Below are positions 1 to 30,832 of a stretch of 30,832 bases of DNA, piece after piece. How positions within the stretch are numbered: position 1 is the first letter of the stretch; each line of letters begins with the position of its first letter. The position numbers and the translations under genes were made by a program. Below the pieces are notes generated by a model. It did no database searches, was not told where the DNA came from, and saw nothing but the letters and a program-made list of their open reading frames with translations. Where the stretch lies: positions 1 to 30,832 of the IMG/VR virus record IMGVR_UViG_3300047300_000469, one strand, 5' to 3'. Origin of the DNA: a virus.

Positions 1-2
1 TG

Positions 3-8
3 TATAAT
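3..8 (+). promoter_or_regulatory. Possible -10 box (TATAAT) at window edge
   Basis: A perfect TATAAT hexamer lies at the extreme left edge. Any -35 box would be outside the window, so this is only half a promoter. A start near position 15 would give a short transcript ending at the weak terminator-like hairpin around 72-117, upstream of the promoter that serves the primase gene. It could equally be chance. Confidence 0.22.
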
Positions 9-44
9 GGTTTCTACTAGGGGAGAGTAGTTAAGTCACTCCTC

Positions 45-55
45 CTATTTTACCC
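45..55. repeat. 11-bp intergenic motif CTATTTTACCC, copy 1
   Basis: The same 11-mer occurs at 27546-27556, in one of the few other sizeable gene-free gaps. In both places a GGAGAGTAG 9-mer lies within about 25 bp, but on opposite sides of the motif. Read on the - strand it is GGGTAAAATAG, which contains a -10-like TAAAAT. It may be a regulator site or promoter element; chance is not excluded. Confidence 0.25.
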
Positions 56-71
56 TATATATGGGGATCCC

Positions 72-117
72 ATTTGGTGGGTCTAGCCGTTAAGTTGGTC
101 ACCTTCCCAAATTTTTT
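72..117 (+). terminator. Weak intrinsic-terminator-like hairpin
   Basis: ATTTGG (72-77) can pair with CCAAAT (107-112), and the stem runs straight into a T tract at 112-117. The loop is long and the inner stem has a mismatch and GU pairs, so it is weak. It lies before the promoter at 138-165 and could stop + strand transcripts entering from the left. Confidence 0.28.
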
Positions 118-137
118 AGCATCTTTCGCGATTTAAT

Positions 138-165
138 TTGCATTCGCTGACGAAAGGTGTATGCT
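138..165 (+). promoter_or_regulatory. Putative promoter for primase-helicase block
   Basis: TTGCAT (138-143) and TATGCT (160-165) are separated by 16 bp, a plausible sigma70-type arrangement. Transcription would start near 172 and read the leader ORF at 187 and then the primase-helicase. It is the best promoter candidate on the + strand in this window. No operator was recognised beside it. Confidence 0.42.
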
Positions 166-186
166 GTAAAAAGATTTGGAGAAATT

Positions 187-228
187 ATGCACACAACACT
201 AGTTATTTTTAATGGAGTGCTGGTCTAA
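187..228 (+). CDS. 13-codon leader peptide ORF, TAATG-coupled to primase
   Basis: ATG at 187 is preceded by GGAG at 178-181 with 5-nt spacing, a good ribosome binding site. The ORF runs 13 codons (MHTTLVIFNGVLV) and its TAA shares one base with the ATG of the primase gene (TAATG, 226-230). The same TAATG junction joins at least six other gene pairs in this window, which supports it as a real translational coupling device. The peptide has no recognisable domain. The primase also has its own GGAG at 214-217, so the leader may tune rather than enable its translation. The ORF is short enough to be chance. Confidence 0.33.
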   Translation: MHTTLVIFNGVLV

Positions 229-2921
229 TGGCTGGCTGGGGAGACGCAGACGGTCGTCTAATGCCAGGAGCTGAGTGGTACGCTAACCATGGGTGGCACA
301 TTCTTCCAGTTCACGGCATAGATCGTACTGGGCTATGTACTTGCGGTAGGGAGCACACTGACCCTAAAGAGAAGGGTAAGCACCCAGCTTCCGCGCAGGG
401 TCAGAAGGATGCAACTACTGATATCAATACCATCAGATCCTGGTGGGAGGAGAATCCTCACTACAATATCGGCGTATTCGCCAAGCCATCTGGTTTTTTT
501 GTAATTGATATTGATCCCCGTAATGGTGGAGATAAATCTATACTTAAGCTGGAGGAACGCGCTCTAGGCGAGCTACCAGCCACCGTAGAAGCTGTAACAG
601 GTGAATACAACACCGACACTGGGCCTAAACGCGGTAGACACCTAATCTATAGATGCTCACCTGACGAGAAATTTATTGCAAACTTTAATAAAGAAGGTTT
701 GCCTGGCATCGACGTAAAGCACAATGGCTACATTCTTATAGCCCCGTCTCGTCACTTCTCTGGCCACTGCTATGAGTGGGAGCCAGGACACGCTCCCTGG
801 GAGATGGAGATTGCCGAAGCACCAGAAGAGCTACTCAGTGTTATTAGATCAAAAACTCTAAAAAAGTCGAGCGGAATTTCTGGAACTGGGTACGCAACAT
901 CCGACTGGGAGTTCTTACGCGAGCTTGATTTCGGAGATAAAGGTAAGCTCGACATCGATAGCATCCTTGCCGATGGAATCGACGAGGGTGGACGTGCAGT
1001 TGGCCTATATCAGCTAGCATGCGCCCTAGCAAATAAGCACGGAACAGACTTATCTGGCAGAACTGCTGTAGAAGCAATGATGCTTAAGTTTAATGCTGAA
1101 ATGGTTAGACCGCCGATGGATATCGAAGGCCCTAACTCGATCTTGATGCATACTCGTCGAGCAATTGACTTCGTAGCCAATAACCCCATATGGGACAAGT
1201 GGTGGGAGGGCTTAAAAGAGTATGTACCAGAAAATGGCATGGACTGGGCAAAAAATGCCGAGGCTAATTTCCTAAAAGCACCTAGTGTAGCTAATGCGTT
1301 CAACTACAGTGGATCATCCGATGAACAGGATTTCACTGGAAACTACCAGACCCTAGACTTGTCATCATCATCGCAAGTCGGTGATCAAGTTGCAGTTCTA
1401 GCTGCTAAAGGTAGGTCGATCCAGGATATTGCTTTAGGTGGAAATCTAGATCTCCCCAAAGACGTAGATGCTCTTAGTGAAGAAGCTGGTGGACGACCAG
1501 GATCACGAAGTTTGACCGATGTCGGTAACGGCCGTCGTCTAATTGATGCCTTTGGGTCAAGCATTCGCTACACTTCCAATGTTGGATGGTTTGTCTGGAA
1601 TGGCAACTATTGGCGTCCAGATAAGGAATCCGCTGAGATTAAAGAACTGTGTAAGTCAGTCTCTACTGTAATTGCTAGAGAAGCTGCCATGCTCAAATCG
1701 TTGGATGATCCTCGTGGACCAGAGATTGTAAAGTGGGCAAATCAAGCCAAGTCAAATGGACGAATCAATGCAATGTTAGAGCAGGCTACATCAGACAGCC
1801 GCGTCCAAGTAGACGTGGAAGAGTGGGACAAAAACCCATACCTGTTGGGTGTAAAAAATGGTGTCGTAGATTTGAAAACTGGCAAGCTTAGCCAGGGAGA
1901 TATAGAGTCCCACATCACTCGTGTATCTCCTATTGCCTATACCCAAGGGATTCGCGACATCAGATGGGAGACGTTCCTACTAGAGGCAGTCAATGGCGAT
2001 AGGGAATATCTGGATTGGCTACAGAAAGCAGTAGGGTATACCGCTACGGGATTGACTAACCAAGACTACGTATTTCTAATTTATGGCCCACCAGGATCTG
2101 GTAAGAATACCTTCATCGAAACTATTTTTGAAGCTCTTGGTAAGGCTCAGCATGCCTGGGCGCTTGACTCAAATGTACTAGCACTCGGAGATCGAGTCAG
2201 TGCGTCTGACGAATATCATATGGCTGAGCTTCGTGGACGCCGCATGATTTGGGTAGACGAGCTACCCGAGTCAGAGCGCATCAAGGAGAATCAAGTAAAG
2301 AAGCTAACTGGTTCTGGAACCATTCAGGGTCGATCTCCTGGTGAACGCCCTATCCAGTTCACGTCTACTGGAAAGCTTTGGATCTCGACTAACCACCGAC
2401 CTATCATTACCGACGAGGCTATGTGGCGTCGTCTTCTCCCTATCCCATTGACTAACAAGCCAGCAAAGCCAGACCCAGGGTTGAAGAAGTATCTAGCGGA
2501 CCCAGAGGGAGCTTTGCCAGCGGTATTAGCGTGGATTGTCGAAGGAGCTGTCAAGTACCTAGCATCTAGTTTGGACAACCCACTCGAGATGTGCGGAGTA
2601 GTTCGGGATGCCCATGAGGTTTACCGAAAGAATGAAGACCGAATTGGTGCATTCCTAGATGAAGAAACTATCGCTAATCCAGCTAGTGACATGAAGATGA
2701 CGGATCTATATAAGCGCTACAAGAACTGGAGCGAGTCTCGTGGAGAGCGTAACTTGACACAAATTGCATTCCACAGAAAGCTGTCTGATAGAGGTATGGA
2801 AGTTCTTGGTGCAGGTAACCGAGCTATTCTTAGCGGTATATCTCTAGCACCTCATGAAGTATCAGCTTCCCAGTCCCCCGACTTTGCGTCAGCAGCTAGA
2901 TTTTCTACTGTAAATTTCTAA
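228..2921 (+). CDS. Bifunctional primase-polymerase / SF3 helicase
   Basis: A large replication protein that probably makes primers and unwinds DNA at the phage fork. The N-terminal part (about residues 15-210) resembles the bifunctional primase/polymerase (prim-pol) domain: an HGWHILPVHG start, a Cys/His-rich CTCGREH segment followed by GKHP, the acidic pair in FVIDIDP (D94, D96) and a GRHLIYR strand. The C-terminal part is a D5/P4-type SF3 helicase with Walker A GPPGSGKNT (620-628), Walker B MIWVDE (673-678) and the STNHRP sensor region downstream. About 400 residues of linker and D5_N-like region lie between. The length of 897 aa is normal for such fusions. The ATG at 228 fits the domain start and has GGAG ten bases upstream. 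It heads the only + strand block; the other replication genes are on the - strand. Confidence 0.9.
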   Translation: MAGWGDADGRLMPGAEWYANHGWHILPVHGIDRTGLCTCGREHTDPKEKGKHPASAQGQKDATTDINTIRSWWEENPHYNIGVFAKPSGFFVIDIDPRNGGDKSILKLEERALGELPATVEAVTGEYNTDTGPKRGRHLIYRCSPDEKFIANFNKEGLPGIDVKHNGYILIAPSRHFSGHCYEWEPGHAPWEMEIAEAPEELLSVIRSKTLKKSSGISGTGYATSDWEFLRELDFGDKGKLDIDSILADGIDEGGRAVGLYQLACALANKHGTDLSGRTAVEAMMLKFNAEMVRPPMDIEGPNSILMHTRRAIDFVANNPIWDKWWEGLKEYVPENGMDWAKNAEANFLKAPSVANAFNYSGSSDEQDFTGNYQTLDLSSSSQVGDQVAVLAAKGRSIQDIALGGNLDLPKDVDALSEEAGGRPGSRSLTDVGNGRRLIDAFGSSIRYTSNVGWFVWNGNYWRPDKESAEIKELCKSVSTVIAREAAMLKSLDDPRGPEIVKWANQAKSNGRINAMLEQATSDSRVQVDVEEWDKNPYLLGVKNGVVDLKTGKLSQGDIESHITRVSPIAYTQGIRDIRWETFLLEAVNGDREYLDWLQKAVGYTATGLTNQDYVFLIYGPPGSGKNTFIETIFEALGKAQHAWALDSNVLALGDRVSASDEYHMAELRGRRMIWVDELPESERIKENQVKKLTGSGTIQGRSPGERPIQFTSTGKLWISTNHRPIITDEAMWRRLLPIPLTNKPAKPDPGLKKYLADPEGALPAVLAWIVEGAVKYLASSLDNPLEMCGVVRDAHEVYRKNEDRIGAFLDEETIANPASDMKMTDLYKRYKNWSESRGERNLTQIAFHRKLSDRGMEVLGAGNRAILSGISLAPHEVSASQSPDFASAARFSTVNF

Positions 2922-2943
2922 ACTATAGGGTAGGATATAGACT

Positions 2944-3732
2944 ATGAAAATTTTTATTGCAACTCCAATGTATGGTGGAATCGCTAAAAGTAACTACACT
3001 ATTTCTTTGCAAAATTTGTTAATCCAGCTGTCTCAGCGGGGGCACACCGTGCAAACCACTACTGTAGGTAACGAGAGTCTTATAACTAGAGCTAGAAATA
3101 CATTAGCTCATAAGTTTATGAAATCTGACTTTGATGCCCTACTATTCATCGATGCAGATCATGGATGGAACGCGGATGATGTAGTAAAAATGATTGAATG
3201 CGGCAAGGACTTTATTGGAGCCGTATACCCTATGAAGGGTATTAACTGGAACAATGTGCGCGCTGCAGCTCTACAAGGTCGGGAAAATCTAGAACTCTAT
3301 TCTGGAAGCTTTGCAGCTAATTTCACCGACGACCCTCAGGACGTTGACCCCAATAAGCCATTGAAGATGAAAGATATCGGAACTGGCATGATGTTCTTGA
3401 CCCGCAAGGTGTTCGAGGATTTGAAGCCAATCTGTGAGACTTACATCAATAACAACATTGGAAACACTGGCATAGAGTACGGTGAAGAGGTTACCGAATA
3501 CTTTAAGACGTTCATTGATAATGGCATCTTATTGTCAGAAGACTATGCGCTATGTAGGATGTGGCAGTCACTGGGAAATGATGTCTATGCCGCCCCGTGG
3601 GTACGCATTACTCACTCTGGAGATTACAATTTTTCTGGGCAATTATTAGCTACTTTAGACCTACTAAATAGTGCTGGCGTGGAAGGTAAGTCTAGCTCGG
3701 CTGAGACTACGCCAGTACCTGAGTCCGAGTAG
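2944..3732 (+). CDS. GT-A type glycosyltransferase
   Basis: Predicted cytoplasmic sugar transferase of 262 aa. The N-terminus (MKIFIATPMYGG) is a typical first strand of a nucleotide-sugar-binding GT-A fold. The LLFIDADHGW segment carries a D-A-D motif at residues 70-72 that normally binds the metal and nucleotide sugar. Later segments (GTGMMFLTRKVFEDL and LSEDYALCRMW) resemble the acceptor and catalytic region of GT2-like phage enzymes, with an ED pair near residue 200. No signal peptide or membrane segment is seen. It lies 22 nt after the primase gene with AGGA upstream of its ATG. The acceptor is unknown: virion protein, host surface polymer and modified DNA base are all possible. It is one of four unlike glycosyltransferases in the window. 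Confidence 0.75.
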   Translation: MKIFIATPMYGGIAKSNYTISLQNLLIQLSQRGHTVQTTTVGNESLITRARNTLAHKFMKSDFDALLFIDADHGWNADDVVKMIECGKDFIGAVYPMKGINWNNVRAAALQGRENLELYSGSFAANFTDDPQDVDPNKPLKMKDIGTGMMFLTRKVFEDLKPICETYINNNIGNTGIEYGEEVTEYFKTFIDNGILLSEDYALCRMWQSLGNDVYAAPWVRITHSGDYNFSGQLLATLDLLNSAGVEGKSSSAETTPVPESE

Positions 3733-3745
3733 GCTGGTCGCAATT

Positions 3746-4024
3746 ATGGCACTAGCATCTAAACTAGCTAAAGCTAATCAAGCGTATAGACGAACTTTTC
3801 TATGCAAGTTAATGCAAGTAACTTTAGACCCATCGCTCTCCGATGACGATAGGTCAGCACTATTGGCTATAATTAATTCAAAAGCATTTGACGCCGATCA
3901 CGTGCCGAATAACCGACTCGCGCAGGCCCTGCGTGAAGAAGGATTTGATGTAAGTTCTAGTGCAGTAGATCGCCACAGACGAGGCGACTGCTCATGTAAT
4001 AGAATTTCAAAGGGAGACCAATGA
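3746..4024 (+). CDS. Small HTH-like protein
   Basis: A 92-residue basic, helical protein. The C-terminal half reads as a helix-turn-helix (NRLAQALREEGFDVSSSAVD) followed by RHRRGDCSC, a pattern I associate with small actinophage proteins of presumed DNA-binding role. The two cysteines near the end (CSC) could bind metal or be incidental. The frame is open upstream to 3671, but the ATG at 3746 avoids a long overlap with the glycosyltransferase and begins a natural helix; its Shine-Dalgarno is weak. Its TGA overlaps the ATG of the next gene (ATGA at 4021-4024), so it is probably translated together with the metallophosphoesterase. Function unproven. Confidence 0.6.
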   Translation: MALASKLAKANQAYRRTFLCKLMQVTLDPSLSDDDRSALLAIINSKAFDADHVPNNRLAQALREEGFDVSSSAVDRHRRGDCSCNRISKGDQ

Positions 4025-5220
4025 GCTTATCCGATAAACTAGAAAAGCTAAGAATGCCTGGACAAAGTGGTTCCGACGTTAGAATAACTAAGACACCAGA
4101 GGACTGGCGTCCTAGGATGGACTTAGATACCCTAAAGGGAGGGTTTGTTGTAGGCTCCCCTAGAGCAGCAGGGGGATCTGTAGATGCTTCTTCTATCCTA
4201 GACGAGTTCGGACTGAGCGCAGAAGAATGGTCAGTCACGTCAATGAGACGTGGAAAATGGCAGAAATACGATGGCGAGTGGCTGGAGTCTATTAGAGTAA
4301 ACCTCGCCCCGACTGGTATAGCCATTAACGATAACCTAGACTTAGAAGCGCTAGCTGACCACATAAAAAAGTGGAAGCCAGCTAAGGGCATAAAGAAGTC
4401 TACTGGATCTGGCTCATTTTTAATTGCCGCCGCTGATCAGCAGATCGGTAAAAAGGCAAACGGAAACGGTACCGAGCAAGCAATCGATCGAATTTTAGGA
4501 TTGACAGAGCGAGCTGTACATAAATTTGAAAGCTACAAAAAGGCTGGTGTAGCCCCTGGATCGATCACGTTAGCACTACTGGGAGATCACGTAGAGGGGA
4601 ACGTAAGTCAGGGAGGTAGACTTCAGGGATTAGCTGCCTCGGACTTAGGTCTAACTGAGCAGACAAGAGTAGCACGACGACTCCTACTAGCTCAGATTAA
4701 GGCTCTAGCCCCACTAGTAGATCGACTAATTGTCCCAGTAATTAACGGAAACCACGATGAGGTAACTCGTCAAGTTGCTGCGGATCCAGCCGATGGTTGG
4801 AACGTAGAGATTGCATCGGCAGTTCAGGATATATGCGCTGAAAACCCAGAATTGGCTCACGTGGAGTTTCGTTACCCTAGCTCAGGGCACCAGACTCTTA
4901 CTGTAGACATCGACGGTACAATGCTAGGACTGTTTCACGGCCATCAGGCTAATCAGAACAATGTTATGAAGTACCTATCTCAGCAAGCAGCTGGTAAGAC
5001 AGCGTTAGGCGGAGCAGATGTGTGGATTTCTGGGCACTTCCACAACTTCCGCACTATGGATATTGCCGATAGATTGTGGCTACAGGCTCCTACCACTGAC
5101 CCAGGTAGCGAGTGGTTCCGTGATCGTGCTGGCATGGAATCGAAGCCAGGATTGTTGACTATGATTATAGGTGGCGACTTCGAGCCACGAGAACATATTA
5201 GTGTATTGGCGGTTAAATAG
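4021..5220 (+). CDS. MRE11-like calcineurin-type metallophosphoesterase
   Basis: Predicted metal-dependent phosphoesterase, probably a nuclease acting on phage or host DNA. The calcineurin-like motifs appear in order: ADQQIGK (D139, Q141), LLGD (188-189), NGNHDE (242-247), HGH (306-308) and SGHFH (337-341). The first motif has D-x-Q where most of the superfamily has D-x-H; I recall D-x-Q as usual in related actinophage proteins, so it is probably a family trait. The first about 130 residues are an extra domain without a motif I recognise. The ATG has GGGAG five bases upstream and overlaps the previous stop. The TAG overlaps the GTG of the next gene. MRE11-like nuclease is the usual phage label, but the substrate cannot be read from sequence. 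Confidence 0.82.
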   Translation: MSLSDKLEKLRMPGQSGSDVRITKTPEDWRPRMDLDTLKGGFVVGSPRAAGGSVDASSILDEFGLSAEEWSVTSMRRGKWQKYDGEWLESIRVNLAPTGIAINDNLDLEALADHIKKWKPAKGIKKSTGSGSFLIAAADQQIGKKANGNGTEQAIDRILGLTERAVHKFESYKKAGVAPGSITLALLGDHVEGNVSQGGRLQGLAASDLGLTEQTRVARRLLLAQIKALAPLVDRLIVPVINGNHDEVTRQVAADPADGWNVEIASAVQDICAENPELAHVEFRYPSSGHQTLTVDIDGTMLGLFHGHQANQNNVMKYLSQQAAGKTALGGADVWISGHFHNFRTMDIADRLWLQAPTTDPGSEWFRDRAGMESKPGLLTMIIGGDFEPREHISVLAVK

Positions 5221-5435
5221 TGTCTAAGAGAGATTCTTCTAGCAAGACTCTAGCAAAAACTATCAGCTGGGAAATTTTCCACATGATTGTTGTTGCTGGC
5301 ATCTTATATGCTTTCACTGGAGAGTGGGAGTACGCTGGGCTTGGAGCCATTCTATATGTGACCTTAGAGTCACTGGGCTACTATGTCCACGAGCGTATCT
5401 GGGTGCGATTCAACTGGTTCTCTAAGAAGAAATGA
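5220..5435 (+). CDS. DUF2061 small membrane protein
   Basis: A 71-residue protein with two predicted membrane helices, about residues 15-33 (around IFHMIVVAGILYAF) and 38-56 (around YAGLGAILYVTLESLGYYV), followed by a short basic tail. The SSKTLAKTISWEIFH start and the YYVHERIW segment match the DUF2061 pattern. The start is GTG and overlaps the metallophosphoesterase stop (TAGTG); its stop overlaps the next ATG (ATGA). It is therefore locked into the same translated unit as a nuclease-like enzyme and a glycosyltransferase. Function unknown. A role in membrane-associated sugar transfer or host envelope change is conceivable from context only. Confidence 0.8.
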   Translation: MSKRDSSSKTLAKTISWEIFHMIVVAGILYAFTGEWEYAGLGAILYVTLESLGYYVHERIWVRFNWFSKKK

Positions 5436-6487
5436 AAATAGCTGTCTACACAATTGCGCTGAATGAGGAGCAATTTGTAGAAAGATGGTACAAAAGTGCA
5501 AAAGACGCTGACTATCTCTTAATTGCAGATACAGGTAGTACAGATAGTACCGTCAAAACTGCAAAAAAGCTCGGAATCAATGTAATTAATATAACCGTGC
5601 GGCCTTGGCGTTTTGATGATGCACGCAATGCTTCGCTTGCAGCTCTCCCAGCCGACATCGATATGTGCGTACAGCTAGATATGGACGAGGTACTTCTGCC
5701 AGGCTGGCGAGATGAAATTGAAAACGCCCTTAAGCAGGGTGCAACACGAATTCGCTACAACTATACCTGGAACTGGAAAGATGCAGCTGAGACAATTCCT
5801 GCAACTACGTTTGCAGGAGACAAGATTCACGCTAGACATGGATACAGGTGGAAGCACCCAGTACACGAGGTAATAGTTCCTTACGGGACTACTGTAGAAA
5901 AGCAGATATGGACACAACTCAGCTTGCACCACCACCCAGATAATACAAAGTCTAGGGGCCAGTACTTACCGCTTCTTAAGTTATCTACTCAAGAAGACCC
6001 CTTTGACGATAGAAATGCGTATTATTACGCTAGAGAGTTGTTCTTTTACGGTAAGTATGATGAAGCGGCTGCAGAGTTTAAGAGACATTTAAGCTTGCCC
6101 AAAGCCACTTGGGCCCCAGAAAGAGCCGCCTCCATGAGATACCTGGCAAAGATAGAAGTAGATAGAGCTGAAGACTGGCTGCTTAAGGCGATCAAAGAGG
6201 CACCAGGCAGGAGAGAGGCTCTAGTTGAGCTAGCTCAACTCCAATACAATAATCAAGCCTGGGGGGGCTGCTTCCACTTTGCAAAGAAAGCTCTAGAGAT
6301 CGAGACTAAGCCAATGGACTTTTTATGCGAAGATTTCGCATGGGGATACCTTCCATGGGATCTAGCTGCAATCGCTAGCTACTACTCTGGTGATAGGGAA
6401 GACGCCCTTACTTATGGCAAAAAGGCTCTTGAGCTAGATCCAGAGAATAAGAGACTCCAAGAAAATATGAAGTTTTACGAAAATTAG
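5432..6487 (+). CDS. GT2 glycosyltransferase with C-terminal TPR repeats
   Basis: Predicted two-domain protein of 351 aa. Residues 1-190 are a family 2 GT-A transferase: ALNEEQF (NEE at 11-13), IADTGSTDST (31-40) and the D-x-D motif DMDE (83-86), with HHHPDNTK later in the domain. Residues about 195-350 are helical repeats of TPR type (YYARELFFYGKYDEAAAEFKRHL; AKKALEIE; GKKALELDPEN). The same plan is seen in small glycosyltransferases that modify peptides or proteins, where TPRs hold the acceptor, so protein glycosylation is a reasonable guess. The ATG overlaps the DUF2061 stop. The TAG overlaps the stop of the opposite-strand glycosyltransferase by 4 nt, so no terminator separates them. Confidence 0.82.
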   Translation: MKIAVYTIALNEEQFVERWYKSAKDADYLLIADTGSTDSTVKTAKKLGINVINITVRPWRFDDARNASLAALPADIDMCVQLDMDEVLLPGWRDEIENALKQGATRIRYNYTWNWKDAAETIPATTFAGDKIHARHGYRWKHPVHEVIVPYGTTVEKQIWTQLSLHHHPDNTKSRGQYLPLLKLSTQEDPFDDRNAYYYARELFFYGKYDEAAAEFKRHLSLPKATWAPERAASMRYLAKIEVDRAEDWLLKAIKEAPGRREALVELAQLQYNNQAWGGCFHFAKKALEIETKPMDFLCEDFAWGYLPWDLAAIASYYSGDREDALTYGKKALELDPENKRLQENMKFYEN

Positions 6488-7242
6488 ATGTAAATATCTC
6501 TGTCTAGCCACATTTGGTAGTAGTCAGATTTAGCCTGGTACCCAGATGGCATCTCTTTTGATACATCAGCATCAAATGCTCTTCGTCTAGCAAACTCTAA
6601 CGAATTAGGAAATCTGGGTGTGTTGAACCCATAAACTGGTTGATTATCCTCTACCCAAGACTCGCCTATGGCATACCGATGTGACATGTGCTGAAGCTGG
6701 TCTAGGGCTATAGACTCCCCTAATGCTAGAGGTCCAGATACGTAGAAAGGGTGGCGACCATATTTCCCTTTGAGAACTCGATCAACCACTAGATCAATGA
6801 CAGTTTTTAGTAGACTGTCTCCAGGAGATTTTACCCAAAAAAGAGTATTAGCAGTAGTAAATACCGAATTTCCTGGCTCTATTTGTATATCCCTGAAAAA
6901 TATTAATTCTGTTTCTTCGCTCAGTGAGCCTACCCAGTCCATCTTAGATATGGAGACAGTCAGATCAAAATACCAGCCACCATAGATATATAAAATACAG
7001 TATCTAGCTAAGTCTGCTTTAAACGCCAGTGGTTTAAGTTTATTGAAGGCTTCTAATACAGGAGGATCAAAGAAATTTTTTAACAAATATACGACATCAT
7101 CCATTACCCATAGTCGATGCCGACCAGTGCTAGCCTTTCTGATATCCAGTATTCTTCTATCAGGGACTCTATCTACTTCACCATCTACTAGAAGTATTTG
7201 ATGTATTAGTGACTGTCGGATAGCGCTTTGTATATCTGTCAC
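6484..7242 (-). CDS. GT32-like glycosyltransferase, degenerate D-x-D
   Basis: A 252-residue protein with the GT32 (sugar-binding DXD) pattern: an early SLIHQILL segment, then FKADLARYCILYIYGGWYFD around residues 74-93. In the family this ends in Y-x-D-x-D; here it reads YFDLT (D93, T95), so the second acidic residue is lost. It may be inactive, or use a nearby acid. The GTG start at 7242 overlaps the WhiB stop (GTGA) and leaves the conserved IHQ segment where the family expects it, so the start is well supported. Being coupled to a WhiB-like gene suggests shared expression. Its stop lies inside the end of the convergent GT2 gene. Confidence 0.72.
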   Translation of the reverse strand: MTDIQSAIRQSLIHQILLVDGEVDRVPDRRILDIRKASTGRHRLWVMDDVVYLLKNFFDPPVLEAFNKLKPLAFKADLARYCILYIYGGWYFDLTVSISKMDWVGSLSEETELIFFRDIQIEPGNSVFTTANTLFWVKSPGDSLLKTVIDLVVDRVLKGKYGRHPFYVSGPLALGESIALDQLQHMSHRYAIGESWVEDNQPVYGFNTPRFPNSLEFARRRAFDADVSKEMPSGYQAKSDYYQMWLDRDIYI

Positions 7243-7694
7243 TTCGAGTTTTTTCTCTGAGAATGATAAACATCCACGGCATTGGCACTAGTTCGACTTT
7301 GCCACGTAAACTTGCAATCCAGGCATGTAACTATACGCATGGTGGCCCACCTGCCGCCGTCAGGTCTTTCGACGGTATCAGTAGATAAGCTACTAGTCTT
7401 TGCCCTACAATTAGGGCACAATGGGAATCGTTTGTATCGCATCTCTTGCCCATCCCAGTTCACTGACAAGGTATTTCTAATCTTTTTAGAGTCCAACCCT
7501 CCCCAAATACCGTTAAGTTGCTTATTGTCTAGTGCCCACTTAATACATTCTTGTCTAACGGGGCATATAGCGCATAGCTTCTTTGCTTCCCACTGCTGAG
7601 ATGCCTTATTAGAGAAGAAATTATCTATTTTGTCAGAGTTCTCTAGCTTACCGCATTCAGAATCTTCATGCCAATCTGGACCATCAAAAAACAT
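7239..7694 (-). CDS. WhiB-like regulator with C-terminal zinc ribbon
   Basis: Transcription factor of the actinobacteria-specific WhiB (Wbl) family. With the ATG at 7694 (GAGG just upstream), the iron-sulphur cysteines are C14, C41, C44 and C50 (C-x26-C-x2-C-x5-C), followed by WAL and the family turn GIWGG at 62-66. After the Wbl core it continues for about 80 residues with a second set, C93-x2-C96 and C124-x2-C127, spaced like a zinc ribbon. Wbl proteins seen in phages are usually short, so this fusion is unusual. A longer frame starts at TTG 7721, but that start has no good ribosome site and a 38-nt overlap. Wbl proteins act with the host primary sigma factor, so it may redirect host or phage promoters. 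It overlaps the next gene by GTGA. Confidence 0.85.
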   Translation of the reverse strand: MFFDGPDWHEDSECGKLENSDKIDNFFSNKASQQWEAKKLCAICPVRQECIKWALDNKQLNGIWGGLDSKKIRNTLSVNWDGQEMRYKRFPLCPNCRAKTSSLSTDTVERPDGGRWATMRIVTCLDCKFTWQSRTSANAVDVYHSQRKNSK

Positions 7695-8022
7695 AGGGAA
7701 CCTCGATAAATGTTGCATCAATATCTAGCATAGGGTCATCAGACTCACAGAATACTAGGCATGACTCGTCGCCATCTTCATAGTAGTACCCTCCCTGGAC
7801 TTCCGTCGACTCTTCAATAAGTCGATATCCGTCACCTAGGGATTCGGCCACGCCTTCACGCTGTAGTTGTCTAGCTAAATTAGCACGAGCAGTAGAGTCT
7901 TCTGCAAGGTCAATCCATGTATCAGTGAATAACACTACAGAGTCTGAGTGTAGACTTCTAGGGAATCCGTCACCCTCCCAGATTATCCAATCAGGGCCAG
8001 AATATTTTCTTGATATCTTCAC
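7684..8022 (-). CDS. Unknown acidic protein
   Basis: A 112-residue, strongly acidic protein with no membrane segment and no motif I recognise. It contains a patch of aromatic and acidic residues (GGYYYEDGDESCLVF) in its second half. The start is GTG at 8022. I see no Shine-Dalgarno; the upstream 48 bp are very AT-rich, so leaderless translation is possible. Its 3' end overlaps the WhiB gene by 11 nt, so the two are probably made together. An acidic partner beside a DNA-binding regulator could be a cofactor or DNA mimic, but nothing in the sequence proves this. Confidence 0.6.
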   Translation of the reverse strand: MKISRKYSGPDWIIWEGDGFPRSLHSDSVVLFTDTWIDLAEDSTARANLARQLQREGVAESLGDGYRLIEESTEVQGGYYYEDGDESCLVFCESDDPMLDIDATFIEVPYVF

Positions 8023-8070
8023 ATTTTAATATTAATATCTACAGATTAGACTATACCGTAAATTACAAAA
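8023..8070 (-). promoter_or_regulatory. AT-rich gap, possible leaderless promoter
   Basis: This 48-bp gap between two - strand genes is very AT-rich. TAATAT lies 6 nt before the GTG at 8022, the right distance for a leaderless start, but I find no convincing -35 box 16-18 bp upstream. It may only be a weak internal promoter. Confidence 0.2.
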
Positions 8071-8565
8071 TTAATTTACTGGCCACACGTAATCATAAGA
8101 GTCTGGTCTAGTGCCAGTATCCTCTGGCCAACCCCACTGGGAGTACCAGTCATAGTCTTTAGTTAGGAGCGCCAATCTGTGGCTAGAGGCTACTTCTTTG
8201 AATTTATTCATGTCAGATACCCATGAAGGCGGAGTTGACATTGTACCACTGAGTATCCCATTGCGAATTGCAGTTTGAATAGTAGCTTTGGCCTTATCAC
8301 CAATCGTAGAGTTATAGCCTCGGCTCTGCCATTCACTTACCATTGCTTGGATATATAGGTAGAGAGACATCTCGTGACCACGCCACATCTTGACAGCTGG
8401 ATGATTGACCCAGCCCTTAGGTGCGCGATGGTTGCCTTGCGGATCTAGCTCCAGGAGGGTCATCAATATCTGCCAGCCTTCTAGGGCTTGCTTGTTGAGA
8501 CGGGCACGGTCTAGCGTGCGAGCAATGTCTTCAAAAGACGAAGTAAGCGGTACAAATGTCTGCAT
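8071..8565 (-). CDS. MSMEG_6728-like (pyrimidine dimer glycosylase type) protein
   Basis: A 164-residue protein matching the MSMEG_6728 / Pyr_excise-like pattern: MQTFVP at the start, RTLDRARLNKQALEGWQIL, then NHPAVKMWRGHE and a later YLYIQAMVSEWQSRGY helix. The family is annotated as pyrimidine-dimer DNA glycosylase because it resembles T4 endonuclease V, but activity of this branch is not established to my knowledge. A repair or DNA-modification role would suit the neighbouring replication genes. The ATG at 8565 sits exactly in the centre of a perfect 14-bp inverted repeat and 6 nt after a -10 box, so the mRNA is probably leaderless and the gene individually controlled. Confidence 0.75.
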   Translation of the reverse strand: MQTFVPLTSSFEDIARTLDRARLNKQALEGWQILMTLLELDPQGNHRAPKGWVNHPAVKMWRGHEMSLYLYIQAMVSEWQSRGYNSTIGDKAKATIQTAIRNGILSGTMSTPPSWVSDMNKFKEVASSHRLALLTKDYDWYSQWGWPEDTGTRPDSYDYVWPVN

Positions 8566-8587
8566 AAGATAAATGTACCGCTTACTT
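8541..8587. repeat. Perfect 14-bp inverted repeat centred on a start codon
   Basis: AAGTAAGCGGTACA at 8541-8554 is matched without error by its reverse complement at 8574-8587. The 19-nt gap has the ATG of the MSMEG_6728-like gene (8563-8565) at its middle. Arm centres are 33 bp apart, close to three helical turns. One arm covers codons in the gene start; the other covers part of the -10 box and the -35/-10 spacer. The layout fits a two-site operator for a dimeric or looped repressor. An RNA hairpin is less likely, because the upstream arm would not be transcribed from the promoter seen here. Confidence 0.75.
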
Positions 8588-8600
8588 ATAAGTTTGTCAA
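8572..8600 (-). promoter_or_regulatory. Consensus-like promoter giving a leaderless mRNA
   Basis: On the - strand a perfect TTGACA (8600-8595) is followed by a 17-bp spacer and TACATT (8577-8572). The ATG at 8565 begins 6 nt after the -10, so transcription should start at or next to the start codon. No Shine-Dalgarno is present, as expected for a leaderless gene. The inverted repeat at 8541-8587 covers the -10 and most of the spacer, so a bound protein would block this promoter. Confidence 0.6.
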
Positions 8601-8601
8601 G

Positions 8602-8859
8602 TTATTGACCGAATGCTTTTACCACATTCTGCTTTAGTGTCCCAAACACTGTAACGACTAGCTCATCGGAGTCCATATTTTGTGCGATATCCGCATAAGT
8701 TTTAGCCTCAGGGTAGCTGATTTTAAACTCTAACCCAACCTGCTCGATTACCTGTTCAACTGGTATACCTAAAAATGCTGCAATTTTAGTCGTTGCCACT
8801 TCTTTAGCTTCAGACAGTGTACTAGCAGAAATTTTTAGTTCAAAAGAAGCCCTGATCAT
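8602..8859 (-). CDS. Small unknown protein
   Basis: An 85-residue mixed alpha/beta protein (strand MIRASFELKISA, a Ser/Ala-rich helix, a second strand LEFKISY, a helix with YADIAQNM, then strand ELVVTVFGTL). The alternation suggests a small compact fold, perhaps ferredoxin-like, but I recognise no family. The ATG overlaps the preceding stop as TAATG, so it is translated with the two genes before it. It ends 36 nt before the promoter-controlled MSMEG_6728-like gene. No function assigned. Confidence 0.6.
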   Translation of the reverse strand: MIRASFELKISASTLSEAKEVATTKIAAFLGIPVEQVIEQVGLEFKISYPEAKTYADIAQNMDSDELVVTVFGTLKQNVVKAFGQ

Positions 8860-9290
8860 TATTTAGAAACTCGCTTCTCTAGCTTATATGGGGAATAGTG
8901 AACGCCATTTAGGGTAGGACTTTTCGAGTCAGTACTATTGAAGATAACATCCCCATAGCGAACTGCTACTACCGTACCCTTACGCCCATTGTGGATAGAC
9001 CCTAACTTATCGGTGAATCCGTCTGACTTAACTCGCACGACATCCCCGACAGTTACCTGCCCAGGCATCAATGGAATCCAAGTATAGTCAGAGTCATCTT
9101 CTTCCTCTGCTATAGAGTACCCACGGGCTAGCTGTGAGAATACACTTAGAGTCTCTTCAGTTAAATTATCGCTTAGCTTAGGGATAGTCTCCCAAGCCTC
9201 TAAAAGCTTCAAGATAGCTTTCCCTGACCCGACTTTTACCCTAGCAGCTTCAAGCTGTTGGATTACCCAATCTTTATTAATTTCTGGCAT
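8859..9290 (-). CDS. Unknown protein with SH3/KOW-like C-terminal half
   Basis: A 143-residue protein. The first about 70 residues are helical and acidic. The rest is beta-rich, with VGDVVRVKSDG, then GRKGTVVAVRYGDVIF and a final HYSPYKLEKR strand. This looks like a small SH3 barrel of the KOW or nucleic-acid/ribosomal-protein type, but no specific family is recognised. It is joined by TAATG overlaps to the glycosyltransferase before it (9288-9292) and the 85-residue protein after it (8857-8861). Confidence 0.6.
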   Translation of the reverse strand: MPEINKDWVIQQLEAARVKVGSGKAILKLLEAWETIPKLSDNLTEETLSVFSQLARGYSIAEEEDDSDYTWIPLMPGQVTVGDVVRVKSDGFTDKLGSIHNGRKGTVVAVRYGDVIFNSTDSKSPTLNGVHYSPYKLEKRVSK

Positions 9291-10294
9291 TAGTCACTCT
9301 CCTTACTAGAGTTTACCACTATATTTTTTATAACATCAGACGATGACTCAAAAGCCTCGAGCCCATTTATGTAGGATACGCGCTGCATGGTAGATAGATG
9401 CTGCCTCTGAGCTGGAGACATATCTTCTACCTGATATGCCAGAGTTGCCCAGCTAGGGTCCAGATTGCCAGCGTCCTGCCAGTAGGTGACAATCGGAGTA
9501 GACGAGTTTAATGCTTGAACTACCCTATAGTTCCACCATGTCAGACTGTTTCTCTCCTGAGGAGGGATAAGTATACCGATGCTACCTACTATTACGTCCA
9601 TAGCGCGAGCGTCATCACTAGTTCTTCCAAGCTTAGTTGGTTGAATTGGGAGGACGATCGACTTAGCTACGTAGGATAGCCAAGAACTTTTAATATTCTC
9701 CGCTGCCCATACGTCTGCTCTGGAGAAGTTAACCGACCCAGTTCCGATCAATGAGACATCAAAGTTTAATCCGACCATCTCACTCTCCGAAGCAAATCCA
9801 AGAGCATCTCGCACTCTTGCCTCGGAATTCCACGGCACTGCTGGATATAGCAATCTAGGCCACAGATCAGAAGACATCTTAGCTGAAACAGACTCTAGCA
9901 TGGCTTTCTTGCGGGTGGCAGCATCAAAACCTTCCCGCTTAGAGTAGTAGGAGCCAAGTAAAATGTTATAGTCCCTTGACACAGCATTGATACTATTTCT
10001 GTATTGCCACACCTGCGGACTATCGACTACCACGCTCAGTCGCGGACTGTGGAACATGATGTCTAGCACATTTAATGCCCCGTAAAGCTTATTTGCACTT
10101 ATAGAAGTTGGAGGCAGTAGTCCAAAGATAACGTGATCAAACTGCGCTAAGTACTCAGATGTCCAATCAACACTAGGTGACGCCCAAGTAACCTGAGCAA
10201 ATTTAGAAATCTGATCTGCAAGCACGCTGAAAAAACTTACATTAGCAGGCTGTTTGCAGTGATGGGATCCCATCCCTGTGAAGAGTACTTTCAT
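9290..10294 (-). CDS. GT-B-like glycosyltransferase (probable)
   Basis: A 334-residue protein from the ATG at 10294, which has AAAGGG six bases upstream; the open frame reaches 10348, but that stretch runs through the terminator stem. The N-terminus (MKVLFTGMGSHHCKQP) looks like a Rossmann first strand, with a histidine pair often seen in GT-B donors. The second half has NYRVVQALNSSTPIVTYWQDAG, which fits the C-terminal sugar-nucleotide half of GT-B enzymes. Similarity is by fold pattern and I see no diagnostic motif, so other Rossmann enzymes remain possible. T4 beta-glucosyltransferase has the same fold, so DNA sugar modification is one option. First gene of a three-gene coupled unit. Confidence 0.5.
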   Translation of the reverse strand: MKVLFTGMGSHHCKQPANVSFFSVLADQISKFAQVTWASPSVDWTSEYLAQFDHVIFGLLPPTSISANKLYGALNVLDIMFHSPRLSVVVDSPQVWQYRNSINAVSRDYNILLGSYYSKREGFDAATRKKAMLESVSAKMSSDLWPRLLYPAVPWNSEARVRDALGFASESEMVGLNFDVSLIGTGSVNFSRADVWAAENIKSSWLSYVAKSIVLPIQPTKLGRTSDDARAMDVIVGSIGILIPPQERNSLTWWNYRVVQALNSSTPIVTYWQDAGNLDPSWATLAYQVEDMSPAQRQHLSTMQRVSYINGLEAFESSSDVIKNIVVNSSKESD

Positions 10295-10317
10295 AGTATG
10301 CCCTTTATGAAAATAGA

Positions 10318-10345
10318 CGGGGGGCACCTTATTAGATGCCCCCCG
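10318..10345 (-). terminator. Strong GC-rich hairpin after SSB gene
   Basis: CGGGGGGCA (10318-10326) pairs perfectly with TGCCCCCCG (10337-10345), a 9-bp stem with a 10-nt loop. It lies 13 nt past the stop of the ssDNA-binding protein and is followed on the - strand by TCTATTTT, a partial U tract. It should end or strongly reduce transcription of the recombination operon before the glycosyltransferase. No separate promoter is evident in the 23 bp before the next gene, so some read-through is likely. Confidence 0.78.
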
Positions 10346-10358
10346 CATATTTAGTTAA

Positions 10359-10904
10359 TTAGAACGGAGTGTCTGCACTAGCAATAGGCGCTGCAGGTGC
10401 AGGGGCAGGTGCTGGAGCAGGGGCAGGTGCTGGAGCAGGGGCAGGTGCTGCTGCCGCTGGAGCTGCCGATGCAGCTGGCGCTGCCGCGGCCTGAGACGGG
10501 AAGTAGCTCTTGATCTCGTTACCCTGCTTGCCGTTGTAGGTTCGGATAGCAATCTTACCGCGGAATGAACGGTGAGCTAGAGCCTGCTCTACCTGAGCAG
10601 GCGTTGGGTTTGCCATCCAATAGTCCTTGCTAAGGCCAAGTGCTGCACCCTTACCAAAGAAGATGTTCATTGCAGTCTCGTTGTCTGGAGAGACAACCCA
10701 CTGATCCCAGACACGGCGCTTAGCGTATGGGCCACCCTGAACTTCAGTGGTGATCTTGAACATGAGCTTGCCAGTAGAGGTCTGAGTTGCCTGAGCCTCT
10801 ACTACCTTCAACTCGTAGTCACCCTCTGGGAGTGGCTCGTAGTTAGTGTTTGCTGCAGCATCGCCAGCCTTCTGGACGAGTTCTGCGAAATTGACCGTAG
10901 TCAT
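10359..10904 (-). CDS. DUF669-type ssDNA-binding protein with SSB-like tip
   Basis: A 181-residue single-stranded DNA-binding protein. Residues about 20-130 form an OB-like DUF669 region (LPEGDYELKVVEAQ, LMFKITTEVQGGPY, RRVWDQWVVS, GKIAIRTYNG). A low-complexity Ala/Pro linker follows (about 136-170), and the chain ends in DTPF, close to the acidic DDDIPF tip by which bacterial SSB recruits partner proteins. The plan copies bacterial SSB: DNA-binding core, flexible linker, interaction tip. It directly follows the RecA-like ATPase gene (6-nt gap), the usual pairing for Sak4-type recombinases. A GC-rich terminator follows. The linker is encoded by an 18-bp tandem repeat and may vary in length between relatives. 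Confidence 0.8.
   Translation of the reverse strand: MTTVNFAELVQKAGDAAANTNYEPLPEGDYELKVVEAQATQTSTGKLMFKITTEVQGGPYAKRRVWDQWVVSPDNETAMNIFFGKGAALGLSKDYWMANPTPAQVEQALAHRSFRGKIAIRTYNGKQGNEIKSYFPSQAAAAPAASAAPAAAAPAPAPAPAPAPAPAPAPAAPIASADTPF
10402..10450 (-). repeat. 18-bp tandem repeat in SSB linker, about 2.7 copies
   Basis: On the + strand the unit GGGGCAGGTGCTGGAGCA occurs at 10402-10419 and 10420-10437, then a partial copy to 10450. It encodes the alternating Ala-Pro linker. Units of 18 bp keep the frame, so slippage would only lengthen or shorten the linker. Confidence 0.85.
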
Positions 10905-10910
10905 AGGTTA

Positions 10911-11678
10911 TTAACCTTCTTTCTTTGTTGTGGTTGAAGTCTTCTTCTCTCCGAAGACCATATCCAGCATGCGTTCGACCCCGAGGTCTTGCTGGTGTAC
11001 TACCTTTCCTAGTCGTCCCTGGACGCGCTCGCCAGCTTCATATTCAGGAGTACGTTCGACATACATCTTACGCACCTTATATGGAGGCTGCAATGGGTCT
11101 GGATTAGGTTCCGTCTCCACTGTGATTGCACCAAGGATGTCATAGAAATAAGGGGCCTGAATTGCTAGCTGGCCTTGGAGGTATGGGCGGTACACACCGT
11201 CCTGCCCCTTACGGGCCATAGCGGTCAGAATGACAGCCTCTAGAGGCTGCGTTGGGTGCATAGTCAGGTCACGAAGATCACGAAGAAGTGCACCCATGTG
11301 GCGGAGAAGCTCTCCCCACTGCTGCATCTTCATCTGTTCGGTTCCTGCAATATTGTCCATGCACTTGACCTGAAGCTCCGAAATGGAGTCGATGATCAAG
11401 GACTTGAACTGGTGCTTACCTGACTGAAGCCATTGAAATGCCTTCATGACAACATCGTAGTCATTTACCTTGACTACAACAGTGTCCCAAGTTCCGTCAG
11501 CTAGTGGCGGTTCTTCGGTCAGTGGATCCCAGTACTTGATGTTGATTGGTAGGAAGCGGTGGCCTCCTTCAACATCGAGCATCAGGCGTGGGTAAGGTGC
11601 CGTGACAGCAAAGCTGGACTTACCAACCTTAGATTCGCCATAAACCATAATTGTTAAACTGCGATCGACGTCAGACAT
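10911..11678 (-). CDS. RecA-like ATPase, Sak4-type recombinase
   Basis: Predicted ATP-dependent recombinase core of 255 aa. Walker A is GESKVGKS (14-21), Walker B is LIIDS (94-98, D97), and a beta strand AVILTAMARK lies where RecA-fold proteins have a sensor. The length and the neighbouring ssDNA-binding protein match Sak4-type annealing proteins, which work with a cognate SSB. The C-terminal 40 residues are basic and Thr/Lys-rich. Its ATG overlaps the nuclease stop (TAATG, 11676-11680), so helicase, nuclease and ATPase form one translated unit. A more distant AAA-type role cannot be excluded, but context favours recombination. Confidence 0.8.
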   Translation of the reverse strand: MSDVDRSLTIMVYGESKVGKSSFAVTAPYPRLMLDVEGGHRFLPINIKYWDPLTEEPPLADGTWDTVVVKVNDYDVVMKAFQWLQSGKHQFKSLIIDSISELQVKCMDNIAGTEQMKMQQWGELLRHMGALLRDLRDLTMHPTQPLEAVILTAMARKGQDGVYRPYLQGQLAIQAPYFYDILGAITVETEPNPDPLQPPYKVRKMYVERTPEYEAGERVQGRLGKVVHQQDLGVERMLDMVFGEKKTSTTTKKEG

Positions 11679-12613
11679 TATTCCTCACTTCCCTTCTTTT
11701 CCTCGATTCCGTAGTAACCGTATGGGTCGGATGACACATACGCATCGCTCAGAGCGGCCTCTGCTGCCGAGCCGTCATCAAACAGCGGGCAGATAGCGAA
11801 GAATTGGCACTTCCACTTACAATCCTTGCTTGGCTTCGGATATGCGTGCTTGAAGTGACTCTGTCCATCATCTAAAGCATCGCGGACGTCTAGCATGTCG
11901 CCAAGCACGCCCTCTAACTGCTCTAGAAATGCACGAAGAGTAAACTTATTGTGACGTACTTCGATCTGGTCGTAGAACGGTGGCTTAGCATAAGCACCGC
12001 GCTTAACCTTACGAAGCATTGTGAAGATGGCACCATCCGTGCGGTTACCGTCTTCCGCGCTCTGGACTTCATCCAGAAGCATGTAAGTTTTAACCTGCTC
12101 ATTCATATGAGCCATGGCACCGAAGTCAGCGAATGACCCACCGACAGTCTTGAAGTCGCGAATCATGCGGGCACCGTCAATCTTACGGCGTACACGCATA
12201 TCGATCTTACCTTGTAGGATCACGCGGCCATCCATCATAGGACGCTCTAGGATCTCTTCAGTAGAGATCAGCTCGAGCTCAGCGTCGATGCCCTCGTGCT
12301 CGATCCACTCTAGGTATCCTTCTAACATTACTCGGCCTAGCTCAGCGTCAGCCTCCAGCTGAGTAGTATCGCGAGCTTGCTCCACCATCTTTTTTACATC
12401 TTCTTTTACTAGATCTGCATGAGCCTCTAGTAAATCCTGACCAGTCGAGTAGTGGCGATCTAGTGCTTCGTGAATACGAGAACCTAGAGCTAGAGCCCCA
12501 GTAAACTCGGTAACCTTTGGACGTAGGCGACGGTAATACGTTAGCCACCACCTACGACGGCAATCTTTGAAAGTTTGAATCTCGGAATTGGAGATTCTTA
12601 CTGGTTCTGTCAT
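11678..12613 (-). CDS. Cas4/RecB-like PD-(D/E)xK exonuclease with Cys cluster
   Basis: A 311-residue nuclease. The catalytic signature is GKIDMRV (D138) then RDFKT (D153, K155), with QVKTYMLL (Q173) as the following conserved motif. One cysteine near the start (C18) and three near the end (C265, C269, C275) give the four-Cys set that holds an iron-sulphur cluster in Cas4 and AddB-type enzymes. It probably resects DNA ends so that the neighbouring recombinase and SSB can act. There is no CRISPR array or other cas gene here, so it should not be read as a CRISPR component. Both ends are TAATG junctions. Confidence 0.85.
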   Translation of the reverse strand: MTEPVRISNSEIQTFKDCRRRWWLTYYRRLRPKVTEFTGALALGSRIHEALDRHYSTGQDLLEAHADLVKEDVKKMVEQARDTTQLEADAELGRVMLEGYLEWIEHEGIDAELELISTEEILERPMMDGRVILQGKIDMRVRRKIDGARMIRDFKTVGGSFADFGAMAHMNEQVKTYMLLDEVQSAEDGNRTDGAIFTMLRKVKRGAYAKPPFYDQIEVRHNKFTLRAFLEQLEGVLGDMLDVRDALDDGQSHFKHAYPKPSKDCKWKCQFFAICPLFDDGSAAEAALSDAYVSSDPYGYYGIEEKKGSEE

Positions 12614-14454
12614 TACAATTCCTTCTTACTGTCTTGAAGCATCTTGAGAAGTTGAGCCTTATCTTTTACAACCTGCTCAAAGTTCTCTGACTTAGCGTCT
12701 AATGCCTCGATAACTCGTTCTTCTACTGTGCCCTCGGTAACGTAATCGGTGATGAGAATCGAATCATGAATCTCGGAGCCGATACGGTGAACGCGGTCCA
12801 AAGCCTGCTTGTAGTCAACAAGAGACCATGGCCTTTGAAGCATAACAAGTCTACGTGCAGTTGTCAAGGTGACACCTACACCACCAGCCTGGGCAGTAAA
12901 TAGAATCCACTTAGTGCGTCCTGACTGGAAGTCATCAATAGCCTTTTGGCGATCCTCTGCAGACACAGCGCCAGTGATAAGACCATGAGAAATCTTTTCC
13001 TTAGTTAAGCGAGCGCTGAGTAAATCTATTAGCTGGCGAGACACTGCGCACACTGCAACAGAGTCATCTCCAAAGTCGCCGTTTTCAATGTCATCCATTA
13101 GAGCATCTACCTTACAGGAAGGGTCCGACAAAATCATCTTCTCTTCACCTTTATCGGTAAGCTCGATCTGGCCGTAGGCGCTTGCAAATTGAACTAACCG
13201 ACCCATCTGAGTGAGCGGATTTGCTGCAACTACAACACCACCATCTAGAACGCCCGAGTCAAGCTGAGACTCCGCCAGATCATGGTCTGACACGCCCTCT
13301 AGCGTAGCCATCATGTGATCCAGCATTTGCTTATAAGCTTTTGCCTGCTTAGCACCCATCTCGACGTCCCTACGGTCATTAATGACTTCAGGTAGCCAAG
13401 GAAGTACCCTCTGCTTCAACATACGACGCATACGCGGGTGGATTCCAGCAAAGAATTCCAACTCCATGGCTGGCTTGAGTCCGAGAATCATTAGACCGCC
13501 GAAAGCATTCATCATAGTGTTGACATAGCGGTCCAGCCACTTAGTCTTACTTGGCCACTCTTTCTCATCTAGCCAGTGGAGAATCGGCCACAGGTCAACA
13601 ACTGTGTTAGCAATCGGGGTACCAGTTAGCGCAAATCTGATGTCAGCATTGCCAGATGCAGCCCAGAATGCACGAGTCTGCTTAGACTTCGGGTCCTTAG
13701 ATCGGTGAATCTCATCGGCTACTACTGCTTTAAACGGAATTAGGTTTAGGTCACGCTGATGCACTTCACAGCGGGAAGGGGTAACCTTACTATCGTGACC
13801 TCCGCAGTCGGTGCAGCGTGCAAGTGCAATACTTCCATATGAAAGTAGACGCGAATGAGTACGTAGGGACTCCCAGTTAATGACATAAACCTGAGCCTCG
13901 TGCTCAAAAGCTTTCCTGCGCTGAGCAGCTGATCCTTTAACTACCTGAACATCAATTCCAGGCCACCAGCGATCAAACTCTCGCTCCCAGTTAGTCTTAA
14001 GAGTATTTGGGCAGACAATTAGAGCTGGGAATACTTGCTCTCCTTTATCGTGTAGACGCTTAAGGGATCGAATTGCCTGAGCAGTCTTACCTAGTCCTGG
14101 TTCATCTGCAAGTAGTGCACGACGAGCAGTAGATAGGAACTCCACTCCAGCACGCTGGTGGGGGAATAGATCCTGATCGCCTTCTTCCATCATTTCGATT
14201 TCGCGCAGAGCATTGCTCGGGTCAATACGATTAGCCTTCTCATCGCGAGCCCATTGAGCCAACGCTGGACCGATCTCAAGCTGGTCTCCAAACGTGGAAC
14301 GTAGAGATAGGCACCCAGTCCAAGACACGGGGATACGCCAAACGTTACGGTCGGAGTCCCATTTTGCTCCTGGAAGTGATCGGCAAACTTCCTTAAGTCG
14401 CCATTCAGCATTGACGATTATGTGCTCACCGTCTAGCTCTACAAAAACGCCCAT
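12613..14454 (-). CDS. SNF2-type SF2 helicase/translocase with Zn-finger insert
   Basis: A 613-residue DNA-dependent ATPase. An N-terminal about 90-residue domain (with GAKWDSDRNVWRIP) precedes the motor and resembles the small DNA-binding domain in HARP/SMARCAL1-like proteins. Motor motifs: LFPHQRAGVEFL, Walker A DEPGLGKT (117-124), NTLKTNW, DEIH (247-250), FALTGTPI and motif VI QALDRVHRIG. Between motifs Ib and II there is a C214-x2-C217, C229, H232 cluster, likely a zinc finger, not part of the common SNF2 core. Likely role: fork remodelling or annealing beside the resolvase and nuclease. The ATG has GAGGAGG upstream. A hairpin and promoter candidate lie in front. Confidence 0.88.
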   Translation of the reverse strand: MGVFVELDGEHIIVNAEWRLKEVCRSLPGAKWDSDRNVWRIPVSWTGCLSLRSTFGDQLEIGPALAQWARDEKANRIDPSNALREIEMMEEGDQDLFPHQRAGVEFLSTARRALLADEPGLGKTAQAIRSLKRLHDKGEQVFPALIVCPNTLKTNWEREFDRWWPGIDVQVVKGSAAQRRKAFEHEAQVYVINWESLRTHSRLLSYGSIALARCTDCGGHDSKVTPSRCEVHQRDLNLIPFKAVVADEIHRSKDPKSKQTRAFWAASGNADIRFALTGTPIANTVVDLWPILHWLDEKEWPSKTKWLDRYVNTMMNAFGGLMILGLKPAMELEFFAGIHPRMRRMLKQRVLPWLPEVINDRRDVEMGAKQAKAYKQMLDHMMATLEGVSDHDLAESQLDSGVLDGGVVVAANPLTQMGRLVQFASAYGQIELTDKGEEKMILSDPSCKVDALMDDIENGDFGDDSVAVCAVSRQLIDLLSARLTKEKISHGLITGAVSAEDRQKAIDDFQSGRTKWILFTAQAGGVGVTLTTARRLVMLQRPWSLVDYKQALDRVHRIGSEIHDSILITDYVTEGTVEERVIEALDAKSENFEQVVKDKAQLLKMLQDSKKEL

Positions 14455-14482
14455 TAGGGCCTCCTCTTCTTTCTATGTGTCT

Positions 14483-14510
14483 ATATTATCAGAAAAAATC
14501 TCGTGTGCAA
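14483..14510 (-). promoter_or_regulatory. Putative promoter for recombination operon
   Basis: On the - strand TTGCAC (14510-14505), a 16-bp spacer and TAATAT (14488-14483) precede the helicase gene by about 28 nt, with room for its GAGGAGG ribosome site. The -35 falls in and beside the loop of the hairpin at 14485-14525, so promoter and terminator occupy the same DNA. That would let the operon restart right after the resolvase transcript ends. Confidence 0.38.
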
Positions 14511-14525
14511 GAGATTTTTGATAAT
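14485..14525 (-). terminator. AT-rich, probably bidirectional terminator after RuvC-like gene
   Basis: AAAAATCTC (14494-14502) pairs with GAGATTTTT (14511-14519) around an 8-nt loop, and an outer 6-bp stem (ATTATC 14485-14490, GATAAT 14520-14525) extends it across a small bulge. The - strand reading gives a run of U at the end of the stem. It begins just past the resolvase stop. GC content is low, so efficiency may be moderate. Confidence 0.6.
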
Positions 14526-14528
14526 AAT

Positions 14529-14993
14529 TTAATCTTCTAGCAATTTTATAGGCTTCCAGCCTTTTGCAACTAATCTAAGTAGGGCGTGTCGGATTGAATC
14601 CAGCGCGTGTCCAGCACCTCCACGATGCCAATAGTCAAGCTTCTTAATCTTTTCATTGGTAAACATAGCCATAGCATTGGCTGGAGCCTGGAAATAGATG
14701 TCATCCATCATGCGCCCGCTGTCTAGTAGGCATTGTTTGACAATGCCAATTACTTCTAGAGAGTACGGAGCTTGAGAGTTACGCACAGTCTGCGCATTAA
14801 TGATGAATCGTTCGCAAACTACATCTAACGTAGGTAGAATTTCTGAATTACCGAGTACCTCCCGAACAGATGAGGCTACCTCGTGCTGCTCTAGTTCACG
14901 GGACCAGATCTTTACTGGCTCTTGCCCCTTCTCATAGGAAAAGAGCGTCATGCCAGTCATCTTACCTGGGTCAATTGCTAGTACGTACATCAT
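14529..14993 (-). CDS. RuvC-like Holliday junction resolvase
   Basis: A 154-residue RNase H-fold nuclease predicted to cut branched DNA before packaging. VLAIDPGKMTG gives the first catalytic acid (D8), VVCERF the second (E61) and GHALDSIRHAL the H129-x2-D132 end motif typical of phage RuvC-like enzymes. Length is close to the family norm. The ATG overlaps the polymerase stop (ATGA), so both are translated from one message. A second ATG follows at once (Met-Met); either could be used. A hairpin terminator lies just past its stop. Confidence 0.85.
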   Translation of the reverse strand: MMYVLAIDPGKMTGMTLFSYEKGQEPVKIWSRELEQHEVASSVREVLGNSEILPTLDVVCERFIINAQTVRNSQAPYSLEVIGIVKQCLLDSGRMMDDIYFQAPANAMAMFTNEKIKKLDYWHRGGAGHALDSIRHALLRLVAKGWKPIKLLED

Positions 14994-16810
14994 AGATATT
15001 TAGCTCCCCAGTTTTCTAGTGGCCCATCGGCATCTGCGGTCAGCGGCACTGCCCAGCCTTCAGTAGTAGTCATACACTTACGTACTAGCTGCTTAACCTC
15101 TTCCGCATCCTTACGGGGAGCATTAAGGACAATTTCATCGTGCACTGGGACAATTAGGAGATCAGTGAGATCGGCCTGGTCAAGCTTCACTAGGTTTGAC
15201 TTAAATACCTCGGCAGCTCCACCCTGAATTAGGTAATTGACTAGGGTATAGACTCGATCTTCATCACATGGAATTCGACGTCCAGTCCAGGTATTAACAT
15301 AGCCTTGACCCTCGAGCTCCAAACGCTCAGTTCCTCGCTTTTCAACAGCCTTTTGGAATGACTGCATTCCAGGATAGCGACTATCGAAAGCATCAGACAC
15401 TGCACGCATCTGCTCTTCTGGCACGCCTGCGGTTAAGGCCTGTTTAGCCACTCCAGCCCCGTAGAGGCGACCGTAGACTACTCCCTTGATAAGTCCTCGG
15501 CGCTTGTCTGATTTGACCATAGTGGGGTCATTATAGACCTCACGGCCGATCTCGGTGAATGGGTCAGACCCAGTTGCATCAGATCTTAGGAATAGCTGAA
15601 TAAGATTTGGATCCTGAGATAGAGAAGAGAACATACGGAACTCAACCTGATCGAGGTCGGAGGTGATAATCACGTGATCATCATCCTTAGGGAGGAATGC
15701 GCGACGTACAGTATCGTCACCCTTAGGTAGTGTCTGCAAGGCTGGGTTCTGGATAGACATACGTCCAGTACGAGCACCCATCGTATTGATAGAGGGGTGC
15801 ACAAACCCATTTGTATTGTCGTTGATAAAGTTCAAGAAGTATGTATTTGCAACCTTAAGAGCTTGTCGATACTTAAGAGTCGTATCTGCTAGCTGCTTAA
15901 TTTCATCTGTACCGTCAATAGTGAACTTTTTGAGCTGATCCTTAGATGCTGATTTCTGACCCTTATCGGTAAATTCAGTAATCTCAGCGCCCATGCCTTC
16001 AAAGACTTTGACCAGCTGCTGGTTACTTCCAATACTCATTCCGTAGTTCTTTTTAGCCCAGTCGGCTACCTGATCCGTATAGGAAATTAGCTCGTCGTAC
16101 TTCTTCTTTGAATACTCTAGGTCTAGTCGAGCCCCGTTGAGTTCCATTTTTGTAGTAATACGACGAACGTTCATCTCTAGCTCGTATGGCATGCTGTACG
16201 GTTTCCCTGGTGCTGTATACTGCCAAAACTGCTCGAATAGCTTCATAGTGAGTACGGTGTCTAGTGCACCGTAAGACCAGTAGGGTTCGTAGTTAATAGG
16301 AACAGTGCCCCAAGTCCAGCCATTATCAGTCAGTCCGTGGTCTAGGATGCTCTGTAGTGCTGCAGCTCTAGGGTCTACATGCACACGTGTTAACTCTTTG
16401 AGCGCAGCGCTTTCCAGCGGATTAATGATTTTCGACATGATCATCGTGTCATGTGCACGATGCCAGGGGAGCTCCCAATCAGATTGAACGTCGAACCAAC
16501 GAGCCTCGAATGCAATGTTATGACAGACAATAGGACCATCAAAGCGATTCATAGCATCGTAGAAGACACCCTTCCAGTCCTCCCATGGGATAGACCATCC
16601 AGTCTGACCATCACCGACCTGAACTAGACGTAGACGCCCGTGCCAAGGGGAGAAGGCATCCTTACGAGGATTACCTGGAAGCTCCCCCGTCTCGGTGTCG
16701 ATGGCGATTGCATTGAGTGGACGACGTTCGCTTAGCCAAGTCATAAACTCGCTGGCTTTCTCCACTGTATTGACTAAGTGAAGGCCAACTCCCTCTAGTC
16801 CTGCTGTCAT
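14990..16810 (-). CDS. DNA polymerase I (family A) with 3'-5' exonuclease
   Basis: Replicative polymerase of 606 aa. The proofreading domain has AIDTETG (D38, E40), a HNIAFEARWFD segment (98-107) and Y180-x3-D184, so it looks active. The polymerase domain has TSDLDQVEFRM (D385), O-helix R438-x3-K442-x3-Y446-G and PVHDEIVL (H557, D558, E559). Y446 is at the position that in T7 polymerase is also tyrosine and allows dideoxynucleotide use. There is no 5'-3' exonuclease domain, as usual for phage forms. A promoter lies immediately before the ATG (16821-16848). The resolvase gene is coupled downstream. Confidence 0.93.
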   Translation of the reverse strand: MTAGLEGVGLHLVNTVEKASEFMTWLSERRPLNAIAIDTETGELPGNPRKDAFSPWHGRLRLVQVGDGQTGWSIPWEDWKGVFYDAMNRFDGPIVCHNIAFEARWFDVQSDWELPWHRAHDTMIMSKIINPLESAALKELTRVHVDPRAAALQSILDHGLTDNGWTWGTVPINYEPYWSYGALDTVLTMKLFEQFWQYTAPGKPYSMPYELEMNVRRITTKMELNGARLDLEYSKKKYDELISYTDQVADWAKKNYGMSIGSNQQLVKVFEGMGAEITEFTDKGQKSASKDQLKKFTIDGTDEIKQLADTTLKYRQALKVANTYFLNFINDNTNGFVHPSINTMGARTGRMSIQNPALQTLPKGDDTVRRAFLPKDDDHVIITSDLDQVEFRMFSSLSQDPNLIQLFLRSDATGSDPFTEIGREVYNDPTMVKSDKRRGLIKGVVYGRLYGAGVAKQALTAGVPEEQMRAVSDAFDSRYPGMQSFQKAVEKRGTERLELEGQGYVNTWTGRRIPCDEDRVYTLVNYLIQGGAAEVFKSNLVKLDQADLTDLLIVPVHDEIVLNAPRKDAEEVKQLVRKCMTTTEGWAVPLTADADGPLENWGAKYL

Positions 16811-16820
16811 TTAGTGTCTT

Positions 16821-16848
16821 TCTATAGTGTGCTACGGAATTATTTCAA
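16821..16848 (-). promoter_or_regulatory. Promoter for DNA polymerase, nearly leaderless
   Basis: On the - strand TTGAAA (16848-16843), a 16-bp spacer and TATAGA (16826-16821) overlap the end of the preceding gene. Only 10 nt separate the -10 from the polymerase ATG at 16810, so the 5' leader would be about 3-4 nt. No good Shine-Dalgarno is present. This mirrors the arrangement at 8572-8600. Confidence 0.48.
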
Positions 16849-17305
16849 TAGTATAAGCACTTTCTATTTCACTGTCAACTTTAGCTGCCTGATCAAGCAA
16901 TCTTCTAGCTACTGATGTTAAGTAGTGTGAGTCAGTCTCCTCATCATACTTATATAGCGCATCTACTATTTCTACTGGGTCAGAGGTTACCATAGCCCAG
17001 TGGCGATGTTTTTCAGGAAAAACTAGGTCAAGAGTTTCGCTAGGATTGCAGCCATCACATGGGACAGATCTAGAGTCTAGCTTTGATGTAGCTATTTCTG
17101 TCAGCTTATATCTAGATGTCATAGGGCATGCCGCTCCATGAAATACTAAGGACACGCCAGTGCGCGATAGTATATATGTTCCACTATCTGTTCGATAGAG
17201 CTCAAATTCAATCCATCTGGTAGAGAACCTACGCTCCGACGTGGACTCAGCAAGTTTTCTCCCATTGAACTGTAAAGTTCTATCCTTATCCTTAACTGAA
17301 TACAT
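16832..17305 (-). CDS. Unknown protein
   Basis: A 157-residue protein with no recognised family. The first 90 residues look beta-rich (RTLQFNGRKLAE, WIEFELYRTDSGTYILSRTG, VSLVFHG), with cysteines at CPMTSRYK and VPCDGCNP that could bind metal. The rest is helical and acidic (a YKYDEETDSHYL segment, then ARRLLDQAAKVDSEIESA). It starts 2 nt after the stop of the 108-residue gene and ends just before the polymerase, straddling the tail and replication regions. No function assigned. Confidence 0.6.
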   Translation of the reverse strand: MYSVKDKDRTLQFNGRKLAESTSERRFSTRWIEFELYRTDSGTYILSRTGVSLVFHGAACPMTSRYKLTEIATSKLDSRSVPCDGCNPSETLDLVFPEKHRHWAMVTSDPVEIVDALYKYDEETDSHYLTSVARRLLDQAAKVDSEIESAYTIEIIP

Positions 17306-17307
17306 AA

Positions 17308-17634
17308 TTATCCTAGGTCTGGCGGCAATAAGCTAGGATCGAAGATCATTAGAGCAGTCTGGGTCTCCTTGTAGGCCTTACCGATCATATTTCTAGTGAT
17401 GTCGGTAGGTGTAGACCCTACAGTAGCTAAGTAATCAGACGTCTCCCTAAGCTTATCTGACATAAGCAAAAAGTATTGAGCAAGCACCTCTGGAGCTGCT
17501 TGTCTTACCTCGAACATGGTTGCTTCAGTCTCGGCTAGCGGGATATCATTAACGTCTAGATAGATTTGTCGGTAAAAAGTCAACACACCCGAGTCACCAT
17601 CTCTAACCGTGTATCTTACAACTGTCTCTGGCAT
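17308..17634 (-). CDS. Unknown protein behind tail fibre
   Basis: A 108-residue protein: a beta-rich start (VVRYTVRDGDSGVLTFYRQIYLD), then helices (EVLAQYFLLMSDKLRETSDYLATVG) and a proline-rich end (LLPPDLG). No family recognised. It starts 1 nt after the stop of the tail fibre gene, which makes an accessory or fibre-assembly role plausible by position only. Confidence 0.6.
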   Translation of the reverse strand: MPETVVRYTVRDGDSGVLTFYRQIYLDVNDIPLAETEATMFEVRQAAPEVLAQYFLLMSDKLRETSDYLATVGSTPTDITRNMIGKAYKETQTALMIFDPSLLPPDLG

Positions 17635-17635
17635 A

Positions 17636-20581
17636 TTAGCCCCTCTCTGTCTTTAGGATGTTTAGCTCTTCCTGCAGATTTCTAACCTGCTCTGATAATT
17701 CTTTTACTGCTTGAAGTAGTACTGGTGTAAAAGCTTCATATCTCATTGTATAGGCCCGAGTACCGTCTGGCAGTGGTGTCCCGTCCCCAGTTCCAATGAA
17801 TACATCGGTCGACTCGGGGGATAGATTTTGAAGGCTAGCTAAAACATCCTGGGCTATAACACCGAATTTTAGTTTATTAGTTGAATCAGCTTTCCAGTTG
17901 TATGACACAGGCGAGATGGAATTTATAAACTCTAACCCTAGATGCAGAGGTTGTATATTAGTCTTAAGTCGCTCATCCGAATAGGCGTCAGCCTTCTTCA
18001 GGGTACCAGTCCACCTATCGGCGTAGACATAGTGATTTACACCAGCAACGCTAACGTCTGTAAGTGCAGCGGCCCCGTAGGTGCCATCTGAGTACACAGC
18101 TGATGCCGATGCAGTAAGCATGGTGTCTACCGATGAGCTGAATCTAAATCTTAAGGCGTCTAGAGCGCCATCTAGCTGAACGATCGGATATGAGCCACTA
18201 GTTCTAATAGTTCCACCAGAGATAGTACCGCTATTAGTTATAGACGTGGTCACTGCCTTATCTACGTAGCAAGTACCGTTACTGGCATACAATCTGAAGT
18301 TAGATGCTCCAGCAGTATCGTATCCAAAAATACCATTCTTGTTAATGGTCACATGTTGCGCAGAAGTAGCAGACGTCGCTACTCGGATAACTCTACCGTT
18401 AAGGAGATAGGTACTAATTGCATCAGCGCCAATAGATTCAGCTGCAATACTCTCAGTATAGATCATACCGCCATCTATGTAGGTGGTACCTGGGTAGTAA
18501 ACCTGAAACGCTAGAGCGTTGGCAGCATCATGCGCATTGTTCGCTAGAGTTTTTGCCGCGCTGGCCGCTGTGTTAGCTGCATTAGCTGTAGTGTTAGCCG
18601 CGTCTGCTGTAGTTTTCGCTCCATCTGCTGTTGTTTTCACGGCAGCTAGATCTGGAATATTAGCTCCAGAACCAATAGTTACCGCACCATTAGCCGAGTT
18701 TATAGAAAAAGTTGGTGTAGTACCGTTATATGCCGTCAATCCAGTAGACGTTAGGGTTATACCAGAGCTAGTGCCGTTAGCTCTAGTCGTAATATATCCA
18801 CCAGTCAGCATAGTCGCTGTGACGTTACCGACATCCATCTGCAGAGCAGTGATCGAGTTAGCTTTAATGATATTTGCGTTAATCTCGATAGCTTGAACTA
18901 GCTGCCCAGTGATGTTTATGCCAACAATGTTCTCGCCAGTTACTAGAGTGCCCTTAGGTACGTTGGCAGTCTGGATGATGCTAGCAATTTTTTGAGCATC
19001 CACTAATGAGCTAGTTATAGCCGATACTGCTGCCGACTGTAAGCTATATGATCCCGCTGCTAGTCCACGAAGACGGAGTCTATAGTAATAAGTTGAACCG
19101 ATAGTTGTAGTAGAGTCAACAAATATGGCATTAGCTACGGCATTAACCGTGCCAATCAGGGTAGTGGCATCGCAGTTAAAACTAGCTGATAGACCTCGGT
19201 GAATTTCTAAAATCCAACCATCAGCGGGGGCTGGCTGGTTGTTTGTCATCTTACCGTCCCACGTAAGCGTGACAGTCCCTAGGTGGATTTTTGTTGTAGG
19301 AGCAGTTGGCGTCAACGAGGAGAGCGGTACCGTAGTTGGAGCTGGCATAGTATAGTTACCAGCTAGAACGGTAGAATCGTTCAGACCACTATCAAAAGCA
19401 GTCACCTGAAAGTTGTAGGTTGCGCTAGGCTCCCAAGTATACGCTGACCCATCATCATGGTACTCAGTTGTACCGATAACCTGCTTCATATCGGTCCACT
19501 TACTATCAGTAGACTTCTTCCACCTAATGTGATACCCAACTAAATCTGTTAGATCTTTATTGGCGGCTGTCTTTGTGGGTGCAGTCCAAGATACATCAAC
19601 GTTTGCTGATATGTACTTTCCAGCTATGACTGATAGGACAGCAGTTACACTTAGGGCAGTAGGTGGTTTAGGTGGATCATTGTCATCTGGAGCTGGATTA
19701 GCTGTAGACCAAGCAGTCCATCTAACTCCATCCCAGTAGTAAACGGTGGAGTCTGAGGTATTTGTCCAAGTAGACCCAACTGCGCAGTATTTTCTAGCCA
19801 CCGCTGCCACATATTTGCCAGCAGAGGCTATGTCTACGGTACCTGTAGGCGTATCCACTCCAGCAGTTAGAGTGTAAGTTATAGTGTTGCCAGATTTACT
19901 TGCCACTTTGAAGAGGCCGTCAGTGCCAAACGCTGTCGCATTCTGAGCAAATATATCTACATGGACTACGTCACCTACCTCAAACTGAGGGGCTGCATTT
20001 AAAGTTAGAGTTACAGTATTTCCAGTAATGCTATACGAGTTTATAGCTCGTTTAGTTACTAACTGCTTCCTTGATGTCCAGCTGGACGGGGCTTGGGTCT
20101 CTGGGACAAAAGTATATGTATTGGTAATAACAACACCAGAGGTTTGCCCCTGAGTAGGGTCCTGTCTCCACGACTGCCTACCAGTCCAGGGTGCCACATC
20201 GGCAGAGGTCACCTTAAAGGACTCTCCGTCTACATCTATTAGATTGCCAGCAGTAGTGGCATGTATTCCACTAACCTCTAGTATGGAGTCTTTAGCTGCA
20301 TCTAGGTCTCCCTGAAGGAATATCTCCACTCGGTCACTCGATAGCTTAGATCCAGGTATGCCCTTAGGATATACCCAGGCGCTCTCTACTCTGATAAATT
20401 GGTTAGGAGCACTACTACCTACAAATGTCTCTGGAGCAGGAGTAGTAGTGCTAGTGGATGTAGCTGCAGCAACCTGCGCGGAAGTTAGAAGACTGATTGG
20501 GCGTAGCTCTACGCTACGAACTCTTTGATCTAGTCTACTTACTAATGTACTTAGTTTTCTACGACGTTTTCTAATACCCAT
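17636..20581 (-). CDS. Tail fibre with Fn3 domains and C-terminal S74 chaperone
   Basis: A 981-residue receptor-binding fibre candidate. Order: short basic N-terminus; beta module about 175-260 of the kind shared with the tail-tip and tail tube proteins; two fibronectin type III-like domains (about 305-410, 430-525); a stem with GQLVQAIEINANIIKANSIT; an Ala/Thr/Asn heptad-like helical stretch near 650-690; beta-rich distal part; and a C-terminal intramolecular chaperone. The chaperone begins at SDERLKTNIQ, with the predicted self-cleavage serine at about residue 868, and ends in a coiled coil. In the endosialidase-type family the last about 110 residues trimerise the fibre and then cut themselves off. 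The ATG has AAGG upstream and overlaps the previous gene by 11 nt. Host specificity probably lies in the region before residue 868. Confidence 0.85.
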   Translation of the reverse strand: MGIRKRRRKLSTLVSRLDQRVRSVELRPISLLTSAQVAAATSTSTTTPAPETFVGSSAPNQFIRVESAWVYPKGIPGSKLSSDRVEIFLQGDLDAAKDSILEVSGIHATTAGNLIDVDGESFKVTSADVAPWTGRQSWRQDPTQGQTSGVVITNTYTFVPETQAPSSWTSRKQLVTKRAINSYSITGNTVTLTLNAAPQFEVGDVVHVDIFAQNATAFGTDGLFKVASKSGNTITYTLTAGVDTPTGTVDIASAGKYVAAVARKYCAVGSTWTNTSDSTVYYWDGVRWTAWSTANPAPDDNDPPKPPTALSVTAVLSVIAGKYISANVDVSWTAPTKTAANKDLTDLVGYHIRWKKSTDSKWTDMKQVIGTTEYHDDGSAYTWEPSATYNFQVTAFDSGLNDSTVLAGNYTMPAPTTVPLSSLTPTAPTTKIHLGTVTLTWDGKMTNNQPAPADGWILEIHRGLSASFNCDATTLIGTVNAVANAIFVDSTTTIGSTYYYRLRLRGLAAGSYSLQSAAVSAITSSLVDAQKIASIIQTANVPKGTLVTGENIVGINITGQLVQAIEINANIIKANSITALQMDVGNVTATMLTGGYITTRANGTSSGITLTSTGLTAYNGTTPTFSINSANGAVTIGSGANIPDLAAVKTTADGAKTTADAANTTANAANTAASAAKTLANNAHDAANALAFQVYYPGTTYIDGGMIYTESIAAESIGADAISTYLLNGRVIRVATSATSAQHVTINKNGIFGYDTAGASNFRLYASNGTCYVDKAVTTSITNSGTISGGTIRTSGSYPIVQLDGALDALRFRFSSSVDTMLTASASAVYSDGTYGAAALTDVSVAGVNHYVYADRWTGTLKKADAYSDERLKTNIQPLHLGLEFINSISPVSYNWKADSTNKLKFGVIAQDVLASLQNLSPESTDVFIGTGDGTPLPDGTRAYTMRYEAFTPVLLQAVKELSEQVRNLQEELNILKTERG

Positions 20582-22673
20582 TGAATGCCTTACCGTCCTT
20601 GATTAAGACGCCAGAGATAGGAATTGCTGGCTCAGTGACTAGGTCCAAACTAACCTCTTCTGGGTAGCTAGGCGTGTCAGGTACCTTCACATCATACGAA
20701 ATAATTTTTCTCACTAGTACACCATTATCGGTACCATAGTCTTGCTCCAAATAGCTGTCAGCTCTTAGGGAGACAAAGTCGTCATTAAGCTTAATAGAGC
20801 ACCAATCTCCAGGGCTATATGTGCCAAGCATTGGATGAGCAGATCCATTTACCGAGATACTGAAAGTACTTATTGGCGGGACCGATTCCTCTAACAGCCT
20901 AGAGGCTTGCTTCCACAGTACTGTCTCTTCTAAGGAGTCCAGATCGTCTACAGCATCCAAAATAGGCCAGCCTTCACGTAGTAGTCCGTGGTTAATTGCG
21001 GCTGAATATGGCTGGCTAGCCTCACTCGATAAGTTAGAGTCCTTACCTTGGACAAAGAATCTTGTGGCAGAATCATCTGCATTTTCTTCGAACTGAGCCT
21101 CTAAAACATTTCCAGGGTACTCGAAAATTAGCTGATCTGCGCCGTAAGCACTAGCAGGGATAGCTCCAGAAAAACCATCTCCTTGGTCTGCCAACCACGT
21201 AGTCAAACTTTCTGGCTTTAGCGGTAGAAACTTAAAATACTTCTTAAAGGAGTTAGTCGCTTGGTCATATGTGCAATCGACACGATACTCAAAACCACCA
21301 GGCTTAGTCGAGTACTCATCGAAGATGTCAGCCACTGTCTTAAGCTGGTAACCACGAATCGTTGGGTTAGCCTCTAGTTTCCCGCTATACGCAGCGTTTT
21401 GGCTAAAATCAAATCCTATGTCGCCTAATGAAGTCAGTTCTCCATATGTGCCATACTCAGCGGACGCAGTCTGGGTCACGGTAGGTAGGGGGCTGCCGCT
21501 GGCATCAGTGTAGCTAGTTGCAATGTCGGCACCGTATTGGACAACTGTAAATCTAGTTGCAGACGGGACCTCATAGACTCGGGCGAACCCATCGAAAGTC
21601 TGACTGACGTTAGACAGCAATACGATATCGTCTACCTGCAACGAATGCGCAGAACTGGTATCTAGTGTAGAAACATTAGATTTTCTAGAAAAGCTCGTGA
21701 CAGTCTTTACAGATGATTGCACCGTAGCAGTAGCGACATTTGATCCAGTGTTGGCATACGTAAATGTGTAGTCGTCAATAATAGATATGACCTGAGCTTC
21801 TTTATTGTTGAATCCAGACCCGACTCGTACGCCTTCAATCGCTACTTTTTGCCCAGGGACTAGCTCTTGCTTTTTGTGCGTAGTGACCGTAGCGACATTA
21901 TTGCTGCGACTTATACTAGCTATCTCATTAAATAGGGTGACTCCTGGCCTGATTAGGTCATTAGCAAAGTCAAAATCAAATAGGTCAGTAGTGAGTTCGC
22001 GCATTAAGTCAGTCACATAGTTGTATGTGTCCTGTCGCGTTTCGATAGTTATCGGGTTATCTTCACCGATTGATAGCGTAGGGATTGTCTTCTCTGCCCC
22101 GCTAGAATCTGTATATGTGGCTGGAACGGTTATAACTGATCTACTATCGCTAGTCAGCCCAACCGTGAGAACCTCAAAGTAGCCATTGTACAGTGCATAG
22201 TCATCTGACCAGTACAGATAGACAGCCTCTCCAACCTGGAAATCGTACTGCCCGCCAGATAGGGTGACTGTCAGTGTGCCAGATGCGCTCTCTGCAGTTG
22301 CTTCATATGAACTACTCCAAGTCTTCCACACCACCCTATGAGCTAGGTAGCTGGGGAACTCGGCTGCAGATACTGACAAAATTTTATCGACTAGGCTATA
22401 GGTTCTACCCCAAATGATTCCGCCCCACACGCAGATGCCATTTCTAACTACATATAGAGCAGTTCTACCAGGCAAGGTATTCTCGTACACATTTAGGTTA
22501 TATGTGTCGGGGGTTACAGCAATATCTCCGCTAAACCCGCCAGCTTCGGTAAGGGACCTACCATAAGATACGCCCCTAAATGGCATCTCGGCTAGTAGCT
22601 CGTTAGTCATCAAGTCGCAGACAAAATAGCGGTATTCTACCGCTTGATTGTCTGGTGACGTAGCTGTTGCCAT
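20571..22673 (-). CDS. Minor tail protein, tail-tip (Tal / Gp37-like)
   Basis: A 700-residue tail-tip protein. The N-terminus (YRYFVCDLMTNELLAEMPF, then YVVRNGICVWGGIIWGRTY) fits the Siphovirus ReqiPepy6 Gp37-like or Tal group found after Dit. It holds three copies of a beta module in which a short strand is followed by GD/GE-like turns: about residues 128-200, 265-325 and 330-395 (examples LVPGQKVAIEG, LQVDDIVLLS). The C-terminal 250 residues return to tail-tip-like sequence (FLPLKPESL, QLIFEYPGNVLEAQ, YLEQDYGTDNG). A possible extended -10 promoter lies in front (22703-22711). No enzymatic motif was seen. Confidence 0.72.
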   Translation of the reverse strand: MATATSPDNQAVEYRYFVCDLMTNELLAEMPFRGVSYGRSLTEAGGFSGDIAVTPDTYNLNVYENTLPGRTALYVVRNGICVWGGIIWGRTYSLVDKILSVSAAEFPSYLAHRVVWKTWSSSYEATAESASGTLTVTLSGGQYDFQVGEAVYLYWSDDYALYNGYFEVLTVGLTSDSRSVITVPATYTDSSGAEKTIPTLSIGEDNPITIETRQDTYNYVTDLMRELTTDLFDFDFANDLIRPGVTLFNEIASISRSNNVATVTTHKKQELVPGQKVAIEGVRVGSGFNNKEAQVISIIDDYTFTYANTGSNVATATVQSSVKTVTSFSRKSNVSTLDTSSAHSLQVDDIVLLSNVSQTFDGFARVYEVPSATRFTVVQYGADIATSYTDASGSPLPTVTQTASAEYGTYGELTSLGDIGFDFSQNAAYSGKLEANPTIRGYQLKTVADIFDEYSTKPGGFEYRVDCTYDQATNSFKKYFKFLPLKPESLTTWLADQGDGFSGAIPASAYGADQLIFEYPGNVLEAQFEENADDSATRFFVQGKDSNLSSEASQPYSAAINHGLLREGWPILDAVDDLDSLEETVLWKQASRLLEESVPPISTFSISVNGSAHPMLGTYSPGDWCSIKLNDDFVSLRADSYLEQDYGTDNGVLVRKIISYDVKVPDTPSYPEEVSLDLVTEPAIPISGVLIKDGKAFNGY

Positions 22674-22702
22674 AATATGTCCTTTTAGTGTCGTTACTAT
22701 CT

Positions 22703-22711
22703 ATTGTAGCA
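22703..22711 (-). promoter_or_regulatory. Possible extended -10 promoter
   Basis: On the - strand TGCTACAAT combines a TG-n extension with a -10 matching TATAAT at 5 of 6 bases. There is no clear -35, which extended -10 promoters can lack. The start would be about 23 nt before the tail-tip gene, whose ATG has AAAGGA upstream. Confidence 0.35.
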
Positions 22712-22712
22712 G

Positions 22713-23651
22713 TTATCCGATCCAGCCAGATCTCCAATAAACTCGACATTTAGCAGTACTGGTAGGGTTAGAAGTGTCCTCAAACTCAATGGTACTTGTA
22801 CCAGGTGGCAGGTATAGCCAATCCACCAAAACCGCAGCCTTAGCTCTACCATTGGTAATGGTAGCTCCTTGAACTAGAAGCACCTCTCTATTGTGAGTAT
22901 CTATCTCTAGAGACTGCGAGCTAGTCGTAGATCCTACTATTGTGATAGTTTGTCCGCTAGCTGGCATGGTTATAAGCGCTGGGCTATCTGGGGTGGAGTG
23001 TAGTGCTCCAGTTATCTCAAATACGAGGGGTACTGGAACGTTGCCTGAGTTAGTGAATGATTTAGCCCCGCCAGATGATATGTCTTGATAGTTGTATCCA
23101 TCAGGCATCCCGTCGACATACTCATACTTAATCGGGTCTACTGCTTTTAGACCAATAGAGAAATCGTGTCTTCCTCTAGCATTAACGCTTGTAATCTGAG
23201 GAGCCCCACTAAGCCTCACATATGCTGCCCTAGTAGGATTCTCATTGACGATCAACCACCCGCCAGTTTTCACTAAATTGACTGCGTTTAAAAGAGCAGT
23301 TCTAGCCGCAGGGGCATCCTCTGGTTTCTGTGGTAGGAACGAGCCAGTTAGGGTTATCATACGATTGGCCCAGCGGCCAACCGCATCGTATGATCCGTCA
23401 CCCCATCCACGTGGTAGGTCTGGCAGCTCTGGCTCAGGTAGTGTCCACCACCCCTGGATATCAGTAACTACCCATACGACGTCATTAGAGTCTATGGTAT
23501 TTAAGGTTAGGCCATTAATTTCAACATCAGCGTTCAGCTTCATACCAGATAGGTACGGAATAGGCTGCTTACTTAGTGCCTTATTGACAATTCTATTTTC
23601 TTCTGCTTGAACCGACGGCTCAGCAATTGTTGGCTCGTAGTATTCTGCCAT
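22713..23651 (-). CDS. Dit-like distal tail protein
   Basis: A 312-residue protein between tape measure and tail-tip genes, the usual place of the distal tail (Dit) hub. The body reads like one: VEINGLTLNTIDSNDVVWVV early, RMITLTGSFLPQKPEDAPAA in the middle and HDFSIGLKAVDPIKY at the end of the first domain, then a galectin-like beta domain (about 200-312). The ATG shares a base with the tape measure stop (TAATG, 23649-23653). Dit hexamers join the tail tube to the tip complex; this role is inferred from position and general pattern. Confidence 0.75.
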   Translation of the reverse strand: MAEYYEPTIAEPSVQAEENRIVNKALSKQPIPYLSGMKLNADVEINGLTLNTIDSNDVVWVVTDIQGWWTLPEPELPDLPRGWGDGSYDAVGRWANRMITLTGSFLPQKPEDAPAARTALLNAVNLVKTGGWLIVNENPTRAAYVRLSGAPQITSVNARGRHDFSIGLKAVDPIKYEYVDGMPDGYNYQDISSGGAKSFTNSGNVPVPLVFEITGALHSTPDSPALITMPASGQTITIVGSTTSSQSLEIDTHNREVLLVQGATITNGRAKAAVLVDWLYLPPGTSTIEFEDTSNPTSTAKCRVYWRSGWIG

Positions 23652-26600
23652 TAGATTGAACCCTTACGCATCTCGAAGGCTAGTCGTCTAGAGACCACCT
23701 CAGCCAACTCTTTTTCGTTCATACCAGGTGCAGCATTGACTACAATCTGCATACCGTTACCCGATAGCTGCTTAATCATAGCCAAGTCTCGCTTAGATAG
23801 ACCATTGGCGTCTAGAGGCTCTATACGCTCTGGTCTACCTGCTTCAGCTACGTTAACAATCGAGCCACCCTGAGAAGGGAATACGGTACCACCCTCAGCT
23901 AGTCGGGCCAGTCGTACTCTCTGCATCGGTTGAATATTGAATCCGAGGGACTTCATACCACCGACTAATGGCCTCAAGGCCTCTGGGATATCAATCTTGA
24001 TCTTATTGATCATACTAAATATCCAGTTCAAGCCATCTATGAAGAAGTTAATAAACCCTTCAGCAAAGCCAATCATCTGGTTCATGGCCCACTTGAATCC
24101 ATCTTGCATGGCCTTAACACCAATAGATATTCCAGAGAACACACCAGAGAAGATTGGAAGAAGTAGTCTGACAGCTGCCACTACTACACCAGTTATTAGT
24201 CTCGCCAAGAAGGTAAGAACCTGAACGATGATATTTAGTGCAGGCCCAACTACAGAGAAAATTATGGTAGCCAAGTCTGCGAACACGGTGATGATTCCAG
24301 TAATTATAGGCATAAGCATCATTACCACCTCAACGACTACCATAATGATAGGGATGAGCATCTGAGCAAAGCTAGAGACTAATTCGACAACAATTGCAAT
24401 TACTGGAGTAATTACACCAATAAGAGACGTAATTACAGGAGCAAGAGCATTGACTAGCTGAGCAACTAAGGTAGCAATCTGAGGCATCAACATTCCAAAA
24501 GCTTCTGCAAGTAGCGTAATTACAGGCATTAGCGAATTCAAAATGATTGGGATCAGTGGCATAATTGCCGACAAAATGCTAGATATTGCAGGTACTAGTG
24601 ATTGTAGTAATATTCCAGCCACATTAAGGACAACTGGTAGCAGATCCTTGAATAGGATATCTGCAAGCTGCTGTATGTAAGGGAATAGATCGACTAGCGT
24701 ATCCATTAGTAGGACAAAGATTGGCATCAACGATTCAGAGAAAATATCAAAGAACTTATTCAACTCTGGACCGAGTGTAGAGAACGATGCTGATAGCCCC
24801 GAGAATAGTGTTTGGAATTTTCCAACAAACTCGTCTACTTGCTTTTTAAACTCATCGTTCTTGGAGTATAGGTTAGAGAACGCTCCGATCACTAGCGCTA
24901 TACCGAGGAGGATAGGTCCTCCCCACATCTTTGCAAACTGGGCAGTAGACCCAGTTAATTTCATGAATAGGCCAGTAAACACCTGAGCAAATTTAACTGC
25001 AACGCCCTGTACTAATCCAAAAGCTAGCCCGACTGCAGCTACTGCACCAACGGCGCTGGCAATTCTTTTAACAGTCTCGTTTTCGAACATTTTTGCCAAT
25101 GCGCCAGTAATTTTCTCTAGAATTCCAAAGAATATCTTGAGCTGAGTAGCATCAGCGAATACGGCAGTGATTTTTGTGAGGTTAGTCACAATGCCAGCCA
25201 ACGCTGGGCTAGCCTTGACTCCAGCTCGCATTATCTCACCAGCAGCAGGAGCACCAGCCTTCAGAGTGTCCCAGAACTGCTGAATCTCTGGCATTGTACC
25301 TAGTGAGAGCATCTCTTTCACTAGAGCGCCTATAGAGCCTAAGATGGACTTAGTATTGGTTACGGCAGACCCGAAATATTTATTGAGGGCGTCTGATCCG
25401 CCGACCATCCTATCTAAGTTGGCAAACTTATCGGTAGCCTGAATTAGCCAGTCCAGCATTCTATCGCCGCCAGAGCCTTTTTCAAAGTTGGCTCCAATGA
25501 TCTTGCCAATACCCTTAAAGATATTTCCAAATATTTTACCGAATTTACCAGCTAGCTCGCCAGCTCGATCGAAGAAGTGCTGTAGCTCGCCAGTGGCCTC
25601 TTTATTGATTATAAAATTTCTAAAAGTGTCTGCTTTTGACGCAATCCACTCTACAAACTTTTTAGTTAATGGTGAAGCTACCCTAAGAATGTCTGTAAAA
25701 GCCTCTAAAGCACTAGCTAATGCAGTGCCAAAAGTCGAGATAACAGTACTAGACGTGTCAAATATAGACTTAAGGTTGCTCATACCCTTAGTGCTATTGA
25801 TAAAAGTACCAACCTGAGTGACAGCGGTACCGAGTGCAGTTCCTATTTGGCGGAACCCTGCTTCTAGGGTAGGGAAATTTTTCCCCATCATAGTTTCTAT
25901 TTGAGTACGTAATGCAGGTAAGAAGCCAGATGCAACTGCCTCTTTTAGTGCATCAAACTTAGGCTTTAGGGCAACTAGTGCCTTAGCAAAGTCTTTTTGG
26001 CTCTTAGTTAGACCAGCGTAAGGGTCATTCCCGCCACCAGCATTGACGTCTTTACCGCCATTTTTTATTTGATCATTAAGATCTTTAGTTCTATCTTTAG
26101 CTTTACGGTAGGCTAAATCTGCCTTCTCGAGCTCTAGCTCGGCTTCTCTACGAGCCATAGAGTTTGGAGGCAGGTCCTGCATTCTAGCTAAGTTATTTCT
26201 AGCTTTTTCTAGATTTAGGGCAGCGTCCTTCTCGCTAAGGGCAGCCTCTTCAGCATCAAATCTGAGCTGTTGCATCTCCTCGCGGATCTGGGCAAGCGTC
26301 TTTTTCAGTGCTCCACCAGGACCAGTAGCCTTATTGAATGCCGCGCCTATACCGCCAAGTGCCATACCAGCTAGCTTCATACCGATGCCGAGACCGACAG
26401 CTGCACCACCAACAGCAACCAGTGCAGTAGACGCGGCTCCTGCAGCACCAATTAGTGCACCAAAGCCACCAACTAATGCCGAGATAGAGCCAATAAGCGA
26501 GCTAATGCCCACCTGCAGAGTCATTCCAGTACGCTGCAGGTGAGCCCAGCTATCAGATGCCTTTATAGCTTCATCGCCACCAAAATCCCATTTGCTCTTT

Positions 26601-26758
26601 CGCATCCCGTTGTTGATGCTATCGCCAAATGTCTTTCCCATGCTCTTACCGTCGGAAGCAATGCCTCTTTCAGCATTCTTCATGGCACGTGAAATCTCTT
26701 CACCTACCCCAGTAGTAATTGCTCTAACAATTATTCGAGCTTCACCGACGATAGCCAT
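23651..26758 (-). CDS. Tape measure protein
   Basis: The 1035-residue ruler that sets tail length and passes through the tail at infection. Residues about 75-135 are a Gly/Ala-rich hydrophobic block; a charged coiled-coil region follows (about 150-235, rich in EAELELEKADLAYRKAK-like helices). Several long hydrophobic stretches lie at about 575-940, as in other tape measures that insert into the membrane. The C-terminus (EGGTVFPSQGGSIVNVAEAG, then a MNEKELAEVV helix) resembles the end of many actinophage tape measures. By the usual 1.5 angstrom per residue rule the tail would be about 150 nm. No peptidase or lytic transglycosylase motif was noticed. GGAGG lies before the ATG. Confidence 0.92.
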   Translation of the reverse strand: MAIVGEARIIVRAITTGVGEEISRAMKNAERGIASDGKSMGKTFGDSINNGMRKSKWDFGGDEAIKASDSWAHLQRTGMTLQVGISSLIGSISALVGGFGALIGAAGAASTALVAVGGAAVGLGIGMKLAGMALGGIGAAFNKATGPGGALKKTLAQIREEMQQLRFDAEEAALSEKDAALNLEKARNNLARMQDLPPNSMARREAELELEKADLAYRKAKDRTKDLNDQIKNGGKDVNAGGGNDPYAGLTKSQKDFAKALVALKPKFDALKEAVASGFLPALRTQIETMMGKNFPTLEAGFRQIGTALGTAVTQVGTFINSTKGMSNLKSIFDTSSTVISTFGTALASALEAFTDILRVASPLTKKFVEWIASKADTFRNFIINKEATGELQHFFDRAGELAGKFGKIFGNIFKGIGKIIGANFEKGSGGDRMLDWLIQATDKFANLDRMVGGSDALNKYFGSAVTNTKSILGSIGALVKEMLSLGTMPEIQQFWDTLKAGAPAAGEIMRAGVKASPALAGIVTNLTKITAVFADATQLKIFFGILEKITGALAKMFENETVKRIASAVGAVAAVGLAFGLVQGVAVKFAQVFTGLFMKLTGSTAQFAKMWGGPILLGIALVIGAFSNLYSKNDEFKKQVDEFVGKFQTLFSGLSASFSTLGPELNKFFDIFSESLMPIFVLLMDTLVDLFPYIQQLADILFKDLLPVVLNVAGILLQSLVPAISSILSAIMPLIPIILNSLMPVITLLAEAFGMLMPQIATLVAQLVNALAPVITSLIGVITPVIAIVVELVSSFAQMLIPIIMVVVEVVMMLMPIITGIITVFADLATIIFSVVGPALNIIVQVLTFLARLITGVVVAAVRLLLPIFSGVFSGISIGVKAMQDGFKWAMNQMIGFAEGFINFFIDGLNWIFSMINKIKIDIPEALRPLVGGMKSLGFNIQPMQRVRLARLAEGGTVFPSQGGSIVNVAEAGRPERIEPLDANGLSKRDLAMIKQLSGNGMQIVVNAAPGMNEKELAEVVSRRLAFEMRKGSI

Positions 26759-26768
26759 GAGACACCTC

Positions 26769-27182
26769 CTAGTTGGCTGGAGCGTCTAGCAGCCCATTGA
26801 ATGGGTTGCTAGATTCTGGATTGAAATTAGTAGGGGCTACATAAGGCTTTGGTGGAGCCTTAGTAGGGTCGAATGGTACAGGGTCATCGAAATCAAACCC
26901 AGCATCACCAGAGACGTATGATCTGCCAGACTTAGGGCCATCGGATTTAGTTCCGTAGTTATACGTCTGACCATACAGTCCATATAATGCTTTTCTCATA
27001 GCAGATATCCCGTCAGCCTGCTCCTTAGAGAGGTACGAGGTATCTGTTTCGAAATAGTAGTGGAGGACATCCAGCATCTCTACTGCATCCATTGTTTCCA
27101 ATTTCAATCCATCCACTAGGGCTCTTCCGTTTACATAGGGCCAGAGGTCAATTGCCCAGGTTACTATGCCTCTGGCTGCTGA
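26769..27182 (-). CDS. Tail assembly chaperone T extension (by -1 frameshift)
   Basis: This 137-residue reading frame is made only when ribosomes slip back one base at CCCAAAT (27188-27182). After the slip the sequence continues SAARGIVTWAIDLWPY without a stop. The frame has an internal GTG at 27116, but the open frame runs back unbroken to the slip site, and the -1 offset is right. The fused product would be about 243 aa: 106 from G and 137 from T. G-T fusions bind the tape measure and help it polymerise with the tube protein. Residues near YFETDTSYLSKEQADG and PFDPTKAPPKPY look flexible, as usual for T. It ends 10 nt before the tape measure gene. Confidence 0.88.
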   Translation of the reverse strand, partial: SAARGIVTWAIDLWPYVNGRALVDGLKLETMDAVEMLDVLHYYFETDTSYLSKEQADGISAMRKALYGLYGQTYNYGTKSDGPKSGRSYVSGDAGFDFDDPVPFDPTKAPPKPYVAPTNFNPESSNPFNGLLDAPAN

Positions 27183-27188
27183 TTTGGG
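27140..27188 (-). promoter_or_regulatory. Programmed -1 frameshift signal
   Basis: The slippery heptamer C-CCA-AAT (27188-27182) is in phase with the G frame (Arg-Pro-Asn). After a 5-nt spacer (CAGCA), GCCAGAGG (27176-27169) pairs perfectly with CCTCTGGC (27147-27140), an 8-bp stem with a 21-nt loop that also contains the G stop codon. Heptamer type, phase, spacing and stem agree with the known rules for X-XXY-YYZ shifts, and the new frame is T. Confidence 0.92.
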
Positions 27189-27499
27189 CGAGCGGTGTAC
27201 TCTTCAATTAGCCAGCCAACAATGTCACTCAGGGTGTCTACAGACACTAGACGGTCTGGATCCTCGAGCAGTGCGTTGAATGGTTCCTTGCTGTCATTGA
27301 CTAGTACGTAGTCAAAAAACTTATTAATAGTCTTTGCTGCCTCGACAGGGTCATCCGAGTTTGTGTTAGCTACTAGGTTTAGCAGGAGCTTACCCTGCAG
27401 CTGTGGGCGGCAGTAGAAATCTTCTCCGTGAAGCTTGAAAGCTAGAGGCTCTACTTCAGTAGCCTCTGCTCCAGTGCCAAAGTCCTTGAATCTTGTCAT
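27164..27499 (-). CDS. Tail assembly chaperone G
   Basis: A 111-residue chaperone for the tape measure. AFKLHGEDFYCRPQLQGKLLLNLV is the typical first half of actinophage G proteins; DYVLVNDSKEPFNALLEDPD and a final IVGWLIEEYTARP helix complete the pattern. The stop lies 16 nt past the slippery site, so most ribosomes make G and a minority make G-T. AAGGA lies 7 nt before the ATG. A 78-bp gap upstream holds a repeated 11-bp motif. Confidence 0.88.
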   Translation of the reverse strand: MTRFKDFGTGAEATEVEPLAFKLHGEDFYCRPQLQGKLLLNLVANTNSDDPVEAAKTINKFFDYVLVNDSKEPFNALLEDPDRLVSVDTLSDIVGWLIEEYTARPNQQPEA

Positions 27500-27577
27500 G
27501 GGTTAGTCCTTAAATTAGTTGTCTATTACGGAATAGTCCGCACTACTATTTTACCCCATAAATTAGGTGGAGAGTAG
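27500..27577 (-). promoter_or_regulatory. 78-bp gap with shared 11-bp motif, copy 2
   Basis: One of the larger gene-free gaps. It holds CTATTTTACCC at 27546-27556, identical to 45-55, and a GGAGAGTAG nearby, also present in the first copy region. Read leftwards GGGGTAAAATAG gives a -10-like TAAAAT about 45 nt before the G chaperone, but I see no -35. A short CGGA/TCCG hairpin (loop CTAT) lies between. Most likely a regulatory region for the chaperone and tail genes. Confidence 0.35.
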
Positions 27578-27997
27578 CTAGGATCTATAATGAATTAGCT
27601 GATCACTAAGATAGCGATTTGGCTTAGTGCCAGGGTGGTGCACTTCCCTGGTCTTTATGACCCTAGAGCCTTTCCCAAAAACTAAAACCCCACCAGGCTC
27701 TGTTGGGCGAATAACATGAGGCCTTGTGCCTTCATGGTGCATTAGGGCATATGGCTTATCCGCAATTAGCCCTACGTATTGACCAGTGAAATTGCCTAGA
27801 TGGTATGCTCTAATGTTACGCTGCAATGCCCCCGTGCGAAACCCCACCTGGCGCTTAGCCTTAAGTAGGGCAATCCTATTCCGCTTCTCTAGGTAGTTCC
27901 ATAGTGTCAACCTATCTTTTTTATAGTCTGTATTTAAGAATCTACGAAGCTCTTCTCTATATAAGGTGACCTCAGCTACCTGATATCCGATAGCCAT
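27578..27997 (-). CDS. HK97 gp10-like head-tail joining protein
   Basis: A 139-residue protein of the HK97 gp10-like tail-completion type. A basic helical N-terminus (KRNRIALLKAKRQVGFRTGALQ) is followed by YVGLIADKPYALMHHEGTRPH, a hallmark of the family, and VLVFGKGSR with HHPGTKPNRYL near the end. Such proteins help join tail to head. The ATG is coupled by TAATG (27995-27999) to the gene before it. Confidence 0.82.
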   Translation of the reverse strand: MAIGYQVAEVTLYREELRRFLNTDYKKDRLTLWNYLEKRNRIALLKAKRQVGFRTGALQRNIRAYHLGNFTGQYVGLIADKPYALMHHEGTRPHVIRPTEPGGVLVFGKGSRVIKTREVHHPGTKPNRYLSDQLIHYRS

Positions 27998-28506
27998 TAT
28001 GGGACAGCAATCGTTAGCTGCATAGACACCGTCTGGTAACCACCTTCAGTTCCAGCAGTCTCTAAAGTTGCAATCACTCCTAGGCCAAACCCGCTGCTAT
28101 CCCACTGATCCAACACATTTACAGAGTCCATGAGTACCCATGAGTCAATGGCGGATACTTCGGCCGCGGCTTGGATGGCAGCTGGAGCTGGTGCTCTACC
28201 ATTCATTCCCACTACAGGGGCAGATCTAACTACTGAGATAGTCACTACAGCAGTTCTAGGTACGTGACATCTCTGAGGGGTAACTGCCTGATCACCTGGA
28301 GCACCTAAATACATCTGAATAAATGAGACTACTAGCTGCTCGCAGTCAATCGCGGGCTGCCCCATTGTCCAGTATCTACGCTGGGGCAGCTCCACGTTGT
28401 ATGACTGGAAGGTCGCCTCAACGCGCTCAAGAATACCCTCCATGAGGTCACGGAGATGTACAGCATCCTCGGAAACTCCTGTTAGGTCAAGTTCTTGGCT
28501 AGGCAT
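27997..28506 (-). CDS. Probable tail terminator protein
   Basis: A 169-residue protein between adaptor and gp10-like genes. A helical N-terminus (LRDLMEGILERVEATFQSY) leads to beta strands (CEQLVVSFIQMYLG, RTAVVTISVVRSAPVV) and a final GGYQTVSMQLTIAVP strand, a plan that fits tail terminators, which cap the tube at the head side. No catalytic motif. The role is inferred from position and size. Confidence 0.55.
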   Translation of the reverse strand: MPSQELDLTGVSEDAVHLRDLMEGILERVEATFQSYNVELPQRRYWTMGQPAIDCEQLVVSFIQMYLGAPGDQAVTPQRCHVPRTAVVTISVVRSAPVVGMNGRAPAPAAIQAAAEVSAIDSWVLMDSVNVLDQWDSSGFGLGVIATLETAGTEGGYQTVSMQLTIAVP

Positions 28507-28510
28507 TGGC

Positions 28511-28696
28511 TTATTCCTCGGTGGTTATTTCAGCAGGAGACTCTACAGTATCCTCTACGACTGCTACTGGCTCTACAACTACTGGCTCTACCTTAGGGGC
28601 AGGGGCAGCAGCACGTGGAGCAGGAGCGGCCTTCTTTGCTTTAGGCTTCTCGGTACCCAACATGTCCTGGGCACGGAAGTTAGTCTGAATAGACAT
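28511..28696 (-). CDS. Small Lys/Ala/Pro-rich protein
   Basis: A 61-residue protein from the ATG at 28696, with AGAGGAAAT just upstream. The longer frame from 28768 overlaps the adaptor gene and lacks a ribosome site, so it is rejected. The sequence has a short N-terminal part (MSIQTNFRAQDMLG), a basic KPKAKKAAPAPRAAAPAPK stretch and an acidic Val/Glu tail. It looks disordered. It sits where a head-to-tail stopper is often found, but is too low in complexity to call one. No family recognised. Confidence 0.6.
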   Translation of the reverse strand: MSIQTNFRAQDMLGTEKPKAKKAAPAPRAAAPAPKVEPVVVEPVAVVEDTVESPAEITTEE

Positions 28697-28709
28697 ATTT
28701 CCTCTTCTC

Positions 28710-29828
28710 TTAGTACATCTTGATCTGGAGGTTTCCAGAGGCAAGTTCGACCAGGCTCTCCACGTCATCTTCTGTAGAAGAGGCGTAGAGTGTCCAGGTT
28801 CCTGGGTCCACCATACCTAGCGCAGCCTTAGCTTTTGCATATGGGATGGTGAAATCTAGTGTCTCGTTTTGATAGTCGAGAGTGATCGAGTCTGAATCTA
28901 GGGTGATGGAGGTCACATCTCCGTAGTTACGTAGGACTACCTTAGGAGTGTAGGTGGCGTTCTGAGGGAAGAAATTACTTAGGTCAACACCCTCTCCGCT
29001 AGAGGTCCAACTAATGGATGCAGCTTGGGATGTGGCATGTAGTACTAGGTCTTTGCCAGAATCTGCTAATAGTCTTAGTGGTTTAGCTACATACTTACGA
29101 GCACGTGGAGCATCTACAGAAAATACTTTTGACTTACGACGAGCGTTGTCTGGATTTACAACCTTTAGGAAAAGGTCGATCTCATAGAGTCCAGTACGGA
29201 GCTCATCGATAAACTCTTGGTTGTCGAGAATAGTGTAAGAAACACCCTGACGCGAGACAGACGTTACACGCTGAGGTAGCTCGCACATTTCATCGCCAGC
29301 CCATAGGCGAGCAAACTCTATAGCCAACTTACGAGCTGCCATCTTACCTGCCACAGGGACTGGAACCCCATAGGCATAGGTAATCTCGGTGTTGCACGGG
29401 GTCCAGGGTGTTCCAGCTTTTACGTGGATAGTGGAGTGATCGACTAGGTAGTAGCTCGACGGGTCCATTACCTGGCCCAGGCGGTTTCTCATCGAGATGA
29501 CCCTGGTCACTGGTCGACCACGAAGTTTAATTCGCGAGTCTGGAGATAGACCGTCTGATGTTAATTCAGAGTACTCATTAAAATCACCAGACGGGATATT
29601 GTAGATGTCGCCACCAAACAAGACTGGAGAAGTGGTCTTCCTAGAAGGGCCTAGTCTGTTATTTCTAAGAGTGCAGGTGTAGCGCTCTGTGACAATAGTC
29701 TCGCCAGTGTATTTACGCCCTGACATAGCCCAGAGTAAGTTGGATGCAACCTGAGCTGCCTCTAGGGTGAACTCGGTGTATGCGTAGTCTCCCATTTCTT
29801 CTGGAAGAACCCATAGATTGCTTGTCAT
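28710..29828 (-). CDS. Head-to-tail adaptor with extra C-terminal beta domain
   Basis: A 372-residue connector protein. Residues 1-245 follow the actinophage adaptor pattern: EAAQVASNLLWAMSGRKYTG, the turn LRGRPVTRVISM, SYYLVDHSTIHV, TEITYAYGVPVP, AARKLAIEFARLWAGDEM, LPQRVTSVSRQGVSY and DLFLKVVNPDNARRKSKVFSVDAPR. Known members are roughly this long without more. Here about 120 residues follow (from about 255, LRLLADSGKDLVLHA to the end), beta-rich and Ig-like. GAGGTA lies before the ATG. The terminator at 29853-29893 precedes it. Confidence 0.8.
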   Translation of the reverse strand: MTSNLWVLPEEMGDYAYTEFTLEAAQVASNLLWAMSGRKYTGETIVTERYTCTLRNNRLGPSRKTTSPVLFGGDIYNIPSGDFNEYSELTSDGLSPDSRIKLRGRPVTRVISMRNRLGQVMDPSSYYLVDHSTIHVKAGTPWTPCNTEITYAYGVPVPVAGKMAARKLAIEFARLWAGDEMCELPQRVTSVSRQGVSYTILDNQEFIDELRTGLYEIDLFLKVVNPDNARRKSKVFSVDAPRARKYVAKPLRLLADSGKDLVLHATSQAASISWTSSGEGVDLSNFFPQNATYTPKVVLRNYGDVTSITLDSDSITLDYQNETLDFTIPYAKAKAALGMVDPGTWTLYASSTEDDVESLVELASGNLQIKMY

Positions 29829-29852
29829 GTTAAATACCTCTTAATAAGTTTA

Positions 29853-29893
29853 ACGGGTGACAGCTCAAGCCATTAGCTCAAGCTGCCACCCGT
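29853..29893 (-). terminator. Hairpin terminator after major tail protein gene
   Basis: ACGGGTG (29853-29859) pairs with CACCCGT (29887-29893); after one mismatch CAGCT (29861-29865) pairs with AGCTG (29881-29885). Loop 15 nt, with a repeated GCTCAAG. On the - strand it is followed by TTAAACTTATT, a weak U tract. It probably lowers expression of the connector genes below that of the abundant virion protein before it. Confidence 0.65.
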
Positions 29894-29905
29894 CGTTACT
29901 AGTTA

Positions 29906-30832
29906 TTAGCTAGGGTTTTCGTTTGATGCAATGATGCTGTCAATCGCTGAATCAGCGTTGTAGCCTAGGTTTCCTGGAACGTTGTAGGTAGTACCGCCAG
30001 CTCCAAGATCAGTGACAGCTGTGTAAGCAGGTGCCTCTGGGTTCTTCGAGTTGATTACGATTACCTTACCAGCCTTACCGACCTGTGAGCTAGTGATGTC
30101 GCTAGTGATGCTCGAGGCAACAAAAGTCACAGTGTTTCCAGATGCCGAAGCAACAATCTGGTCTCCGTTAAGAGAAGGTGATACGTTCGATACAGTAATT
30201 ACATCGCCCTGCTGGAGTCCTGGGGCCGCGCTAAATACTAGCGAACCAACAGTTCCAGAGAGTGTAGCTGAGTAGCTGTTCAATGTAATAGGAGTACGGT
30301 CAGCGACGTTTGCAACATTCGAAGTAAACGCCATTGGGCCAGAACCATCGGTCCAGGTGTAGAATCCAGCTAGGCCAGTTGGAGCCCAGTCTGTGCGTGC
30401 ATATGAGTATGGACGCTCTGCAGCAACAGGGAATTCCCAGCGGCCGTCAAGACCTGACTTGAAGTTAGCATTTCCAAGACCATAGCCTTCGAAGGTGTTA
30501 GCCATTAGACCGTTTTCAATAACTCGGTCACCAGACTGACGCATCTTCACAAATGGGAATACCCAGTGGAAGTAAGGTAGGACGCCAGCGCGCTTTCCGT
30601 CCTTAACTGCGTGTGACCAAACTTCGATGGCAACACCGTTACCAGCAGGGTCGTCACCGACGCCAGGGGCAGCCCAACCAACAGACTTGTGGTTAGGGTC
30701 CTGTACAGTTCCTAGGTTCTTGCGAAGAAGCAGACCACCAGAAATTAGAGCCGAAAGCTCTGGGTCTGGCTCACAAATAGCGAGCTCCATGGTGATTCGC
30801 TTTAGGGTGTCTGGGGCCTTGTATGTCACGCA
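29906..30832 (-). CDS. Probable major tail (tube) protein, 5' end cut by window
   Basis: About 308 residues are visible. The frame is open to the window edge; the first possible start is GTG at 30829, without a ribosome site in view, so the true start is probably outside. The visible N-terminus (RITMELAICEPDPELSALISGG), then AIEVWSHAV, PYFHWVFPFVKM, ENGLMANTFEGYG and GNANFKSGLDGRWEF, follows the pattern of actinophage major tail proteins: a PDP..L.G segment, an EVW strand and a yP..vfP strand. Near residues 180-265 it holds a beta module also seen in the tail-tip and fibre proteins (GLQQGDVITVSNVSPSLNG). A strong downstream hairpin fits an abundant product. A capsid protein would be expected here by gene order, so that alternative stays open. 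Confidence 0.48.
   Translation of the reverse strand, partial: CVTYKAPDTLKRITMELAICEPDPELSALISGGLLLRKNLGTVQDPNHKSVGWAAPGVGDDPAGNGVAIEVWSHAVKDGKRAGVLPYFHWVFPFVKMRQSGDRVIENGLMANTFEGYGLGNANFKSGLDGRWEFPVAAERPYSYARTDWAPTGLAGFYTWTDGSGPMAFTSNVANVADRTPITLNSYSATLSGTVGSLVFSAAPGLQQGDVITVSNVSPSLNGDQIVASASGNTVTFVASSITSDITSSQVGKAGKVIVINSKNPEAPAYTAVTDLGAGGTTYNVPGNLGYNADSAIDSIIASNENPS

Follow-up and report, generated by a model that had tools for sequence, protein, structure and literature searches.

The dimer glycosylase gene and its putative internal promoter

The window, a 30,832-nucleotide stretch of viral DNA (IMG/VR record IMGVR_UViG_3300047300_000469), contains a minus-strand gene whose product resembles pyrimidine dimer DNA glycosylases. 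The protein scored 66.4 bits against Pyr_excise (PF03013), above the curated cut-off of 23, and 93.4 bits over the full length of the MSMEG_6728 family model (NF038085), below that model's cut-off of 100; it is a near relative of NF038085 and not a formal member. Two further genes follow it in an operon, and a perfect inverted repeat surrounds its start codon. The features of the locus are as follows:

8071-8565, minus strand: Pyr_excise/MSMEG_6728-family protein, pyrimidine dimer DNA glycosylase-like (PF03013), from profile matches
7684-8022, minus strand: conserved 112-aa protein, second operon gene, from gene-order comparison
7239-7721, minus strand: WhiB domain protein with a conserved cysteine-rich C-terminal extension, third operon gene, from profile and comparison
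8602-8859, minus strand: upstream co-directional gene of 85 aa, ending 36 nt before the ATG
8595-8600, minus strand: -35 hexamer TTGACA of the putative internal promoter, from promoter scan and comparison
8572-8577, minus strand: putative -10 hexamer TACATT, 17 nt from the -35 and 6 nt before the ATG
8574-8587, minus strand: 5' arm as transcribed, AAGTAAGCGGTACA; its core GTAAGCGGTACA is invariant in all dyad phages
8541-8554, minus strand: 3' arm, TGTACCGCTTACTT, covering the last bases of codon 4 and codons 5-8 (F V P L T)
8563-8565, minus strand: ATG start codon, placed in the apical loop when read-through RNA adopts its predicted hairpin
8567-8569, minus strand: inner helix, 5' side, TCT in the window and TGTTT in the other nine dyad phages
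8559-8561, minus strand: inner helix, 3' side, AGA in the window and AAACA in the other dyad phages

As the sequence-only reading had described, the arms at 8541-8554 (AAGTAAGCGGTACA) and 8574-8587 (TGTACCGCTTACTT) are exact reverse complements of 14 bp, separated by 19 nt and with centres 33 bp apart, and the ATG (8565-8563) occupies the exact middle of the gap. The symmetry extends inward imperfectly, giving 21-nt arms (86%) that lie 5 nt apart. No inverted repeat in the window with a gap of up to 60 nt has longer arms. A longer arm arose in one of 60 third-order Markov shuffles of the window, in which arms of at least 12 occurred at about 0.1 per shuffle; the conservation in nine other phage contigs described below is stronger support for the dyad than these chance statistics.

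Read on the minus strand, the gene start is TTGACA-AACTTATAAGTAAGCGG-TACATT-TATCTT-ATG-CAG-ACA-TTT-GTA-CCG-CTT-ACT. The putative promoter, TTGACA-17-TACATT ending 6 nt before the ATG, is present as originally read; it matches the consensus at 10 of 12 positions and is the top promoter-like site within 7500-10500. The first four bases of the -10 hexamer lie inside the 5' arm, which is upstream of the expected transcription start. All dyad loci have a -10 of the form TACA(T/G)T, and no Shine-Dalgarno sequence precedes the ATG in the dyad clade. TTGAC stands exactly at -35 relative to the ATG in 48 family-1 loci, most of them without the dyad. This fixed spacing gives strong comparative support for a leaderless message and bears out the promoter geometry proposed for the window. 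One clade of dyad-free loci with leaderless promoters (L212-L233) carries, immediately ahead of the ATG, a conserved block (ACTGCTANCTTNTAGNT) that is longer than a -10 requires.

Every dyad genome has the same gene order: Sak4-like ATPase, c14, c15, c9, c10, the promoter and dyad, dimer glycosylase, c11, and WhiB with its C-terminal extension (genes in IMG/VR contigs being simple ORF calls made in this analysis). Past the WhiB gene, most dyad genomes continue with genes facing the opposite way. The last three genes of this order are also present in DSL-LC01, a metagenome-assembled actinobacterial phage (host prediction: PMC10611076). Since a terminator scan found no terminator-like site on the minus strand in the stretch from the 85-aa gene to the ATG, transcripts of that gene would be expected to run into the dyad.

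Conservation of the arms in related phages

We compared the locus with 80 loci carrying related genes in viral contigs. Nine have the same dyad (L002, L004-L007, L010, L024, L036 and L039), and the dyad-bearing set is a group of actinobacterial phages from fresh water. When IMG/VR was scanned directly for the dyad, the same nine contigs came back with one further match (L088), which lies in an apparently repetitive structural gene and was taken as chance. The dyad occurs once per genome (genomes of 12-136 kb), and 724 kb contain no other inverted repeat of at least 12 bp that sits at a start codon and has a 19-nt gap.

In nine non-redundant sequences, 12 of 12 upstream-arm columns are invariant, as against three of the remaining 17 columns in the -29 to -1 region (Fisher 9e-6, a descriptive value only, as the compared sequences were selected for possession of the dyad). 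Synonymous differences in codons 4-8, which hold the downstream arm, number 0/172 in the dyad set; gene windows average 43%, and the same codons in four dyad-free groups show 26-50%. Most pairs of dyad-phage glycosylase genes share 68-79% of their bases, with 36-60% of same-residue codons differing. Divergence of the flanks and of the remaining gene sequence shows that shared recent ancestry does not account for arm conservation, and both arms are under selection. The sequence-only reading would have been refuted by arms that are not conserved in close relatives, and it passes this check: the arms are kept where the flanks have diverged.

These comparisons bear on the possibility that the dyad is a mutational by-product, namely an inverted copy made by template switching and inherited without function. 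The 3' arm doubles as ordinary coding sequence (VPLT) from which the 5' arm could have been copied, and three changes on the gene tree suffice for the distribution of the dyad; L001 and L003, close protein relatives, lack the upstream arm, L003 within the same gene order. However, arms that stay unchanged across genes as divergent as these, next to promoter bases that have changed, make a by-product very improbable and already disfavoured.

The same invariance would fit a DNA operator, in which inverted sites of 11-12 bp (GTAAGCGGTACA, itself GTA-N5-TAC), three helical turns apart, let a phage or host repressor cover the -10 and early codons and shut the promoter. As an operator would require, both half-sites are invariant at a fixed spacing (19-nt gap, 33 bp between centres), synonymous sites included and with no swapped pairs, and the site overlaps the -10. 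Searches for a regulator and for further sites speak against it. By presence or absence, no phage gene family is confined to the dyad phages, several of the compared genomes being partial, and no dyad genome has further copies of the dyad at other promoters, nor do other IMG/VR genes carry it beyond chance. The WhiB protein encoded two genes downstream, which had been offered as a guess at the regulator, was discarded as the binder since the same operon, WhiB included, occurs in phages without the dyad.

A genome-wide regulon was rejected as well, there being no second arm copy except one-mismatch matches; as examined in three genomes, these lie at a polymerase gene offset encoding the same VPLT peptide. 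For a host regulon, the sole matches in 84,980 genomes were two copies of a repeat in one Rhodospirillaceae assembly, taken as chance; this interspersed repeat (L093:7769-7814 and L094:1464-1509) has the same 11-bp inverted arms (GTAAGCGGTAC) with a 24-nt gap, apparently by coincidence. Matches of a promoter-plus-arm scan outside the dyad loci sit in other sequence contexts and were likewise attributed to chance. One dyad phage contains another perfect 14-bp inverted repeat (TATTATCAGAAAAA, gap 17; G009:C1:40254-40298), about 54 bp before the start of a helicase gene.

A predicted hairpin and its recurrence with other arms

RNA transcribed through the dyad is predicted to fold into a hairpin of -22 to -26 kcal/mol, with the AUG in an apical loop of 5-6 nt and codons 4-8 in the stem; RNA beginning at the ATG is predicted to be unable to form it. 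No Rfam family matched the window above its gathering score. Within the predicted hairpin, TGTTT of the discriminator pairs with AAACA of codons 2-3 in nine of the ten dyad phages, an inner helix (UGUUU/AAACA) found in 0 of 38 dyad-free relatives with the same promoter spacing. In the window this helix is TCT/AGA, with a compensatory C-G in place of U-A (pair 8568/8560, T-A in the other dyad phages), and in L039 it is displaced by one base; among ten related dyad phages, these changes represent at most a few independent events. The outer 12 pairs contain no swapped pair anywhere in the dyad clade, and the sole change in this 12-bp core is G-C to G·U in L039. The -10 fixes two or three of the outer pairs and the VPLT peptide fixes others, leaving three or four free. 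An inner helix with a compensatory change would be unexpected of two operator half-sites.

In related phages, the same gene is preceded by different dyads that keep one arm in the promoter and the other at the start region: the 5' arm lies in the spacer or discriminator, and the 3' arm over the Shine-Dalgarno sequence or ATG. DSL-LC01-like leaders read TATAAT-GTAGCC-AACGACAAAGGAC-GGCTAC-ATG, with GTAACC/GGTTAC, GATACC/GGTATC or GGTATCC/GGATACC as other arm pairs, and further dyads of this clade are GTGTGGT/ACCACAC over the -10, GTCCTTCTGT/ACAGAAGGAC around the -10, and AGTCTGT/ACAGACT. In these examples the 3' arm adjoins or overlaps the Shine-Dalgarno sequence or start codon, and a transcription start six or seven bases past the -10 would leave the 5' arm outside the local transcript. 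Dyads of the same plan occur in family 1 (AACCCTTTCT/AGAAAGGGTT in L014, L019 and L034; ATATTAGTAA/TTACTAATAT in L016 and L017). In other relatives, L351, L362 and L402 among them, the stem includes the AU of the start codon. The pair AACCCTTTCT...AGAAAGGGTT amounts to a second dyad family around the -10 of the same gene. The start-region dyads of L421 and L377, located some 45 bp ahead of the gene start (position 2501), are particularly long: GCATAGTCTGT/ACAGACTATGC (11 bp, with the start codon in the stem) and CGTCCTTCTGTTG/CGACAGAAGGACG (13 pairs, one of them G·U, over the Shine-Dalgarno sequence).

Arms pair better with their own partner than with arms exchanged between phages, both in the DSL-LC01-like clade (p<0.00025) and in family 1 without the dyad set (p ~0.001). 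When the 3' half was reversed as a control, the own-arm effect vanished or shrank and was mostly flat, with a single window of that control itself reaching p=0.0085. Because 31 pooled DSL-LC01 promoters show no such own-arm pairing, the pairing belongs to this gene. A clean sub-alignment covers six distinct DSL-LC01-like leaders: 48/48 cells pair, three pairs carry a change in both partners, and the two changes confined to one partner each give G·U; sliding the partner reduces pairing to 17-56%. Judged by these compensatory changes, pairing rather than sequence is conserved in the DSL-LC01-like clade. An asymmetry of wobble pairs between sense and antisense was not significant (p=0.11). Between about 24 and 42 kb of L455 (DSL-LC01), a recurrent promoter consensus, TCTAAAGATGTTATAATAGAATCAACA, followed by CGACGAAAGGACA, stands ahead of many small genes and looks like an early-promoter class of these phages.

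Since relatives retain the layout with unrelated arms, in one clade by compensatory change, what is conserved is probably base pairing and not a site of fixed sequence for a protein. Together with a site found once per genome and the lack of a gene family restricted to dyad phages, this tells against the clamp, a regulator bound to both arms, that was proposed when the dyad was first noticed.

The hairpin could also serve read-through RNA in another role: it might terminate transcription of the upstream genes or insulate them, provide a processing site of the RNase III type, or stabilise the mRNA. It is strong (z = -6.5) and stands right behind the last upstream gene, where no alternative terminator-like site is found on that strand before the ATG. 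However, it does not combine the G+C-rich stem, short loop and U-tract of an intrinsic terminator: no U-tract follows the 3' arm (UUCGUCUUUUG), and the terminator scan did not list it. The stems of relatives, 6-8 bp long and adjoining the ATG, also have no U-tract, and no substitute terminator is in view in dyad-free relatives. We consider such roles improbable.

A candidate read-through translation lock

In phage T4, long early RNAs of e, soc, 49 and I-TevI hide the initiation region in a hairpin, whereas late RNAs from local promoters, which do not contain the 5' strand, leave it free (PMC3014915, PMC2988022). The present locus resembles these locks, and that of Aeh1 mobE, in that the start region is complementary to upstream sequence holding the local promoter; the -10 overlaps the 5' arm, and the start is expected at the ATG. 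In both systems, related phages keep the layout with changed arms. The locus differs in belonging to actinobacterial phages with a sigma-70-type promoter instead of a T4 late promoter, and in that the dyad clade has no Shine-Dalgarno sequence, a free transcript predicted to be leaderless and a 3' arm within codons 4-8. To our knowledge, T4-style locks have been described in T-even phages and their relatives; the new element here would be that the unlocked message is leaderless. In the open-access literature we found nothing on this gene or on such a lock in actinophages.

Our findings lean modestly towards an RNA read-through translation lock of this kind at the glycosylase gene. From the dyad, the promoter geometry, their conservation, the recurring layout and the covariation in one clade, we infer a transcription start, read-through, a hairpin in vivo and an effect on translation that would work together as follows. 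The gene sits in a run of co-directional replication genes, yet seems to have its own promoter. RNA arriving from upstream would carry both arms and form the 14-bp hairpin with its inner helix; the stem would take up codons 4-8 and the loop the AUG, preventing initiation or re-initiation. RNA from the internal promoter would start at or near the AUG, without the 5' arm, and be translated in leaderless form. Expression of the gene, and probably also of the coupled WhiB operon behind it, would thus occur only when the internal promoter fires.

Several observations count against the lock. The 12-bp arms are frozen in the dyad clade, and a pure pairing constraint should allow some swaps; a sequence-reading protein, on DNA or on the hairpin, would explain the unswapped outer pairs. 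Without a Shine-Dalgarno sequence, read-through RNA might be poorly translated even when unlocked. A hairpin is absent from many leaderless relatives, L001 and L003 with the same operon being examples, and these presumably manage without one. The non-significant wobble asymmetry and the reversed-half control at p=0.0085 also fall on this side. In addition, transcription that begins further upstream may be limited by a strong terminator-like hairpin at 10317-10346 on the minus strand (13-bp stem, CTATTTTCAT tail), which separates c14 from c15. This hairpin falls within the 5' end of ORF 9290-10348 as called; the ATG near 10294 (MKVLFTGM) is more likely the true start of that ORF.

I-TevI represses itself through an operator over its own late promoter, and its gene also has a hairpin (PMC2988022). 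The two cases are alike in a protein site, here putative, over the local promoter of a nested phage gene with a hairpin, and unlike in that protein and site are known for I-TevI, any protein that binds the dyad being hypothetical. By this analogy, lock and operator can coexist. Because the outer pairs never swap and the two can act together, we keep our preference for the lock a modest one and regard the operator as rather unlikely, though the likeliest of the rival explanations.

In phage lambda, the cI transcript from PRM is leaderless and operators lie on the promoter; these operators recur in sets, upstream of the codons. The present locus shares with PRM/cI a leaderless phage message, as predicted, and candidate sites overlapping the promoter, but its single dyad spans the start codon and has no second copy in the genome.

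We suggest more tentatively that a lock keyed by promoter choice, with hairpin-locked read-through RNA on the one hand and a leaderless message on the other, could control a phage DNA-repair/WhiB operon and have been reinvented with different arms in many actinobacterial phage lineages. If so, the version in actinobacteria-infecting phages would represent an independent origin of the T4-style trick, and the operon of dimer glycosylase, 112-aa protein and WhiB would be marked as needing tight timing. If the leaderless start holds, the locus would offer a natural test of leaderless versus internal initiation, with the same AUG open or closed according to the origin of the RNA. The WhiB protein at 7239-7721 itself has a zinc-ribbon-like, cysteine-rich extension (GGRWATM..V.C..C.F.WQSRTSANAVDAYH) that is strongly conserved in all operon-bearing phages.
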